From Mycolicibacterium fluoranthenivorans (GTDB lineage Bacteria; Actinomycetota; Actinomycetes; Mycobacteriales; Mycobacteriaceae): a DNA stretch of 64,000 nucleotides. Each line of letters starts with the position of its first letter. Positions within the stretch are counted from its first letter, which is position 1. Under the pieces are notes generated by a model, which searched no databases, was not told the origin of the DNA, and was given only the letters and a program-made list of their open reading frames with translations. Of this stretch, positions 1 through 64,000 are shown in pieces. The position numbers were made by a program, and so were the translations under genes. The stretch is from positions 248,001-312,000 of the forward strand of contig NZ_JAANOW010000001.1 in assembly GCF_011758805.1 (NCBI RefSeq), read 5' to 3'.

Positions 1-687
1 ATCAGCGGCCCGAATGATTGCTGCGGCGATGAGTTCCGGGCTGTCGGTCATCTCCTCAGTTGTGGGTGGTGGTTGATCGGCCGGCCCACCCCGGTAGGGC
101 GCACTCGCCGGAATCCGCTCGGCGGCATCGAAGAAGGTGGTGCGTACGACTCCCGGTTCGATCAGCGTGGTGGCGATGCGCAACGGCTCAAACTCGTAGG
201 CGAGGGCGTCGTAGAAGCCCTCGATACCCCACTTGGTGGCGTGATAGACCGAGTAAGACGGAAAGGTGACCAGCCCACCCATACTCGACATCTGCATCAA
301 CAGGCCTCCGCCCTGCGCACGAAGGTGCGGTATTGCCGCGCGGGCAAGCTGGATCGAGCCCGTGAGATTGGTGGCGATCAACGCTTCGACGTGATCGTCC
401 CCGAGATCTTCCGCCGCTCCGGACACCCCGTATCCAGCGTTGGACACGATGACATCGATACGCCCCAGATCGCCGAACGCCTCACCGACAACGTGGCGGA
501 CGGCGTCGGAATCGGTGACGTCAAGCGCGCGCCGCCACAACCGATCCCCGAAGTGTGCCACCAGGTCGTCGAGCTGTTCGGGCCGCCGAAGCGTCGCGGC
601 GACGGTATCGCCGCGTCTCAATACCTGAAGAAGCAGCTCGCGGCCCATCCCACGGGATGTACCGGTGATGAACCAGGTCTTGGTCAT
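1..687 (-). CDS. SDR family oxidoreductase, C terminus cut by window edge
   Basis: This is a classical short-chain dehydrogenase that probably reduces or oxidises a carbonyl or alcohol with NAD(P)H in the cytoplasm. The reading frame starts at ATG 687 (MTKTWFITG) and is still open at base 1, so 229 codons are visible and the C terminus lies outside the window. The cofactor motif TGTSRGMG sits near residues 8-15, followed by the NAG motif and the catalytic SS...YHATK (Ser, Tyr-x-x-x-Lys). The start overlaps the stop of the upstream molybdopterin subunit by four bases (ATGA), so it is the last visible member of a translationally coupled oxidoreductase operon. The substrate cannot be named; it may act on the product or precursor of the neighbouring aldehyde oxidoreductase. 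Confidence 0.88.
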   Translation of the reverse strand, partial: MTKTWFITGTSRGMGRELLLQVLRRGDTVAATLRRPEQLDDLVAHFGDRLWRRALDVTDSDAVRHVVGEAFGDLGRIDVIVSNAGYGVSGAAEDLGDDHVEALIATNLTGSIQLARAAIPHLRAQGGGLLMQMSSMGGLVTFPSYSVYHATKWGIEGFYDALAYEFEPLRIATTLIEPGVVRTTFFDAAERIPASAPYRGGPADQPPPTTEEMTDSPELIAAAIIRAAD

Positions 688-2789
688 GACGATCCCTCCA
701 GCGCGCCAAGCAGTCTCCACGGCAGGATCGGCAGCTCGCGGACCCGGATACCCACCGCGTCGTGGACCGCGGCGGCCACCGCCGCGTCCACACCCGTGGC
801 GCCGAGCTCGCCGATGCCGCGCGCACCGATCAGGCTGGCCGCGTTGTCGTATTCGTCGACGAACGACACGTCGATGTCGGTCGGGATGTCGGCGTTGACC
901 GGGACCGCCACGTTCGACAGGTTCTTGGCCAGCCAGCGCCCGTGGACCCGGTCCTGGTCGCTTGCCTCCAGCGTGGCCTTGCCCCAGCCCCAGATGATGC
1001 CGCCGATCATCTGCGCACGCGCGGTCACCGGGTTCAGGATGCGTCCCGCTGAGTACACGCCGACCGCACGCCGCAGCCGGAGCAGCCCGAAATCGCGGTC
1101 GACCCCCACTTCTACGAAGATCGCGCCCCAGGTGCGCAGCGCCGAGGGCGTGTGCTCGCCGTCGAGATTCATGACGCCGCCCGGAGTCGCAAACCGGCCC
1201 TCGCCGATCAGCTCGTCGATCCCTTCGATGCCGCGGTCGGCGAGTTGCTTGACCACCTCGCGGGCGGCGGCGGCCACCGCGCTGCCGGCGCTCATCGTGG
1301 TCGCCGAGCCGTAGGACGGCCCCGCGGCCGGCAACTGTGTGTCACCCCAGCGCATTTCGATGCGGTCGAGCGGAACGCCGAGCTCCTCGGCGGCGATCTG
1401 ACTGAGAATCGTTGTTGCCCCGGTGCCGATATCGGGCACATTGGCCTCGACCACCACCGAACCGTCGCCGCGTAACCGGACCCGAGCCGCGCTCGGAAAG
1501 CGAAAGCTGCCCATGGTGGAGGTCGCCATGCCGTGCCCGATCAGCCACGGCCCGTCGGTGCGCGCCCGTTCGTGACGATCTCGCCATCCGTATCGGCGCG
1601 CGCCTTCTGCGTAGGCCTCCCGCAATCGGTTGCTCGACCAGGGGCGACCGTCGGTCGGCGACACCTCGGCGAAATTGGCCAACCGCACATCGAGCGGATC
1701 CACCCCGGTGGCTTCGGCCAGTTCGTTCATCGCGGACTCCAGCGCCCACTGGCCCGCACCTTCGAGCGGTGCCCGCATCGGCGTCGGCACATTGAGGTTC
1801 ACCCGTTCGATGAGCTGCCGGGTACGGATCGCGTCCGACGCGTAGAGGTTCCGGCTCGACAGCGTCGCGGGTTCGACATGGGTATCGACCATTCCGGCGT
1901 TGTTCACCGCGATGTGTTGAATGCCGGTGAGCCGTCCTGACGCCTCGGCAGCCAACCGCATCGTCTGTTCCATCCATGGCTGGTAGCCGACATTGCTGAA
2001 CTGGTCGGCTCGGCGCAGGTGCAGCTTGACGGGTCTGCCGGCGATCCGGGCGGCCGCCGCGGCGAAGATCTCGTGCGGCCAGACGTAGCTCTTGGAGCCG
2101 AAACCCCCGCCGATGTGGCGGGCGATGACGCGGACACGGCCCGGGTCGAGGTCGAGTGCGGCAGCGATCACCGGCGGCACCGTGGAACTGGCCTGCACGG
2201 TGTCCCACAGAGTCAGGTCGTCACCGTCCCACTGCGCGACGGTGCCCGAGGTCTCCATGGCGTGATGATGCCGGGGCGCCAGTAGGTACGTCTGCTCGAT
2301 GCGGACGACGGCGTCCGCCCAGGCGGCGTCCATGTCACCCTTGGTGAATTCCCCGCCGAACTCGCCAGGGGCCGCCTCGCGGGCGCCCGCACCGAGCAGC
2401 ACCGGATCCGCTGGCGCGCAGTCGACCGACACCAGGGTGCGCGCGGCCTCGGCAGCCTCGACGGACTCGGCGATGACGATCGCGACCGGCTGCCCCTCGT
2501 AGCGAATCACGTTGTCGGTGAACGGCATGACGGTCACCCCGGCGGGTTCCGACAGCAGAGGGAAGTCCGGCAGGTCCGAGGCGGTGAGCACGGTGACGAC
2601 ACCAGGCGAGGACACCGCGGCGCCGGTGTCCACCCCGCGTAGCAGTCCGGCCGCCACCGGCGCGCCCACCAGGACGGCATACAGCATCCCCTCGGGGTGG
2701 TGGTCGGCGGTGTATCGGGCTGCGCCGGTGACCTTCGCCGTGGCCTCCACGCGGGGAAACCTCGTGATGGGCAGCTTGGTGGACGTCAT
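684..2789 (-). CDS. Molybdopterin-binding large subunit of aldehyde/xanthine dehydrogenase (PaoC/YagR-like)
   Basis: This 701-residue large subunit of a molybdenum hydroxylase carries the molybdenum cofactor and active site. It belongs to the xanthine dehydrogenase family, nearest in layout to the aldehyde oxidoreductase subunit PaoC (YagR). Seen in the sequence: an N-terminal aldehyde-oxidase a/b hammerhead domain (about 1-120), the Moco-binding motif GGGFGSKSY near residue 225, the substrate-pocket MRAPLEG, and the catalytic glutamate in GIGELGATG near residue 660. Start ATG 2789 overlaps the stop of the FAD subunit gene (ATGA), and its own stop overlaps the SDR start. Together with the two genes upstream it forms a complete large-medium-small set. 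Substrate is unknown; an aromatic or aliphatic aldehyde is typical of the family. Confidence 0.93.
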   Translation of the reverse strand: MTSTKLPITRFPRVEATAKVTGAARYTADHHPEGMLYAVLVGAPVAAGLLRGVDTGAAVSSPGVVTVLTASDLPDFPLLSEPAGVTVMPFTDNVIRYEGQPVAIVIAESVEAAEAARTLVSVDCAPADPVLLGAGAREAAPGEFGGEFTKGDMDAAWADAVVRIEQTYLLAPRHHHAMETSGTVAQWDGDDLTLWDTVQASSTVPPVIAAALDLDPGRVRVIARHIGGGFGSKSYVWPHEIFAAAAARIAGRPVKLHLRRADQFSNVGYQPWMEQTMRLAAEASGRLTGIQHIAVNNAGMVDTHVEPATLSSRNLYASDAIRTRQLIERVNLNVPTPMRAPLEGAGQWALESAMNELAEATGVDPLDVRLANFAEVSPTDGRPWSSNRLREAYAEGARRYGWRDRHERARTDGPWLIGHGMATSTMGSFRFPSAARVRLRGDGSVVVEANVPDIGTGATTILSQIAAEELGVPLDRIEMRWGDTQLPAAGPSYGSATTMSAGSAVAAAAREVVKQLADRGIEGIDELIGEGRFATPGGVMNLDGEHTPSALRTWGAIFVEVGVDRDFGLLRLRRAVGVYSAGRILNPVTARAQMIGGIIWGWGKATLEASDQDRVHGRWLAKNLSNVAVPVNADIPTDIDVSFVDEYDNAASLIGARGIGELGATGVDAAVAAAVHDAVGIRVRELPILPWRLLGALEGSS

Positions 2790-3790
2790 GGCGTACCGCC
2801 GGCGATCAGCAGCGCTCGCACCGCCGCGCGCGCGGCCAGCACGATCTTGAAGCCGTTGTTGGGCAGGGGTTTCGCGGCCGCCATGGCCCGGGTGAGCACG
2901 GGCATCAGCACGGCCCGGTCCAGGGTGAGTCCGACGAGTTGGGGCTCGATGTCGGTCAGTCGCCAGGGCTTCTGTGCGACGGAGCCCAGCGCCACCCGGG
3001 CCGCGCGGATGACGCCGGCCTCGCTACGGACCGTCGCGGCGGCCGACACGATGGCGTATTCGTACGAGGCGCGTTCGCGAACTTTGACATACGCCTGCCC
3101 TTCCTCTGGGCACAACGTCAGGCGGTAGCCGGTGATCAGTTCGGCCGGCTCCAGACGGTGCTCGCGCAGCGGATCGCCCTGGGCGGCCGCCTCTTCCTGC
3201 GTCAGATGGAACTCGGTCATCGCGATGCTGCGGGTTCCGGCCGGACCGGTCACATCGACCTGTGCGTCGAGCGCAGCCAGTGCGACGGCCGGGTCGGACG
3301 GTTGGACGGCCACGCACTGCTCGGTCCAGCCGAAGATGGCCTGTCGCTCGTGATGGCCCGTCAGTGCCGAACATCCGCTCCCTGGGACCCGTTTGTTACA
3401 GGCCCACGGCAACGGTGCCTCCGCGCGAAAGTAGGGACATCTGGTGCGCTGCAGCACGTTGCCGCCCAGGGTAGCGCGGTTGCGAATTTGCGCGGATGCG
3501 GCCTGACGGCAGGCCGACGCCAACGCCGCAGCGCCGTTGTCGACTGCTGGGTGTGCGGCCAGATCGTTGAGCGTCGTCAAGGCGCCGATGAACAGCTCGT
3601 CACCGCGGCGGGTGATGCCGTGCAACTCGTCGACGGCACCGATGTCGAGGACGTTGTCGTCCTCCGAGATGCCCAGCCGCAACCAATTCAAGAGTTCCGT
3701 ACCACCGGCGATCACGGTGGCGTTGCCGTGATCGAGGGTGGCCACGGTGGCGGCGACGTCGGTCGCGCGGGCATAGCCGAAATCCCTCAC
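2786..3790 (-). CDS. FAD-binding medium subunit with predicted extra 4Fe-4S site (PaoB/YagS-like)
   Basis: This 334-residue FAD subunit passes electrons between the iron-sulfur subunit and the final acceptor. The frame is open far upstream, but the homologous protein begins at GTG 3790 (VRDFGYARA), which overlaps the previous gene's stop as GTGA. The FAD-binding segment IAGGTELL lies at about 27-34 and ATLGGNVLQ at 106-114. Four cysteines (about 118, 131, 140, 159; C-x12-C-x8-C-x18-C) lie in the insertion that binds a [4Fe-4S] cluster in PaoB, a feature absent from ordinary xanthine dehydrogenase FAD subunits. This is the best reason to call the enzyme PaoABC-like. No dedicated Moco chaperone (PaoD/XdhC) is visible, but the operon continues beyond base 1. 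Confidence 0.9.
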   Translation of the reverse strand: MRDFGYARATDVAATVATLDHGNATVIAGGTELLNWLRLGISEDDNVLDIGAVDELHGITRRGDELFIGALTTLNDLAAHPAVDNGAAALASACRQAASAQIRNRATLGGNVLQRTRCPYFRAEAPLPWACNKRVPGSGCSALTGHHERQAIFGWTEQCVAVQPSDPAVALAALDAQVDVTGPAGTRSIAMTEFHLTQEEAAAQGDPLREHRLEPAELITGYRLTLCPEEGQAYVKVRERASYEYAIVSAAATVRSEAGVIRAARVALGSVAQKPWRLTDIEPQLVGLTLDRAVLMPVLTRAMAAAKPLPNNGFKIVLAARAAVRALLIAGGTP

Positions 3791-4305
3791 CGGTCGCGGC
3801 CCGTCGCGGCTGCGGCCAGGACCGCCGCGGTGATCTGGGGATACGACGAGCAGCGACAGATGTTGCCGCTCATCCACTCGCGCACGGTGTGCTCGTCGCT
3901 CGCGTGCCCGTTGGCGATGCACGCGACCGCGGACAGGATCTGACCCGGCGTGCAGTATCCGCACTGGAAGGCATCGCATTCGGCGAACGCCCGCTGGACC
4001 GGGTGCAGGTCCTCGCCCGGAGCGGCCAGCCCTTCGACCGTCACCACGGAGTGGCCGTCGCACTGTACGGCCAGCGTGAGACAGCTGTTCATGTGATCGC
4101 CGTTGACCAGGACCGTGCACGTCCCGCACGCCCCCTCGTTGCAGCCTTTCTTGGCGCCGGTCAAGCCGAGTGACTCACGGAGCCAGTCGAGAAGGGTGGT
4201 CCGCGCCTGTACTTCGGCGGTGACGTCGTCGCCATTGACGTGGAGGCGTATCGCAAGCCGCTGCGCGAATGTCACGGTCGGGTCGAAGGTGTCCTCGGCT
4301 GGCAT
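3787..4305 (-). CDS. (2Fe-2S)-binding small subunit of aldehyde/xanthine dehydrogenase (PaoA/YagT-like)
   Basis: This 172-residue iron-sulfur subunit holds two [2Fe-2S] clusters. The plant-type cluster ligands are Cys 55, 60, 63 and 75 (GCNEGACGTC...C), and the second, all-helical domain has Cys 115, 118, 150 and 152 (CGYC...CRC). Unlike E. coli PaoA it has no obvious twin-arginine leader, only about 18 extra N-terminal residues, so the enzyme is probably cytoplasmic. It is the first gene of the minus-strand operon. Its start at 4305 lies about 100 bases from the divergent amidohydrolase gene, so the promoters of both clusters must share that gap. Confidence 0.93.
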   Translation of the reverse strand: MPAEDTFDPTVTFAQRLAIRLHVNGDDVTAEVQARTTLLDWLRESLGLTGAKKGCNEGACGTCTVLVNGDHMNSCLTLAVQCDGHSVVTVEGLAAPGEDLHPVQRAFAECDAFQCGYCTPGQILSAVACIANGHASDEHTVREWMSGNICRCSSYPQITAAVLAAAATGRDR

Positions 4306-4407
4306 GCGCCTCAGTTCAGCAGAGCCCCCGCGGTCGCGGACCAGTGATTGTCACTGGTTCGCGAAGCCACCGAACGAGGCAGAGTTCACCGCGTACGAGC
4401 AGGACGA

Positions 4408-5424
4408 ATGAGCACTGTACTGACGAGCGGAGTCATGGTGAGCGGGCGGCAGACGACCGGTTTCGTGGACGTGCATTCGCACAACTTTCCCGTGCTCAGC
4501 ACCGCTGGGCGGGAGCAGGAGCACGCCTGGTTGGCGGCCAATCGCTTCCTCGGCCCGCCGGCGCCAGAATGGGTGGCCGAGAAAGCGCTGGCGTTCATGG
4601 ACGCCCACGGGATAGCACTGCAGCTGTTGTCCATGCCGGTGGATTCTCCGCTCGAGCGGGTACGGGATATCAATGATCGAGGGGCGGCGCTGGCCGATAT
4701 GCTGCCGGACCGGCTGGGCTTTCTCGCGACCATTCCCTGCGGGGATCCTCGGGGGGCGGTCGACGAGATCACCCGCGCCGCCGATGAACTCGGCGCCGAC
4801 GGTTTCGTGATGTCCACCAATACCGGAGGAACCTATTTCGGCGATCCGATCTATGACCCGGTGTTCGCCGAACTGGATCGGCGCGGTGCGACCGTCTTTG
4901 TCCACCCGTCGGCTCCTGCGGGACTCGAGTCGACGGCATGTGGCCGACCCGGCCCCGTGCTGGAGTTCGTGTTCGATACCCCGCGCACCGTGGTGGATGC
5001 GGTGTTCTCGCGGGTCTTCCAGCGCTACCCGAACATGACGATGATCCTCGCCCACGGGGGTGGCGCGCTGCCGGCGGTGTGGGCCCGGGTTGCGGCATTG
5101 GGCCCGTTGCCCTGGGTACCGAATCCGCAGGGGGTTACCGCCGAGGATATCCTCTCGCAATTGGCCGGCCTCTATTACGACACGGCGAATGCCGCCCACT
5201 CGTTGGGGCCGCTGCTCGAGCTGACCACCGCCGACCACATCCTGTTCGGCACGGACTATCCGTTGTCACCGCCGTCGGTGCACGAGGACTATCTGGCCGA
5301 TTTTCTGACCTCCGCCGCGCTCAGCGATGCCGAGTTCAACGCGATCACTGCGAACACGTTCAGGGTGTTCCCCTCGCTGGACAAGCGGCTGTCCGGATCG
5401 GCAATGGGAACGACGGTGGCGTAG
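4408..5424 (+). CDS. Amidohydrolase 2 / ACMSD-family decarboxylase or hydrolase
   Basis: This is a metal-dependent TIM-barrel enzyme of the ACMSD family (2-amino-3-carboxymuconate semialdehyde decarboxylase and related hydratases and decarboxylases). Motifs seen: the metal-binding HSH in FVDVHSHNF near the N terminus, HPSAPAG, the metal histidine in ILAHGGG, and the catalytic aspartate in FGTDYP. The frame is open from 4348, but that codon is TTG. ATG 4408 is chosen, giving 338 residues; ATG 4435 is an alternative. The gene is followed after six bases by the iron-sulfur subunit at 5431 and heads the plus-strand molybdo-enzyme operon. Acting on a ring-cleavage or carboxylated aromatic or heterocyclic intermediate would fit this context, but that is inference. 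Confidence 0.85.
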   Translation: MSTVLTSGVMVSGRQTTGFVDVHSHNFPVLSTAGREQEHAWLAANRFLGPPAPEWVAEKALAFMDAHGIALQLLSMPVDSPLERVRDINDRGAALADMLPDRLGFLATIPCGDPRGAVDEITRAADELGADGFVMSTNTGGTYFGDPIYDPVFAELDRRGATVFVHPSAPAGLESTACGRPGPVLEFVFDTPRTVVDAVFSRVFQRYPNMTMILAHGGGALPAVWARVAALGPLPWVPNPQGVTAEDILSQLAGLYYDTANAAHSLGPLLELTTADHILFGTDYPLSPPSVHEDYLADFLTSAALSDAEFNAITANTFRVFPSLDKRLSGSAMGTTVA

Positions 5425-5430
5425 CGGCGT

Positions 5431-5910
5431 ATGCACACGATCGAGGTAAATGGTGTGCGCCGGCAGGTCGACACCGACGGCGATACCCCGCTGCTGTATG
5501 CGCTGCGAAATCACCTTGGACTCAAAGGGACTCGGTTCGGCTGTGGGCAGGGCCTGTGCGGGGCGTGCCTGGTACTCATCGACGGGCGCCCGGACTACTC
5601 GTGCAGTGTGCCGATGTGGGCGGTCGACGGCCGTACGATCACGACGATCGAGGGTCTGGGCACACCTGAGCGGCCCCATCCGGTTGCGCGTGCCTTCGTC
5701 GCGGCTCAGGCGGCACAGTGTGGCTATTGCATCTCCGGCATGGTGGTCGGTGCCGTCGGGCTGCTCACGGACAACGATCATCCGACCGAGGAGCAGGTGC
5801 GAGCCGGTCTGGACCGCAATTTGTGTCGTTGCGGCGCCCACAACCGGATCGTCCGCGCGGTGCTGGCCGCGGCCGAAGAGCTCCGGGGCGCAGCGCAGGC
5901 GATGGAATGA
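5431..5910 (+). CDS. (2Fe-2S)-binding small subunit of an IorA/NicA-like dehydrogenase
   Basis: This 159-residue protein with two [2Fe-2S] clusters is the electron-transfer subunit of the second molybdenum hydroxylase here. Cluster ligands are Cys 38, 43, 46, 58 (GCGQGLCGAC...C) and Cys 97, 100, 132, 134 (CGYC...CRC). It resembles the small subunit of isoquinoline 1-oxidoreductase or nicotinate dehydrogenase type enzymes. These use only two subunits and lack an FAD protein, which agrees with no FAD gene lying nearby. The downstream large subunit starts inside its stop codon (ATGA at 5907), so translation is coupled. Confidence 0.92.
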   Translation: MHTIEVNGVRRQVDTDGDTPLLYALRNHLGLKGTRFGCGQGLCGACLVLIDGRPDYSCSVPMWAVDGRTITTIEGLGTPERPHPVARAFVAAQAAQCGYCISGMVVGAVGLLTDNDHPTEEQVRAGLDRNLCRCGAHNRIVRAVLAAAEELRGAAQAME

Positions 5911-8054
5911 CAACGCCGGACGTCCGCGAGCTGCCCACCTCGCTGCGGGCCAACCCGAGACTGGGGGCGTGGCTTCGAATCCTGCCGACTGGGGTGGTCG
6001 AAGTACGTTCGGGCAAGGTCGAACTCGGTCAGGGCGTACTGACCGCGCTGGCCCAGATCGTCGCTGAAGAACTCGATGTCGACGTAGCCCGTGTTCGGAT
6101 GCTCGATGCCCAGACCGGGCTGTCTCCCGACGAGGGATACACCGCGGCCAGTATGTCGGTGCAGCACTCCGGTGCGGCACTACGCGTCGTGGGCGCCGAA
6201 GCCAGAGCGATCTACCTCGACGTGGCCGCGGAACGACTGGACGTGGCACGCGGTGCGCTCGATGTCGGCGACGGTACCATCACCGCTGTCGACGGCAGGT
6301 CCACCAGTTACTGGGAACTCGCCGACGACGCCCTGTTGGACCGTGACGCCACCGGCGCGTTCGAACCCAAGGAGCTCAGCTCCTATCGGGTGGTGGGTAC
6401 GAGTGTCCCGCGCGTCGATCTACCAGAATTACTGTGCGGCACACCCAGGTTCGTGCACGACATGACTTTTGACGGGATGCTGTACGCACGCATGGTGCGG
6501 CCGCCGTCGCGGGGGGCCACCCTCAGCGAGGTCGATGCCACTTCGGTGACTGAGGTGGATGGAGTCGTCACCGTCGTCCGCGACGGCAACGTGCTCGGCG
6601 TCATCGCTGAACGCGAAGAAGTCGCGGTGCACGCCGCCGAGCTGCTGCAGGGGAACAGCACCTGGGTCGAGCGCCCCACCTTGCCGGATGAGGACCACCT
6701 CGCGGCGTTCCTGACCTCCGCGCCGGCCGAGTCGACGGTGCTCGCCGAGTTCGCAGCCACCGTCCCCCCGGACCCGGCACGACAAGTCGCCGCGTCGCAT
6801 GAGGCCGTGTTCCACCGGCCGTACCTCGCCCACGCGGCGATGGGACCCTCGTGCGCCGTGGCCCGTTTCGAGGTGGGTGAGCAGCCGACTCTTGAGGTGT
6901 GGAGCCACAGCCAGGGTATCTACGTGCTGGGGCGAGAACTGGCCCGTGCCTTCGGTATCGACCAGCACCACATCACCGTGCACCACGTCAAAGGGCCTGG
7001 CTGCTACGGCCACAATGGTGCCGATGACGCGGCCATGGACGCGGTGATGATGGCGATGGCCGTGCCGGGCCGTCCGGTCCAGGTGGCGTGGTCGCGCGCC
7101 GATGAACTGACGTGGGCGCCTTTCGGTCCGGCATCGGTGGTGCGCGTGGCGGCCGACGTCGATGCACGCGGTGAGGTACTCGATTGGCGGCACGAGATCT
7201 GGGGAAGCAGTCACAACACCCGGCCGGGGTTCGTGTCGCCGATCGGGCTGCTCGCGGCCAGCCACCGCCCGGATGGCCAGGACATCGTCGCAGGACCCGA
7301 GGCCCCACTCCAGCTCGGCGGCGCGGCCGGCCGTAATTCCGTACCCGGCTATGCCTTCCCCGCCCACCGGGTGATCAACCATCAGATACTGGCGATGCCG
7401 CTGCGTACCTCGGCGATGCGCGCGTTGGGCGCGTTCGTCAATGTCTTCGCCATCGAATCGTTCATGGACGAGCTGGCCGAGGCCGCCGGACGGGACCCAC
7501 TCGAGTACCGCCTGAGCCACTTGCAGGATTCGCGCGCCCGGTCAGTGATCGATTCGGCGGCACGGCGTTTCGGTTGGGACCAGTGGACGCCCGCGGAATC
7601 GTTCGGGCGTGGCATCGGCTACGCCCGGTACAAGAACAGCAGCGCATACTGTGCGGTGATCGCCGAGGTCGAAGCGGTCAGCGAGGTTCGGGTGCGCCGG
7701 CTCGTCATCGCCGTCGACGCCGGGTTGGTGATCAATCCCGACGGTGCTCGGAATCAGATCGAGGGCGGCGCGATCCAGGCGACCAGCTGGGCGTGCAAGG
7801 AACGAGTCCGCTTCGATGGGTTGACGATCACCAGCGTTGACTGGGAGAGCTACCCGATCCTGCGTTTCTCCGAAGTGCCGCACGTGGACGTCGAGTTGAT
7901 GCCCAGCGACGGTAATCCCAGTCTCGGGGTCGGGGAGACGTCACAGGGGCCGACCGTCGCCGCCATCGCCAATGCCGTGTACGACGCGTTGGGCGTGCGG
8001 GTGCGGACGTTGCCACTGACCCAGGACCAGATCGTCGCCGCGATGCCGGACTGA
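5907..8054 (+). CDS. Molybdopterin-binding large subunit, isoquinoline 1-oxidoreductase (IorB)-like
   Basis: This 715-residue molybdenum hydroxylase large subunit is of the IorB/NicB type. In this type the conserved segment GKVELGQG, which binds the cofactor, lies near the N terminus (about residue 37), and the hammerhead domain comes later (about 150-250). Further landmarks are the Moco-contacting GCYGHNGADD near 367, PLRTSAMRALGAF near 498, and the catalytic glutamate in GVGETSQGP near 673. Start ATG 5907 was chosen by the ATGA overlap; the longer open frame upstream is not coding. NicB-type proteins carry C-terminal cytochrome c domains, but no CxxCH motif is present here, so the electron acceptor is unknown. 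Hydroxylation of an N-heteroaromatic ring or oxidation of an aldehyde are the likely reactions. Confidence 0.9.
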   Translation: MTTPDVRELPTSLRANPRLGAWLRILPTGVVEVRSGKVELGQGVLTALAQIVAEELDVDVARVRMLDAQTGLSPDEGYTAASMSVQHSGAALRVVGAEARAIYLDVAAERLDVARGALDVGDGTITAVDGRSTSYWELADDALLDRDATGAFEPKELSSYRVVGTSVPRVDLPELLCGTPRFVHDMTFDGMLYARMVRPPSRGATLSEVDATSVTEVDGVVTVVRDGNVLGVIAEREEVAVHAAELLQGNSTWVERPTLPDEDHLAAFLTSAPAESTVLAEFAATVPPDPARQVAASHEAVFHRPYLAHAAMGPSCAVARFEVGEQPTLEVWSHSQGIYVLGRELARAFGIDQHHITVHHVKGPGCYGHNGADDAAMDAVMMAMAVPGRPVQVAWSRADELTWAPFGPASVVRVAADVDARGEVLDWRHEIWGSSHNTRPGFVSPIGLLAASHRPDGQDIVAGPEAPLQLGGAAGRNSVPGYAFPAHRVINHQILAMPLRTSAMRALGAFVNVFAIESFMDELAEAAGRDPLEYRLSHLQDSRARSVIDSAARRFGWDQWTPAESFGRGIGYARYKNSSAYCAVIAEVEAVSEVRVRRLVIAVDAGLVINPDGARNQIEGGAIQATSWACKERVRFDGLTITSVDWESYPILRFSEVPHVDVELMPSDGNPSLGVGETSQGPTVAAIANAVYDALGVRVRTLPLTQDQIVAAMPD

Positions 8055-8083
8055 ATACGCAAACCAGGAGAGGCTGAGACCCG

Positions 8084-8692
8084 ATGAAGGTTGTGGTGGT
8101 GGGAAGTGGTGCGCTCGGCGGCGCGGTCCAACAAGTACTGGCCGAGCATGGATACGAGGTGCTCACCGTCGGTCGCACCTCTGGGATGTTTCGCGCCGAC
8201 CTCAGCGATAGGGCCAGCCTCGATGCCTTGTTCGCCAAGCTTGGGTCGGTCGACGCGGTGGCCAACGCGGCCGGTGACGTGTTTCCGGCGCCGCTGCCTC
8301 AGACCACCGACGACCATTGGACGAAATCCTTTGCCGCCAAGGGAATGGGTCAAATCAACCTCGTCCGCGCGGGCTTGCCCTTCATCGCCGACAACGGGTC
8401 ATTCACGTTGGTGTCCGGGGTGCTTGGTGACGAAGTGGCCCCGGCCTGCACGGTCGGGGCAACGGTCAATCGGCTGGTGGAGGGCTTTGTTCAAGCCGCA
8501 GCCTCCGAGTTGCCCCGCGGTGTGCGAATCAACTGCGTCAGCCCGACCGTATTGACCGAATCTCCGGCCTACTACGATTTCTTTCCGGGGTTCACTCCGG
8601 TGCCGGCTCTGGAAGTCGCCCACGCCTACCTCCGCGCGATCGCCAACCCGATCACCGGACGAATTCTCAAATTACACAAGACCAACGCCTGA
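8084..8692 (+). CDS. Short-chain dehydrogenase-like protein lacking the catalytic Tyr/Lys
   Basis: This 202-residue Rossmann-fold protein starts at ATG 8084 behind a good ribosome site (AGGAG). The N terminus MKVVVVGSGALGGAV is a dinucleotide-binding loop. The usual Y-x-x-x-K is replaced: at the expected position the sequence reads ACTVGATVNRLVEGF. To my knowledge a small subfamily of about 200-residue SDR-like proteins shares this loss, so it is probably not a decayed gene. It ends the plus-strand molybdo-enzyme cluster, 29 bases after the large subunit. It may be a reductase using another mechanism, or a binding protein. Confidence 0.8.
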   Translation: MKVVVVGSGALGGAVQQVLAEHGYEVLTVGRTSGMFRADLSDRASLDALFAKLGSVDAVANAAGDVFPAPLPQTTDDHWTKSFAAKGMGQINLVRAGLPFIADNGSFTLVSGVLGDEVAPACTVGATVNRLVEGFVQAAASELPRGVRINCVSPTVLTESPAYYDFFPGFTPVPALEVAHAYLRAIANPITGRILKLHKTNA

Positions 8693-8774
8693 GTCGGCTT
8701 GGCAACGGTGGCCTCGCGACGTCCCGGCGTTCGCTGACGTCGACTCTGGGCCCGCGTCGTGCGACGATTCCCGC

Positions 8775-11516
8775 GTGGCACTGGTGGGCAGACACCGCGA
8801 GCAGCAGGCGCTCGCCGAGCTTCTGGCCGCCACGCGCCGGGGTCAAGGCGGCGTCGTCGTGTTGCGGGGTGAGGCGGGCATCGGCAAGACCGCGTTGCTG
8901 GCGAATCTGGTCGAGGGCGCGTCGGGTGTCCGTGTACTCCAGATCAGCGGCGCCGAGACGGAACTGGAGCTCGCGTACGCCGGCGTGCAGCAGTTGTGCA
9001 CGCCGGTGATGGGACTGATCGGTCGGTTGCCCGGACCGCAGGCCGACGCTTTGCAGGTGGCTTTGGGGCGCAAAGCCGGGGTCGCACCCGACCGGCTCCT
9101 GGTCGGGCTCGCGGTGTTGACGCTGTTGGGTGAGGCCGGCGCCGCCGCCCCGGTGCTCTGCGTCATCGACGACGCCCAATGGGTGGATTCCGCATCGATG
9201 CAGGCGTTGGCCTTGGTCGCTCGGCGGATCTTGGCCGACCCGGTGGCCATGGTGTTCGCCACCCGCGACTCAGGTGCCGACCAGACCTTGGCCGGTCATC
9301 CCGAGCTGGTGCTTCGGGGTCTGGCCGACCACGAGGCCCGGCTCCTGCTGGCCAGCGTGGTGCCGGGTCGGATCAACGACCGGGTGCGCGAGACGGTGCT
9401 CAGCGAGGCCGCTGGGAACCCGCTCGCGCTGTTGGAACTGCACAAAGCCCTCACGCGGGACGACTTGGCCGGCGGCTACGGGCTTCCGAACGCTACGTCG
9501 ACGCAGACGCAGATCGAGCGCACCTTCGTCCGGCAGATCGAAGGGCTGCCCGCCGACACGAGACTCCTACTGCTGGTGGCTGCTGCCGAGCCGGTGGGCC
9601 GACCGGAATGGCTCTGGGCGGCCGCCCACCGACTGGGCGTCGGCCGGGAGGCGGTCGCGGCGGCGGAGGCCGCCGGCCTGATCGTCGCGGAAGGCGGTGT
9701 TCGGTTTCGCCATCCGTTGATCCGCACAGCGAGCTATCGCAGTTCGTCGGCCTCCGCTCGACGTCGAGCACATGCTGCGTTGGCTTCGAGCATCGCCGGG
9801 TCGGCTGCCGACGACTACCGCGCCTGGCACCGGGCCCACGCCGCCGATGCACCGGACGCGCAGATCGCCGACGAACTGGAGCATTTGGCGCACCGGGCAC
9901 GGGCACGCGGCGGAATCGCCGCGGCTGCGTCGTTCCTGGAGTTCGCCGCCGGCCTGACGCCGGATCCGCCCGGGCGGGCCAGGCGTGCGCTGGATGCCGC
10001 CATGGCCAAACTTGACGCGGGCATGCCTGATCCGGCGGCTCAGTTGGTCGCCACGGCGCAAGACACCACCGACGATGAACTCGTAGTCGCCCGTTGCGAA
10101 TTGCTTCGCGCCAAGATGGCGTTCGCGGCGAGCCGCGGCGTCGATGCCCCACCACTCCTGCTGGCGGCGGCCAAGCGCATCGGGCTGCTTGATCCTCTGG
10201 AGTCGCGCAAGGCCTACCTCGGCGCCGTGATGGCTTCGATCCTCGTCGGCCGGATGTCGACCGAGCAGCACAATTCGGCGCCGGCCGTCGCCGCTGCCGC
10301 CCGTGGCGCACCACCGGCGCCACGCCCCCCGCGCGCCATCGACCTGCTCCTGGACGGCCTCGTCGTGCGCCTGACCCGTGGCTACCCACCTGCGGTGACC
10401 TTGCTGCACGACGGCATCAGTGAGTATCGGCGTGAGCTCGAGGCCGGGGCGATTGACGCCCGCTGGCACGACCTGACGTCTCGGGTCTGCCTGGATCTGT
10501 TCGACCAGGATTCCTACAACTTCCTCGTTGCACGTGAAGTCGAGGAGCTGCGCGCCGCCGGGGCGTTGACCATGCTGCCGGTGGCCCTGGTGACCTACGC
10601 CGGAATCTGTGTCACGGCAGGAAAGTTCGAGCAGGCCGCCGCAGTCCTCGAGGAGTCCGCTGCCATCATCACCGCGACCGGCGCTCCGGTGCGGCCGTTG
10701 ATCAACACCTACCTTGCCGCGTACCGCGGGCAGGAGCAGCTCTGCCGGGAGGGCGTAGACGCAACAATCAAGGAAGCGGAACGCCGCGGTGAAGGATATG
10801 ACGTCTCGGTGGCGCTGTACGCGGAGGCCGTCCTGCACAGCGGGCTGGGCAATTACCGTGCGGCACTTGACGCAGCCTCATCCGGGGCGCGATTCGACGA
10901 CCTGGGAATGTGCGGCTATCTGCTGGCAGAACTGATCGAGGCCGCGGCGCGGTGCAACGAAGACGACGCCGCGGCCGAAGCGCTGGAGCGGCTACTCGAA
11001 CGAACGAACGCCAGCGGTACTCCCACGGCCCACGGGATAGGTGCTCGCTCAACGGCATTGACGTCAAGTGGGTCGGTCGCCGACGCGGCTTACCGCGAGG
11101 CTCTCGCGCATCTGGAGCGCAGTCCCGCCGAGGTCTATCTGGCGCGCACCCACCTGATCTACGGTGAATGGCTGCGCCGGGAGAAGCGGCGCGCGGACGC
11201 GCGCGAACAACTTCGAATCGCCCATGACATGTTCACCCGAATGGGCGCGGAGGGCTTCGCCCACCGGGCACGTCGGGAACTCACGGCCACCGGCGAAACG
11301 GTGCACACCCGTGTCGCCACCGAGACCACGTCCGAGCTGACGACGCAGGAGAACCACATCGCGCGCCTGGCGCGCGATGGCTACACCAATATCGAGATCG
11401 CCGGGCAGCTGTTCATCAGCCCACGCACCGTGGAATGGCACCTGCGCAAGATCTTTGCCAAGCTCGGCGTCGCGTCGCGTCGCGAGCTGCGAACCGCGCT
11501 GCTCGACGCGCCCTGA
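8775..11516 (+). CDS. Large ATP-binding LuxR-family (LAL) transcriptional regulator
   Basis: This 913-residue regulator of the LAL (MalT/SARP-related, STAND ATPase) type starts at GTG 8775 (MALVGRHREQ). An AAA/NACHT-like ATPase comes first: Walker A GEAGIGKT at residues 32-39 and Walker B VLCVIDDAQW near 128-137. A long alpha-helical, TPR-like middle (about 350-820) follows. The C terminus is a LuxR/GerE helix-turn-helix (about 848-905; LTTQENHIARLARDG, FISPRTVEWHLRKIFAKLGV). It lies 82 bases after the SDR-like gene and before the fructose-type operon. It could control the molybdo-enzyme cluster upstream, or act elsewhere; nothing in the sequence decides. Proteins of this type usually activate promoters in response to a bound ligand. 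Confidence 0.9.
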   Translation: MALVGRHREQQALAELLAATRRGQGGVVVLRGEAGIGKTALLANLVEGASGVRVLQISGAETELELAYAGVQQLCTPVMGLIGRLPGPQADALQVALGRKAGVAPDRLLVGLAVLTLLGEAGAAAPVLCVIDDAQWVDSASMQALALVARRILADPVAMVFATRDSGADQTLAGHPELVLRGLADHEARLLLASVVPGRINDRVRETVLSEAAGNPLALLELHKALTRDDLAGGYGLPNATSTQTQIERTFVRQIEGLPADTRLLLLVAAAEPVGRPEWLWAAAHRLGVGREAVAAAEAAGLIVAEGGVRFRHPLIRTASYRSSSASARRRAHAALASSIAGSAADDYRAWHRAHAADAPDAQIADELEHLAHRARARGGIAAAASFLEFAAGLTPDPPGRARRALDAAMAKLDAGMPDPAAQLVATAQDTTDDELVVARCELLRAKMAFAASRGVDAPPLLLAAAKRIGLLDPLESRKAYLGAVMASILVGRMSTEQHNSAPAVAAAARGAPPAPRPPRAIDLLLDGLVVRLTRGYPPAVTLLHDGISEYRRELEAGAIDARWHDLTSRVCLDLFDQDSYNFLVAREVEELRAAGALTMLPVALVTYAGICVTAGKFEQAAAVLEESAAIITATGAPVRPLINTYLAAYRGQEQLCREGVDATIKEAERRGEGYDVSVALYAEAVLHSGLGNYRAALDAASSGARFDDLGMCGYLLAELIEAAARCNEDDAAAEALERLLERTNASGTPTAHGIGARSTALTSSGSVADAAYREALAHLERSPAEVYLARTHLIYGEWLRREKRRADAREQLRIAHDMFTRMGAEGFAHRARRELTATGETVHTRVATETTSELTTQENHIARLARDGYTNIEIAGQLFISPRTVEWHLRKIFAKLGVASRRELRTALLDAP

Positions 11517-11600
11517 GGTTGGTAGTGGCGCCGACCGGTGCGTCCCGGGTCAACTCACCGGGCCGCACATCGGCCGGAACCAATTCGCGAAAGCGCATGC

Positions 11601-11612
11601 GCAAGCGCTTGC
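11601..11612. promoter_or_regulatory. LacI-family operator candidate (GCAAGCGCTTGC)
   Basis: This is a perfect 12-bp palindrome with the central CG typical of LacI/GalR operators. It sits 64 bases before the start codon of the sugar-binding protein gene and partly overlaps a second palindrome, GCGCATGCGC (11593-11602). The LacI-type regulator at 16023-17021 in the same operon is the obvious ligand-responsive binder. Confidence 0.65.
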
Positions 11613-11639
11613 CTACCCCTAGGCTGCCGAAGAACGTCG

Positions 11640-11655
11640 CGTGATCGGCGTCACA
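11640..11655. promoter_or_regulatory. CRP box upstream of the fructose-type operon
   Basis: CGTGATCGGCGTCACA fits the mycobacterial CRP (Rv3676-type) consensus (C/T)GTGA-N6-TCAC(G/A) at every defined position. It lies 20 bases upstream of the start codon of the substrate-binding protein, between the LacI palindrome and the gene. A very similar site precedes the xylose-binding protein gene at 33871. Its closeness to the start codon suggests repression or a short leader, depending on where transcription begins. Confidence 0.6.
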
Positions 11656-11675
11656 TCCAGGACAAGGGGGTCCGC

Positions 11676-12674
11676 ATGTTCGACAAGCGCAACAAGGGCA
11701 CGCTCGCAGTAGGAGCGGTGCTGACGGCCGGCTCGCTGGTACTCGGACTCACCGGTTGCGGCGGATCGAGTTCGGGCAGCGTCAAGGTCGGCCTCATCAC
11801 CAAGACCGACTCGAACCCGTACTTCGTGAAGCTGCGAGAGGCCGCGAAGGCGCAGGCCGACAAGGACGGCGCCCAGCTGATCGCCCTCGCGGGTGCGTTC
11901 GACGGTGACAACGAGGGTCAGGTCGCGGCCATCGAGAACATGGTCGGCCAGGGCGTGAAGGGCATCCTGATCACCCCGAACTCCTCCACCGGGGTGCTCG
12001 ACGCGATCAAGAAGGCGCGCGACGCCGGTGTGGTGGTCATCGCACTCGACACCGCCACCGATCCCGAGGACGCCGTCGACGCCACCTTCGCCACCGACAA
12101 CAAGGCCGCGGGCGTCAGCCAGGGCAAGTGGGTCAAGGCCGCGCTCGGTAACACACCTCCCCAGGTCGTGATGCTCGATGGCACCCCGGGTGGCACCGTC
12201 GACACCTTCCGGCACGACGGGTTCCTCGAAGGCTTCGGTATCACCAACGACTCACCGGAGATCGTCGGGCGGGAGAGCACCAACGGCGACCAGACCAAGG
12301 CGCAGACCGCGATGGAGAACATCCTGCAGCGCGCCCCGGGCGCCAACGCGCTCTACACCATCAACGAGCCCGCCGCGGCCGGTGCGTACCAGGCGATCCA
12401 GTCCGCCAACCGCGCAGGCCAGATCACCATCGGGTCGATTGACGGCAGCTGCACGGGTATCGCGGACGTGAAGTCGGGGAAGATCGGCGCCACCGTGCTG
12501 CAATTCCCGGCCAAGATGGCCGAGCAGGGCGTCGACGCCGTGGTCAAGTTCGCCAAGGACGGCACCAAGCCGAGCGGTTTCAACGACACGGGCTCGCAGC
12601 TCGTCACCGACAAGCCGGTTCCCGGACTCGAGTCGAAGGACACCGCCTGGGGCGAGAAGAACTGCTGGGGCTGA
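11676..12674 (+). CDS. frcB: Sugar ABC transporter substrate-binding lipoprotein, fructose/ribose type
   Basis: This 332-residue periplasmic-binding-protein-like lipoprotein captures a sugar outside the membrane for the ABC importer encoded next. Start ATG 11676 follows an AAGGGGG ribosome site. A signal peptide with lipobox LTGCGG (Cys near 28) is followed by a family-4 (RbsB/FrcB-like) domain beginning VKVGLITKTDSNPYFVK. That opening resembles the fructose-binding protein FrcB of rhizobia as I remember it, which is why fructose is preferred; ribose or another hexose remains possible. The permease gene begins nine bases later. LacI-type and CRP-type sites lie just upstream. Confidence 0.85.
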   Translation: MFDKRNKGTLAVGAVLTAGSLVLGLTGCGGSSSGSVKVGLITKTDSNPYFVKLREAAKAQADKDGAQLIALAGAFDGDNEGQVAAIENMVGQGVKGILITPNSSTGVLDAIKKARDAGVVVIALDTATDPEDAVDATFATDNKAAGVSQGKWVKAALGNTPPQVVMLDGTPGGTVDTFRHDGFLEGFGITNDSPEIVGRESTNGDQTKAQTAMENILQRAPGANALYTINEPAAAGAYQAIQSANRAGQITIGSIDGSCTGIADVKSGKIGATVLQFPAKMAEQGVDAVVKFAKDGTKPSGFNDTGSQLVTDKPVPGLESKDTAWGEKNCWG

Positions 12675-12682
12675 GCCGAGTC

Positions 12683-13690
12683 ATGACCACCGGCGCACCT
12701 GCGACAGCATCAGCGACGGCAAAGCCCTCGGTATCGAGCCGGTTCAACGCGGCAAGCATCCTGCGTGAACCATTGCTCGGTCCGCTGGTGGCGCTGGTCA
12801 TCGCGATCATCATCTTCAGCGCGGTCTCGGATTCGTTCCTCAACCCGCAGAACGTCTCGCTGATCCTGCAACAGTCCGTGGTGGTCGGCATTCTGGCCGT
12901 GGGCCAGACGCTGATCATCCTCACCTCCGGTATCGATCTATCGATCGGCGCGGTCGCCGTTTTCGGCACCATCGTGATGGCCCAAACTGCCGGCGCGGCA
13001 GGACCGGTCGTGGCGCTGGGGTCGACGTTATTGGTGTGCATGGTGTTCGGGGCGCTCAACGGCGGGCTCGTCACGGTGCTACGCCTGCCGCCGTTCATCG
13101 TCACGCTGGGCACGTTCACCGCGATCCTGGCGGGCACCCGGCTGCTCGCGGGTTCGCAGACCTACCGCGTGCCGCAGGGACCGTTGACGTTCCTCGGCAC
13201 GTCCTTCCGGATCGGATCGTTCTCCACCACCTACGGCGTGCTGGCGATGCTCCTGGTCTACCTCGCCATGGGGTACGCACTGTCCCAAACCGCTTGGGGG
13301 AAACACATCTACGCCGTCGGCGGTAACCCGCAGGCGTCGAATCTGTCCGGAATCAAGTCCGGGCGGGTGCTGTTCTCGGTCTACCTCACCACGGGCGTGA
13401 TCGCCGCCATCGCCGCGTGGGCGGCCCTGGGCCGCATCCCGAATGCCGACCCGAACGCGTACCAGAACGCCAACCTCGAGACGATCACCGCGGTGGTCAT
13501 CGGTGGCACCAGCCTGTTCGGTGGGCGCGGCGGGGTCGGCGGAACACTGGTGGGCACGTTGATCGTCGGTGTGCTGCGCAACGGTCTCACCCAGGCCGGC
13601 GTCGACAATCTGTACCAGAACATCGCGACCGGAATCCTCGTGATCGTCGCGGTGGCAGTGGATCAATTCGCGCGCAGGAGATCACAATGA
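12683..13690 (+). CDS. frcC: Sugar ABC transporter permease, RbsC/FrcC type
   Basis: This 335-residue inner-membrane permease of the BPD_transp_2 family (ribose/fructose/xylose importers) has about eight to ten hydrophobic segments. Family landmarks include LTSGIDLSIGA (about 80-90), NGGLVTVLRLPPFIVTLGT (about 117-135), IYAVGGNPQAS (about 210) and GGTSLFGGRGGVGGTLVGT near 275. It probably forms a homodimeric channel with the ATPase encoded next; the two genes overlap as ATGA at 13687-13690. Start ATG 12683 is nine bases beyond the stop of the binding-protein gene. Confidence 0.92.
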   Translation: MTTGAPATASATAKPSVSSRFNAASILREPLLGPLVALVIAIIIFSAVSDSFLNPQNVSLILQQSVVVGILAVGQTLIILTSGIDLSIGAVAVFGTIVMAQTAGAAGPVVALGSTLLVCMVFGALNGGLVTVLRLPPFIVTLGTFTAILAGTRLLAGSQTYRVPQGPLTFLGTSFRIGSFSTTYGVLAMLLVYLAMGYALSQTAWGKHIYAVGGNPQASNLSGIKSGRVLFSVYLTTGVIAAIAAWAALGRIPNADPNAYQNANLETITAVVIGGTSLFGGRGGVGGTLVGTLIVGVLRNGLTQAGVDNLYQNIATGILVIVAVAVDQFARRRSQ

Positions 13691-14481
13691 CCCCTCAGGC
13701 GACAGGCGCACCCGTCCTCGAAGCCCGCCGTCTCGTCAAGAAGTACGGCAACGTCACCGCCATCAACGGCGCCGACTTCGAGCTGCGCGCGGGCGAGGTG
13801 CTCGCGGTGATCGGTGACAACGGTGCCGGGAAGTCCAGTTTGATCAAGGCCCTGGCGGGCGCGGTGATACCGGATTCGGGCGAGATCCTGATGAACGGAA
13901 CACCGGTGTCGTTCAAGAGCACCCGAGACGCCAGAGCGGCCGGAATCGAGACGGTGTACCAGGATCTCGCGGTGGTGCCGGCCCTGGACATCGCGTCGAA
14001 TCTGTACCTCGGACGCGAGGTCCGGCGAAAGGGCATCGCGGGCAGCCTGTTCCGTCGCCTGGACATGCCGAGAATGCGTCAGGAGGCATCCCAGCACCTG
14101 GCGGATCTGAAGATCGGCATCAAGTCCGTGAACCAGGCCGTCGAGACGTTGTCCGGGGGTCAGCGCCAGGGCGTCGCGGTGGCGCGCGCGGCGGCCTTCG
14201 GCCGCGGGGTGATCATCATGGACGAGCCGACCGCCGCGCTCGGGGTTCGGGAGTCCGGACAGGTCATCGACCTGATCAAGTCGATCCGCGACCGCGGTAT
14301 CCCCGTGGTGCTCATCAGCCACGACATGCCGCACGTGTTCGAGGTGTCCGACCGCATCCACATCCACCGGCTCGGGCAACGTGCCGGCGTCGTCGATCCG
14401 AAGAAGCGCTCGATGTCCGAGGTGGTCGCGCTCATGACCGGTGCAGAGGAGCCCACCGATGAGGAACGCGCCGGACTCTGA
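13687..14481 (+). CDS. frcA: Sugar ABC transporter ATP-binding protein, single domain (FrcA-like)
   Basis: This 264-residue ATPase energises the importer. It has Walker A GDNGAGKSS near 43-50, signature LSGGQRQGVAVA near 156-167, Walker B VIIMDEPTAALG near 175-186 and the switch histidine in LISHDM. It is a single nucleotide-binding domain, as in FrcA, and not the tandem RbsA form, which supports a fructose-type importer. The open frame extends upstream to 13417 inside the permease gene, but ATG 13687 is fixed by the ATGA overlap. The PfkB kinase start (14459) lies inside its 3' end. Confidence 0.9.
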   Translation: MTPQATGAPVLEARRLVKKYGNVTAINGADFELRAGEVLAVIGDNGAGKSSLIKALAGAVIPDSGEILMNGTPVSFKSTRDARAAGIETVYQDLAVVPALDIASNLYLGREVRRKGIAGSLFRRLDMPRMRQEASQHLADLKIGIKSVNQAVETLSGGQRQGVAVARAAAFGRGVIIMDEPTAALGVRESGQVIDLIKSIRDRGIPVVLISHDMPHVFEVSDRIHIHRLGQRAGVVDPKKRSMSEVVALMTGAEEPTDEERAGL

Positions 14482-15379
14482 GGGGGCGCCGGTCGGGGTC
14501 TTCGTCGGACTGGCGACCCTCGACGTGATCCACCGGATCGGAGCAGCCCCTGCGGTCAACCAGAAGATCACCTCCACCGCGCAGTTCGTCGCTGCGGGTG
14601 GACCAGCCGCGAACGCCGCCGTCACCTTCGCGGCGCTGGGCGGCCGCGCGATCCTGGTGACCGCGCTCGGCGAGGATCCCGTCGCCGATGTGATCCGAGC
14701 CGATCTCGCGGCGTACGGCGTGCGGGTCGTCGACGCGGCGACCGGTACCAGCCGGGCGGTGCCCGTGTCATCGGTGGCGGTCGTCGAATCGACGGGTGAC
14801 CGGTCGGTGGTCTCACTCGACGCGGTCACCTCCGACGCGTCACCACCGCCAGGCCTGGGTGAGCTGCTGGCAGACGCCGACGTGGTGCTCGTCGATGGCC
14901 ACCACCCACTGATCGCCCGGGCTGCCGCGGAATTCGCGGCGGCCCGGGGCGTCACCCTCGTCGTGGACGCCGGCCGATGGAAACCGGTGATGGGTGAGCT
15001 GGTCAGCTACGCGACGGACATGGTGTGCTCGGACGACTTCCGGATGCCGGGCGCCGACGACCCCGCGTCCACCGCAGCGGCGTTGGTGCGCAGCGGTGTT
15101 CGCACCGTCGTCACCACGCACGGCGGCGAACCCGTGCAGTGGTGGTCCGCCGGCGAGCGCGGGTCCGTGCCGGTGGAACCGGTGGTGGTGGTCGACACAC
15201 TCGGTGCCGGCGATGTCTTCCATGGTGCATATTCGTACTTCTCGACCCAGAGCGGGCGCGGCGTGGCCGAGCGCATCGATCGCTCGGCTCGGGTGGCCGC
15301 TCTCCGGTGTTCGGTCATCGGACCACGGGCGTGGCTGAGCGAACTCCCCACCCAGCAGACTCGAAAGCGAGAACGGTGA
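14459..15379 (+). CDS. PfkB-family carbohydrate kinase
   Basis: This 306-residue ribokinase/fructokinase-family enzyme probably phosphorylates the sugar imported by the adjacent transporter. Start ATG 14459 is chosen because AGAGGAG stands eight bases ahead; GTG 14441 is a less likely alternative. The PfkB signature near the C terminus reads VVDTLGAGDVFHGAYS (about 242-257) and includes the anion-hole GAGD and the catalytic Asp. An N-terminal glycine-rich AAGGPAANAA segment near residue 43 is the first PfkB signature. It overlaps the ATPase gene by 23 bases and the next kinase gene by four (GTGA). Whether it acts on free fructose, fructose 1-phosphate or fructose 6-phosphate cannot be read from the sequence. 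Confidence 0.88.
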   Translation: MRNAPDSEGAPVGVFVGLATLDVIHRIGAAPAVNQKITSTAQFVAAGGPAANAAVTFAALGGRAILVTALGEDPVADVIRADLAAYGVRVVDAATGTSRAVPVSSVAVVESTGDRSVVSLDAVTSDASPPPGLGELLADADVVLVDGHHPLIARAAAEFAAARGVTLVVDAGRWKPVMGELVSYATDMVCSDDFRMPGADDPASTAAALVRSGVRTVVTTHGGEPVQWWSAGERGSVPVEPVVVVDTLGAGDVFHGAYSYFSTQSGRGVAERIDRSARVAALRCSVIGPRAWLSELPTQQTRKRER

Positions 15380-16026
15380 CCATCGAGCGAGACGTACAGG
15401 ACGCCACGTTGGAGGAGCTCGTCGAGTGGGCCACGGCCCTCGTCGTTCCGGGCGAGCGCCGCATTCTCGGCCTGACCGGCGCCCCCGGAGCCGGGAAGTC
15501 CACCGTCGCCGAACGTCTCGTCACCGCGCTGGGCCCGGACACCGCCGTGCTGGTCCCCATGGACGGTTTTCATCTGGCCAACGAAGTGCTGATCGACCTG
15601 GGCCGTCGGGACCGTAAGGGTGCGCACGACACCTTCGACGACGACGGGTATGCCCGGTTGATCGCCGCCCTTCGGGCGCAGCGCGCCGACGACGCGATCG
15701 TGTACGCGCCCCGGTTCCGGCGCGAACTCGAAGAGTCGATCGGCTCGTCCATTCCGGTCCCGCCCACGGTGCCCCTGGTCGTCACCGAGGGCAACTACCT
15801 CCTGCTGGAATGCGACGCGTGGCCCGCGGCGCGAGCCTGCCTCGACGAGGTCTGGTTCCTGGCCCCCGACACCGACGTTCGTCACGCCCGGCTGGTCCGC
15901 CGACACGAGGCGCACGGCAAGTCCCCGGAGGACGCGGCGTTCTGGGCGTTCGGGTCCGACGAACGCAACGCCCAACTGATCGAGTCGACCTCAGGTCGCG
16001 CCGACCGAATCGTGCGTCTCCGGTGA
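15376..16026 (+). CDS. P-loop nucleoside/sugar kinase-like protein (PRK/uridine kinase fold)
   Basis: This 216-residue P-loop kinase has Walker A GAPGAGKST (about 34-42), the substrate segment VPMDGFHLAN (about 61-70) typical of the phosphoribulokinase/uridine kinase/pantothenate kinase superfamily, and TEGNYLLLE (about 137-145). GTG 15376 is chosen as the start because it overlaps the PfkB stop (GTGA) and gives family length. It is the second kinase in the sugar operon. In rhizobial frc operons, as I recall, a kinase gene frcK follows the transporter; I do not claim this is its ortholog. A sequential phosphorylation giving a bisphosphate for the aldolase is attractive but unproven. Confidence 0.82.
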   Translation: MTIERDVQDATLEELVEWATALVVPGERRILGLTGAPGAGKSTVAERLVTALGPDTAVLVPMDGFHLANEVLIDLGRRDRKGAHDTFDDDGYARLIAALRAQRADDAIVYAPRFRRELEESIGSSIPVPPTVPLVVTEGNYLLLECDAWPAARACLDEVWFLAPDTDVRHARLVRRHEAHGKSPEDAAFWAFGSDERNAQLIESTSGRADRIVRLR

Positions 16027-17021
16027 CCACGATGGGCGATGTCGCCCGTATCGCCGGCGTCTCGGCCTCGACTGTCTCGCACGTGCTCAACGGCACCCGC
16101 AAGGTCGACACGGCAACGCGGTTGCGCGTCGAGGCGGCCATCGAGCAGACCGGCTACCGCCGCAACGTGGTGGCGCGAGCACTGGCGGCCGGCCGCACGC
16201 ACACGGTCGGGCTGTCGATCTCCGCGTTGACCAACCCGTACTTCGGGAGTCTGGTGCACGCGGTGGAACGTGCGCTCTCCGATGCCGGGTACGTCCTGAT
16301 CGTCGGAGATTCCCACGACGACGTCGACTCGGAGCGACGTGTCACCGACTCGCTGCTGGACCGGCAGGTCGACGGGATGATCGTGGCGCCGGCGGCCGGC
16401 TCGGAGCGGGTCACCCTCCCGCAGGTCACCCGCACGGGAACCCCACTGGTCCTGATCGATCGCTGTGTCGACATCGCCTGCGATCAGGTCGGTCCGGAGA
16501 ACTTCTCCTCGGCGCAGTCGCTGACCGAGCACCTGCTCGACCTCGGACACCGGCGGATCGGCGTCGTACGCGGCCTGGCCGGGATCTCGTCGACCACCGA
16601 GCGGTTCGACGGCTACACCGCGGCCCTCGCCGAGCGCGGTATCACGGTCGACGCCGATCTGGTGGTGGACGGCCAGTCCAGCACGGACGTGGCGGAACGC
16701 GAGGTCTGCGAGCTGATGTCGCGCGCGGACCGGCCCACCGCGCTGGTGTCCCTGAACAACGCCATGACCATCGGCACACTCAAAGCGGTGCGCAGCCTCG
16801 GCTTGTCCATCCCGTCCGACGTGGCACTGGTCTGCTACGACGACTTCGAATGGTCGGATCTCTTCGAGCCCAAGCTCACGGCGGCGGCGCAGGACGTCGA
16901 GACGATCGGCGCCACCGCGGTGGAACTGCTGCTGCGCCGGATACGAGGGCACGATGCCGAGCCGCAACGGATACGGGTGCCGACGACGTTTCACCATCGC
17001 CATTCGTGCGGCTGCGCGTGA
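16023..17021 (+). CDS. LacI-family transcriptional regulator of the sugar operon
   Basis: This 332-residue LacI/GalR repressor has an N-terminal helix-turn-helix and hinge (about 1-60; MGDVARIAGVSASTVSHVLN) followed by a periplasmic-binding-protein-like effector domain. Start GTG 16023 overlaps the kinase stop; ATG 16032 is an equally good start. It is carried inside the operon it probably controls. The perfect palindrome GCAAGCGCTTGC at 11601 is its likely operator, with the effector being the imported sugar or a phosphorylated intermediate. The C terminus ends HHRHSCGCA, a common feature of this family. Confidence 0.92.
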   Translation: MTTMGDVARIAGVSASTVSHVLNGTRKVDTATRLRVEAAIEQTGYRRNVVARALAAGRTHTVGLSISALTNPYFGSLVHAVERALSDAGYVLIVGDSHDDVDSERRVTDSLLDRQVDGMIVAPAAGSERVTLPQVTRTGTPLVLIDRCVDIACDQVGPENFSSAQSLTEHLLDLGHRRIGVVRGLAGISSTTERFDGYTAALAERGITVDADLVVDGQSSTDVAEREVCELMSRADRPTALVSLNNAMTIGTLKAVRSLGLSIPSDVALVCYDDFEWSDLFEPKLTAAAQDVETIGATAVELLLRRIRGHDAEPQRIRVPTTFHHRHSCGCA

Positions 17022-17055
17022 TACCCAACCCCGCCCTCTTGACAGGACCCCCACC

Positions 17056-18078
<1,023 letters not shown>

Positions 18079-18105
18079 TCGATCACGTGGAAGGCTGGAG
18101 CCACT

Positions 18106-18807
18106 ATGAATCAGGACTGGGAGTCGCTCGCGACGGGCGTCTACCGCTGCCGGCTCCAGTTTCTTGACGTCACCGTGGGGTTGGTCTTGGGCGACGACGG
18201 TGCGTTGCTGATCGACAGCGGAACCACGTTCGAGGAAGCCCGCTCGATCGAGGCCGATGTGCGCCGTTTCGACCAGCGCGGAGTACGCCATCTGGTGCTC
18301 ACGCATGACCATTTCGACCATATCCTCGGCTCCGCGGTATTCGCCGAGGCCGCCGTTCACGCCATGCCGGCCGTCGCCGAAACGATGTTGCACCGCACCG
18401 ACTACCTGCGGTCACACGCCCTCGAATATGGTGCCGCGGAGGCGGATATCGACGCGGTGATCGCGGCGGTACGCATTCCGGAGCACCTCTGTGCGCAGGC
18501 CTCGATCGAGCTCGGCGACCGCACCGTCGAGGTTGAGCATCCTGGGATCGGCCACACTGACCATGACCTGGTCGTGCGGGTGCCGCCGCTGCACGCTACC
18601 GACCCGACAGTGCTGTTCTGCGGCGACCTGGTCGAGGAGTCCGGCGATCCCTCGGTGACATCCGGGTCCGATGTGACCCAGTGGGCGCTGACGTTGGACC
18701 GGGTCCTGGAAATCGGCGGACCCGGCGCCGTTTACGTGCCGGGGCACGGTGCCGTCGTCGATGCGGAGTTCGTTCGGCGCCAGCAGCAGTGGTTACGTGC
18801 GCGGTGA
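18106..18807 (+). CDS. MBL-fold metallo-hydrolase
   Basis: This 233-residue metallo-beta-lactamase-fold hydrolase has the dinuclear metal motif THDHFDH at residues 66-72, a further ligand in HPGIGHTDHD (about 145-154), an aspartate in FCGDLVE near 168 and a histidine in VPGHGAVV near 207. It begins 27 bases after the aldolase gene and may be co-transcribed with it, although nothing links it to sugar use. Its substrate is unknown; thioesters, lactones and glyoxalase-II-type substrates are common in this fold. Confidence 0.88.
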   Translation: MNQDWESLATGVYRCRLQFLDVTVGLVLGDDGALLIDSGTTFEEARSIEADVRRFDQRGVRHLVLTHDHFDHILGSAVFAEAAVHAMPAVAETMLHRTDYLRSHALEYGAAEADIDAVIAAVRIPEHLCAQASIELGDRTVEVEHPGIGHTDHDLVVRVPPLHATDPTVLFCGDLVEESGDPSVTSGSDVTQWALTLDRVLEIGGPGAVYVPGHGAVVDAEFVRRQQQWLRAR

Positions 18808-18846
18808 GCCAACTCCACCGTGAGCAGACCCAAGCGACACCAGGCT

Positions 18847-19269
18847 CTACTTCGGGCGCCTGCTGCGCGCCCACTCACTGAGTAGTCCGCCTGCGGCGAG
18901 GTCGAGGTAGCCGCGGAAGGTCGGGCACTCCAGGTGATCCGGGGCCGGGCAGGCCGCGGCGTGCTTGAGTGCTGTGCTGATGGCGGTGAGTGTGCTTATG
19001 GTGCTGTCGATCTCGGCTGCTCGGGCGGTGAGAGCCGTTCGGTTGAGCTGCAGTGGTCCGCCGGGGGTGAGCATCGTGGCGATCTCGTCGAGGGAGAAGC
19101 CGGCAGCCCGACCGAGCGTGATGAGCGCCAGCTTGTCGAATACGTCAGGGGCGAAGAGGCGGCGTTGGCTCCGGCGACCGACGGAGGCGATCAGGCCCTT
19201 CTCCTCATAGAACCGGAGCGTCGAGGCCGGCAAGCCCGAGCGCTTCGCGACTTCGGAGATGTCGATCAC
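18847..19269 (-). CDS. MerR-family transcriptional regulator
   Basis: This 140-residue regulator has an N-terminal MerR winged helix (DISEVAKRSGLPASTLRFYEEKG) and a C-terminal helix with two cysteines in HAAACPAPDHLECPTF that might bind a metal or sense redox state. The frame is open to 19323, but GTG 19269 is chosen because AGAGGAG stands ahead of it and the presumed operator-promoter (19295-19326) would otherwise lie inside the gene. It is divergent from a methyltransferase gene, the usual MerR arrangement. Confidence 0.85.
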   Translation of the reverse strand: MIDISEVAKRSGLPASTLRFYEEKGLIASVGRRSQRRLFAPDVFDKLALITLGRAAGFSLDEIATMLTPGGPLQLNRTALTARAAEIDSTISTLTAISTALKHAAACPAPDHLECPTFRGYLDLAAGGLLSEWARSRRPK

Positions 19270-19294
19270 CGCTCGTGGGCTCCTCTTGCGCTCA

Positions 19295-19326
19295 AGTTGA
19301 CTTGAACTGAAATTGTGGGTCAAGTC
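19295..19326. promoter_or_regulatory. Symmetrical divergent promoter/operator between merR-like and methyltransferase genes
   Basis: Inverted repeats GACTTGA (19299-19305) and TCAAGTC (19320-19326) bracket an A/T-richer centre. On the plus strand TTGACT (19297) and TCAAGT (19320) are 17 bases apart. On the minus strand TTGACC (19323) and TCAACT (19300) are also 17 apart. The two facing promoters therefore use overlapping elements, a suitable target for a MerR dimer that would govern both genes at once. Confidence 0.5.
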
Positions 19327-19351
19327 CAGTTCGTGAGCAAGGGAGTCGACG

Positions 19352-20188
19352 ATGACCGAGCGGGTGAACGCTGCTCAGCTACAGGCATGGAACGGCGACA
19401 ACGGCCGAGCGTGGGTGACGTTGCAGCCCGTACTCGACCAGACACTGAAGCCCTTCGAGGACCTCATCGTCGACTCCGTGGCCGCGGCGGCCGAACCGTG
19501 CGCACGAATCCTGGATCTGGGCTGCGGCACCGGTGCCACGACACTGGCCCTCGCCGAGCGCGTGGGGGGCCTCTGCACCGGAATCGACATCTCCGAACCG
19601 ATGATCGAGTTGGCCCGAACGCGGGCGCGTGAGCGGCAGTTGTCCGTGGACTTCATCATCGGTGACGCACAAGCGTTTTCCTTCCCGGCACAGACCTTTG
19701 ACGTCCTGGTGTCCCGCTTCGGGGTGATGTTCTTCGACGACCCCATCGCGGCATTCGGAAATCTGCGTCGCGCCACCCGCCCCGGTGGCCGACTCACGTT
19801 CGTGTGTTGGCGTCATCCGAAGGACAACCCGTTCATGACCACTGCCGAACGTGCGTCGGCGCACCTGCTGCCGGACCTCAAGCCCGTGATCGCGGGGAGC
19901 CCTGGGCCGGTCGCCTTCGCCGATCCGGATCGGACCCGATCCGTTCTGAGCGCCGGCGGGTGGACCGGCATCGATATTCGCCCGGTCGACGTCACCTGCA
20001 CCATGCCGGAACACGACCTGTTGCCGTACCTGACCCAGATGGGATCGGTCGGCCGGGCACTGCGGACCGTCGATACCCAGACACGTGCTGAGGTAATCGC
20101 CGCACTTCACGAGGCGTACTCGGAGTTCGTCGTCGACGGCGAAGTGCGCTACCCCGCGGCGTGCTGGATGGTCGAGGCGCGTGGCTGA
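19352..20188 (+). CDS. Class I SAM-dependent methyltransferase
   Basis: This 278-residue methyltransferase of the UbiE/Methyltransf_11 type starts at ATG 19352 behind AAGGGAG. The SAM-binding motif ILDLGCGTGATT lies near 50-61, followed by the acidic residue in TGIDISEPM (about 74) and GDAQAFSFP near 103. It is divergent from the MerR-type gene and presumably under its control. The substrate is not evident; the C-terminal half resembles many small-molecule methyltransferases in mycobacteria. Confidence 0.88.
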   Translation: MTERVNAAQLQAWNGDNGRAWVTLQPVLDQTLKPFEDLIVDSVAAAAEPCARILDLGCGTGATTLALAERVGGLCTGIDISEPMIELARTRARERQLSVDFIIGDAQAFSFPAQTFDVLVSRFGVMFFDDPIAAFGNLRRATRPGGRLTFVCWRHPKDNPFMTTAERASAHLLPDLKPVIAGSPGPVAFADPDRTRSVLSAGGWTGIDIRPVDVTCTMPEHDLLPYLTQMGSVGRALRTVDTQTRAEVIAALHEAYSEFVVDGEVRYPAACWMVEARG

Positions 20189-20219
20189 CAGCGCTGCTTC
20201 GACGGCCTCTCCTTCTCAT

Positions 20220-20273
20220 GGATTACACGCGCCTCACATGGCAACGGGACGTGCCGTGAGGCAGGTGTAATCC
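20220..20273. other. Large imperfect inverted repeat / RNA hairpin
   Basis: GGATTACAC (20220-20228) pairs with GTGTAATCC (20265-20273). Inside it CCTCAC (20232-20237) pairs with GTGAGG (20256-20261), and GGCA (20240-20243) pairs with TGCC (20252-20255) around an eight-base loop. Nineteen base pairs in all, without a T tract. It lies after the methyltransferase gene and 120 bases ahead of the first acyl-CoA-dehydrogenase-like gene, so it may be a terminator, a leader structure or a paired regulator site. Confidence 0.55.
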
Positions 20274-20301
20274 GCAGCAACGCCGAGGAAACGCAAGAAC
20301 A

Positions 20302-20318
20302 CGGTATTTGAAATACCG
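20302..20318. promoter_or_regulatory. Palindromic operator candidate CGGTATTTGAAATACCG
   Basis: This 17-bp perfect palindrome has eight-base arms around a central G. The core TATTT-G-AAATA resembles the NsrR-type Rrf2 box (half sites ending ATTT, one central base, AAAT). It stands about 80 bases before the first acyl-CoA-dehydrogenase-like gene, whose neighbour encodes a three-cysteine Rrf2 regulator. Confidence 0.6.
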
Positions 20319-20395
20319 ATTTAGGAACCTCTGGTGGTCTGCCTCTACGGCGCGGCGGACCTTTGCACTGCGTTCCCACACACACCGGAGTAGCC

Positions 20396-21706
20396 ATGAC
20401 GATCAACTTCACCATGTCCGACGACCAGCGAAAGCTGCAATACGAGGTGCGCACCTTCGCCGAGGAGGTACTGGCGCCCGCGGTCGCGGCCGCGGATGCC
20501 GAACCCGATCCGCTGAAGGGTTTTCAACTGACCAAACCGGCCTACGTCGAGGCATATCACGCTGGCATCGCGATGTGCATGTTGCCGAAGGCGTATGGGG
20601 GCGGCGGGGTTTCATGCGTCGACCTAGTCATCGCCGCAGAAGAGATCTGCGTCGTCGATCCCGGTTTCGCCTGTACCGTGCTGTGCAACGGACTGGGACT
20701 CATGCCGATCGCCTGGTACGGCAGCGACGAACAGAAGGAGCGCTTCCTTCGGGCCGCCACGTCCGACCCGACCGGCGAATACCTCGGCGGTTGGACCGCC
20801 AGTGAGCCGCCGGGAAACCCCTCCGGGACAGCGAACTTCGATATCCAGCTACCACGGCCCGCGGGCGTGGGGTTGACCGCCGTCCGTGACGGTGACGACT
20901 ACGTCGTCAACGGTCGCAAGTACTGGCCGTCGTCGGCCGGCTGGGACGAACGGGGCGTCGACGCCGGGACACTGATCGTTCGGACCGACTCTGAAAGGGG
21001 TGGCACCGAAGGACTCTCGGCACTGGTCCTGGAGCGTGATACCCCGGGGGTCACGTTCCGCCACCTCGACAAGATCGGTCACCGGCTCGCGTCCAACGCC
21101 GAGATCGTGTTCGAAGACGCCCGCATCCCGGCCGCCAACCTCTTGCCGGGCGCGCAGGGGAACGGCGATCTGGTGATCAACCGCAACTTCGCATGGTCGG
21201 GTCCGGTCGCGGCGATCGCCGCCGTCGGCATGGCCCGCGCCGCGTACGAAATGGCGCTCGACTGGGCCAAGAACAACACCGCCGGCGGGATCGCCCCGAT
21301 CATCGGGTTCCAGAACGTCGGCTACGTGCTCGGCGACGTGGCCGCCAAGATCGAGATGGCCCGCACGTTCTCCTGGCGGGCCGCCGACTACCTCGACAAG
21401 CACGATCAACACGCCGAGTTGGTCGGAGCCATGAACAAGATCCAGGTCACCGAGTTGATGTTCGACTGCGTCTACAAGTGCATGCAGATCGTCGGCGTCA
21501 ACAGCCTGGAAACCAAGAACGGATTCGGCAAAATCTTGCGCGAGGCAGCGGTTCTGCCGATCTACGACGGGGGCAACATGGGCATGCAGCGCCGTCGGGT
21601 GCACGGCATCATCGCCGATCCCGACTTCAACCCGCGCGCGATCATGGAGGACGAGTACGTCAAGTTCGGCAAGCAGCACGAGAGCATCGGCACCATGGCC
21701 GGCTGA
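20396..21706 (+). CDS. Acyl-CoA dehydrogenase-family flavoprotein with Asp at the usual catalytic Glu position
   Basis: This 436-residue protein of the acyl-CoA dehydrogenase superfamily, expected to bind FAD as a tetramer, starts at ATG 20396 with GGAG ahead. The N-terminal helical domain (about 1-125), middle beta domain (GGWTASEPPGNPSGTANFD near 138-156) and C-terminal helical domain are all present. In typical members the active-site base is the Glu of IYEG. Here the aligned motif is IYDGGNMGMQRRR, with Asp 391. The second gene at 22390 shares this change, so it is a subfamily trait and not a random mutation. The substrate may therefore not be an ordinary acyl-CoA. Confidence 0.85.
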   Translation: MTINFTMSDDQRKLQYEVRTFAEEVLAPAVAAADAEPDPLKGFQLTKPAYVEAYHAGIAMCMLPKAYGGGGVSCVDLVIAAEEICVVDPGFACTVLCNGLGLMPIAWYGSDEQKERFLRAATSDPTGEYLGGWTASEPPGNPSGTANFDIQLPRPAGVGLTAVRDGDDYVVNGRKYWPSSAGWDERGVDAGTLIVRTDSERGGTEGLSALVLERDTPGVTFRHLDKIGHRLASNAEIVFEDARIPAANLLPGAQGNGDLVINRNFAWSGPVAAIAAVGMARAAYEMALDWAKNNTAGGIAPIIGFQNVGYVLGDVAAKIEMARTFSWRAADYLDKHDQHAELVGAMNKIQVTELMFDCVYKCMQIVGVNSLETKNGFGKILREAAVLPIYDGGNMGMQRRRVHGIIADPDFNPRAIMEDEYVKFGKQHESIGTMAG

Positions 21707-21721
21707 GGTGGAAACCACCGC

Positions 21722-21755
21722 CCGGGTCCGACGGTGTCCACACCGTCGGACCCGG
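21722..21755 (+). terminator. Perfect 15-bp hairpin after the first acyl-CoA-dehydrogenase-like gene
   Basis: CCGGGTCCGACGGTG (21722-21736) and CACCGTCGGACCCGG (21741-21755) form a perfect GC-rich stem with a TCCA loop, 15 bases after the stop codon. There is no U tract, as is usual for mycobacterial intrinsic terminators. It should separate the first dehydrogenase gene from the Rrf2 gene, at least in part. Confidence 0.75.
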
Positions 21756-21863
21756 CAGGGTGGGTCGGCCCGCCGCCGTCGAGCGGCCACGGGCAAACCG
21801 CGCCGCGGAGGATCGACCGTGGCACAGTAAGACGGTGCAATCGTCAAGGGAAGCCGCGGCCAC

Positions 21864-22301
21864 ATGAAGCACACCAACCACGCCGACTACGCATTACGGG
21901 TGCTGCTCTATCTGCGCGTCGCACCTGACAGGCGCGGGTCGGTCGCTGAGATCGCCGCGGCCCACCGAATCTCCCGAAACCACTTGGACAAAGTGGTCCA
22001 ACGGTTGTCGGCGGCGGGGCTGGTTCGGACGACGCGTGGACGCTCAGGCGGCGTCGAACTGGCCCGCGACCCCTCCACGATCAGCGTCGGCAACGTGATG
22101 CGCACCATGGAATCGGACTTCGCCGTCGTGGAGTGCCTCGGCCCTGCCCGCTATTGCCGGGTCGCCGGGGTGTGCGGGGCTCGGAGCGTCTTCTCCGATG
22201 CCTTGGAGGCCTACTTCGAGGTGCTCGATCGGTCGACGCTGGAAGACATCGCGAGCAATGACTACGGGCTGCGCGGCGCCTTGGGGCTCACGAGCGGCTG
22301 A
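21864..22301 (+). CDS. Rrf2-family (NsrR-like) iron-sulfur regulator
   Basis: This 145-residue Rrf2 winged-helix regulator opens MKHTNHADYALRVLLYL and has a helix-turn-helix at about 25-60 (ISRNHLDKVVQRLSAAG). Cysteines at 91, 98 and 104 (C-x6-C-x5-C) sit where NsrR and other Rrf2 proteins ligate an Fe-S cluster; the E. coli and Streptomyces NsrR cysteines, as I recall, are at nearly the same positions but spaced C-x4/5-C-x5-C. It is likely to sense nitric oxide, redox state or iron-sulfur supply. It lies between two acyl-CoA-dehydrogenase-like genes and probably controls both; the palindrome at 20302 is a candidate site. Confidence 0.88.
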   Translation: MKHTNHADYALRVLLYLRVAPDRRGSVAEIAAAHRISRNHLDKVVQRLSAAGLVRTTRGRSGGVELARDPSTISVGNVMRTMESDFAVVECLGPARYCRVAGVCGARSVFSDALEAYFEVLDRSTLEDIASNDYGLRGALGLTSG

Positions 22302-22389
22302 GCGTTCCCCAGACCCATCGACACCCTCGGCCCCGGCCGGGGCGGCTACCCACAGGTTCGTCGAGCCGCCGGCGATAAGGAGCAGCTGC

Positions 22390-23688
22390 ATGCCCATCGA
22401 CTTCGCGATGACCTCCGAACAGCGCGCGCTCAAACGCCGGGCGCGGGAGTTCGCGACGGAAGTACTGCGCCCGGTGGCGGAGCGCGCGGACGGGTTGGGC
22501 GACCCCCAGGAGGCGTTCCTGGCCATGCGCCCGGTGTATCGGCACGCCGCCGAGGCAGGTTTCACCACCATGTTCTTACCCCGCCAATACGGTGGGGGAG
22601 GGGCTTCGAATGTCGATTTCCTCATCGCGATCGAGGAACTCTGCGCGGTCGACCCCGGATTTCCGACGACGATCCTCGTCAACGGCCTGGCCTTGATGCC
22701 GATCCTGTGGCACGGCAGCGACGAACAACGCGACCGGTGGATCACTCGAGCGGCCTCCGACCGTGACGGCTCCTTCCTGGCCGGCTGGGTGGTCAGCGAA
22801 CGTGGCGGCACCGCCAACTTCGACCACCCGAGCCCGTCAGCGGGCATCCAGTTGCTGGCCCGGCACCATCCCCGGCAAGGGCGATACACGCTCAACGGCG
22901 AGAAGCACTGGCCGTGCAACTCCGGCGGTTGGGACCTCCAGGGCGCCGACCTCAATGTCTGCGTCGCGCGCACGGACTGCACCAGGGGCAGCGCAGGTGC
23001 GCTGAGCGTCTTCGTCGTTGAAAGGGGCACGGCCGGCATCGAGTACGAAGTCATCGACAAGCTGGCCCACCGGACCTGCCAAAACGTCACCATGACATTC
23101 CGTGACGTGGTGGTGCCCGAGACGAACGTCTTGGCCCACGGCGATGGTGATCTGTTGATCAACCGCAACTTCACCTGGTCCGCTCCGATAGCCAGCATTG
23201 CCGCGGTCGGCGTGGCGCGCTGTGCCTACGACTTCGCGCTCAAGTGGGCGAAGACCTACACCGGTGGCGGTTCTGCCCCGATCATCCACCACCAGGCGGT
23301 CGGCAACCTGCTCACCGAGGTCGCGGCGCGCATCGAGGCGGCCCGCTACTTCTGTTGGAAGGCGGCGCATTATCTGGACAGCCATCCCGCCCAGGGGCAT
23401 GCGCTCAGCGGGATGAACAAGACGTTCTGTGGAGATTTGATGCAGAGCGTGGTCTTCGACTGTATGAGGATCGTCGGGGTGAATGCGCTCGACAAGCGCT
23501 TCCCACTTGCGAAGCTGTACCGGGAGGCCGTCGTCTTCCCGCTGTACGACGCCGGAAACCTGGCCATGCAGCGCCGCCGAGCCTGGGGGGCCATGGCCCA
23601 CCGGGACTTTTCGACCGATACCTTCGCCGATGATGAGCCGTTCGAGTTCACCAGGGAAATGCAAGGATTCGGCACCGTACCCGGCTGA
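22390..23688 (+). CDS. Second acyl-CoA dehydrogenase-family flavoprotein (paralog)
   Basis: This 432-residue paralog of the 20396 gene product starts at ATG 22390 behind AAGGAG. The two share the N-terminal block with QYGGGG or AYGGGG, the INRNF-TWS/AWS stretch, GGxAPIIxxQ and the C-terminal YDxGNxxMQRRR motif. Here Asp 387 takes the place of the catalytic Glu. The pair could form a hetero-oligomer, as do the two-subunit FadE enzymes of mycobacterial steroid side-chain degradation, in which one partner carries the base. Neither partner here does at this position. It follows the Rrf2 gene by 88 bases and probably shares its transcript. Confidence 0.85.
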   Translation: MPIDFAMTSEQRALKRRAREFATEVLRPVAERADGLGDPQEAFLAMRPVYRHAAEAGFTTMFLPRQYGGGGASNVDFLIAIEELCAVDPGFPTTILVNGLALMPILWHGSDEQRDRWITRAASDRDGSFLAGWVVSERGGTANFDHPSPSAGIQLLARHHPRQGRYTLNGEKHWPCNSGGWDLQGADLNVCVARTDCTRGSAGALSVFVVERGTAGIEYEVIDKLAHRTCQNVTMTFRDVVVPETNVLAHGDGDLLINRNFTWSAPIASIAAVGVARCAYDFALKWAKTYTGGGSAPIIHHQAVGNLLTEVAARIEAARYFCWKAAHYLDSHPAQGHALSGMNKTFCGDLMQSVVFDCMRIVGVNALDKRFPLAKLYREAVVFPLYDAGNLAMQRRRAWGAMAHRDFSTDTFADDEPFEFTREMQGFGTVPG

Positions 23689-23736
23689 CGGCGGGTGGCT
23701 AGACGCAGCCGGCCCCGTCGCGCGGACCTAGGCTGT

Positions 23737-24195
23737 CTACTCCGTCGGTCCCGCGCTCAGGTCGTCGACGAACCGGCAGAACAGCGTGGCGAACATGGCC
23801 TGATCGCGCTTCGGCCACTTGCCGACCACGGCTTCGAGCAACTCGACTCCCGCCGCGTCCATCCGCCGACACGTTCTCAGGCCCTGGGCGGTCGCCGTGA
23901 GCAGCACCGCCCGGCGATCGGTCGGATCCGGTTCCCGCGCAACCAATCCGCGCTGTACGAGCCGACGAACCTGCAGGGTGATGGTGGATTTGTCGACGGC
24001 CTGCCAATCGGAGAGCTCCGATGCCCGCATGGGGCCATTGGCAACGATGGTCCGCAGTAGCTCGACGTCGATGGGTGTCAGGTCGCGGCCGGAGTCGCCC
24101 AGCAGTGTGGTGCGCGTCTCGGCGCGGGTCAGGAAGCGGGCCAGCTTGGCCATTGCGATGTGGATGCGTTGAGTGGGTTGTTCCTGAGTCGGCAT
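23737..24195 (-). CDS. MarR-family transcriptional regulator
   Basis: This 152-residue winged-helix repressor starts at ATG 24195 (GGGGG nine bases ahead) or ATG 24204. The recognition region MRASELSDWQAVDKSTITLQ lies at about 55-75 and the wing contains EPDPTDRRAVLL. It is divergent from a zinc-free quinone-oxidoreductase gene. The gap contains two palindromic sites with AGTTGG/CCAACT half sites, the usual MarR arrangement for a repressor that is released by a phenolic or quinone ligand. Confidence 0.88.
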   Translation of the reverse strand: MPTQEQPTQRIHIAMAKLARFLTRAETRTTLLGDSGRDLTPIDVELLRTIVANGPMRASELSDWQAVDKSTITLQVRRLVQRGLVAREPDPTDRRAVLLTATAQGLRTCRRMDAAGVELLEAVVGKWPKRDQAMFATLFCRFVDDLSAGPTE

Positions 24196-24216
24196 GTGTC
24201 TCATCCCCCGCGTGAC

Positions 24217-24238
24217 AGTTAGTTGGCGCCAACCAACT
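24217..24238. promoter_or_regulatory. MarR operator candidate 1 (core TTGGCGCCAA)
   Basis: A 22-bp palindrome broken by only one mismatched pair, with outer arms AGTT/AACT around GTTGGCGCCAAC. It lies 22 bases ahead of the marR-like start codon and probably blocks its promoter. Confidence 0.6.
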
Positions 24239-24247
24239 ACTCTGACT

Positions 24248-24271
24248 ATAGTTTGATGATACCAACTAAAT
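24248..24271. promoter_or_regulatory. MarR operator candidate 2
   Basis: TATAGTTTG (24248-24256) and CCAACTAAA (24262-24270) form an imperfect inverted repeat with the same AGTT-G / C-AACT half sites as the neighbouring site. It lies on the side of the quinone oxidoreductase gene, about 50 bases before its start. Confidence 0.5.
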
Positions 24272-24317
24272 CTCGGTCAAGCGTCCCCGCGGCGCGCTTT
24301 CGATAGAGGAGAGTTCA

Positions 24318-25346
24318 ATGACCAGCGGTACGATGAAGGCCGTCAGGATCCACCGCTATGGGCCGCCCGAGTGCCTGATCTACGAGGATGTCCCCATCCC
24401 TCAAGCGGGTCCCGGCCAGGTGCTGGTCCGCAATGAGGCGGCGGGAATCAACTTCGCCGACATCGACCAGCGCCGCAACAACTACCCATTTCAGCCCGCA
24501 TTGCCTCACCTTTTGGGGGCGGAGTTCGCCGGCGTTGTCGAGGCCGTCGGCGACGGTGTCGCAAGCGCAGCGGTCGGCGACCGAGTATTCGGCTTCCTCT
24601 CCGGAGCGGAGCCGGCCGCATACGCACAGTACGTCGTCGCGGCGGCAGAAGCGGTGCGCCCACTGCCTCCCGGACTCGGGTACGCAGAGAGCACCGCATT
24701 GCTGGTTCAAGGAGTCACCGCCTACTTCTTGCTTCGTGACGGAGTGCGGCTCGCTTCCGGCGAGTCGGTGTTGATCCTCGCCGCGGCGGGTGGCTTGGGC
24801 TCGATTGCCCTGCAGCTCGCCAAGATCCGGGGTGCGCGACCGGTGATCGGCGCGGCCAGCTCGGCGGAGAAGCGAAAGATGGTGTCCGAACTGGGCGCTG
24901 ACGCATGTATCGACTACACGCAACCCAACTGGAGCAAAGCGGTGCTGGACGCCACCGGTGGTCGCGGCGTCGACGCCGCGCTGGTCAACGTCGGCGGAAG
25001 CGCGTTCACCCAAGCGGTCGCCGCGCTGGCGCCCTTCGGCCGGCTGAGCGCTTACGGCGGCGCCGACAAGACCACTCCGGTCATAGATTTCGAGGCCGAG
25101 TTCGCTGCTGGACGGTTGTTCGGCAACCAGACATTGGGATTCTTCAGCCTCTATCCCTATCTGCACGGCGACCGGCACGAAGTCACGTCTGCGCTCGCCG
25201 AACTCGCCGACCATGTGGCATCCGGGCGCCTCCGAATCCAGCTCGGAGTGCAGCTACCACTGTCGCAGGCCGCGAAGGCGCACCGGCTCATCGAAGACCG
25301 GCACACGACGGGCAAGTGCGTGCTGTTGCCGTGGGAAGAGCAGTAG
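24318..25346 (+). CDS. Zinc-independent quinone oxidoreductase / MDR alcohol dehydrogenase
   Basis: This 342-residue medium-chain dehydrogenase/reductase is of the quinone oxidoreductase (QOR) type, which reduces quinones or enones with NADPH. Start ATG 24318 follows GAGGAGAG. The GroES-like domain (about 1-125) lacks the cysteine ligands of zinc alcohol dehydrogenases. The Rossmann motif AAAGGLGSIALQLAK lies near 155-170 and GADACIDY near 194. It is divergent from a marR-like gene with shared operators. A role in detoxifying quinones or phenolic electrophiles would fit this arrangement. Confidence 0.88.
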   Translation: MTSGTMKAVRIHRYGPPECLIYEDVPIPQAGPGQVLVRNEAAGINFADIDQRRNNYPFQPALPHLLGAEFAGVVEAVGDGVASAAVGDRVFGFLSGAEPAAYAQYVVAAAEAVRPLPPGLGYAESTALLVQGVTAYFLLRDGVRLASGESVLILAAAGGLGSIALQLAKIRGARPVIGAASSAEKRKMVSELGADACIDYTQPNWSKAVLDATGGRGVDAALVNVGGSAFTQAVAALAPFGRLSAYGGADKTTPVIDFEAEFAAGRLFGNQTLGFFSLYPYLHGDRHEVTSALAELADHVASGRLRIQLGVQLPLSQAAKAHRLIEDRHTTGKCVLLPWEEQ

Positions 25347-25366
25347 TCCGGGATCGGTCGTCGGCA

Positions 25367-27388
25367 TCACGCGTCGAAGTCGACCGACACCGTCGGACTC
25401 GTCGGATGCGCCTGACACGTCAGCACATACCCGGCCTCCAGGTCGGCGGACCCGAGCGCGAAGTTCTGATCCATCACCACGGTGCCGTGCAACAGCCTGG
25501 CGCGGCAGGTGCCGCAGGCGCCACCCATGCACGAGTAGGGGGCGTCACCGCGGACTTGCAGCGCGGCTTCCAGGACCGAGTCCCCGGGGGTCAGCTCGAC
25601 CGTCGCCTGCTGTCCGGACAAGGTGAAAGTCACTGTGGCCGAGGCATGGTCACGATGCGCAGCAGCCTGCTGCGGATAGCCGGTGAACAACTCCAGGTGG
25701 ACGCGCCCGTCGGCGACGCCGTGGCCGGTCAACACATCCCGGGCCACGGTGCTCATCCCGATCGGTCCACAGATGAACCACTCGTCCACGGTGTCGGGCG
25801 CCAGGCTGGTGCTCAGCAGCGATTGCAGCCTGTCTCGGTCGATCCGCCCACGCAGCGCGGGGGTGTGCAGCGGCTCGTCGGACAATACGTGGGTGATCTC
25901 CAGGCGGTCGGCGTAGCGGGACTCCAGCCGGGCCAGATCATGCCGGAACATGGTCGACTCCCTGGTGCGGTTGCCGTAGATCAGGGTGAACCGACTTTCG
26001 GTCTCGATCTGCATCACCGTCTCCAGGATCGACAGCACCGGTGTGATCCCGCTACCGGCCACCAGGCCCACATAGTGCCGCCGGGCCAGCGGCTCCGGTG
26101 CGGTGCCGAACCGGCCGCTGGGGGTCATCACCTCCAGCACGTCCCCGGCCTTGAGTTCCTCAGCGACGAATGTCGAAAATGCCCCGCCGGGAATGTGTTT
26201 GACCGCGATACGTAGTTGGGCGCGGGTCGCGGGTGCACAGATCGAATAGGTGCGCCGGACACCCACCCCGCCGAGATCGGTCCGCACGGTGACGTGCTGG
26301 CCCGGCTCGAACCGGAACTCGTCGCGCAGCGCCTCGGGCACGGCGAAGGTCACCAAGGTGCTGTCCGCGGTGATCGGGTCGACCGAGGCAACCGGAATGT
26401 TGTGCAGCACCGCGTGGGGCGCGCTCGACCGTGGCGGCATGTGGACCGGCACCACCCGGCCGAGCTTGCTGTTGAGCAGCTTCCACTCACGGTAATCGCC
26501 TGCGTTGAGGTGCTGGCCGAACACCGTGGTGATCGCCGCGCCACGCTCCAGGTACGCCTCCTCATTGCGGTGCCAGGTCTTTCGATACCGGTAGAACGGC
26601 ACCGAGGGGTGCAGATGATGCACCAGGTGGTAGTTCTGCGACAGCATCAGCGGGGTGTACAGCCACTCCATGCCCACCCGGGCACGCGTGGCCCCGTAGC
26701 GATTGCTGCGCTGCGTGTCGGCCAGGTCGTGATGGGGCAGCCAGTCGAACCACCACAACAAGACGATGAGCCCGATGCGCTGGGGGATCAGGAATACCAC
26801 GGCCAGCGTCCAGAAGTGGCCGGTGACGATCGCGACACCCAGCGCGGACAGGCACAGGATGAGCAGCCCCAGGGTCTCGGCCACTTCGGATTTCGGTCGG
26901 CTGCGCACCGTGCGCAGGATGAACCCGGAGTACATCAGCTCGGGGAACGGCCAGCGCAGCGGCATCTGCCACCACCGGGAGTGCGAGGCCCAGGCATCGG
27001 GATCGTTCGCGTCGTCGTTGGCGTGCCGATGGTGCTCGATGTGGAGGAACGCATACGTCGGGAACGAGATGATCGGGACCACCAGCAGCCACGCCAGCCG
27101 CCCGACGCACCCGTTGAGCCACCGCGTGCTGCTGATCGCGTGATGGATGGCGTCATGGCTCACGGTGAACATCACGAAGGTCACCGCGGCGTTGATCGCG
27201 ATGGTGGCCCCGGCAGGGAACCAGCCGTGGAGGTAGCCGATCGTCGACGCCGCGAACGCCGTCCACGCCACCACCAGGAGCGTCACCGTCGGCAGGGCCA
27301 GCGTGGGCACCGGCGCACCCGGATCCGGCAGCGGATGGGGTTCGGGTGACGTGGTGGCGGGGCCGTCGACTGCCGCTGCGATGGACAT
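25367..27388 (-). CDS. Fatty acid desaturase/hydroxylase fused to ferredoxin reductase
   Basis: This 673-residue natural fusion has two halves. Residues about 30-300 are a membrane di-iron oxygenase: histidine boxes SHDAIHH (77-83), HIEHHRH (116-122) and NYHLVHHLH (252-260) with several hydrophobic segments between. Residues about 325-673 are a PaaE/KshB-like reductase: FAD motif RTYS (379-382), NAD-binding GLVAGSGITP, and a C-terminal plant-type [2Fe-2S] domain with CMGGACGTC and a fourth Cys 29 residues on. The protein thus contains its own NAD(P)H electron supply. ATG 27388 has GGAG seven bases ahead; the in-frame TTG at 27400 is not preferred. It is divergent from a PucR-type regulator gene. 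The substrate (lipid, carotenoid or sterol-like) is unknown. Confidence 0.9.
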   Translation of the reverse strand: MSIAAAVDGPATTSPEPHPLPDPGAPVPTLALPTVTLLVVAWTAFAASTIGYLHGWFPAGATIAINAAVTFVMFTVSHDAIHHAISSTRWLNGCVGRLAWLLVVPIISFPTYAFLHIEHHRHANDDANDPDAWASHSRWWQMPLRWPFPELMYSGFILRTVRSRPKSEVAETLGLLILCLSALGVAIVTGHFWTLAVVFLIPQRIGLIVLLWWFDWLPHHDLADTQRSNRYGATRARVGMEWLYTPLMLSQNYHLVHHLHPSVPFYRYRKTWHRNEEAYLERGAAITTVFGQHLNAGDYREWKLLNSKLGRVVPVHMPPRSSAPHAVLHNIPVASVDPITADSTLVTFAVPEALRDEFRFEPGQHVTVRTDLGGVGVRRTYSICAPATRAQLRIAVKHIPGGAFSTFVAEELKAGDVLEVMTPSGRFGTAPEPLARRHYVGLVAGSGITPVLSILETVMQIETESRFTLIYGNRTRESTMFRHDLARLESRYADRLEITHVLSDEPLHTPALRGRIDRDRLQSLLSTSLAPDTVDEWFICGPIGMSTVARDVLTGHGVADGRVHLELFTGYPQQAAAHRDHASATVTFTLSGQQATVELTPGDSVLEAALQVRGDAPYSCMGGACGTCRARLLHGTVVMDQNFALGSADLEAGYVLTCQAHPTSPTVSVDFDA

Positions 27389-27402
27389 GGGCTGCTCCAA
27401 GA

Positions 27403-27434
27403 CGCTCAGTGTCTGCGGAATGAGAACCGCTCAG
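27403..27434. repeat. Direct repeats CGCTCAG in the pucR-like/desaturase gap
   Basis: CGCTCAG occurs at 27403-27409 and again at 27428-27434, 25 bases apart. The second copy also forms the inverted pair TGAG-N5-CTCA (27421-27433). This could be a binding site for the PucR-type protein, but two 7-mers can also arise by chance. Confidence 0.3.
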
Positions 27435-27454
27435 CACAAGGCTAGGAGGCTCGC

Positions 27455-28780
27455 ATGCCCAAAACGACATACTCGGACCACCAACTGCCGGCCTCCCTTT
27501 GTACTCGGAAGACAAGTAAGGTCGCAGGCATGATCGAGCGCGGTGCCGGGGATTCGGTGGCTGATTCCGCGGCGGCGGTGGTCACCCGACTCGTCGCCAA
27601 GCTCGATGAGGTCACGGCCCGCACCCAGGCGGTCCTGATGGAGGAGGTTGCCGACCTGCGCGGTGACGCGCAGCTGGTGCAACTGATGCGGGACAACGTT
27701 GCCGCCAATATCGACACGGTCTTCTCGGCGATCCGCCACGGCATCCCGGTGGAGCATGTGGAGGCGCCGACGGCTGCGCTGGAGTATGCGCGGCGGCTTG
27801 CACAGCGGGATGTGGCGGCGAACGCGTTGGTGCGCGCATACCGCATCGGCCATCAGGAGGTGCTCAAGATCCTGCTCGAGGAGATCCGGGCCGCCGAACT
27901 GGATCCGCAACGCAGGCTCGATGTGTTCGACGAGATCCTCGCCGTGACGTTCCGCTATATCGACTGGATCAGTCAGCAGGTCCTCACCATCTACCAGGAC
28001 GAGCACGACCGGTGGCAACAGAGTCGGAACCACCTGCGGGCGGCTGAGATCCGGGGTGTCTTGGCCGGCGACGACGATATCGATGTCGACGCGGTCGCCG
28101 CGGCGCTGCGTTACCCGCTGCGGGCACATCACCTGGCCCTGGTGCTGTGGTGCGAGGAATCCGCCGAGCAGGACGAGCTCACCGTCTTGGAACGTCACGT
28201 CCACGAATACGCCGCCGCCGTCGGTGCACGGGATCGTGCCCTGTTCGTGTCGGCGGACCGGCTGACCGGTTGGGCGTGGATACCGCTGGAATCCGACCGT
28301 GGCATACCCCCGCCCGACACCGCGAACCCGTCGGTCAATCTCGCTGCGGGCCAACCCTTGCCGGGAGTGGACGGGTTCCGCCGCTCTCATCGGCAGGCGC
28401 AACTCGTGCGTGCGGTGCTGACCGCTGCGGGCACCGGTGCTGCCCGGGCCGTCAGCGCCGCCGAGCCGGGACTGATGCTGGCCGGTCTGGCCGGTGGCAA
28501 TCTGGCCGAGGCGCGGGTCTGGGTGCACGAGGTACTGGGGCCGCTGGCCTCCGCCGATGCGCGCGACGAGCGTCTGCGTGAGACCCTGCGGGTGTTCTTG
28601 CGCGCAGGGCAGAGTTTCACGGCGGCGGCCGGGGAGCTTCACCTGCACTTCAACTCGGTGAAGTATCGGGTGGCGCGAGCAATCGAGCGCCGCGGCCGAC
28701 CGATCGCCGCCGACGTGCTGGACGTGGAAGTTGCGCTGCTGCTGTGCCATTGGTACGGCGACGCAATCCTGCGTTCGTGA
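27455..28780 (+). CDS. PucR/CdaR-type helix-turn-helix regulator
   Basis: This regulator of up to 441 residues has a helical N-terminal sensor domain (about 25-190), a degenerate GGDEF-like middle and a C-terminal PucR helix-turn-helix (about 360-430; FLRAGQSFTAAAGELHLHFNSVKYRVARA). ATG 27455 has a perfect AGGAGG six bases upstream. ATG 27530 (MIERGAGDS) would remove 25 residues that look unlike the family, so the start remains open. It is divergent from the desaturase-reductase fusion with 66 bases between, and is its probable regulator. Direct repeats CGCTCAG occur in that gap. Confidence 0.85.
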   Translation: MPKTTYSDHQLPASLCTRKTSKVAGMIERGAGDSVADSAAAVVTRLVAKLDEVTARTQAVLMEEVADLRGDAQLVQLMRDNVAANIDTVFSAIRHGIPVEHVEAPTAALEYARRLAQRDVAANALVRAYRIGHQEVLKILLEEIRAAELDPQRRLDVFDEILAVTFRYIDWISQQVLTIYQDEHDRWQQSRNHLRAAEIRGVLAGDDDIDVDAVAAALRYPLRAHHLALVLWCEESAEQDELTVLERHVHEYAAAVGARDRALFVSADRLTGWAWIPLESDRGIPPPDTANPSVNLAAGQPLPGVDGFRRSHRQAQLVRAVLTAAGTGAARAVSAAEPGLMLAGLAGGNLAEARVWVHEVLGPLASADARDERLRETLRVFLRAGQSFTAAAGELHLHFNSVKYRVARAIERRGRPIAADVLDVEVALLLCHWYGDAILRS

Positions 28781-28828
28781 ATCCCGTGGATCACCCTGGT
28801 TTATCGGATTGAGTCGATCCGCCGGGAT
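28781..28828 (+). terminator. Hairpin directly after the pucR-like stop codon
   Basis: ATCCCG (28781-28786) pairs with CGGGAT (28823-28828), and GGATC (28788-28792) pairs with GATCC (28816-28820), around a 23-base A/T-richer loop. It begins at the base after the stop codon and ends just before the promoter of the next gene. It may be a terminator. Confidence 0.4.
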
Positions 28829-28843
28829 GGCTAGGTTGTGGTC

Positions 28844-29521
28844 ATGCGCCTCAGCGGGGACGAACGCGAACGGGTCTTCGTCGCGGTGGCCGATGAGCGG
28901 CGGGCGATCGCGACGTTGATCGACGGGCTGGATCTAGAACAGCTGGCCACCCCGAGCCTGTGTGGCGGCTGGGATGTCAAAACCGTTGCCGCACATCTGG
29001 TCAGCGATTTCACCGACGGGTTCTGGGGCTTTCTGGCCAGTGGGGTTCGACACGGCGGGATGAATCGCGGCATCGACGCGCTCGCGAGACACCGGGCGCG
29101 CGCCTCGGCCGCCGATATCGCCGCCACGTTGCGCCGGGAGGCCGACCACCGGCTCAGCCCACCGGTCACCGGCCCGCTGTCGGGTCTGACCGATGTGCTG
29201 GTCCATGGTGCCGATATTCGAATCCCCCTGGGGATGGCCCACCGCCCAGATCCGCAGCACGTGGCCCGCGTCATCGATTTCCTCACGGGCCCGACGCAAT
29301 TCGGCTTCTTCCCGCAGCGTCGGCTGCGTGGTATCGCGCTGCGCGATGAGGACACCGGCCGGACCTGGGGTGGTGGCGATCTGATCAGCGGATCCGGCGC
29401 ATCGGTGATGCTGGCGCTCTGCGGTCGGGTGGTGGCGTTCGACGCCCTGACCGGACCCGGCGTGCAGGTCTTACGGTCACGCCTGTCGCCGATCCAGCGT
29501 CGGTACGGCGTGAATGGGTAG
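28844..29521 (+). CDS. Maleylpyruvate isomerase-family mycothiol-dependent enzyme (DinB-like fold)
   Basis: This 225-residue protein is of the mycothiol-dependent maleylpyruvate isomerase N-terminal (DinB_2/TIGR03083) family, common in actinobacteria. Family marks are LCGGWDVKTVAAHLV (about 39-53), which carries the first metal histidine, and DVLVHGADIRIPLG (about 116-129), which carries another. ATG 28844 is preferred to GTG 28838 because a TAGGTT -10 element (28832-28837) ends six bases before the ATG, predicting a leaderless mRNA. The last 45 bases overlap the 3' end of the convergent transporter gene. The reaction is unknown; mycothiol-dependent transfer or isomerisation is inferred from the family. 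Confidence 0.85.
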   Translation: MRLSGDERERVFVAVADERRAIATLIDGLDLEQLATPSLCGGWDVKTVAAHLVSDFTDGFWGFLASGVRHGGMNRGIDALARHRARASAADIAATLRREADHRLSPPVTGPLSGLTDVLVHGADIRIPLGMAHRPDPQHVARVIDFLTGPTQFGFFPQRRLRGIALRDEDTGRTWGGGDLISGSGASVMLALCGRVVAFDALTGPGVQVLRSRLSPIQRRYGVNG

Positions 29522-30475
29522 GTCGCTGAAGACCAGCGTCAGCCGCAGCGGCCCGATGCGGTCGCGGAGCTCTTGATAGGTGTGGGCCCGCAGTTCGTCC
29601 TGTTCGGCGACGGACATCGTGCCCGCATAGGAGACCCGCAGGTCGATCTCGATCGTCTTGCCCCGGCTGATGGCCAATGCGTCGACCAGCGTCAGCTCGT
29701 GATCGAGCTCGTGGGCATGGGCCGCGTCCACCGCGCTGACCGCGTCCCGCACCGCGGCATCGAGATCGGGATCGGCGCGACGGCCGGACAGCCGCCCGAA
29801 CTCCAACCGGATCTGGCGCACCGGCTCACCGATGAGCAGGACGCACAGGATCAGTACGATGATGCTGTCGGCGATGTCCTTGATGTTGAAGTCGGCCGAC
29901 GTGACGACGGTGCCTTCCGGGATCACCGTGACCACGACCAGCGAAGCGCAGATGCCGCCGCTGATGATGGCTTCCATCTTCGCTGCCGTCGCCTCGACCC
30001 GCAGCAGTGCCGACGCACCACCGACGGCGCGGTTGTGCCGTTCGTGATTCCACTTGAGCGCCAGGCAGATCAGCACGCACACCGCGGTGTACACCGCCGC
30101 GACACCGAACTCCGGTTCACTGCCCTCGCCGGTCACCAGATAGTCGATCACCTTGACCGCGTTGGTGACCAGACCGACGATGACCACGCCGAGGATCATC
30201 AGGGAACGGAACAGGGCGTACAGGTTCTCCAGCGCCAGACGACCGTAGGGGTTGTCGGCATCGGCGGGTCGTGCCGCGGTCACCGCCAGCCGTGCCGCGA
30301 TGAAGGCGGCCGCCGCGTTGATCAACGAGATCACCCCGTCGAGCTGGGTGGCCGACACGCGCGTGATCGCGTACACGGCGAAGCCGAGGACCGCCAGACC
30401 GAGCATCGTGAACATGTAGGCGTGCAGGCTGCGCCGCTCGGCCTGCACCACCATCGCCTCCGTGGCCACCGCCAT
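29477..30475 (-). CDS. Cation diffusion facilitator-like membrane protein with degenerate metal site
   Basis: This 332-residue protein is of the CDF (cation efflux) architecture: about six membrane segments in residues 20-215 and a C-terminal cytoplasmic domain (about 220-325). The conserved tail of TM2 (ARPADADNPYG...ALENL) matches the family. In zinc and iron CDFs, TM2 carries D-x3-D and TM5 carries H-x3-D. Here the aligned TM2 reads DGVIS (second Asp replaced by Ser) and TM5 reads KDIAD (His replaced by Lys). The protein may carry another ion or be non-transporting. It is convergent with the mycothiol-family gene. Confidence 0.8.
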   Translation of the reverse strand: MAVATEAMVVQAERRSLHAYMFTMLGLAVLGFAVYAITRVSATQLDGVISLINAAAAFIAARLAVTAARPADADNPYGRLALENLYALFRSLMILGVVIVGLVTNAVKVIDYLVTGEGSEPEFGVAAVYTAVCVLICLALKWNHERHNRAVGGASALLRVEATAAKMEAIISGGICASLVVVTVIPEGTVVTSADFNIKDIADSIIVLILCVLLIGEPVRQIRLEFGRLSGRRADPDLDAAVRDAVSAVDAAHAHELDHELTLVDALAISRGKTIEIDLRVSYAGTMSVAEQDELRAHTYQELRDRIGPLRLTLVFSDLPIHAVPTLDRRQA

Positions 30476-30555
30476 GGGTTCCTCCTGCTGCCGTGCGCGA
30501 ACGTGTCGTGAACTTTATGTGCGCAATCTGGTACCTACGAGATGGGGCTTGGACG

Positions 30556-31443
30556 ATGGATGCGACGTCGCCGAGCGAGAGGGCCCCACACGTGACAGTT
30601 TCACCACAGGTAACGGGACGAGTTCGCAAGCCGCACTGGTCGCTGGCCCGGTCCTGGCTGTTGCAGCCGGGGATTCCGGACGGTGGCCGCGCATATGACG
30701 CCGCGGTCGCCGGCGGTGCCGACGTGGTCGTGCTGGATATCGAGGATGGACTGCCAGCGGCGCAGAGACCCGCCGGTCGCCTGGCGGTGGTCGAATGGCT
30801 CAACACCGGGGCGCAGGGGTGGGTGCGGATCAACAGTGTGAGCACGCCCGACTGGTCGGCCGATCTCGAGGCCCTGGCCGGTGCCCGTGGGCTGTCCGGC
30901 GTCATGCTGGCCAAGAGCGAATCCGGGGACGATATCGCCGCGACCGCCGCGCGGCTGCCGGCCGGCACACCGGTGGTGGCGCTGGTGGAGTCGGCACTGG
31001 GAATCGAGTCGGTCTCCGATATCGCGCGGGCCCCCGGATGTTCTCGAATTGCGTTCGGTGTCGGCGACTTTCGCCGCGACACCGGCATGAGCGAGGAGCC
31101 GACGGTGCTGGCCTATGCGCGCGCCCGGCTGGTGATCGCCAGTCGGGCTGCGGGTCTGCCCGCACCGATCGACGGCCCCACCCTGCGTGACCAGACGCGC
31201 CACCTCGCTCGGGAGACCGCCGTGGCCAAAGCCGCCGGTATGACTGGTCGGCTGTGTCTGGATCTCGACCATGCGGAGACGATCAACCGGCTGCTCAGTC
31301 CGTCACCGCTGGACATCGACCAGGCCCGTCGCACGCTCGCCGACCTGGACGCACCCGCCGGACCGTACGACGGCAGCGTCGGCCCCACCCGGGCCCGGGC
31401 ACAAGCCGTCCTCGACCTGGCCGAGAAACTCGGCCTCATCTGA
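30556..31443 (+). CDS. HpcH/HpaI aldolase / CitE-like CoA ester lyase
   Basis: This 295-residue TIM-barrel lyase is of the citrate lyase beta-subunit (CitE) family, which cleaves or forms malyl-CoA-like thioesters with a divalent metal. Motifs: RSWLLQPG near 32-39, VVLDIEDGLP near 59-68 (substrate/metal carboxylates), RINSVSTPDW near 94, and the metal-binding glutamate in ALVESALGIES near 150 with FGVGDFRRD near 173. ATG 30556 is preferred to the upstream open frame from 30493. GTG 30592 is also possible. It is convergent with the ROK regulator and overlaps it by eight bases at the 3' ends, so it has no evident link to xylose metabolism. Confidence 0.85.
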   Translation: MDATSPSERAPHVTVSPQVTGRVRKPHWSLARSWLLQPGIPDGGRAYDAAVAGGADVVVLDIEDGLPAAQRPAGRLAVVEWLNTGAQGWVRINSVSTPDWSADLEALAGARGLSGVMLAKSESGDDIAATAARLPAGTPVVALVESALGIESVSDIARAPGCSRIAFGVGDFRRDTGMSEEPTVLAYARARLVIASRAAGLPAPIDGPTLRDQTRHLARETAVAKAAGMTGRLCLDLDHAETINRLLSPSPLDIDQARRTLADLDAPAGPYDGSVGPTRARAQAVLDLAEKLGLI

Positions 31444-32545
31444 TCGCGCGTCCACCGCTGGTGGGACAGTGCGCAGCGGGGTCGGCGAGCAATGACGCGA
31501 AGGCCGCTTCGGCGGCTCCGATCATCAACGTGCCCGAGCCGAGGTTGGCCGACACGATGCGCACCTGCTCGTGCGGTACCCGCATGGAGTGGCGGGTGAC
31601 CGCGGTGTCGAGGGCCGCCGCGGCCCGCGTCGGGAAGGCGCTCAGGAATCCGCCGAGGACGATGAGGTTCGGGTTCAGCAGGTTGATCGCGTTGCCGAGT
31701 GCGATGCCGAGATACTGCGCCTGGTGCGCCAGGGTTTTCGTGGTCGTCTCGCTCACTTCGGTCTCCAGGCACCCGATGCGTCCGCAGTGACACGGACCGG
31801 CGCCGCCGACGTAGGTGTGACCGAGCTCGCCGGCGTAGCCCGCGGCACCTTCCAGTAGTTCACCCGCCACAACGAAGCCCGCGCCGATTCCGCTGGCGCC
31901 GCCGTTGACGTAGATCATGTGACGCGCGTCGGGATGGCCGCCGAAGATGTGTTCGGCGAGCGCACCCAGATTGGCGTCGTTCGCCGCGAACACGGGTAAT
32001 CCCGTTGCCGCGCGCAGCATCTGGCCGAGTTCCTCGTCATGCCAGTCGAGATGCGGGGCCATCCGCACCACCGAACTGGTGGCGTGTACCAGGCCGGGAA
32101 CGGCAACACCGATCGCGATGACACGCTGATGGCGGTCCAGCCCGGCCTCGATCCGGGCGACGGCGTCGGCGGTGATGGTGACGGTCTCGCTCACACTGGG
32201 TACGCCGTTCGTCGGGTACCTGGTGGCCTCGAGCACGGTGCCACCCAAGGCCACCACACCGATGGTGATGGCATCGGTTTCGGGATTCACCGCGACGGCG
32301 AGGGCGCCGGTCTGCGGGCGCACCATGGGGCTGGGCCTGCCGACCTGACTGGCCGGTGCGGCCTGCGACTCCTCGATCAGGCCGGCGCCGACCAGCTCTT
32401 CCACCAGGTCCTTCACCGTGGATCGGGACAATCCTGTTCGGCGGGTCAGCTCCGACCTGGTCAGTGCGCGGGCACGGTGCACCAGCGTGAGCACCGCGGA
32501 CAGGTTGCGGCGCCGCACATCGTCGGTGTTGGTGCCGACTCCCAT
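31436..32545 (-). CDS. xylR: ROK-family xylose-type repressor (XylR-like)
   Basis: This 369-residue ROK repressor has an N-terminal winged helix (about 10-75; [26 protein letters not shown]) and a C-terminal sugar-kinase-like domain (ROK signature [11 protein letters not shown] followed by the zinc site [10 protein letters not shown] near 245-255). Start ATG 32545 was chosen for the AGGGAGGA ribosome site eight bases upstream; the frame is open to 32596. It is divergent from xylA and the xylose ABC transporter. The TTGTCCGAA elements before xylA and before xylF are its likely operators, xylose the likely inducer. Confidence 0.88.
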
Positions 32546-32559
32546 TCGAGAATCCTCCC

Positions 32560-32589
32560 TTGACAGTGGTCTACGCCACATCTTATGTT
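32560..32589 (+). promoter_or_regulatory. xylA promoter
   Basis: TTGACA (32560-32565) and TATGTT (32584-32589) are 18 bases apart and match sigma-A type elements. The spacer contains GTGG-N6-CCAC (32566-32579), a weak CRP-like inverted repeat. The -10 element abuts the TTGTCCGAA-type site on the complementary strand, so a bound ROK repressor would block polymerase. Confidence 0.6.
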
Positions 32590-32596
32590 CGGACAA
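32588..32596 (-). promoter_or_regulatory. ROK repressor site candidate before xylA (TTGTCCGAA, minus strand)
   Basis: TTCGGACAA on the plus strand, that is TTGTCCGAA read on the minus strand, overlaps the end of the xylA -10 element. The same nonamer occurs in front of the xylose-binding protein gene. Bacillus XylR sites, as I recall, also contain TTTGTT/AACAAA half sites, and AACAAA follows here. Confidence 0.5.
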
Positions 32597-32624
32597 GCAA
32601 CAAATCCAGTTTCAGGAGCATGCG

Positions 32625-33848
32625 ATGTCCATCCTCGAATCCACCGCCGCGGCCACGGGCGACCTCGCCCCGAAACGCTCGGACAAATTCTCCTTCGGCC
32701 TGTGGACGGTCGGCTGGGTCGCGTCCGACCCGTTCGGCGTGGCCACCCGGCCGGCGCTGGACGTGGTCGAGGCCGTCGAGCGGCTTGCCGAGCTGGGCGC
32801 ATACGGCCTCACTTTCCATGACGATGACCTGTTCCCGTTCGGCAGCGCCGACGACCAGCGCCGCCGCGCCATCTCCAGGCTGACCTCGGCGTTGGCGGCC
32901 CACGGGCTGGTGGTGCCCATGGTCACCACCAATCTGTTCACCCATCCGGTGTTCAAGGATGGCGGATTCACCAGCAATGATCGCGGCGTCCGGCGATTCG
33001 CGCTGCGTAAGGTGCTGCGCAATATCGATCTCGCCGCCGAACTCGGCGCGGAGACGTTCGTGATGTGGGGCGGTCGCGAAGGCAGCGAATACGACAGCGC
33101 CAAAGACGTCCGGGCCGCGCTCGAACGCTATCGCGAAGCGCTGGACCTGTTGTGCGAGTACGTGCTCGATCAGAAGTACGCGCTGCGCTTCGCGATCGAA
33201 CCGAAACCGAATGAGCCGCGCGGCGACATCCTGCTGCCGACCGTGGGGCATGCATTGGCCTTCATCGAGTCGCTGGCCCATCCGCAACTGGTCGGGGTTA
33301 ACCCGGAGACCGGCCACGAGCAGATGGCCGGGCTGAACTTCGTGCACGGCATCAGTCAGGCCCTGTACTCCGGCAAGCTGTTCCACATCGACCTCAACGG
33401 CCAGCGCGGGATCAAGTTCGACCAGGATCTGGTGTTCGGCCACGGAGATCTGGCCAATGCCTTCGCGCTCGTCGACCTCCTGGAGAACGGCGGCGTGGAC
33501 GGCGGCCCCAGCTACACCGGCCCCCGGCATTTCGACTACAAGCCCAGCCGCACCGAGGACAGCAGCGGGGTCTGGGAGTCCGCCGCCGCCAACATGCGGA
33601 TGTATCTGCTGTTGAAACAACGTGCCGCGGCTTTCCGCGCCGACCCGGAGGTCATCGAGGCGCGCCGGGTCGCCCGGGTCGACGAGCTCCGGCGAACCAC
33701 GATGGGCGCCGGCGAGACGTATCAGGAGCTGTTGGCCGACCGCTCGGCGTACGAGGATTTCGATGCCGATTCCTATTTCGGCGCCAAGGGGTTCGGATTC
33801 GTCCGGCTGAACCAGTTGGCCATCGAGCATCTGATGGGTGCGCGCTGA
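32625..33848 (+). CDS. xylA: Xylose isomerase
   Basis: This 407-residue enzyme interconverts D-xylose and D-xylulose (and glucose/fructose) with two divalent metals in a TIM barrel. Start ATG 32625 follows CAGGAG. Actinobacterial-type features: FGLWTVGW near 25, the catalytic histidine in LTFHDDDL near 68, the metal glutamate in [12 protein letters not shown] near 195, [10 protein letters not shown] near 231 and the metal aspartates in HIDLNGQRG near 258. It carries about 20 extra N-terminal residues compared with Streptomyces enzymes. It is divergent from the ROK repressor and precedes the xylose transporter. No xylulokinase gene is seen in the window. Confidence 0.95.
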
Positions 33849-33870
33849 AGTCGCGACCCGAACCGCTGGA

Positions 33871-33886
33871 CGTGATGCACATCACG
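33871..33886. promoter_or_regulatory. CRP box upstream of xylF
   Basis: CGTGATGCACATCACG matches (C/T)GTGA-N6-TCAC(G/A) and is palindromic except for its central two bases. It lies seven bases before the TTGTCCGAA repressor site and 62 bases before the start codon of the xylose-binding protein. This suggests an internal, CRP-controlled promoter between xylA and the transporter genes. Confidence 0.65.
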
Positions 33887-33892
33887 CTATAA

Positions 33893-33907
33893 GTTGTCCG
33901 AAACAAC
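33893..33907. promoter_or_regulatory. ROK repressor site candidate before xylF (GTTGT-CCGAA-ACAAC)
   Basis: A perfect inverted repeat GTTGT/ACAAC with a five-base centre, containing the nonamer TTGTCCGAA that also occurs before xylA. It immediately follows the CRP box. Confidence 0.6.
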
Positions 33908-33948
33908 AAAAGGCCGAGGTATCGGCGGATGTGATGAGGGACGGTTGC

Positions 33949-35028
33949 ATGAAGCGAATCACCGGTCTGATGGTCGCCGTCGTGGTCGGGGCAGGCCTGA
34001 CGCTCACCGCGTGTGGCGGCAACAACGGGGGCAGTGGCGGCGGCACAGGTGACGCCAAGGGGCAGAAGATCGGCGTGATCCTGCCCGACACCAAGTCGTC
34101 GGTCCGCTGGGAGTCCAAGGACCGGCCGGCATTGGAGGCCGCGTTCAAGGCGGCCGGCGTGCCGTACTCCATCCAGAACGCCGAGGGATCCGCCGACAAC
34201 ATGGCGACCATCGCCGACGCGATGATCGCCGACGGCGTGACGGTGCTGGCACTGGTCAACCTGGACTCCGACAGCGGCGCGTCCATTCAGCAGAAGGCCG
34301 CCGGCCAGGGCGTCAAGACGATCGACTACGACCGGCTGACCCTGGGTGGCTCTGCCGATGCGTACGTCTCGTTCGACAACACCAAGGTGGGCGAGCTGCA
34401 GGGCCAGGGGCTGGTCGACTGCCTCGCGGGCAAGCAGTCGAACGTGGTGTTCCTCAACGGATCGCCGACCGACAACAACGCCACGTTGTTCACCGGTGGC
34501 GCGCACTCGGTGGTGGACAAGGTGCCGACCATCAAGGTGGTCGCTGAGCAGGCCGTACCGGATTGGGACAACGACAAGGCCGTCACCATCTTCGAGCAGA
34601 TGTACACCGGCGCCGACGGCAAGGTCGACGGCGTGTACGCGGCCAACGACGGGCTCGCCGGATCGGTGATCTCGATCCTGGAGAAGAACGGGCGGGCCGG
34701 GCAGGTGCCGGTCACCGGTCAGGACGCCACGGTCGAAGGCCTGCAGAACATCCTCGCGGGTTCTCAATGCATGTCCGTGTACAAATCGGCGAAGGAAGAG
34801 GCGGGGGCGCTCGCGCAGGCGGCGATCGCGCTGGCCAAAGGCGAACAACCCAAGACCAACAGCACATCTCGTGACGACAAGGGCAACCGGGACGTGCCGT
34901 CGGTGTTGTTGACGCCGAAAGCCATCACCAAGGACACCGTCAAGGTGGTCTTCGACGACGGTGGCCAGGCCAAGGGCGATGTCTGCACCGGGCAGTTCGT
35001 GGCGGCGTGCGACGCTGCGGGGCTCTAG
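33949..35028 (+). CDS. xylF: D-xylose ABC transporter substrate-binding lipoprotein
   Basis: This 359-residue lipoprotein has signal sequence MKRITGLMVAVVVGAGLTL and lipobox LTACGG. The mature part is an XylF/ChvE-type binding protein: KIGVILPDTKSSVRWESKD, DAYVSFDNTKVGELQG, YAANDGLAGSVIS, TGQDATVEGLQNILAG. ATG 33949 is chosen with GAGGGA ahead; ATG 33934 is also possible. It delivers xylose (possibly also other pentoses or glucose) to the permease and ATPase encoded downstream. A CRP box and a repressor site precede it. Confidence 0.9.
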   Translation: MKRITGLMVAVVVGAGLTLTACGGNNGGSGGGTGDAKGQKIGVILPDTKSSVRWESKDRPALEAAFKAAGVPYSIQNAEGSADNMATIADAMIADGVTVLALVNLDSDSGASIQQKAAGQGVKTIDYDRLTLGGSADAYVSFDNTKVGELQGQGLVDCLAGKQSNVVFLNGSPTDNNATLFTGGAHSVVDKVPTIKVVAEQAVPDWDNDKAVTIFEQMYTGADGKVDGVYAANDGLAGSVISILEKNGRAGQVPVTGQDATVEGLQNILAGSQCMSVYKSAKEEAGALAQAAIALAKGEQPKTNSTSRDDKGNRDVPSVLLTPKAITKDTVKVVFDDGGQAKGDVCTGQFVAACDAAGL

Positions 35029-35035
35029 GGGCATC

Positions 35036-35821
35036 GTGTCCGTACCGAACGCACCCCTGCTTGAACTCCGCGGCGTCAACAAGAGTTTCGGTGTCGTGCA
35101 CGTGTTGCACGACGTCGACTTCCAGGTGTATCCGGGAGAGGTCACCGCGCTGGTCGGAGACAACGGCGCGGGCAAGTCCACTCTGGTGAAGGCCATCGCC
35201 GGGATCTACCCACTCGACAGCGGAACCTACGTGTTCGAGGGCAACCCGGTCACGGTGCACGGACCCAACGACGTGTCGGCACTCGGGGTTGAGGTGGTTT
35301 ACCAAGACCTGGCGTTGTGCGACAACCTCGACATCGTCTCCAACATGTTCCTCGGGCGTGAGCTCAAGCGACACGGTGCACTTGACGAAGCGAAGATGGA
35401 AGCGCTTGCCCGCGAGGCACTTTCATCGCTGTCGGTGCGCACGGTGAAGTCCGTGCGCCAGCCGGTGTCCAGTCTGTCCGGCGGGCAGCGTCAAACGGTG
35501 GCGATCGCCAAGTCCGTCCTGTGGAAGGCCAAGGTGGTGCTGCTCGACGAGCCCACCGCCGCGCTCGGTGTGGCGCAGACCCGGCAGGTCCTCGACCTGG
35601 TCCGCCGGCTGGCCGACCAAGGTGTGGGCGTGGTGTTCATCTCGCACAACTTGAACGACGTGTTCGAGGTCGCCGACCGGATATGCGCGCTGTACCTCGG
35701 TCGGGTGGCCGCGGAGGTGAAAGCCGCCGAGGTCAGCCACAGCCAGGTGGTGGAACTGATCACGGCGGGCCGCTCAGGCGGCCTCGGCTTGGCACCGGCC
35801 GACGCCGCACAGTCGATGTGA
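35036..35821 (+). CDS. xylG: Xylose ABC transporter ATP-binding protein
   Basis: This 261-residue single-domain ATPase is a paralog of the one at 13687. Walker A is GDNGAGKST, the signature LSGGQRQTVAIA, Walker B VVLLDEPTAALG and the switch FISHNL. GTG 35036 is the start, eight bases after the xylF stop. Unlike E. coli XylG, which has two ATPase domains, this protein has one and so must dimerise. The permease follows ten bases after its stop. Confidence 0.9.
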   Translation: MSVPNAPLLELRGVNKSFGVVHVLHDVDFQVYPGEVTALVGDNGAGKSTLVKAIAGIYPLDSGTYVFEGNPVTVHGPNDVSALGVEVVYQDLALCDNLDIVSNMFLGRELKRHGALDEAKMEALAREALSSLSVRTVKSVRQPVSSLSGGQRQTVAIAKSVLWKAKVVLLDEPTAALGVAQTRQVLDLVRRLADQGVGVVFISHNLNDVFEVADRICALYLGRVAAEVKAAEVSHSQVVELITAGRSGGLGLAPADAAQSM

Positions 35822-35831
35822 GGACCACACG

Positions 35832-37097
35832 ATGACCACGCTCAATCCGAAACTGGCCGACGCGGACTTCGCTGCCGACGCCCGTACCGACGAATCCTTC
35901 CGCGATGCGGTGCGCAGCTATCTGCGGCGCGTGCGCGGCGGCGACATGGGGTCGCTGCCCGCCGTCCTCGGCCTCATCGTGTTGTTCACCGTGTTCTGGC
36001 TCGCCAATGAGCGTTTCACCTCGGCACTGAACCTGGCCAACCTCGTCACCCAGGCCGGCTCGATCTGCGTGCTCGCCATGGGACTGGTGTTCGTGCTGTT
36101 GCTCGGCGATATCGACCTGTCCGCGGGCGTGGCAGGAGGCGTGTCGGCGTGCGCGATGGGTCTGATGATCGTCAACGGCGGCTGGCCCTGGTGGGCCGGG
36201 GTGCTCGCGGGCGTCCTGTGCGGTGCGGCGATCGGCCTGGCGATCGGCCTGCTGCGTGCCAAACTCGGCATTCCGTCGTTCGTCGTGACGCTGGCCTTCT
36301 TTCTCGGCCTGCAGGGCGTGACGTTGAAACTCATCGGGGAAGGCGGCTCGATCCGCGTCGACGACCCTGTCATCCGCGGTATCACCATCGACAACATGCC
36401 GGTCACCGCGGGATGGCTGTTCGCGCTGCTGATCGTCGCCGGCTTCACTGGTCTCGAGTTGTATCGGCACCGTACCAAGGTCACCCAGGGGTTGGTCCAT
36501 CCGCCGATCGGTGTGGTGATCGCGCGCATCATCGGGGTGGCCGTGGTGACACTCGGCGTGGCCTACGTGCTCAACCTCAACCGCAGCGTCAACCCGAACG
36601 TCGAGATACGCGGCATTCCTTATGTTCTGCCTCTGGTGGGGGCGCTGCTCATCGCGCTGAGCGTGGTCCTCAACCGCACCTCCTACGGTAGGCACATCTA
36701 TGCAGTGGGCGGGAACGCCGAAGCGGCGCGCCGGGCCGGTATCAACGTCGCCCGTATCCGGATGTCGGTGTTCGTGGTCTGCTCGTCGCTGGCAGCGCTC
36801 AGTGGCATCATCGCCGCCTCCTACGGCGGCAAGGTGTCCGCATCGTCGGGCGCCGGCAACGTGTTGTTGTACGCCGTCGGCGCGGCCGTGATCGGCGGCA
36901 CCAGCCTGTTCGGCGGTAAGGGCCGGGCCCTGGACGCCGTCATCGGCGGGGTGGTGGTGGCCACCATCGCCAACGGGTTGGGCCTGCTCAACCAGTCGTC
37001 CTACATCAACTTCCTGGTGACCGGCGGGGTCCTGTTACTCGCGGCAAGCGTCGACGCGATCTCGCGGCGGCGCAGGTCGGCGACAGGCCTGGCCTGA
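35832..37097 (+). CDS. xylH: Xylose ABC transporter permease
   Basis: This 421-residue permease is of the XylH type (BPD_transp_2), longer than RbsC because of extra membrane segments around 195-250. Landmarks are LGDIDLSAGVAGGV near 91-104, AKLGIPSFVVTLAFF near 143-157, IYAVGGNAEAARRAGI near 286-301 and IGGTSLFGGKGRALDAV near 354-370. It completes the xylose operon. No kinase gene follows; the next 234 bases are intergenic. Confidence 0.92.
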   Translation: MTTLNPKLADADFAADARTDESFRDAVRSYLRRVRGGDMGSLPAVLGLIVLFTVFWLANERFTSALNLANLVTQAGSICVLAMGLVFVLLLGDIDLSAGVAGGVSACAMGLMIVNGGWPWWAGVLAGVLCGAAIGLAIGLLRAKLGIPSFVVTLAFFLGLQGVTLKLIGEGGSIRVDDPVIRGITIDNMPVTAGWLFALLIVAGFTGLELYRHRTKVTQGLVHPPIGVVIARIIGVAVVTLGVAYVLNLNRSVNPNVEIRGIPYVLPLVGALLIALSVVLNRTSYGRHIYAVGGNAEAARRAGINVARIRMSVFVVCSSLAALSGIIAASYGGKVSASSGAGNVLLYAVGAAVIGGTSLFGGKGRALDAVIGGVVVATIANGLGLLNQSSYINFLVTGGVLLLAASVDAISRRRRSATGLA

Positions 37098-37331
37098 ACA
37101 ATCGACCGGGACGACCGAGAGTCATTGTCCCGTAATGCCACTCGGGTCGCAGCACGCGATCTGGCGCACACACGCCCACCTCGGGCCATCGCGGGACGCA
37201 CCCGCGTGCTCGGGTAGGTCGCAGCTCGGTGTTGTGATGCCCGCTCTCTTGTCGTACCGTCAACCTGGTTGATTAGCCGTCCTAAAAGCCTCTACGGTCC
37301 GCGCCTGTCGCCGCTCACGAAAGGGTCACGG

Positions 37332-37778
37332 ATGCAGCGGGTTTCGTTCAGTCGAAAGCTGGGAAAACGCTGGATGCTTCTCGTCGCGGTGGCGGTGGTC
37401 GCCATCGCGGGCTTCACGGTCTTTCGCTTGCACGGAATCTTCGCCTCGACGGATGTCACGTCCACCCCCAGCGGCTCGGACAACGACATCGTGCCGTTCA
37501 ACCCCAAACACGTGGTGATCGAGGTGTTCGGCCCGCCGGGCACCGTCGCCACCATCACCTACCTGGACGTGGACGCGCAACCGCAGCGCGCCGATGGTGT
37601 CACGTTGCCCTGGGCCTATGACACGACGACCACTCAACCGGCCGTCTTCGTCAACGTCACGGCACAGGGCGACAGTGACTCGATCGGTTGCCGGATCAAG
37701 ATCGATGACGCGGTCAAGGACGAGAGAACGGTGAACACCCTGAACGCCCTCACCTACTGCCTGGACAAATCCGGATGA
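37332..37778 (+). CDS. MmpS-family membrane accessory protein
   Basis: This 148-residue MmpS (mycobacterial membrane protein small) has one N-terminal membrane segment (about 12-32; [20 protein letters not shown]) and an exported beta-sandwich with two cysteines ([17 protein letters not shown]) that may form a disulfide. ATG 37332 follows AAAGGG. It overlaps the MmpL gene by four bases (ATGA), the standard mmpS-mmpL arrangement. Such pairs export lipids or siderophores across the cell envelope. The cargo is unknown here. Confidence 0.92.
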
Positions 37779-40648
37779 GCTCCTTCATCCGACGGTTCTC
37801 GGTGCTGATCGCCTTCTTCTGGCTGGGCCTGGCGGTCGTCACGAACGTCTTCGTGCCGCAGCTGGAGACCGTGGCCGAATCGCACAACGTGTCGCTGAGC
37901 CCGCACGATGCACCATCCCTGCAGGCCAGCAAGCAAATCGGCAAGGTGTTTCAGGAGTTCGACTCCGACAGTTCGGCGATGATCGTGCTGGAGGGCGACC
38001 AGCCGCTCGGTGCCGAAGCGCACCACTACTACGACGGCCTGGTGCAGAAGTTGTCCGAGGACACCAAGCACGTCGAACACATCGACAACTTCTGGGGCGA
38101 TCCGCTGACGGCGGCCGGATCGCAGAGCGCCGATGGCAAGGCGGCGCTGGTGCAGGTCTACCTCGCCGGCAATCAGGGCGAGTCACTGGCCAACGAATCC
38201 GTGGATGCGGTACGTGACATCGTCAACCACACCCCGCCGCCGCCGGGCCTGAAAATCTACGTCACCGGCGCGGCGCCACTGGTCACCGATCAGTTCGAGG
38301 TGGGCCGCCACGGCACGCTGAAGACCACGCTGATCACCCTCGGGGTCATCGCGGTGATGCTGTTCTGGCTCTACCGTCGGCTCACCACGGTGTTCTTCGT
38401 GATCTTCACGGTGATGATCGAACTGACCGCATCCCGCGGCGTCGTGGCCGTGCTCGCGAACGCGGGCATCATCGAGCTGTCGACGTATTCGACGAACCTG
38501 CTGACGCTGCTGGTGATCGCCGCCGGCACCGACTACGCGATCTTCCTGCTCGGCCGATTCCACGAAGCGCGATACGCCGGGCAGGACCGCGTCTCGGCAT
38601 TCGACACGATGTACCACGGGACCGCGCACATCATTCTGGGTTCGGGTCTGACCATCGCGGGCGCCGTCCTGTGCCTGACCTTCACCCGGCTCCCGTACTT
38701 CCAGAGTCTGGGCGTCCCGGCCGGCACCGGCGTGCTCGTCGCGGTGGTGGCGGCGCTGACCCTCGCGCCGGCGTTGCTGGTCATCGGCCGCCATTTCGGT
38801 CTGTTCGAGCCGGCCCGGCCGATGCGCACCATGGGCTGGCGGCGTATCGGCACCGCCATCGTCCGGTGGCCCGGGCCGATACTGGCGGGGACGGTCGCGA
38901 TCGCGCTCATCGGTCTGCTCGCCCTGCCGCGCTATCAGACCAGCTACGACGCCCGGCCCTATATGCCCGCGGGTGCCCCGGCCAACGTCGGCTACGCCGC
39001 GGCGGAACGACACTTCTCGCAGGCGCGGTTGAACCCCGAGTTGTTGATGATCGAAGCCGACCACGATCTGCGCAATTCCACCGACATGATCCTGCTGGAG
39101 CGGGTCGCCAAGGCGATCTTCCACACCGACGGTATCGCGCAGGTGCAGTCGATCACCCGGCCCCTGGGCACCCCGCTGGACCACACGTCGATCCCGTTCC
39201 AGATCAGCGCGGGCAGCGCTGCTCAGATCAACAACCTGCCCTTCCAGCAGGCGCGCGGTGCGGATCTGCTCAAACAGGTTGACGTGATCAACAATTCGAT
39301 CGACGTGCTGCGCCAGCAGTACGCGCTGCAACAACAGTCCGGCGCCGTCACCGACGAGCAGGCCAAGGCCTTCGCGCAGACCGTGCAGACCGCCAACGAT
39401 CTGCGCGACAAGATCGCCAACTTCGACGACTTCTTCCGGCCCCTGCGCAACTACTTCTATTGGGAGCCGCACTGTTTCGACATCCCGGCATGCGCCGCCC
39501 TCAGGTCGGTGTTCGACGCGCTGGACGGTATCGACGCGCTGACCGATCAGTTGAGCAACGTCGCGGGCAGTATCGCGAAACTCGATGCGCTGCAACCCAA
39601 GCTGCTCGCGTTGATCCCGCCGCAGATCCAGAGCCAGCAGACCAACCGCGATCTCACGCTGACGAACTATGCCACCACCTCGGGAATCAACGACCAGACC
39701 GCCGCCGCACTGCAGAACGCCACCGCACTGGGCCAGGCGTACGACGCGTCGAAAACCGATGATTCCTTCTATCTGCCGCCCGAGGCGTTCAGCAATCCCG
39801 AATTCCTGCGCGGGATGAAGCTGTTCATGTCACCAGACGGCAAAGCCGCCCGGATGATCATCACGCACGAAGGCGATCCCGCTACGCCCGAAGGTATTTC
39901 GCATATCGACGCCATCCGGCATGCCGCCCAGGGCGCGGTCAAGGGCACACCCCTGGGGGGCTCCAAGATCTACCTCGCCGGTACCGCGGCCACCTACAAG
40001 GACATCCAGGACGGCGCCAAGTACGACCTCATGATCGCCGCGATCGCCGCGCTGAGCCTGATCCTTCTGGTGATGATGTTCATCACCCGCAGCATCATCG
40101 CGGCGATCGTCATCGTCGGTACCGTGGCGCTGTCCTTGGGCGCCTCGTTCGGCCTCTCCGTGCTGATCTGGCAGGACATCCTCGGCATCGACTTGTTCTG
40201 GATCGTGCTGGCACTGGCCGTCATCCTGCTGTTGGCCGTGGGCTCGGATTACAACCTGCTCCTGATATCCCGATTCAAGGAGGAGATCGGTGCCGGCGTG
40301 AACACCGGCATCATCCGGGCGATGGCCGGATCCGGCGCGGTGGTGACGGCGGCCGGGCTGGTGTTCGCGGCCACCATGGCCTCGTTCGTCTTCGCCGACC
40401 TGCGCATCCTCGGCCAGATCGGTACGACGATCGCCCTCGGGCTGTTGTTCGACACGCTGATCGTGCGGTCGTTCATGACACCGGCCATCGCGGCCCTGCT
40501 CGGTCGCTGGTTCTGGTGGCCGCTGAAGGTGCGTCCCCGGCCCGCCAGCCAGATGCTCCGGCCCTACGGCTCCCGCGCCTCGGTCCGTCAGCTCCTGCTC
40601 TGGGAGGACGACGACGACGTCGCCGAGGTGGCCCCGGAGTCCCGATAG
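37775..40648 (+). CDS. MmpL-family RND transporter
   Basis: This 957-residue RND-superfamily exporter has about 12 membrane segments and two large periplasmic domains. The proton-relay Asp-Tyr pairs are in [12 protein letters not shown] (about 251-262) and [12 protein letters not shown] (about 822-833). Its length and coupled mmpS gene place it with the MmpL4/MmpL5 group, not with the longer-tailed MmpL3. No biosynthetic (pks, nrps) genes adjoin it, so its cargo cannot be inferred; lipids, siderophores and drugs are all known for the group. Its last 61 bases overlap a convergent gene. Confidence 0.93.
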
Positions 40649-41100
40649 ACCGGCTCGGCCACCTCGACATCCCGCAGGTTGAGATCCCGCAGGTTCCTCT
40701 TCAGCCGGGCCACCCGGCGCAGCTGAGCAGCGATGTTCATCGAGGTCAGCATCGGGATACCGCCGATGAAGGTGCGAAACGACGGGTTGCCGCCGTGTAC
40801 GTGCAACTCGTAGAGGCAGCCCACCACATAGAAGAAGCCACAGCTGAAGAGCACGGCGGGTATCGCGTAGGCGAGCGGCGAGCGGGCGTCGTCGACCAGT
40901 TCGGTGGCGTAGTCGAACTCTTCTTGGGACAGCGTTTCGCGCTTGCGCAGTTTGGCCAGCACGGCTTTGTGGGCGCCGACCTGTTCGCCCATCGCCGCGG
41001 GCGTGCGGTTCTCCAACCGGCGGATGTAGACGAAGACGCACGCGACGAGAGACAGGGCCAGCATCCCGTCGAGAATGGTGAGATCACCCCAGAGGTTCAC
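40588..41100 (-). CDS. Uncharacterised membrane protein
   Basis: This 170-residue protein starts at GTG 41100 behind AGGAG. It has an N-terminal membrane segment (about 9-27), a charged cytoplasmic linker rich in Lys and Arg, one or two further hydrophobic segments (about 74-120) and a basic, serine-rich tail. I do not recognise the family. It is convergent with the mmpL gene, overlapping it by 61 bases; its tail ([12 protein letters not shown] and on) is read from the strand opposite the mmpL 3' end. Confidence 0.72.
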
Positions 41101-41194
41101 CGTGTGCTCCTCTTTCCACGGACCCAGGAAACGTTAATTGGACTAAGTATCTCTCCGGGTGCGCCGGCCGGCAAGGTGTGCGCGCCGGCTGCCC

Positions 41195-42223
41195 TCAGCT
41201 GAACCGGACGTTGAGCGTCGCCAAGCCGAAGATCTTCCGGCCCTGCGACTTGGCGCCGACCAGCACGACACCGGAGCGGGTCTGCGGGTCCAGCGACTTG
41301 ATCTTGCCGCTGTACTCGATGTCCGCGCCGCCGGCAGCCGGCACCACCGCGGGCTGCGACAGGCGCACCGCGTAGCGGGTCACCGCGCCGGGGTCGCCCG
41401 ACCAAGCCGAGAAGAATGACGCGCCCAATCCCATGGTGAGCATGCCGTGGGCGATCACGTCGGGCTGGCCGGCCAGCTTGGCGATGTTCTCGTCCCAGTG
41501 CAGCGGGTTGGCGTCGCCGGAGACGCCGGCGTAGTTCACCAGGTCGCCGCGGGACAGCCGAGTGTGGTGCACCGGCAACTCGTCGCCGACCGCGAGCTCG
41601 TCGAACGACGGTGACCCGGGCGTCCGGGTGGTGCCGCCTCCGGCGATCCGGATCTCGCCCTCGGGCCGCACCGTCTTGCGGTAGTCCTCGGGGTGCTCGG
41701 CGCCGAGCATGTTGATGCCGTGCATCATCACGCCCTGCACGGCGGGCTTGATCGCCGGATCGACGTCCTCGCCGGTGACGCCGACGACGGTGGTGTGCAG
41801 CGTGTGCACCACCTCGCCGGCGGTGTCGGTGAACGTGTTCGTGACGGTGATCAGGTCGCGGCCGGCCACCCGGCGCACCGAGGTCAGCTCGATGTCGATC
41901 TGCAGCTCATCGCCCTCGACGATCGGGCGGTGCTGCTCGAAGACCTCTTCGGTTTGCAGATACATGTCGTAGCCGACGACCACCGACTCGAACATGCGCT
42001 GGTTGCAGGCCATGGCAGGGCCGGAGGTGAACGTCAGCGGCGCGATCAGGCCCGGGTAGCCCAACGCCTTGGCGGCATCGACGTCCCAGTGGGCGGGGTG
42101 ATCCGACTGGAGTGCCCGGGCGTACTCACGTATCTTCTCGCGTCCCACCAGGTACGTGTCGTCCATCTGGTAGTAATGGCCGACCCGGGACTCGAGTGCG
42201 GAGGTATCTGCTGCTGCGGTCAT
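41195..42223 (-). CDS. Fused HadA/HadB-like (3R)-hydroxyacyl dehydratase (two hot-dog domains)
   Basis: This 342-residue protein joins an N-terminal HadA-type hot-dog domain (about 1-165; VGREKIREYARALQ, YPGLIAPLTF) to a C-terminal MaoC/HadB-type domain (about 200-342) with the hydratase motif SGDANPLHWDE, whose Asp and His are catalytic. The frame stays open to 42550, but ATG 42223 is the family start. In M. tuberculosis the mycolic acid dehydratase is a complex of separate HadA/B/C proteins; fused forms occur as paralogs. It may dehydrate 3-hydroxyacyl-ACP or CoA esters. The TetR gene lies 97 bases upstream and a TGAG/CTCA palindrome sits in between. Confidence 0.88.
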   Translation of the reverse strand: MTAAADTSALESRVGHYYQMDDTYLVGREKIREYARALQSDHPAHWDVDAAKALGYPGLIAPLTFTSGPAMACNQRMFESVVVGYDMYLQTEEVFEQHRPIVEGDELQIDIELTSVRRVAGRDLITVTNTFTDTAGEVVHTLHTTVVGVTGEDVDPAIKPAVQGVMMHGINMLGAEHPEDYRKTVRPEGEIRIAGGGTTRTPGSPSFDELAVGDELPVHHTRLSRGDLVNYAGVSGDANPLHWDENIAKLAGQPDVIAHGMLTMGLGASFFSAWSGDPGAVTRYAVRLSQPAVVPAAGGADIEYSGKIKSLDPQTRSGVVLVGAKSQGRKIFGLATLNVRFS

Positions 42224-42254
42224 GGCTGTGCTCAACTTCTCTATCTGCGCGTTC

Positions 42255-42272
42255 GCTGAGGTTGACCTCAGC
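42255..42272. promoter_or_regulatory. Palindrome GCTGAGGTTGACCTCAGC before the dehydratase gene
   Basis: Eight-base arms GCTGAGGT/ACCTCAGC around TG, 32 bases upstream of the dehydratase start codon. It is a good TetR-type operator candidate. A related TGAG-N7-CTCA palindrome precedes the tetR gene. Confidence 0.55.
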
Positions 42273-42320
42273 ACATTAACGCGCCACCAGGCACTGAGCC
42301 CAACCGCGGACCACCGGTGG

Positions 42321-42923
42321 TCAGGAACGCACCGCGTGCCACACCAGATCGGCGACGACCCGGCAGTACGGCTCATCGATCGGTTCGCCGGTGAACAGGG
42401 CGCGCATATTGATCGGGGCCAACAGCAGCTCGAGGACGACGGCGGGTTCGATACCGTCGCGCAACTCGCCACGATCGCGCGCCCGGCCGAACACGATGCC
42501 GAGCCGCTGCACGCGGACCCGCCACAACGTACGCCGGATCTCGATGCCATCGAGAAACGGTTCGCCGATCAGGTGCGAACCCTGGATCTGGTGGCCTTGA
42601 TCGGATCCCAGATACGCGGCCATCCCGACGGCGAGCGCGTACAGATCGCCGCGAAGGGAACCGGTGTCGGGGGGCGCCGCCTCGCGGCCGGCACCGTCCA
42701 GGAGCACATCCATGATGAGTGCCGCTTCATCCGTCCAGAACTCGAGGATCTCGTCCACCGGCAGACCGTTGCGATCCGCCAACGCCACGATGCTGAATCG
42801 ATCGATACCCCACTTGGTCAGTTCCTGGCGGGCCGCCGCATGGACGAGTTCGCGGAACTCGGGTGTCAGCCCTTCCGTCTCAATGGCGCTCAAAAGCAAC
42901 CCCCCCTTGGCCAATTCACCCAT
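42321..42923 (-). CDS. TetR-family transcriptional regulator
   Basis: This 200-residue TetR protein starts at ATG 42923; an in-frame TTG lies seven codons further upstream. The N-terminal DNA-binding domain (about 16-62) includes FSIVALADRNGLPVDEILEFW, and the C-terminal ligand domain is helical. It is upstream of, and in the same direction as, the fused dehydratase gene, suggesting local control in response to an acyl-CoA-like ligand. Two TTGGCCAA palindromes (42907 and 42937) flank its start codon, and TGAGAAGGCTTCTCA lies just upstream. Confidence 0.85.
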   Translation of the reverse strand: MGELAKGGLLLSAIETEGLTPEFRELVHAAARQELTKWGIDRFSIVALADRNGLPVDEILEFWTDEAALIMDVLLDGAGREAAPPDTGSLRGDLYALAVGMAAYLGSDQGHQIQGSHLIGEPFLDGIEIRRTLWRVRVQRLGIVFGRARDRGELRDGIEPAVVLELLLAPINMRALFTGEPIDEPYCRVVADLVWHAVRS

Positions 42924-42947
42924 CCTAGCGGCCCCGTTGGCCAAGGC

Positions 42948-42962
42948 TGAGAAGGCTTCTCA
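42948..42962. promoter_or_regulatory. Palindrome TGAGAAGGCTTCTCA before the tetR-like gene
   Basis: Seven-base arms around a central G, 25 bases upstream of the tetR-like start codon. It shares the outer TGAG/CTCA with the palindrome at 42255 but has a one-base longer centre. Autoregulation is plausible. Confidence 0.45.
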
Positions 42963-43159
42963 ATGGACCGGCGCAGCAACGTCGGACCTCAGCTGGGAAA
43001 GTCCGGAACCTGGGGCAAGCGCAGGAGCGTGGAGAATCAGCGAGTCGGGGCAGGCCCGCCGCGGGCGGGCGACGGCGAAACGGTGTGTCTTGCAGGGAGA
43101 TTGATCCTGACCTCGATCGCACTGTTGCCCCCCGGCGATATCGGGTGGATCGTGGAGGG

Positions 43160-43474
43160 ATGTGGTGCGGGCGGATGTTGGTCGGGGCGGTGTTGATCGC
43201 TGCGGCGCTGACCGCCGCCCCCGCCGCGCACGCGGAGGGGGCCGATGCGGTCATCGCCGACCTCGAAGACCAGGGTTACCTGGTCCACATCAACTGGGTG
43301 AACGGCTACGACACCAAACCGCTGTCCTCGTGCACGGTGGTCGCGGTGAACAATCCCGATCACTCGGGTGCGCCGCCGGCGACCGGTGACACCGTGTACG
43401 TCGACGTGCGCTGCCCGAACCACAACGATGACGATCCGGGCGGTGAGTTCGGCATCGGTATCGGGTTCGGCTGA
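43160..43474 (+). CDS. Small secreted protein
   Basis: This secreted protein of about 104 residues is unknown to me. From ATG 43160 it reads MWCGRMLVGAVLIAAALTAA with a clear signal peptide ending AAHA (about residue 26). ATG 43175 or an upstream start at 43085 are possible. The mature part, about 78 residues, has two cysteines (SSCTVVAV, DVRCPNHNDDD), probably a disulfide, and a glycine-rich end (GGEFGIGIGFG). Such small exported proteins are frequent in mycobacteria. No operon partner is evident. Confidence 0.75.
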   Translation: MWCGRMLVGAVLIAAALTAAPAAHAEGADAVIADLEDQGYLVHINWVNGYDTKPLSSCTVVAVNNPDHSGAPPATGDTVYVDVRCPNHNDDDPGGEFGIGIGFG

Positions 43475-43638
43475 GCCGGCTCGAATTTACATACTCGTCA
43501 AAATGCGCTGCCGCGCAGCTTATTTCGTTTCCCGGCAGCCGAGACCCATCACGCAGAGTAGGTCGTTCGCTGGAAGTTCGGTCCGGGTTTCCCCGGTGCG
43601 GTGCGCATGGCGGCGCGATCTGAGCCACCATCGGTGGA

Positions 43639-45342
43639 ATGGCCCGCAACTCACCCCTCGACGCCAGGGACGTACCCGACACCGGGATCCCGGTGGAGAT
43701 TGCGGCCGCCATGAGCATGGCCGAGCGCCATGACTGGCACCTGAACTACCTGCGAAGCAGACTGGTCTCCCGCCGCCTCTTCCTCGGTGGGGCGGCGGCC
43801 GCCGCAGCGATCGCCGCGGTGGGCGGATCCCCGTTCGGGGTTCGCGCCTACGCGGACGACGCGCCGCTGGGGGTGGCCAACCGCCGGGTGGGGTACGGCT
43901 CGGATGCCTCGACTCAGCTGCGGTTGTCCGCGCAGCTCTCCCGAAATCCCAAGGGTACGAGAGTTTTCCTGGACCACGGCCCGACGGCCGACCTGGGCGC
44001 GACGGTGCAGGCCGAGATCCGGAATCTGGTGACCCAGATCCCCGATGGCCGCGGCGGCGTGCTGGCCGCCGAACAGTTCTATGTGCACGCCCCGATCGAC
44101 GGTCTGCCCGGCGCGGCGGCGCACCACTACCGCTGGCGCACCGACGACGGCTTCCTCGGCGATGTGCGCTCGGCCTCGACGGCGATGCCGAGCGCCAGGG
44201 CGGCCACCGGCCCGTTCCGGTTCACCATGATCGGAGACCAGGGCACCGACGACACGCCGCTGCTGCCGCCCGGCCTCGCCGCCGGTGAATACGACGACCG
44301 CTACTACAAGCCCGACAACGACCCGGACGTGCCGCACACGGCCAATGTGCTGCGCCAGATCATCGCGGCGCGCCCCGACTTCCACGTGCTGGCCGGCGAT
44401 ATCGCGTACGCCGATCCGTCGGGCATGGGGAGGCCGGGTGCGTTCGTCGGCCCTGGCGGTACGCCGCCCGCGGGCTTCGACAAGTTCAACCCCTTCGTCT
44501 GGGATGTCTACCTGGGCTCCATCGAAGGCAGCGCCTCGACGACGCCGTGGATGTTCGCCACCGGCAATCACGATATGGAGGCGGCGTACGGGACACACGG
44601 GTACGGGGGCCATCTCGCCAGGCTGGACTTTCCCGGCAACGGTCCCGCGAACTGCCCGTCGGTGTACTCGTTCGTCTACGGCAACGTCGCGGTGCTGTCG
44701 CTGGACGCCAATGACGTGAGCTACGAGATCACCACCAACACCGGATACTCCGGGGGCGCCCAAACAACGTGGACGGCAAGGACACTCGCGGCGTACCGAG
44801 CCGACCCGGATATCGACTTCATCGTCTGCTTCTTCCACCACTGCGCGTACTCCACCACCGACGCACACGCCAGCGACGGCGGCCTGCGGGCGGCATGGTG
44901 CGACCTGTTCGACCGATACCAGGTCGACCTCGTCCTGCAGGGTCACAATCACGTGTTCGAGCGCACCGACCCGATCCGGGGCGGGGCACCGACGAGGGTC
45001 GCCCTGGACAACTCCGTGGTCTATCCCGCCACGGAGGGCACGGTCTATTACACCGTCGGGTGCGGCGGCCGCCCGCGATACGGCTTCCAGCCCGGTGAAC
45101 TGGAGAGCTACCGCGGCCATGTGCTCGACGATCTGAGCGTGCCGAACAGCTATGTCTGGAACGCCGCCGGTGGCAAGCAGGCCGAGGCGGTCAACTGGTC
45201 GCGGGTGCGGTTCCGCAACTACGCGTTCCTGCGGGTCGACGTGCGGCCCGGCGTCCTGGTCAGTGAGATGGACGTGACTGCCGTCGACGAATACGGACGG
45301 GAGTTCGACACACTCACCTACCGGCGCCCGGTACGCACCTGA
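43639..45342 (+). CDS. Tat-exported metallophosphoesterase (purple acid phosphatase-like)
   Basis: This 567-residue calcineurin-like phosphoesterase has a twin-arginine leader SRRLFLGGAAAAAAIAA (residues 44 on), preceded by an unusually long N region. The metal-binding blocks are in order: MIGDQGTDDT near 196, LAGDIAYADPSG near 252, TGNHDMEAA near 309, FFHHCAYST near 396 and LQGHNHVFERT near 434. An N-terminal fibronectin-like domain precedes the catalytic domain, as in plant-type purple acid phosphatases. It is presumably secreted or cell-wall located and hydrolyses phosphomonoesters, helping to acquire phosphate. Confidence 0.9.
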   Translation: MARNSPLDARDVPDTGIPVEIAAAMSMAERHDWHLNYLRSRLVSRRLFLGGAAAAAAIAAVGGSPFGVRAYADDAPLGVANRRVGYGSDASTQLRLSAQLSRNPKGTRVFLDHGPTADLGATVQAEIRNLVTQIPDGRGGVLAAEQFYVHAPIDGLPGAAAHHYRWRTDDGFLGDVRSASTAMPSARAATGPFRFTMIGDQGTDDTPLLPPGLAAGEYDDRYYKPDNDPDVPHTANVLRQIIAARPDFHVLAGDIAYADPSGMGRPGAFVGPGGTPPAGFDKFNPFVWDVYLGSIEGSASTTPWMFATGNHDMEAAYGTHGYGGHLARLDFPGNGPANCPSVYSFVYGNVAVLSLDANDVSYEITTNTGYSGGAQTTWTARTLAAYRADPDIDFIVCFFHHCAYSTTDAHASDGGLRAAWCDLFDRYQVDLVLQGHNHVFERTDPIRGGAPTRVALDNSVVYPATEGTVYYTVGCGGRPRYGFQPGELESYRGHVLDDLSVPNSYVWNAAGGKQAEAVNWSRVRFRNYAFLRVDVRPGVLVSEMDVTAVDEYGREFDTLTYRRPVRT

Positions 45343-45387
45343 GAACGCCGGGGACGGATTTCGGGGCGGTGTGAGGTGTGAACTACC

Positions 45388-45404
45388 TTACTCGCGGGTA
45401 ATAA
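45388..45404 (+). promoter_or_regulatory. Operator-like palindrome and -10 element of the reductase/desA3 operon
   Basis: TTACTCGCGGGTAA (45388-45401) is a 14-bp palindrome with one mismatched pair, and it runs into TAATAA (45399-45404), a -10 element. The start codon follows seven bases later, so transcription is predicted to begin at or next to the A of ATG 45412 (leaderless mRNA). A repressor bound here would block polymerase directly. Confidence 0.55.
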
Positions 45405-45411
45405 CACCGGC

Positions 45412-46542
45412 ATGGTCACAGCGATGCGCCGGCTGGCCCGGTGGAGTATCAGGCCCGCCAAGAACGTCGAGACGGCTGTCAGCCCGAAGGTGAACGTACT
45501 GCGCGGGTTGACCGCCCGCGCCACCACCCCGTTGCTTCCCGATGACTACCTGAAAATGCTGAACCCGCTGTGGTCGGCACGCGAGCTGCGCGGCGAGGTG
45601 GTCGATGTGCAGCGCGAGACCGAGGACACCGCGACGGTGACGATCAAACCGGGTTGGGGGTTCGCGGCCGACTACCAGCCGGGGCAGTACGTCGGCATCG
45701 GGCTGCGGGTCGACGGCCGCTGGCACTGGCGGTCCTATTCGCTGACCTCGGTACCGCAGCGCGGTGCCAAGCACATCACCATCACCGTCAAAGCCACACC
45801 GGAGGGTTTCCTGTCGTCGCACCTGGTCAACGGCGTCGCGCCGGGAACCATCGTGCGGCTGGCGAAACCCAAGGGCGACTTCGCCTTACCCAACCCGCCG
45901 CCGGAGAAGCTGCTCTTCATCAGCGCGGGCAGCGGTATCACCCCGGTGATCGCCATCCTGAGGTCCTTGTCGGTCCGCGGGCAGCAGCCCGATATCGTGC
46001 ACGTGCACTCCGCCCCGTCGGAAGCGTCTGTCATCTTCCGAGACGAACTGCGGGCACTCGAAAAGCGGCATCCCAGTTACCGGCTGCACCTTCAGCTCAC
46101 CGAGACGGCCGGGCATCTGGACTTCACCAGGTTGGATGGTGCGGTTGCGGACTGGAGGGCACGGTCGACGTGGGCATGCGGGCCGGCCCAGATGCTCGAC
46201 GATGTCGAGGACGCGTTTCATCGGGTGGGCCTCGACGCTGCCCTGCATGTCGAGCGGTTCACGATCGAGCGGACCGACAAAGGCGGTGAGGGCGGCACGG
46301 TGACCTTCGCGGTATCCGGCAAATCGATCGAGATCGACGGTGCCACCTCACTTCTCGAAGCGGGTGAGAAGGTCGGTATCCAGATGCCGTTCGGGTGCCG
46401 GATGGGGATTTGTCAGACCTGTGTGCTGGCCCTGGAGGAGGGGCACGTGCGCGATTTCCGCTCGGGCGTCGAGCACGGGGCCGGGGATCGGATCAACACC
46501 TGCGTCTCGACCGCATCCGGTAACTGCACACTCAAGGTCTAA
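45412..46542 (+). CDS. Ferredoxin reductase partner of DesA3 (Rv3230c-like)
   Basis: This 376-residue NAD(P)H oxidoreductase resembles Rv3230c, the electron donor of the DesA3 stearoyl-CoA desaturase in M. tuberculosis. The FAD motif RSYS lies near 109, the NAD-binding [15 protein letters not shown] near 164-178 and the C-terminal plant-type [2Fe-2S] domain has [10 protein letters not shown] with a fourth cysteine in INTCVST. The start ATG 45412 appears leaderless. The desaturase gene follows eleven bases after the stop. The same two activities occur as a single fused protein at 25367-27388. Confidence 0.92.
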
Positions 46543-46553
46543 GGGGAACAATC

Positions 46554-47792
46554 ATGGCCATCACCGATATCAAGCGGTATGCACATCTGACGCCAGCCGA
46601 TGTGGAAGCGCTTGCCCGCGAACTGGATACGATCAGATCAGATATCGAAGAGTCGCGGGGCGAGCGCGATGCCCGTTACATCCGGCGAGCCATCCAGCTT
46701 CAGCGCGGTCTGGGCGTCGGTGCCCGCGTCCTGCTGTTCGCCAGTCACCACAAGGTGGCCCGCCGGGCCGGTATCGCGATGCTGGCGACGGCGAAGATCA
46801 TCGAGAATATGGAGTTGGGGCACAACATCACCCATGGCCAGTGGGACTGGATGAACGATCCGGAGATCCATTCGACCGAGTGGGAATGGGACACCACCTC
46901 GCCCACCGAACACTGGAAGAAGTCGCACAACTTCATCCACCACAAGTACACCAATGTGGTCGGTCTCGACGACGATATCGGCTACGGCATCATGCGGCTG
47001 ACGCGAGATCAGCGGTGGGAACGCTGGATGATCGGCAACCCGGTGTACAACCTGCTACTGGGCACATTCTTCGAATGGGGCGTCGCCGCACACGGTCTGG
47101 AGACCGCGAAGGTGCGTGCCAAGGAGAAGTCCTGGGTCGAGGTCCGCAAAGACCTCCGGGTGATCGGTAAGAAGGTGGGTAAACAGGTCGGCAAGGATTA
47201 CCTCGTCTTTCCTGCACTGTCGGCCAAGAACTGGAAGAGCACGCTCAAGGCGAATGCGGTGGCGAACCTGATCCGCAACTACTGGTCTTATATGGTCATC
47301 TTCTGCGGGCACTTTCCCGACGGCGCAGAGAAATTCACTCGCCAGGAGTTCGAGACCGAGACGCCGGCGGAATGGTATCTGCGCCAGCTGCTGGGCTCCG
47401 CGAACTTTCGCGCGGGTCCACTGATGGCGTTCATGAGCGGGAACCTGTGCTACCAGATCGAGCACCATCTCTTCCCCGACCTGCCCAGCAATCGCTACGC
47501 GGAGATCGGCGAGCGGGTGCGGGCGCTGTGCGAGAAGTACGATCTGCCGTATACGACGGGATCGCTTCCGCGCCAGTACTTCCAGTCGTTCTGGACCATC
47601 GTCAAGCTCGCGCTTCCGGACAAGCTCCTCAGGGCGACGTCCGACGACGCGCCGGAGACGAACTCCGAACTGAAATTCCGGATCCGGGCCGGTATGCGGG
47701 AGAGCTTCGGCGTCGATCCTGCTACCGGGCGGCGGCGCGGGCTGCGCACGGCGATCCGCGAACTGGAGACCGCGGCGATGGCCACCGGCTAG
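46554..47792 (+). CDS. desA3: Acyl-CoA delta-9 desaturase, DesA3-like
   Basis: This 412-residue membrane di-iron desaturase makes oleoyl from stearoyl chains for membrane lipids and triacylglycerol. Histidine boxes are GHNITHGQWDW (about 90-100), HNFIHHKYTN (about 124-133) and QIEHHLFPDLP (about 302-312), with an oddly short hydrophobic middle (WSYMVIFCGHF). It follows the reductase gene with GGGGAACA ahead of ATG 46554. Its electrons should come from that reductase. The gene symbol is by analogy with M. tuberculosis. Confidence 0.92.
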   Translation: MAITDIKRYAHLTPADVEALARELDTIRSDIEESRGERDARYIRRAIQLQRGLGVGARVLLFASHHKVARRAGIAMLATAKIIENMELGHNITHGQWDWMNDPEIHSTEWEWDTTSPTEHWKKSHNFIHHKYTNVVGLDDDIGYGIMRLTRDQRWERWMIGNPVYNLLLGTFFEWGVAAHGLETAKVRAKEKSWVEVRKDLRVIGKKVGKQVGKDYLVFPALSAKNWKSTLKANAVANLIRNYWSYMVIFCGHFPDGAEKFTRQEFETETPAEWYLRQLLGSANFRAGPLMAFMSGNLCYQIEHHLFPDLPSNRYAEIGERVRALCEKYDLPYTTGSLPRQYFQSFWTIVKLALPDKLLRATSDDAPETNSELKFRIRAGMRESFGVDPATGRRRGLRTAIRELETAAMATG

Positions 47793-47804
47793 GCCGGTCG
47801 GCGA

Positions 47805-48329
47805 TCAGCGCGGTTCGGTGCCTTTCAGAAGGAACTTGGCCGCCGCGAAGGACCGTGCGGCGCCTTTGAAATCGTCGTTCAGCCGACCGAATTCGCTGAA
47901 GGGTGAGGTCAGGCTCAAGGTCGCGCAGTGCGTGGTCAAGTCGTCGAGGTGAACCGTCAGCTGCCGCAGGGCAGCGGTGAGGGCACGATCGGGCGTCGGC
48001 AGGGAGGTGCGGATGCCTTGGTTGATGGCGGTCACATCGCGGCACACCGCGTGCATACCGGCGAAGTCGCCGCGGGTGATGGTCGCCATCAGTCGGTCGG
48101 ATGCCGCTGCCAGCGCGCTCAGCGGTTGACCCTGCTCCCGCCGCCACGCACTGACAGGTCTGCTGCTGTACAACCGAACTCGTTCAGCACTCTGCGTACT
48201 GGCGGCCAGCGCAGGAGCCGACACGGCCGTGGTATGCACGGCGCCTCGGTCGGACTGGAGCGCGCCGTCGGCACCGACCACGCCAAGCGCCAGCACCAAG
48301 ATCACCGCGAGCCGGTGGGAGCGTTTCAC
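47805..48329 (-). CDS. Hypothetical exported protein
   Basis: This 174-residue protein starts at GTG 48329. A hydrophobic N terminus (KRSHRLAVILVLALGVVG) is a signal peptide or anchor. The remainder is alpha-helical in character, with two cysteines (MHAVCRDV and TTHCATLS) and no recognised domain. It is convergent with desA3, 12 bases between the stops. Similar small exported helical proteins of unknown role are common in mycobacteria. Confidence 0.7.
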   Translation of the reverse strand: MKRSHRLAVILVLALGVVGADGALQSDRGAVHTTAVSAPALAASTQSAERVRLYSSRPVSAWRREQGQPLSALAAASDRLMATITRGDFAGMHAVCRDVTAINQGIRTSLPTPDRALTAALRQLTVHLDDLTTHCATLSLTSPFSEFGRLNDDFKGAARSFAAAKFLLKGTEPR

Positions 48330-48680
48330 TGTGCGTGCTCACATACTTTTTTCGAGTCGGGGCAGGTCCGGTGGGCACTCTATCTCACCGCCGGTGGGCT
48401 AGGTGCCGTTTGTATTCGGCACGCGGGCCGGAGTTTTGCGAGGCCACGGGGTGCCGCGACCGGGCGAGTCGACCCTCAGGTTGAAGTTGAGGGTTGTCCG
48501 CCGCGCATAGCGAACAGTCTGTGGAACCCCGCGCGGTTGCTGTCATGGTCACTCCTCGGCAAGGGTGCTGTATGTATGCTTTTGGCGCGTCGCCTCACGA
48601 TTTGCCGACCAGCGGCCCCAGCATCGTTGCGGAGCGGCGCAGCGGGCCGCTGTAATTGGCACTCATTGTGTTGCGACACT
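48330..48680. other. Intergenic region of about 350 bases between divergent secreted-protein genes
   Basis: No convincing reading frame or RNA structure was found. It must contain promoters for the exported protein on the minus strand and the GH6 gene on the plus strand. Near the latter, GTGTTGCGACAC (48668-48679) is a short palindrome ending directly at the GH6 start codon. The base composition is less GC-rich than the flanking genes. Confidence 0.4.
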
Positions 48681-49682
48681 ATGTTTTTGGGCGTGATGTC
48701 CTCAGCTGCCGGCGTGGTCGCTCGGTGGGTCGCTCCGTTGTTGACCGTGGCGGCCATGGCGGGCGTGGGCCTCGTCGCCGGTCCGGTGCAGACCCCCGCC
48801 ATCCGCCTGGTCGATGATGCCAACCCGCTGGCGGGAATGCCGTTCTATGTCAACCCCGGGTCGGCCGCCATGCGGGCGGCGCAGAGTGCGGACCCGCCCA
48901 GTCCGCAGTTGACCGCCATCGCCAACACCCCGCAGGGGTACTGGATGGACCGGTTGTCCACCCCGGCGGTCGACGCGGCCTACATCGCCGCCGCGCAGGC
49001 CGCGGGCACCAGACCGGTGCTGGCCCTCTACGGAATCCCGCACCGCGACTGCGGCAACTTCTCTGCCGGCGGGTTCTCCTCGGCGGACGCCTACCGAGGC
49101 TGGATCGACGGAGTCGCGGCGGCCATCGGTTCCGGGCCGGCCGCGGTCATCCTCGAACCCGATGCGCTCGCCATGGCCGACTGTCTGTCGGCCGATCAGC
49201 GTCAGGAGCGTCTCGACCTGATCCGGTACGGCGTCGACACCCTGACCCGGAACCCGGCCACCGCCGTCTACATCGACGCGGGTCATTCCCGCTGGACCAG
49301 CGTCGACAAGATGGCGGCCATGCTCAACGACGTCGGTGTGGCCAAGGCCAGCGGCTTCAGTCTCAACACCGCGAACTTCTTCACCACCGAGGAGGAGATC
49401 GGCTACGGCGAGGCGATCTCCGGACTGACCAACGGCGCGCACTACGTCATCGACACCTCGCGCAACGGCGTCGGACCGGTCGACAGCGATTCGTGGTGCA
49501 ATCCCGCGGGCCGGGCCCTCGGCACGCCGCCCACGACCGCCACCGCCGGCGCACACGCGGATGCCTACCTGTGGATCAAGCGTCCCGGCGAATCGGACGG
49601 GTCGTGCGGGCGGGGCGACCCCGGAGCGGGCCGCTTCATGAACCAGTACGCGATCGATCTGGCGAGCAAAGCGGGTCTGTGA
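48681..49682 (+). CDS. Secreted glycoside hydrolase family 6 (CelA1-like cellulase)
   Basis: This 333-residue exported GH6 endoglucanase or cellobiohydrolase is related to Rv0062 (CelA1). The signal peptide covers about 1-37. GH6 blocks: YGIPHRDCGNFSAGG, LEPDALA with the proton-donor Asp, YIDAGHSRW, GFSLNTANF, YVIDTSRNG, WCNPAGRALG and AYLWIKRPGESDG. There is no carbohydrate-binding module. ATG 48681 or ATG 48696 may be the start. It probably hydrolyses beta-1,4-glucan, including biofilm cellulose. Its stop overlaps the start of an ABC-F gene (GTGA), an odd partner. Confidence 0.92.
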   Translation: MFLGVMSSAAGVVARWVAPLLTVAAMAGVGLVAGPVQTPAIRLVDDANPLAGMPFYVNPGSAAMRAAQSADPPSPQLTAIANTPQGYWMDRLSTPAVDAAYIAAAQAAGTRPVLALYGIPHRDCGNFSAGGFSSADAYRGWIDGVAAAIGSGPAAVILEPDALAMADCLSADQRQERLDLIRYGVDTLTRNPATAVYIDAGHSRWTSVDKMAAMLNDVGVAKASGFSLNTANFFTTEEEIGYGEAISGLTNGAHYVIDTSRNGVGPVDSDSWCNPAGRALGTPPTTATAGAHADAYLWIKRPGESDGSCGRGDPGAGRFMNQYAIDLASKAGL

Positions 49683-51325
49683 CCGCAACCCTCGTCGCTT
49701 CGAACGTGGCGGGCGGTTACGCCCACCGCACCCTCTTCGAGGGCCTCGACGTGACGGTGGCGCCGGGCGAGGTGATCGGTGTCGTCGGCGCCAACGGTGC
49801 CGGCAAGAGCACGCTGCTGCGCATCCTGGCCGGCGATCTCGCCCCGCTGGAGGGCACGGTCAGCGTCGCGCCGGCCGACGCGTTCATCGGATGGCTGCCG
49901 CAGGAACACGAACGGGTGCCCGGTGAGACCGTCGCCGCCTACCTCGCACGCCGGACGGGCTGCGCGGCGGCGACCCTGGCCATGGAGACCGCGGCGGCGG
50001 CGCTTGCCGAGTCGGATACCGCTGCGGACACCTACTCGCGCGCGCTGGATCACTGGCTCGCCACCGGTGCGGCAGATCTCGACGAAAGGCTGCCCGCGGT
50101 GCTGGCAGACCTGGGACTCGACCCGCAGGCCGTGCCGCCGGAGTCGACCGAGATGACCTCGCTGTCGGGCGGACAGGCGGCCCGGGTGGGTCTGGCGGCG
50201 CTGGTGCTCTCGCGATTCGACATCGTGCTGCTCGACGAGCCGACCAACGATCTCGACCTCGACGGCCTCGACCGGCTGGAGCGTTTCATCTCGGACCTGC
50301 GCGGCGGTGTGGTGTTGGTGAGCCATGACCGAGAGTTCCTGGCCCGCAGCGTCACCCGAATTCTGGAACTCGATCTGGCGCAGAACACCACGACGGTGTT
50401 CGGCGGTGGCTACGAAAGCTATCTGGAAGAGCGGGAGGTGGGGCGGCGGCACCGGCGCGAGCAGTACGACGAATTCGCCGATAAGAAGGCCGATCTGGTG
50501 GCCCGCGCACGCGTCCAACGGGAGTGGTCCAGTCAGGGCGTGCGCAACGCGATGCGCAAGGCTCCCGACAACGACAAGAACCGGCGCCGTGCGCAAACCG
50601 AGTCCAGTGAGAAGCAGGCGCAGAAGGTGCGTCAGATGGAGAGCCGGATCGCCCGCCTCGAAGAAGTCGAGGAGCCGCGCAAGGAGTGGACGCTGCAGTT
50701 CACCATCGGCGCCGCGCCGCGGTCCAGCTCGGTCGTCGCGACACTCGACAACGCCGTTGTCCGCCAAGGCGACTTCGTGCTCGGGCCGGTGTCATTACAG
50801 GTGGCAGCCGGCGAGCGGATCGGAATCACCGGCCCCAACGGGGCGGGCAAGTCGACCTTGCTGCGGCTGCTACTGGGGCGCCGAAAGCCCGATGACGGCC
50901 GGGCCGCTCTCGGTGCGAATATCGCCGTCGGCGAGATCGACCAGGCCCGGGCCGAGTTCTCCGGCCCGGGGCGGCTTCTCGATCGTTTCGAGCAGCAGAT
51001 GCCGTCGTGGTCGACCGCCGACGTGCGCACCCTGCTCGCGAAGTTCGGGCTGGGTGCCGACCATGTCGAGCGCGCGGTCGACGGGCTCTCACCCGGCGAG
51101 CGCACCCGAGCCGGGATGGCCCTGCTTCAGGCTCGCGGCGTGAATGTGCTGGTGCTCGACGAGCCGACCAACCATCTGGACCTACCCGCCATCGAACAAC
51201 TCGAGCAGGCGCTCGAAACCTATGACGGCGCCTTGCTGTTGGTGACGCACGACCGCCGGATGCTGGAGAACGTGCGGCTGGACCGGACGTGGCGCGTGGC
51301 AGACGGTCAGGTCGACCAGCGATAG
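49679..51325 (+). CDS. ABC-F family ATPase
   Basis: This 548-residue soluble protein has two ATPase domains in tandem and no membrane segment, so it belongs to the ABC-F translation/ribosome-protection group. The first domain has GANGAGKST (about 38-46), LSGGQAARVGLA and LLDEPTNDLD. The linker is very basic. The second has GPNGAGKST (about 385-393), LSPGERTRAGMA and LDEPTNHLD. GTG 49679 overlaps the GH6 stop. In size it resembles Rv1473, an ABC-F protein linked to macrolide tolerance, but orthology is not established. Either a housekeeping translation factor or an antibiotic-resistance protein is possible. Confidence 0.9.
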   Translation: MTATLVASNVAGGYAHRTLFEGLDVTVAPGEVIGVVGANGAGKSTLLRILAGDLAPLEGTVSVAPADAFIGWLPQEHERVPGETVAAYLARRTGCAAATLAMETAAAALAESDTAADTYSRALDHWLATGAADLDERLPAVLADLGLDPQAVPPESTEMTSLSGGQAARVGLAALVLSRFDIVLLDEPTNDLDLDGLDRLERFISDLRGGVVLVSHDREFLARSVTRILELDLAQNTTTVFGGGYESYLEEREVGRRHRREQYDEFADKKADLVARARVQREWSSQGVRNAMRKAPDNDKNRRRAQTESSEKQAQKVRQMESRIARLEEVEEPRKEWTLQFTIGAAPRSSSVVATLDNAVVRQGDFVLGPVSLQVAAGERIGITGPNGAGKSTLLRLLLGRRKPDDGRAALGANIAVGEIDQARAEFSGPGRLLDRFEQQMPSWSTADVRTLLAKFGLGADHVERAVDGLSPGERTRAGMALLQARGVNVLVLDEPTNHLDLPAIEQLEQALETYDGALLLVTHDRRMLENVRLDRTWRVADGQVDQR

Positions 51326-51329
51326 CGCA

Positions 51330-51554
51330 TCAGTCGGCCGGTTGCTCGGCGCGGCGGCTGTCGAACGCGAAGAGGACCAGGCTGGCGACGAATCCGGTGG
51401 CAGCGACGACGGCGAGCAACACCGCCACGGCGGTGTGTCCGCCGAGCGCAAGCGCGAGTGACCCGGTGATCGCGATCAATGCCGCAAAGTTCAGGAGGAG
51501 CCCGATGGTGGCGGGTGCATCATCGCGTCCCGGCGGGCTGACTGGTGTGCTCAT
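51330..51554 (-). CDS. Small two-helix membrane protein
   Basis: This 74-residue protein starts at ATG 51554. Two hydrophobic segments (IGLLLNFAALIAITGSLALAL and VAVLLAVVAATGFVASLVLF) are separated by a short GGHT loop; the tail is charged (DSRRAEQPAD). I do not recognise the family. It ends four bases from the convergent ABC-F stop and lies downstream of the efflux pump gene on the same strand, so it may be part of the pump's transcript. Confidence 0.65.
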   Translation of the reverse strand: MSTPVSPPGRDDAPATIGLLLNFAALIAITGSLALALGGHTAVAVLLAVVAATGFVASLVLFAFDSRRAEQPAD

Positions 51555-51604
51555 GGCGATCCATGTACCCACTCCGGCGGCGCGGAAAACCGCGGGGTGT
51601 CTTC

Positions 51605-53809
<2,205 letters not shown>

Positions 53810-53879
53810 TCAGTGGGATGGGAATGCGATATGAGTCAGCTGAGCGCGGCCGATGAGTTCCCGCCCGGCAACCGAGTGG

Positions 53880-54335
53880 TCATCTGACCGGGCTCGCGCT
53901 TCGCGGTGCGGGCGCGTGGAAGGCCGGGACGGCTTGGGTGACGCGGCGCTGGTCGCGCATGATCCGCCGGTTGAGAATCCGCTCGTCCCTGGGGGTCACG
54001 GTGCGGTTCTGGCGGGCCAGCAGATCCAGCTGTTCCCAGCTGAGACCGTCCAGGTCGCCGTCGGCGTCATGGGTGGCCACGACGATGCTGCCACGCAGCA
54101 GCGGAACCGTTTTCGCGGTGAAAGACGTGGTCGCCAAGAGTAGTTCGGAGGCCCGGCGATTGACGCGGCGCTGGCACCGCCGGGAAGTCGGGCTGAACCA
54201 GAAGTCGAACTGGCGGTCAGCGCTGGTCAGGCACTGCAGCCCTTGGTCGTGGATGAGCTGGGTGATATCGGCCTGGGTGTAGGCGCGGGTTTCATATACG
54301 GCGCCGGTGGCGCTGAAGTAGAGGACGGTGTTCAT
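53880..54335 (-). CDS. Hypothetical protein, basic
   Basis: This 151-residue protein starts at ATG 54335 (MNTVLYFSATGAVYETRAYTQ). It has no signal peptide or membrane segment. The middle and end are strongly basic (SPTSRRCQRRVNRRASE, RDERILNRRIMRDQRRVT), which would suit nucleic-acid binding. I do not recognise the domain. It is divergent from the secreted peptide gene at 54678 and is 160 bases beyond the start of the efflux pump gene. Confidence 0.65.
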   Translation of the reverse strand: MNTVLYFSATGAVYETRAYTQADITQLIHDQGLQCLTSADRQFDFWFSPTSRRCQRRVNRRASELLLATTSFTAKTVPLLRGSIVVATHDADGDLDGLSWEQLDLLARQNRTVTPRDERILNRRIMRDQRRVTQAVPAFHAPAPRSASPVR

Positions 54336-54575
54336 GATGATGACCCATTCGGCTCTTTCTCTGTGGACGGGTGCGCCGGCGCCCCGGCGCTGTTGCCAGA
54401 GATACCCGTGTGACAATTGAGGTAAACGTCGATCACGGTTCGGATAATTCCCGCGAAGCGAACCGTGCCCTTCCGGTATCTCCGTGCACCTGCACGGTGT
54501 TTAGCCGACGTGCGCTCGACAGATGACTGGCGGCGACGTCCCGGTACCACATCCTGCCAACCGTGCGCCAATTTC
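54336..54575. other. Intergenic DNA upstream of the first secreted peptide gene
   Basis: About 240 bases without a supportable gene; with the promoter box and leader at 54576-54677 the whole gap is about 340 bases. Its composition is lower in GC than the surroundings. It must include the promoter of the basic hypothetical protein on the minus strand. I see no other clear structure. Confidence 0.4.
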
Positions 54576-54611
54576 TGCCAACGGAATTAACCGTACTGAC
54601 CTGCGTGTTAT
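54576..54611 (+). promoter_or_regulatory. Promoter box of secreted peptide gene 1
   Basis: TGCCAACGGAATTA (54576-54589), then GTTAT (54607-54611) 17 bases further on. The same two elements, TGCCATCGGAATTA and GTTAT, occur before the paralogous gene. The GGAA...CGT/GTT pattern is reminiscent of extracytoplasmic (ECF) sigma factor promoters, but no sigma can be named. Confidence 0.5.
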
Positions 54612-54677
54612 GAGAGTCAGACCGGCCAGGAGAACCCCGAACCGGTAAGCGGACCCCAAGCAGAAGGACTGATGAAA

Positions 54678-54845
54678 ATGAAGAAGTTCGGATTTGCCAG
54701 CGTCATCGCCACCGGATTCGCCGCCGCCCTCGTCGGGTTGGCCGCGCCGGCTCAGGCCGATATCACCCACCACGACTGGGTGCACGAAATCCAGCAGCAC
54801 GCGAGCACCGGCCAGGTGACGTCGACCTTCGGCAACGGCCGGTGA
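54678..54845 (+). CDS. Secreted 55-residue peptide, paralog 1
   Basis: This tiny gene has ATG 54678 as start, nine bases after GAAGGA, matching the paralog exactly; ATG 54672 would add two residues. The product has a 27-residue Sec signal (MKKFGFASVIATGFAAALVG...PAQA) and a 28-residue mature peptide beginning DITHHDWVH and ending TGQVTSTFGNGR. Twenty-one of the 28 mature residues are identical to the paralog at 57979, including HHxWVH and the entire C terminus. It has no cysteines. The three close histidines could bind a metal; a role as signal, toxin or cell-wall peptide is equally open. A GNAT gene follows 21 bases later. Confidence 0.82.
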   Translation: MKKFGFASVIATGFAAALVGLAAPAQADITHHDWVHEIQQHASTGQVTSTFGNGR

Positions 54846-54866
54846 GCGGCTTGTAGCGTGTCCTGG

Positions 54867-55361
54867 ATGTGCGCGGGGACGGTCGAGTTCGTGATGGTGC
54901 GGCAGGACGACCCGCTGGCGGAACCCCTGTTGGCGGAGCTCGGCCTGGAGTACCGCGCGCGCTACGGCGATCTGAGCGGTACCGAATACGCCGATATGCG
55001 CAGCTATCCGGCCGAGCAGTTCGCGCCGCCGGGCGGCGTGCTCGTGGTGGGGTTATCCGGCGGAATACCGGTGGCAGGGGGCGCTTTTCGCCGCCTGGAC
55101 GCCTCGACGGCCGAGCTGAAACGGATCTGGACATCGTCGGAGCACCGTGGTCGCGGTTACGGCAAACTCGTGGTGGCCGAGCTGGAGCGCATTGCGCGGG
55201 AACGCGGCTATCGCCGGGTGTACCTGACCACCGGCCCCCGCCAGCCCGAGGCGGTGGCGCTGTATCTGTCGACCGGATACACCGCGCTGTACGACCGGGC
55301 GTTGCCCGCCGAGCAGGTCGGCGTGCACGCTTTCGAGAAGCAGCTCGGCGCCGCCGGGTAG
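54867..55361 (+). CDS. GNAT-family N-acetyltransferase
   Basis: This acetyltransferase of about 164 residues transfers an acetyl group from acetyl-CoA to an unknown amine. The acetyl-CoA loop is SSEHRGRGYGKLVV (about 93-106), followed by the usual RRVYLTTG strand and AVALYLSTGYT. The start may be GTG 54858, ATG 54867 or ATG 54894. It lies only 21 bases after the secreted peptide gene and may be transcribed with it. Modification of the peptide would be an interesting idea, but the enzyme has no signal sequence. Confidence 0.85.
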   Translation: MCAGTVEFVMVRQDDPLAEPLLAELGLEYRARYGDLSGTEYADMRSYPAEQFAPPGGVLVVGLSGGIPVAGGAFRRLDASTAELKRIWTSSEHRGRGYGKLVVAELERIARERGYRRVYLTTGPRQPEAVALYLSTGYTALYDRALPAEQVGVHAFEKQLGAAG

Positions 55362-55410
55362 GCGCTGCCACAGACCAGCGCCAGCTGCGTCGGTGTGGTA
55401 GACAGCGGCT

Positions 55411-56856
55411 GTGTCTGGCGATTTGGTGCTCCAGCCGGGCCGGACGTGCTGGCGGGTGGAACACGCCGGCAAGGTCGCCTTCATCGTCGACGGCGCGGAC
55501 TACTTACGGCACGTCAAGGCCGCGATGCTGCGTGCCCGCCATCGGATCATGCTGATCGGCTGGGATTTCGACGGCAGGACCACCATGGAGCAGGGCGAGA
55601 CCACGCTGCCCGGGCCCAATCAGTTGGGGGCTCTGCTCTACTGGCTGATGTGGAAGCGGCCCGACCTGGAGATCCACGTCCTGAAGTCCAATCTGCGGCT
55701 GCTCCCGGTGTTCGACGATCTCTGGTACGGGCTGACGCCGGTGACGGTACTGAATCGGCTCAGCGGCAGGCGAATCCGATTCGCGGTGGACGGCCGGCAT
55801 CCGACCGGTGCGGTCCACCACCAGAAGGTCGTGGTCATCGACGACGTGCTGGCTTTCTGTGGCGGTATCGACCTCACACTGGGACGCTGGGACACCTCAG
55901 AACACTTGGATGACAGCGTGTTCCGCCGGGACTACGGCCCCCGGCACGAGATCGCCGCGGCGGTCGACGGTGCGGCCGCGAGCGGGCTGGGTGACCTTGC
56001 CCGGGACCGATGGGAGGCGGCCACCGGTCAGTCCCTGGACCGGCTGGAGGTGACGAACCAGGCGTGGCCGCGCGGTCTGGAACCCGACGCGACCGATGTC
56101 GGCGTGGGTATCGCGCGGACCATCCCGGACCTCCCGGACCGCGACGAGGTACGCGAGGTGGAGGCACTGAACCTGGCGGCCATCGCGGCGTCCCGGCGGA
56201 CCGTCTATCTGGAGAATCAGTACCTGGCTTCCCGGCGTCTCGCCGATGCGCTCGCCGATCGGCTACGGGATCCCGACGGGCCGGAGATCGTCATCGTGCT
56301 GCCCCGCCGGTCCGAGAGCCGGTTGGAGCAGGAATCGATGGACAGCGCGCGCAAGCTGCTGCTCGAAGAGCTCTGGGCTGCCGACAACCAGCACCGGCTG
56401 GGCGTCTATTGGCCGGTGACCGACGCCGGCGCGCCGATCTATGTCCACTCCAAGATCCTGGTCGTCGATGACAGGTTGCTGCGCATCGGCTCGTCCAACC
56501 TGAACAACCGGTCGATGGGCTTCGACAGTGAGTGCGATGTGGCCATCGAGTCGGGTCCGGCAGATGACTCCCTCCGGCAGACGATCACCGCTTTCCGGAA
56601 CCGACTGATCAGCGAACATCTGGGTGTCGCCGCCGGCGACTTCGACGCAGCACTGCAGGACGGCGCGACCTTCCTGGAGGCCACCGAGGCACTGATCGGC
56701 GAGGGCAGGACGCTGCGCCGGTTCACCGCGGATACGGTTGTCGGCGAAGGCAGCCCGCTCGCGGAGAACGAGCTGATGGATCCCGACCACGTGCCCAGCT
56801 CACTGGCCACCAGCCTGCGGCGACTCCTCACCAGGCTGGGCAACTCGCGCGGGTGA
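55411..56856 (+). CDS. Phospholipase D-family protein
   Basis: This 481-residue cytoplasmic-looking protein has two PLD (HKD) motifs: HHQKVVVIDD with GGID (about 131-150), and VHSKILVVDD with GSSNLNNRSMGFDSE (about 346-373). It starts at GTG 55411. The sequence between resembles the PLD/cardiolipin-synthase-like proteins of bacteria (ENQYLAS is the usual family mark). It lacks the N-terminal membrane segments of cardiolipin synthases, so hydrolysis of phospholipids, or transphosphatidylation at the membrane surface, is more likely. It follows the GNAT gene by 49 bases. Confidence 0.88.
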   Translation: MSGDLVLQPGRTCWRVEHAGKVAFIVDGADYLRHVKAAMLRARHRIMLIGWDFDGRTTMEQGETTLPGPNQLGALLYWLMWKRPDLEIHVLKSNLRLLPVFDDLWYGLTPVTVLNRLSGRRIRFAVDGRHPTGAVHHQKVVVIDDVLAFCGGIDLTLGRWDTSEHLDDSVFRRDYGPRHEIAAAVDGAAASGLGDLARDRWEAATGQSLDRLEVTNQAWPRGLEPDATDVGVGIARTIPDLPDRDEVREVEALNLAAIAASRRTVYLENQYLASRRLADALADRLRDPDGPEIVIVLPRRSESRLEQESMDSARKLLLEELWAADNQHRLGVYWPVTDAGAPIYVHSKILVVDDRLLRIGSSNLNNRSMGFDSECDVAIESGPADDSLRQTITAFRNRLISEHLGVAAGDFDAALQDGATFLEATEALIGEGRTLRRFTADTVVGEGSPLAENELMDPDHVPSSLATSLRRLLTRLGNSRG

Positions 56857-56874
56857 ACGGCCGATGGCCTCGCA

Positions 56875-57855
56875 TCACCGGGACGGATCCGGTATCCGGT
56901 CGCCGAACAGTCGCAGCGCGTTCTGGTAGCCGACCTTGCGGCGGTCGGCCTCACTCATCGGATACGAGGCCAGGAATTCGGCGCCGGCGACGTTGTCATC
57001 CATCGGATAGTCCACCGAGAACATCACCCGATCGGCGCCGAGCACCGACAGTGTGCAGGCCATGGCGGGCGGGGAGAAGTTTCCGCTCGTGGTGACGTAG
57101 AAGTTGTCCCGCAGATACTGCGACGGGAGCTTGGCCAGATCGCCGCCTGATCCGCCCAGTCCGTAGTAGCGGTCGGTGCGGAAGGCGGTGAACGGCAACA
57201 TCTCTCCGAGGTGGCCCAGGATCATCTGGAGTTTCGGATGCCGGTCGAACAGCCCGGAGTAAATCAGCCGGAGTGCATGCGTACCGGCTTCGACCGCGAA
57301 ACCCCAGGATGCGAGGTGCAGACCCTGATCGGTGTACGGGGCGAACCAGGCGGCCATGACCGCCGGGTGCGGTGTGGTCGGGTGCAGGTAGATGGGCACG
57401 CCCAAGCTCTCGGCCGCGTCGAACAGTGGCTCATACGCGGGATCGTCGAGATACCGCCCGTGGGTGTGACCGTTGATCAGCGCACCGGCGAAGCCGAGGT
57501 CGGTGACTGCGCGGCGCAACTCGACGGCTGCGGCATCCGGATTCTGGGTGGCCAGCGTCGCGAAGGCGCCGAATCGATGGGGGTACTGCCGTACCGTCTC
57601 GGCCACATTGTCGTTGGCCCGGCGCGCGTAGTCCACCGCCAGCGCGGTGTCGGTGTACTCCTGTACGCCGGGATCGAACAGAGACAGGATCTGGAAGTCG
57701 ATGCCGGCGGCGTCCATCTGCTCAAGCCGTAACGGCCCGCGATCGTAGAGCCGGTCGTAGCCGAGCTGATTGTGTGTGCGCAACCAGCCCGCCACCTCGT
57801 TGCCGTCGCTGACGGGATCCCAGGCGAAATGCTCTTCCAGCGCGATCAGGTGCAT
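56875..57855 (-). CDS. Amidohydrolase 2 family decarboxylase-like enzyme
   Basis: This 326-residue TIM-barrel enzyme starts at ATG 57855 (MHLIALEEHFAWD). The EEHF opening, YLHPTTPHP near 157, the metal histidine in ILGHLGEMLPF near 215 and the catalytic Asp in FSVDYPMDD near 280 are typical of the gamma-resorcylate / 2,3-dihydroxybenzoate decarboxylase branch. It may decarboxylate a hydroxybenzoate reversibly. The frame runs open further upstream across the second peptide gene, but that part is antisense noise. Confidence 0.85.
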   Translation of the reverse strand: MHLIALEEHFAWDPVSDGNEVAGWLRTHNQLGYDRLYDRGPLRLEQMDAAGIDFQILSLFDPGVQEYTDTALAVDYARRANDNVAETVRQYPHRFGAFATLATQNPDAAAVELRRAVTDLGFAGALINGHTHGRYLDDPAYEPLFDAAESLGVPIYLHPTTPHPAVMAAWFAPYTDQGLHLASWGFAVEAGTHALRLIYSGLFDRHPKLQMILGHLGEMLPFTAFRTDRYYGLGGSGGDLAKLPSQYLRDNFYVTTSGNFSPPAMACTLSVLGADRVMFSVDYPMDDNVAGAEFLASYPMSEADRRKVGYQNALRLFGDRIPDPSR

Positions 57856-57900
57856 GCCGCTGAGGATACGTAGGGCGACTGCCACTCGACGGTCAATTGC

Positions 57901-57935
57901 TGCCATCGGAATTACCGGGCCGGGCCGGGCGTTAT
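57901..57935 (+). promoter_or_regulatory. Promoter box of secreted peptide gene 2
   Basis: TGCCATCGGAATTA (57901-57914), then GCGTTAT (57929-57935) 14 bases on. It corresponds to the box at 54576, with one base less between the elements. The intervening DNA is otherwise unrelated, so the two conserved blocks are probably functional. Confidence 0.5.
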
Positions 57936-57978
57936 CCACGCCAGAAGCAACCCGAGCATCCCACGAAAGGGATTGGAA

Positions 57979-58146
57979 ATGAAGAAGTTTGGATTCACCG
58001 GAGTCATCGCCACCGCGTTCGCCGCCGCCGTCGTCGGACTGGCTGCGCCCGCGCAGGCCGATATCGCCCATCACGAGTGGGTGCACGACAACCAGCAGCG
58101 TGCCACCACCGGTCAGGTGACAGCGACCTTCGGTAACGGTCGCTGA
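57979..58146 (+). CDS. Secreted 55-residue peptide, paralog 2
   Basis: This tiny gene has ATG 57979 six bases after AAAGGGA. The 27-residue signal (MKKFGFTGVIATAFAAAVVG...PAQA) precedes a 28-residue mature peptide that begins DIAHHEWVH and ends TGQVTATFGNGR. Compared with paralog 1, substitutions in the mature part are mostly conservative (Asp/Glu, Ser/Thr, Ala/Ser), while the histidines, tryptophan and C-terminal 6 residues are invariant, which suggests selection on the peptide. The downstream LLM oxidoreductase starts three bases after its stop, so translation is probably coupled. I know no function. Confidence 0.82.
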   Translation: MKKFGFTGVIATAFAAAVVGLAAPAQADIAHHEWVHDNQQRATTGQVTATFGNGR

Positions 58147-58149
58147 TCG

Positions 58150-58980
58150 ATGAAGTTCGGAATCTCGACCTTCGTGACCGATGACACCATCGACACCGTC
58201 ACGCTGGCCCAGGCCATCGAGGAACGGGATTTCGACGCGCTGGCCATCGCCGAACACACGCATATCCCGGCCAGCCGGGAATCGGCGTACCCGTTGGGCG
58301 GCGAGCTACCCGCCATCTACTACCGGACCCTGGACCCGTTCGTCACGCTCGCGGCGGCCGCGGCTGTCACCTCCCGCATCCAGCTGGTCACCGGTATCGC
58401 GCTGCTCATCCAGCGCGACCCGATCATCGCCGCCAAAGAAGCCGCCAGCATCGACCTGATCTCCCACGGCCGCTTCGTGTTCGGCGTCGGCGCCGGGTGG
58501 AATCTGGAGGAGTTACGCCATCACGGCACCGACCCGAAGACGCGCGGCGCGCTGCTGGACGAGCGGATCGAAGCGATCAAGGCGCTCTGGACCACTGAGC
58601 CCGCCGAATACCACGGCAAGTACGTGGACTTCGACGCGTCCTACCTGCGGCCCAAACCGGTACAGACGCCGCACCCGCCGATCCTCATCGGTGGCGACTC
58701 GGATGCCACCGTCAAGCGCGTCATCCGGCACGGTGCGGGTTGGATCTCCAATCCGCTCCCCGTGGAGCGACTGACCCGACGCATCGAGCAGCTGCGCGAC
58801 GGCGCCGGTCACGATGTGCCGCTGAGCACGTTCGGCATCCCGCTGAACCCCGAGTACTGGTCCGCCTTGGAGCGCCTCGGCTTCGGGCAACTGAACCTGT
58901 TGCTGCCGAGCCTGCCGCGCGATGAGGCGCTGCGCCTGCTCGACGACTACGCCGACTCGGTGGCGAAGTACCGCGGTTAG
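58150..58980 (+). CDS. LLM-class F420-dependent oxidoreductase
   Basis: This 276-residue luciferase-like TIM-barrel protein is of the F420-dependent type common in mycobacteria (MKFGISTFVTDDTI, LAIAEHTHIP, TGIALLIQRDPIIAAKEAASID, GRFVFGVGAGWN near 110-121, PILIGGDSD near 180). It transfers hydride between reduced F420 and a substrate that cannot be predicted. The start ATG 58150 is three bases beyond the secreted peptide stop, and any ribosome site would lie inside the peptide's last codons, so the two are probably translated together. Confidence 0.88.
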   Translation: MKFGISTFVTDDTIDTVTLAQAIEERDFDALAIAEHTHIPASRESAYPLGGELPAIYYRTLDPFVTLAAAAAVTSRIQLVTGIALLIQRDPIIAAKEAASIDLISHGRFVFGVGAGWNLEELRHHGTDPKTRGALLDERIEAIKALWTTEPAEYHGKYVDFDASYLRPKPVQTPHPPILIGGDSDATVKRVIRHGAGWISNPLPVERLTRRIEQLRDGAGHDVPLSTFGIPLNPEYWSALERLGFGQLNLLLPSLPRDEALRLLDDYADSVAKYRG

Positions 58981-59002
58981 CGGGCCCGGAAGAGCAATTA
59001 CT

Positions 59003-59020
59003 GTCAGGTTGTTGTCAGGT
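59003..59020 (+). repeat. Direct repeats GTCAGGT upstream of the VOC gene
   Basis: GTCAGGT at 59003-59009 and 59014-59020, eleven bases apart, so on the same helix face. It may be an activator or sigma-factor site for the VOC gene at 59066. Short repeats like this can also be chance. Confidence 0.3.
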
Positions 59021-59065
59021 AACCGGGCGTGCAGGTGCGCGCCCGGTCTGACGTACTGACGGGGG

Positions 59066-59437
59066 ATGGTCGTGAGCATTCGGTTGGGCGCGGTGGCGGT
59101 GGACTGCCCGGACCCGGCGGCACTCGGTGATTTCTATCGGGAGGTGCTGGGGCTCAAAGTGGTGCTGTCCACCGCGGACGTCGTCGCGCTGGAGGGGTCG
59201 GGGTTCCTGTTGAGCTTCGAGCGTGTCGAGGACCATCGGCCGCCGACCTGGCCCGGCGGGCAGATGCCCAAGCAGCTGCACCTGGACCTGGCGGTCGCCA
59301 ACCTCGACGTGGAGGAGACCCGAATCCTGGCGTTGGGGGCCACCAAGGCCGAGATCCAGCCCAACCCGGAGAAGTGGCGGGTACTGATCGACCCGGCGGG
59401 ACACCCGTTCTGCATCACGGTGGTGTTCCGGCCGTGA
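59066..59437 (+). CDS. VOC-family (glyoxalase/bleomycin resistance-like) protein
   Basis: This 123-residue vicinal-oxygen-chelate protein opens GAVAVDCPDPAALGDFYREVLG and contains KQLHLDLAV near 71-79 and the C-terminal DPAGHPFCITV. It starts at ATG 59066 or GTG 59072. It is the glyoxalase-like type often seen in actinobacteria, with unknown substrate. Its stop codon at 59435 is followed, in the same reading frame, by the C-terminal remnant of a sigma factor. Confidence 0.85.
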   Translation: MVVSIRLGAVAVDCPDPAALGDFYREVLGLKVVLSTADVVALEGSGFLLSFERVEDHRPPTWPGGQMPKQLHLDLAVANLDVEETRILALGATKAEIQPNPEKWRVLIDPAGHPFCITVVFRP

Positions 59438-59671
59438 GGTGAGGCCGACGGGCCGCACGCCGGGCTGGCCGCCCTGGTCGAGCTGGATCCCGCGCTGCCC
59501 CGTTACACCGCCGCGGCGGCGCACCTGCACGAGCGGGCGGGCGAAAACGCAACGGCGGCAGATCTTTACGCGCACGCGGCGGCCGAGGCGGACAACGTCG
59601 CCGGACGCCACCATCTCACGATCCGCGCGGCGACCCTGCGGCAGCGGCTGGGGGACGGAAACCCGGCCTGA
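59438..59671 (+). pseudogene. C-terminal remnant of an ECF sigma factor (DUF6596-type)
   Basis: In frame with, and directly after, the VOC stop codon, 77 codons read [20 protein letters not shown] and continue through TAAAAHLHERAGENATAADL to a stop at 59669. This matches the tail of the large ECF sigma factors that have a DUF6596/TPR-like C-terminal domain (typical tail: GPxAGLAALxxLDPxLxxY...LLxRAG...). There is no start codon in the frame and no room for sigma regions 2 and 4, so it is a fragment left by deletion or recombination. An alternative is a readthrough extension of the VOC protein. Confidence 0.6.
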
Positions 59672-59674
59672 CCG

Positions 59675-60418
59675 CTACTGGGTGGCCAGCCAATCGGTGA
59701 ACCGGGTCTGGGCGAGCACCGCTGCAGGCCCGGTCACCAGGCTGTCCTCGTCGACGACCGTGCCGAAGTACGTCGCCGCCGGATCGATGACCACCGGGGT
59801 GTCCTCACCGCGCTGCGCCAGCACCGCGCGGACCAGGTCGGCGAAGCCGATCTTCTCCGGCCCACCGATGTTGACGATGCCGTTGACCGGCGGCTGTTGG
59901 GCCACCCGGGCCAGTTCGGCGGCGACCTCGGCCGACGCGATCGGCTGGATCCGGGCGTCCGGAGCATGGATCACATCACCGGAACGCAGGGAATCGGTGA
60001 TCGCGCCGCCGAATTCGTGGAATTGCGTCGCCCGCACGACGGTGTGCGGTAGGCCGGAGTCGGTGATGATCCGCTCCTGAGCCACCTTCGCCCGCAGGTA
60101 GCCGCTGTCGGGCAGGCCATCGGTGCCCACGATGGACAGCGCCACGTAATGCCCGACGCCGGCGGCTCGGGCCGCCTGAACCAGATTCGTCGACGAGGCG
60201 GTGAAGAACGCCAGTACGGGCTCGTCCTCGAAGGACGGCGAGTTGGTGACGTCGATGAGGACGTCGGCACCGTGGCACGCTTCGGCGAGGCCCTCGCCGG
60301 TCAGCACGTTGGCGCCGGTCCGCAACGATGCGCCCACCACGTCATGGCCGGCCGCGGTGAGCAGTTCGACGACCTGTGAACCGATGAGCCCGGACGCCCC
60401 GAACACCGTGATCCTCAT
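59675..60418 (-). CDS. NAD(P)-binding atypical SDR (NmrA/SDR-a5-like)
   Basis: This 247-residue Rossmann protein with MRITVFGASGLIGSQVV (GASGLIG) at the N terminus is of the NmrA/atypical SDR group. It contains VALSIVGTDGLPDSGYLRAK, with Tyr and Lys in the expected Y-x-x-x-K position, and YFGTVVDEDSLV near the end. Such genes are often paired with ECF sigma genes in actinobacteria. Here the convergent neighbour, three bases from its stop, is just such a sigma remnant. It may use a quinone or act as a redox-sensing regulator. Confidence 0.85.
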   Translation of the reverse strand: MRITVFGASGLIGSQVVELLTAAGHDVVGASLRTGANVLTGEGLAEACHGADVLIDVTNSPSFEDEPVLAFFTASSTNLVQAARAAGVGHYVALSIVGTDGLPDSGYLRAKVAQERIITDSGLPHTVVRATQFHEFGGAITDSLRSGDVIHAPDARIQPIASAEVAAELARVAQQPPVNGIVNIGGPEKIGFADLVRAVLAQRGEDTPVVIDPAATYFGTVVDEDSLVTGPAAVLAQTRFTDWLATQ

Positions 60419-60541
60419 GATTGTTCTCCTTGTCAGAGGTGTGTACCTGGTATCAGCCTGCCCCCGGGTGGCACTCGGCCGAGCCCTTGAGAACCCGTGG
60501 TCGTCCCCCGATGAGGTCTACACGTGCCCGCGAATTACGTA

Positions 60542-60553
60542 TACGGTCTAACT
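60542..60553 (+). promoter_or_regulatory. -10 element predicting a leaderless SDR transcript
   Basis: TACGGT (60542-60547) fits TANNNT and ends six bases before ATG 60554, the spacing of a leaderless promoter. It overlaps the palindromes TACGTA and GTATAC (60535-60543), possibly a repressor site. Confidence 0.4.
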
Positions 60554-61393
60554 ATGAGTGGAGTGTCGGTGATCACAGGTGGCGCGGGCGGTATGGGACG
60601 GGCCACGGCCAAGATCGTCGGGCGGGACCACACCGTGGTGCTGGCCGACAACAGGGCAGACCGGCTCGATACCGCGATTGCCGAACTGTCCGGTCTCGGC
60701 GTGCCGGCCACCGCGGTGCACTGCGATGTCACCGACCCGGCGGCGGTGGGGGCGTTGTTCGAGACCGCGGCGAGGCTGGGTGGGATTGCCTCGGTGATCC
60801 ACACCGCGGGTGTGAGCCCCAGCATGGGCGACGCCGACTACGTGATGCGGACCAACGCCCTGGGCACCGTCAACGTCAACGAGGCCTTCTTCGCCATCGC
60901 GGGTGAGGGCTCGGTGATCGTCAATGTCGCGTCGATGGCGGCCTACCTGATGCCCGAGGAACTCATTCCGGCAGCGCAGTTCCCCCTGGCGCTGACCGAC
61001 GCTCCCGCCTTCGCCGACGCGATGCGCGCGGCGTACGCGATCGCCCCGGAGGAGGCCCGCTCCGGGATGTCCTACGCGGTGAGCAAGGGCTTCGTGAAGT
61101 GGTACACGTCATCGCAGGCCGAGCGTTTCAACACCCGCGGCCTGCGGATCGTCTCGGTGTCCCCGGGGTCGGTGGACACCGAGATGGGGAAGCTGGAAGC
61201 GGACGCGGGGGCCGGCGCCATGGTGGCCGACTTCGCCGTGCCCCGCTGGGGCAAGGCCGAGGAAATGGCCGAACTGTTCGCCTTCTGTGCCAGCGACCGG
61301 GCGGGCTACCTGACCGGCACCGACATCCTCAACGACGGCGGAGTGGTCGCGTCCATGCGCGAACGTGTCCGGGCGGCAGCCGAAAAAGCCTGA
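60554..61393 (+). CDS. SDR family oxidoreductase
   Basis: This 279-residue classical SDR with coenzyme motif TGGAGGMG (about 8-15), NTAG-like HTAGVSPS near 83, Ser in VNVASMAAY near 122 and catalytic SYAVSKGF (Tyr-x-x-x-Lys) near 174 ends with a typical TGTDILNDGG. It carries an insertion of about 35 residues after ASMAAY (MPEELIPAAQF...RAAYAIAPEEARSG), which will shape the substrate pocket. ATG 60554 is preferred to the open frame from 60524. It is divergent from the NmrA-like gene. Its substrate is unknown. Confidence 0.88.
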   Translation: MSGVSVITGGAGGMGRATAKIVGRDHTVVLADNRADRLDTAIAELSGLGVPATAVHCDVTDPAAVGALFETAARLGGIASVIHTAGVSPSMGDADYVMRTNALGTVNVNEAFFAIAGEGSVIVNVASMAAYLMPEELIPAAQFPLALTDAPAFADAMRAAYAIAPEEARSGMSYAVSKGFVKWYTSSQAERFNTRGLRIVSVSPGSVDTEMGKLEADAGAGAMVADFAVPRWGKAEEMAELFAFCASDRAGYLTGTDILNDGGVVASMRERVRAAAEKA

Positions 61394-61394
61394 G

Positions 61395-62213
61395 TCACCA
61401 GACTCGCACGTAATCGACGAGCATGTCGGCCGGATAGGTCCCGGCACCCGGATCGCCACCGCCGGACCCGGCCACCGCCAGATCCAGCACTGGAAACAGT
61501 TGGTAGCCAGGCTGATTGAACTGCCAGTCCGGTAGCGCATGCGCGGGCACGTTGAAATACGGCTGGGCACCGTCGGTGTAGTCCCGCCAGAACCGCATAC
61601 CCGCGTCATCCCACTGCACCCGCCACGTGTGCCAGGCACTGTCGACGCTGATCGTCTGGCTGACGTGCTCGCCGCCGTTGAGCTTGGCGTGCACCGCGGT
61701 ACCGGGGGCCCATTTGCCGTTGCCGTACCACTCCATGATGTCGACCTCCCCACCGATGGTGGGGTCGTTGTTGGCCAGGTACCAGGCCGGCCAGCTGCCC
61801 GGGGTGAGGCAGTTCAGCTTGATCCGGGCTTCCCAGTTGTGCCCGATACCGCCCCGCCACTTCCCGAACAGCTTGCCGCTGTAGAAGGTGTTGCCGTCTT
61901 TCGCGGCGCGGAACACCAGGTTGGACTTGCCGTCGACGAACACATTGCGGCGATCATCGCGGTACTGGCCGACATTGCCGGGCAGCTCCCAGAACGTCGG
62001 ATCCTCCATCGACTCGCGGGCCAGCGCCACTTCCCATTTCGACGCGTCGGGCGCCGAACCGGCCGGCCCGTCGAACTCGTCGGCGAACAGATAGCCGCCG
62101 GCCGGTGGCGCGGCGGGCGGGGGAGCGGCAGGGGTGGCCTGCGCCAGGGGTGTGGGCATGGCGGCGGTCAGCGCGCCGATACCGGTCAGCAACATCATGT
62201 CGCGACGATTCAT
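61395..62213 (-). CDS. Secreted glycoside hydrolase family 16 (beta-glucanase)
   Basis: This 272-residue exported GH16 enzyme starts at ATG 62213. The leader MNRRDMMLLTGIGALTAAM has paired arginines and a hydrophobic stretch, suggesting Tat export. A proline/alanine-rich linker (PAAPPPAAPPAG) precedes the catalytic domain. The GH16 catalytic motif is GGEVDIMEWYG (Glu, Asp, Glu) near 155-165. It resembles Rv0315, a beta-1,3-glucanase-like protein of M. tuberculosis. It likely hydrolyses a beta-1,3-glucan, though action on its own wall polysaccharide cannot be excluded. It is convergent with the SDR gene. Confidence 0.9.
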   Translation of the reverse strand: MNRRDMMLLTGIGALTAAMPTPLAQATPAAPPPAAPPAGGYLFADEFDGPAGSAPDASKWEVALARESMEDPTFWELPGNVGQYRDDRRNVFVDGKSNLVFRAAKDGNTFYSGKLFGKWRGGIGHNWEARIKLNCLTPGSWPAWYLANNDPTIGGEVDIMEWYGNGKWAPGTAVHAKLNGGEHVSQTISVDSAWHTWRVQWDDAGMRFWRDYTDGAQPYFNVPAHALPDWQFNQPGYQLFPVLDLAVAGSGGGDPGAGTYPADMLVDYVRVW

Positions 62214-62226
62214 CTGGGGACTCCGT

Positions 62227-64000
62227 TCAGTCGCCGACCGCAACGAGACTCGAGGCCTGCGGGACGATCAGCACCGGGATATCGGTGTGCGCGACGACCG
62301 CCGCCGCGACGCTGCCCTGCAGGTGGCCCAGTAATCCGTTGCGACGGTGCGGTCCGAGCACGATCAGGCTTGCGTGGTGTTCCTTGGCCGTCGCGACGAT
62401 GCCGTGCCAGGTCGGCGACGCCTCGACTGCCTTACTGCACACCGCAAATCCTGCCTCGGCGGCCAGCGTTGCGCCATAGGCGGCGGTCTGCTCGGCGGAT
62501 CGGCGCACCTCAGCGGCTTTGTCGGCCTCCAGATGGCGGCCGTCGGCGGGGGTGAATCCGACGTCGACGGGCTGCCAGACGCACAGCACGAGGGCCTGGC
62601 GGCCGGGTGGCAGCGCCGCCGCGGCTGCGGTGATGGCGGCGGCGGCCCGCTCGGTGCCGTCGTAGGCGATGACCACGGGGCCGGGGGAGTCGGTGGCGAA
62701 GGAGGGTGGCGGTGGTGCCGCGGCCGGTGCCGGTTCGGCTTCCGGCGCCGGTGCGGGAAGCCCGCGCAGGCGCGCCAGCAGCGGCGGCGAGTACCAGGCC
62801 GGTGATTCACCGTCCAAGAACAGGTCCAGGTCGGGGGTCTGCGGACGGGCTCCGCTCAGCGCGTAGACGGCGACACCGAAGACAGCGCCGGCGATCGACA
62901 GCCCGAACCCGATCCACAGGGCGATACCGGTGCCGGTGACCAGGTCGTCCGCGGCCGTGGCCGCGAAGTGGGCGAAGATCGGCGCCACCATGAACGCCGC
63001 GACGGCGCGCAGCAACTCGATGATGGCGAACACCCGCTGCAGGCTGTTGGACTGAAGCGAGAAACCGGCGACGAACAAGGCCGGCGCCACTGTGGCCCCC
63101 AGTGCCAGACCGGTCAGCGCCGAGCCGAGCAGGGCCAGCGGCTGATTGCCCGGTAACGACAGCCGGAACACCAGGATCCCGGCGGCCAGCAGCGCCATCC
63201 CGACCAGCGGCAGGTAGTGCATCGCACGCCGGGAGATCACGATGCCGAACACCACGGCCATCACCACCGCGCCGCCCAGCTCGGGCAGATAGATCAGCCC
63301 CACCTGCACCGGGCTGAAGCTCAGCAGGAAGACGTTGGCGGTCAGTGCGGTGGCGGCCACCGATGCGGCCGCGGCGAACAAGGCGACGCCGACGCCGGCG
63401 ACCGGGATGGAACTGGTGAGCATGGTGCGGATGGTCAGCAGCGGGCGGCGGGCCCGGAACTGGTAGACGATCAGCGCGACGATCAGCGCCAGGCCGCCGA
63501 GCATGGGGCCCGTCACGGCCATATCGCCGAAACCGTGGGTGGTCAGTTGTGCGGCGCCGACGAACGCCGCGGTGCAGCCGGCGGTGGCCAGGGCGATCGC
63601 CCACAGGTCGCGCGGTGCGTCCGGGTCGGCGGGCGGCGCGTCGTCGAAGGTGAGGGCGGCCAGGATGAGTGCCGTCAACGCGATCGCGGCGACGATCCAG
63701 AACAGCGGCCGCCAGGCCTGCGATTCGGCCTGCACACCGCCGACGAACGGACCGAGTGCGACGGCCCCGAACACGCACATGTTCATGATGACGGCGGTGT
63801 TGCGCAGCTTGTCGCGGGGGAAACCGATGGTGAGCGGCGGCGCGGCCGCGATGAGCAGCATGCTGGTGGCCAGTCCCTGCAGGACGTGACCGCCGATGAA
63901 CATCCCCGCGTTCTGCGCCGAGGCGGCCAGCACCGAACCCACGACGAGCAGCACGGCGTAGCCGAGCAGCATCCGGCGCTGGGGCAGGTGCTGGGCGAAC
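62227..64000 (-). CDS. MFS transporter fused to a universal stress protein domain (N terminus cut)
   Basis: At least 590 residues are visible; the gene enters from beyond base 64000. Residues to about position 62840 (reading leftwards) form an MFS permease with about ten or more membrane segments, including FGAVALGPFVGG. A short alanine/proline linker follows. The last 150 residues or so are a UspA domain: GPVVIAYDGTERAAAAI, then LIVLGPHRRNGLLGHLQGS and IPVLIVPQ. The ATP loop G-x2-G-x9-G(S/T) has Arg in place of the second glycine, so nucleotide binding is uncertain. The UspA part may couple transport to stress or energy state. It lies 14 bases upstream of the GH16 start. Confidence 0.88.
   Translation of the reverse strand, partial: FAQHLPQRRMLLGYAVLLVVGSVLAASAQNAGMFIGGHVLQGLATSMLLIAAAPPLTIGFPRDKLRNTAVIMNMCVFGAVALGPFVGGVQAESQAWRPLFWIVAAIALTALILAALTFDDAPPADPDAPRDLWAIALATAGCTAAFVGAAQLTTHGFGDMAVTGPMLGGLALIVALIVYQFRARRPLLTIRTMLTSSIPVAGVGVALFAAAASVAATALTANVFLLSFSPVQVGLIYLPELGGAVVMAVVFGIVISRRAMHYLPLVGMALLAAGILVFRLSLPGNQPLALLGSALTGLALGATVAPALFVAGFSLQSNSLQRVFAIIELLRAVAAFMVAPIFAHFAATAADDLVTGTGIALWIGFGLSIAGAVFGVAVYALSGARPQTPDLDLFLDGESPAWYSPPLLARLRGLPAPAPEAEPAPAAAPPPPSFATDSPGPVVIAYDGTERAAAAITAAAAALPPGRQALVLCVWQPVDVGFTPADGRHLEADKAAEVRRSAEQTAAYGATLAAEAGFAVCSKAVEASPTWHGIVATAKEHHASLIVLGPHRRNGLLGHLQGSVAAAVVAHTDIPVLIVPQASSLVAVGD

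Follow-up and report, generated by a model that had tools for sequence, protein, structure and literature searches.

The 64-kb stretch of DNA analysed here (the window) contains two 168-base genes on its forward strand, each encoding a 55-aa precursor of an HHxW peptide. Gene 1 (precursor P0001) lies at positions 54678-54845 and gene 2 (P0002) at 57979-58146. Their coordinates, lengths and translations agree with the initial annotation, which had described a 27-residue signal followed by a 28-residue mature peptide. The signal parts correspond to 54678-54758 and 57979-58059, and the mature parts to 54759-54842 and 58060-58143; the AxA-type cleavage point after residue 27 (APAQA, followed by D) was placed by eye and leaves 28 residues. 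Other in-frame start codons are found 6 nt 5′ of both genes (an ATG at 54672 and a TTG at 57973). The two precursors show 80% identity, and a recount of the mature parts gave the same result as before: seven positions differ, leaving 21 of 28 residues common to the pair, and cysteine is absent. A Nei-Gojobori comparison of the entire ORFs yielded a dN of 0.098 and a dS of 0.607 (ratio 0.16), and that of the mature part only 0.115 and 0.654, respectively, values that are noisy in genes this short. The ratio of 0.16, rather than the value near 1 named beforehand as the refuting outcome, indicates that the pair is under purifying selection and, together with the homologues and paralogs described below, that the resemblance of the two ORFs exceeds chance. 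Judged by their sequences, both ORFs are real genes, the products of which are predicted to be exported. The structure model for the HHxW peptides (pLDDT 68) predicts a single helix, spanning residues 3-40, with a loosely structured tail.

Both peptide genes are closely followed by an enzyme gene on the same strand: a GNAT acetyltransferase after gene 1 (54867-55361; Pfam PF00583) and an F420-type LLM oxidoreductase after gene 2 (58150-58980; Pfam PF00296, and NCBIfam TIGR03619 above its cut-off). The gaps had been read correctly: 21 bases separate the gene 1 stop codon from the GNAT ATG at 54867, and 3 bases the gene 2 stop codon from the LLM ATG at 58150; the GNAT gene has a further in-frame GTG at 54858. 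Since GNAT or LLM neighbours recurred at high identity in only five of 79 loci from other genomes, all of them near relatives, these enzyme genes do not form a unit with the peptide and lie outside the system proposed below. According to Pfam, the surroundings of the pair encode GNAT, PLD-like, LLM and VOC proteins, plus one ORF with no Pfam match; no receptor, dedicated exporter or protease, or immunity gene was detected in the window neighbourhood of the peptide genes.

At E≤1, a single-sequence search found homologues in 199 protein clusters (the best 120 of the 199 being listed), and a profile built from both subtypes plus longer relatives returned 2143 at E≤0.01 (120 of the 2143 listed); among the 120 profile matches listed, the few organism names given were Mycobacterium. 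Family matches at E≤0.001 were present in 85 of 198 Mycobacterium genomes, some of them covering the signal part only, and 67 of the 82 family ORFs collected were exactly 55 aa long. No Pfam or NCBIfam family exceeded its cut-off for P0001 or P0002. DUF4148 and DUF732 appeared as labels of homologs or as weak hits: the DUF4148 profile scored 15.1 bits with P0001 (gathering threshold 27) and did not match P0002, while DUF732 matched neither P0001 (at E≤0.1) nor P0002. P0001 and P0002 are thus, by homology, members of a large unannotated mycobacterial family; no account of the HHxW family, or of the DNA element described below, was found in the open-licence PubMed Central literature. Viral contigs yielded a single partial match (residues 16-32), and the best sequence matches to solved structures had E values of 0.16 for the HHxW profile and 0.073 for class C (see below). 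The 6.4-Mb genome to which the window belongs contains two additional full-length paralogs, both with the C-terminus HQSH: P0124 on contig C1, and P0123 on contig C2, where it adjoins dicarboxylate-transporter-like and PhoH-like ORFs (named by eye).

The initial annotation regarded HH-W-VH and FGNGR as invariant. Among 107 family sequences, collected with a pattern that demanded the Trp and allowed the first His to be replaced by N, D or Q, His occupied the first place of HHxWVH in all 107, the second in 79 and the third in 33; 50 sequences ended in GNGR and two in GDGR, most of the others having QSR, QSH, GSR or SGR forms. Four longer relatives, outside this pattern, have Arg instead of the first His. 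Invariance therefore holds for the first His of the 107-sequence set and fails for the second and third His and for GNGR and, because the His places and endings vary in this way, HHxWVH plus FGNGR characterises a single subtype. Given the wide variation of the second and third His, neither a conserved metal site nor a metal-binding motif with invariant His ligands is supported. Over all family pairs, the median dN/dS was 0.58 for the mature part versus 0.25 for the signal part, and 30% of the mature pairs reached 0.8 or more; when pooled within the two subtypes, the values were 0.43 and 0.52 for the mature part versus 0.23 and 0.20 for the signal part. By these estimates the mature part is constrained, yet it changes faster than the signal part.

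Upstream of each window gene, on the same strand, lies a conserved promoter-like element. Site 1 (54554-54580) consists of two CTGCCA direct repeats (54554-54559 and 54575-54580; one mismatch in all) 21 bp apart, with CCAATT between them. It is followed by Promoter 1 (54583-54611), which has a -35-like GGAATTA (54583-54589) and a -10-like GTTAT (54607-54611) in the arrangement GGAAT-N19-GTT, and includes a third, weaker repeat, CTGACC (54596-54601). Site 2 (57879-57905; no mismatches) has its CTGCCA repeats at 57879-57884 and 57900-57905, again 21 bp apart, with TCAATT between them; in Promoter 2 (57908-57935), GGAATTA (57908-57914) and GTTAT (57931-57935) form GGAAT-N18-GTT, and CTGACC is absent. 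The element common to both genes can be written as CTGCCA-N8-TCAATT-N-CTGCCA-NN-GGAATTA, followed by GTT, and spans about 55 bases. Within the window it occurs only at genes 1 and 2, and none of 100 shuffled sequences contained two matches. When up to three mismatches were allowed, the 6.4-Mb genome contained three sites, those of P0002 (no mismatches), P0001 (one) and P0124 (three), located 64-88 nt 5′ of the start codons of these family genes; the reversed pattern had no match in this genome. Upstream of P0123, GGAAT-N19-GTT is kept and the CTGCCA repeats are missing.

With the same tolerance of three mismatches, the element was found in 91 of the 198 Mycobacterium genomes, with up to nine sites per genome (G185), while the reversed-pattern control gave none among the matches listed. 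A separate draw of genomes detected it in six of ten Mycobacterium genomes, while 141 genomes representing 30 other genera had none. Viewed from the gene side, 81 family ORFs had at least 150 nt of upstream sequence (one of 82 was dropped for a short upstream region); 64 of them were preceded by the element at ≤3 mismatches and 70 at ≤4, and 11, including P0123, had no recognisable site (≥8 mismatches).

The matches listed provided at least 147 distinct sites once those with identical 140-nt surroundings had been merged. A small ORF starting with a signal-peptide-like segment stood behind 144 of these 147 sites, versus 47 of 2493 positions drawn at random from 10-kb loci. The rule applied took the best ORF of 45-115 aa starting no more than 260 nt away and having a signal-like score of at least 3.2, a home-made score distinct from SignalP. 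The three misses were L160 (at a contig end), L162 (where the frame extends to 176 aa) and L199 (nothing recognisable); L141 passed the score despite being a broken class-C frame, and L130 and L159 contain unread bases (N). The commonest proteins, at 64 sites, were those of kind C (about 99 aa), followed by the HHxW peptides (kind A, 39 sites), proteins with the kind-A C-terminus behind a spacer (kind B, 18 sites), a short form of C (kind C′, nine sites), kind D (61 aa, eight sites) and kind E (56 aa, six sites); two of the remaining sites were left unassigned and one was at a contig end. Leaving L160 and L199 aside, no regulator, transporter or enzyme was seen as the first ORF at the 147 sites. 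In the 6.4-Mb genome, a class-E small protein encoded on contig C1 is preceded by a degenerate copy of the element with six mismatches. Six distant class-C relatives in this genome (L277 being left out), one of which lies within the window (43187-43354), showed no site in the 190 nt of upstream sequence read.

Several features suggest that the element works as a promoter. GTT, which did not form part of the search pattern, followed GGAAT at 18 nt in 85 of the 147 sites, at 19 nt in 55 and at 20 nt in six, while each remaining offset from 10 to 39 nt accounted for zero to three sites. In 101 non-redundant sites, unsearched columns within the element were also kept (92% of the sites have C at position 12, and 80% have G at position 10), and the leader past the element was not conserved. 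The weaker third repeat, CTGA[CG]C, was present 20-22 nt past the second one at 80 of the 147 sites. SigE/SigH-type ECF promoters have GGAAY at -35 and GTT at -10, with a spacer of about 17-19 nt. A GGAAT/GTT layout of this type was present upstream of 69 of the 82 family ORFs (shuffle mean, 2.9). The elements resemble mycobacterial SigE/SigH-type promoters in having GGAAT with GTT 18-19 nt further on, and differ from them in the extra pair of repeats at a fixed distance and in their location at genes for small secreted proteins. As regards the repeats, XylS sites have a 21-bp period and overlap the -35 region. The element likewise has an AraC/XylS-type layout, with two direct repeats that each comprise two boxes, lie about 21 bp from one another and abut the -35. 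In this it is like XylS/Pm and other AraC/XylS-activated promoters, where, according to PMC5481539, two direct repeats with a box A and a box B each lie beside the -35. Unlike in XylS/Pm, the boxes are CTGCCA and TCAATT, the -35/-10 is ECF-like, no regulator gene is linked to the window sites, and the targets are small, predicted exported proteins. Profiles for the AraC-type HTH domain gave 21 matches in the 6.4-Mb genome, none of them in the window or near the window sites. A reading of the leader element as an RNA hairpin was rejected (fold z of -0.34 for one sequence). Rfam searches gave nothing at E≤1 for positions 54400-58300, and one sub-threshold match in ten fetched loci (BjrC68 in L130, 29.6 bits versus a gathering threshold of 39).

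The element is almost certainly real and tied to small ORFs with signal-peptide-like N-termini. Its presence ahead of a small, exported-type ORF at nearly all sites points to a shared regulon: the window genes likely belong to a mycobacterial regulon dedicated to small proteins with predicted export. We estimate a probability of about 60% that this one promoter signature works across the set of small genes as a single activator-plus-ECF-sigma switch. A putative dimeric activator of the AraC/XylS-like type would occupy both CTGCCA repeats, abutting the -35, and help an ECF-type holoenzyme to begin transcription. Counting against this reading are the 11 family ORFs lacking a recognisable element, the six class-C relatives with none, the failure to tie any of the 21 AraC-type HTH matches to the sites, the faster change of the mature parts and the weakness of the PASTA likeness. 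The precursors would leave the cell via Sec, and the 28-residue peptides would then work at the cell envelope or extracellularly, beside co-regulated mini-proteins, the commonest of which (kind C) has a predicted fold that is weakly PASTA-like. In the 6.4-Mb genome, the set would comprise genes 1 and 2, P0124 and the class-E peptide with the degenerate site, and perhaps P0123. With the signature nearly confined to unnamed small secreted proteins, many mycobacterial ORFs now labelled ‘hypothetical’ would become one testable regulon, and the element would offer a means of finding members missed by annotation, could serve as DNA bait in the hunt for the regulator, and would open a way to function via the inducing condition.

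Other explanations were weighed against such a regulon. The peptides could be signals (pheromones), or toxins directed against neighbouring bacteria. Their small size, predicted export, many variable paralogs and faster-changing mature parts would fit this role, as would the nine sites of genome G185; the window neighbourhood, however, lacks genes for a receptor, a dedicated exporter or immunity, and most relatives have different neighbours, making this role unlikely. The shared promoter might instead reflect ancestry only, a promoter-plus-signal segment having been copied along with duplicated genes that have no common regulator today. The signal peptides are indeed related among most kinds, and several members are arranged in tandem. 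Under ancestry alone, however, it would be hard to see why the element columns are conserved while the leader beyond them has drifted, why the GTT spacing is held at 18-19 nt, and why kinds with unrelated mature parts keep the element across distant species; we therefore consider it quite doubtful. A role of the HHxW peptides as metal chelators outside the cell, with the element as a metal-responsive site, is improbable: the window pair does contain several His, but the second and third are variable in the family, and longer relatives may have Arg in place of the first. Moreover, the element is also found ahead of kinds C, C′, D and E, the mature parts of which lack the motif, and it does not appear to be an IdeR, Zur or RicR box. 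Finally, leader peptides controlling translation of the next gene (GNAT or LLM) can hardly be involved even though the next start codons are only 21 and 3 nt away, since the paralogs precede unrelated enzymes, high-identity GNAT/LLM neighbours are missing in 74 of the 79 loci from other genomes, and both the signal part and the C-terminus are conserved.

Within the proposed regulon, the mature parts of the different kinds are of several unrelated types, whereas the signal peptides are mostly alike. The mean signal-peptide identity was 0.62 among kind-A proteins and 0.51 among kind-C proteins, and it amounted to 0.64 between A and E, 0.56 between A and C′ and 0.49 between A and C; the mature parts of different kinds were identical at chance level (0.05 between A and E). 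Kind D deviates in its signal peptide (0.44 between A and D, 0.81 within D). Because signal identity across kinds is mostly close to that within kind A while the mature parts are at chance level, these comparisons suggest that promoter and signal move jointly onto differing mature domains. We propose, tentatively, that in environmental mycobacteria a mobile cassette, made up of the activator-plus-ECF promoter and one signal peptide, may have been joined time and again to short mature domains of unrelated types, giving rise to an arsenal of secreted mini-proteins under one switch and aimed at a target or neighbour outside the cell. If true, this reuse of promoter plus signal for mature domains of separate types would clearly exemplify how secreted proteins of bacteria can evolve in modules.

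The mature domains included in this last reading are of at least four types, among them the HHxW peptides and PASTA-like domains. The PASTA-like domains are those of kind C, which has a mature part of about 70 residues modelled as a helix followed by three strands. The Pfam PASTA profile was absent from the 14 families matched, at E≤1, by 53 members of this kind. UniRef labels four of the 120 kind-C homologs listed as PASTA domain-containing, and the first 16 rows of the structural comparison, made over the folds of the VIA list, were PknB or PBP2X entries, the PASTA domains of which the kind-C model resembles weakly.

A second element of the leader, with the sequence CCGAACCGCGAC-N-GCCACGGCTCGAAC, was found about 20 nt upstream of the start codon in 12 of the 147 leaders that follow distinct CTGCCA sites (CTGCCA-N15-CTGCCA-NN-GGAATTA, then GTT), all of them belonging to kinds A (HHxW peptides), C (∼99 aa) or C' (the short form of C). 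The element was recorded at loci L130, L140, L160, L176, L202, L208, L218, L221, L230, L241, L248 and L255, and further at L306, L311, L313 and L315. An exact search of 98 genomes returned 12 matches; eight had a CTGCCA site, and the remaining four lay, without one, upstream of an ORF judged by eye to be glyoxalase-like. RNA folding of one sequence (z −0.34) revealed no hairpin that was clear.

The subgroup beginning MKKFSIASIVASGF (L015, L016, L017, L022 and L083) lacks the CTGCCA repeats and contains GGAATGAAA and GTT. Since GTT begins 36 nt upstream of the start codon, the predicted transcript would be nearly leaderless.

The window's own genome encodes a class-E small predicted exported protein at C1:1531177 (L005 1426–1595, minus strand), whose signal is of the MKKFGFA type and whose mature part is unrelated; the CTGCCA site is present there in degenerate form. 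A distant class-C relative (E = 2.8e-4) lies in the window at 43187–43354 (plus strand) and has no copy of the promoter element in the 190 nt read.

Gene 1, an HHxW peptide gene (54678–54845, plus strand), is adjoined by a 178-residue ORF (53880–54416, minus strand) that matched nothing in Pfam or NCBIfam searches; relatives with 83–87% identity adjoin the gene 1 counterpart in L036, L050 and L060.
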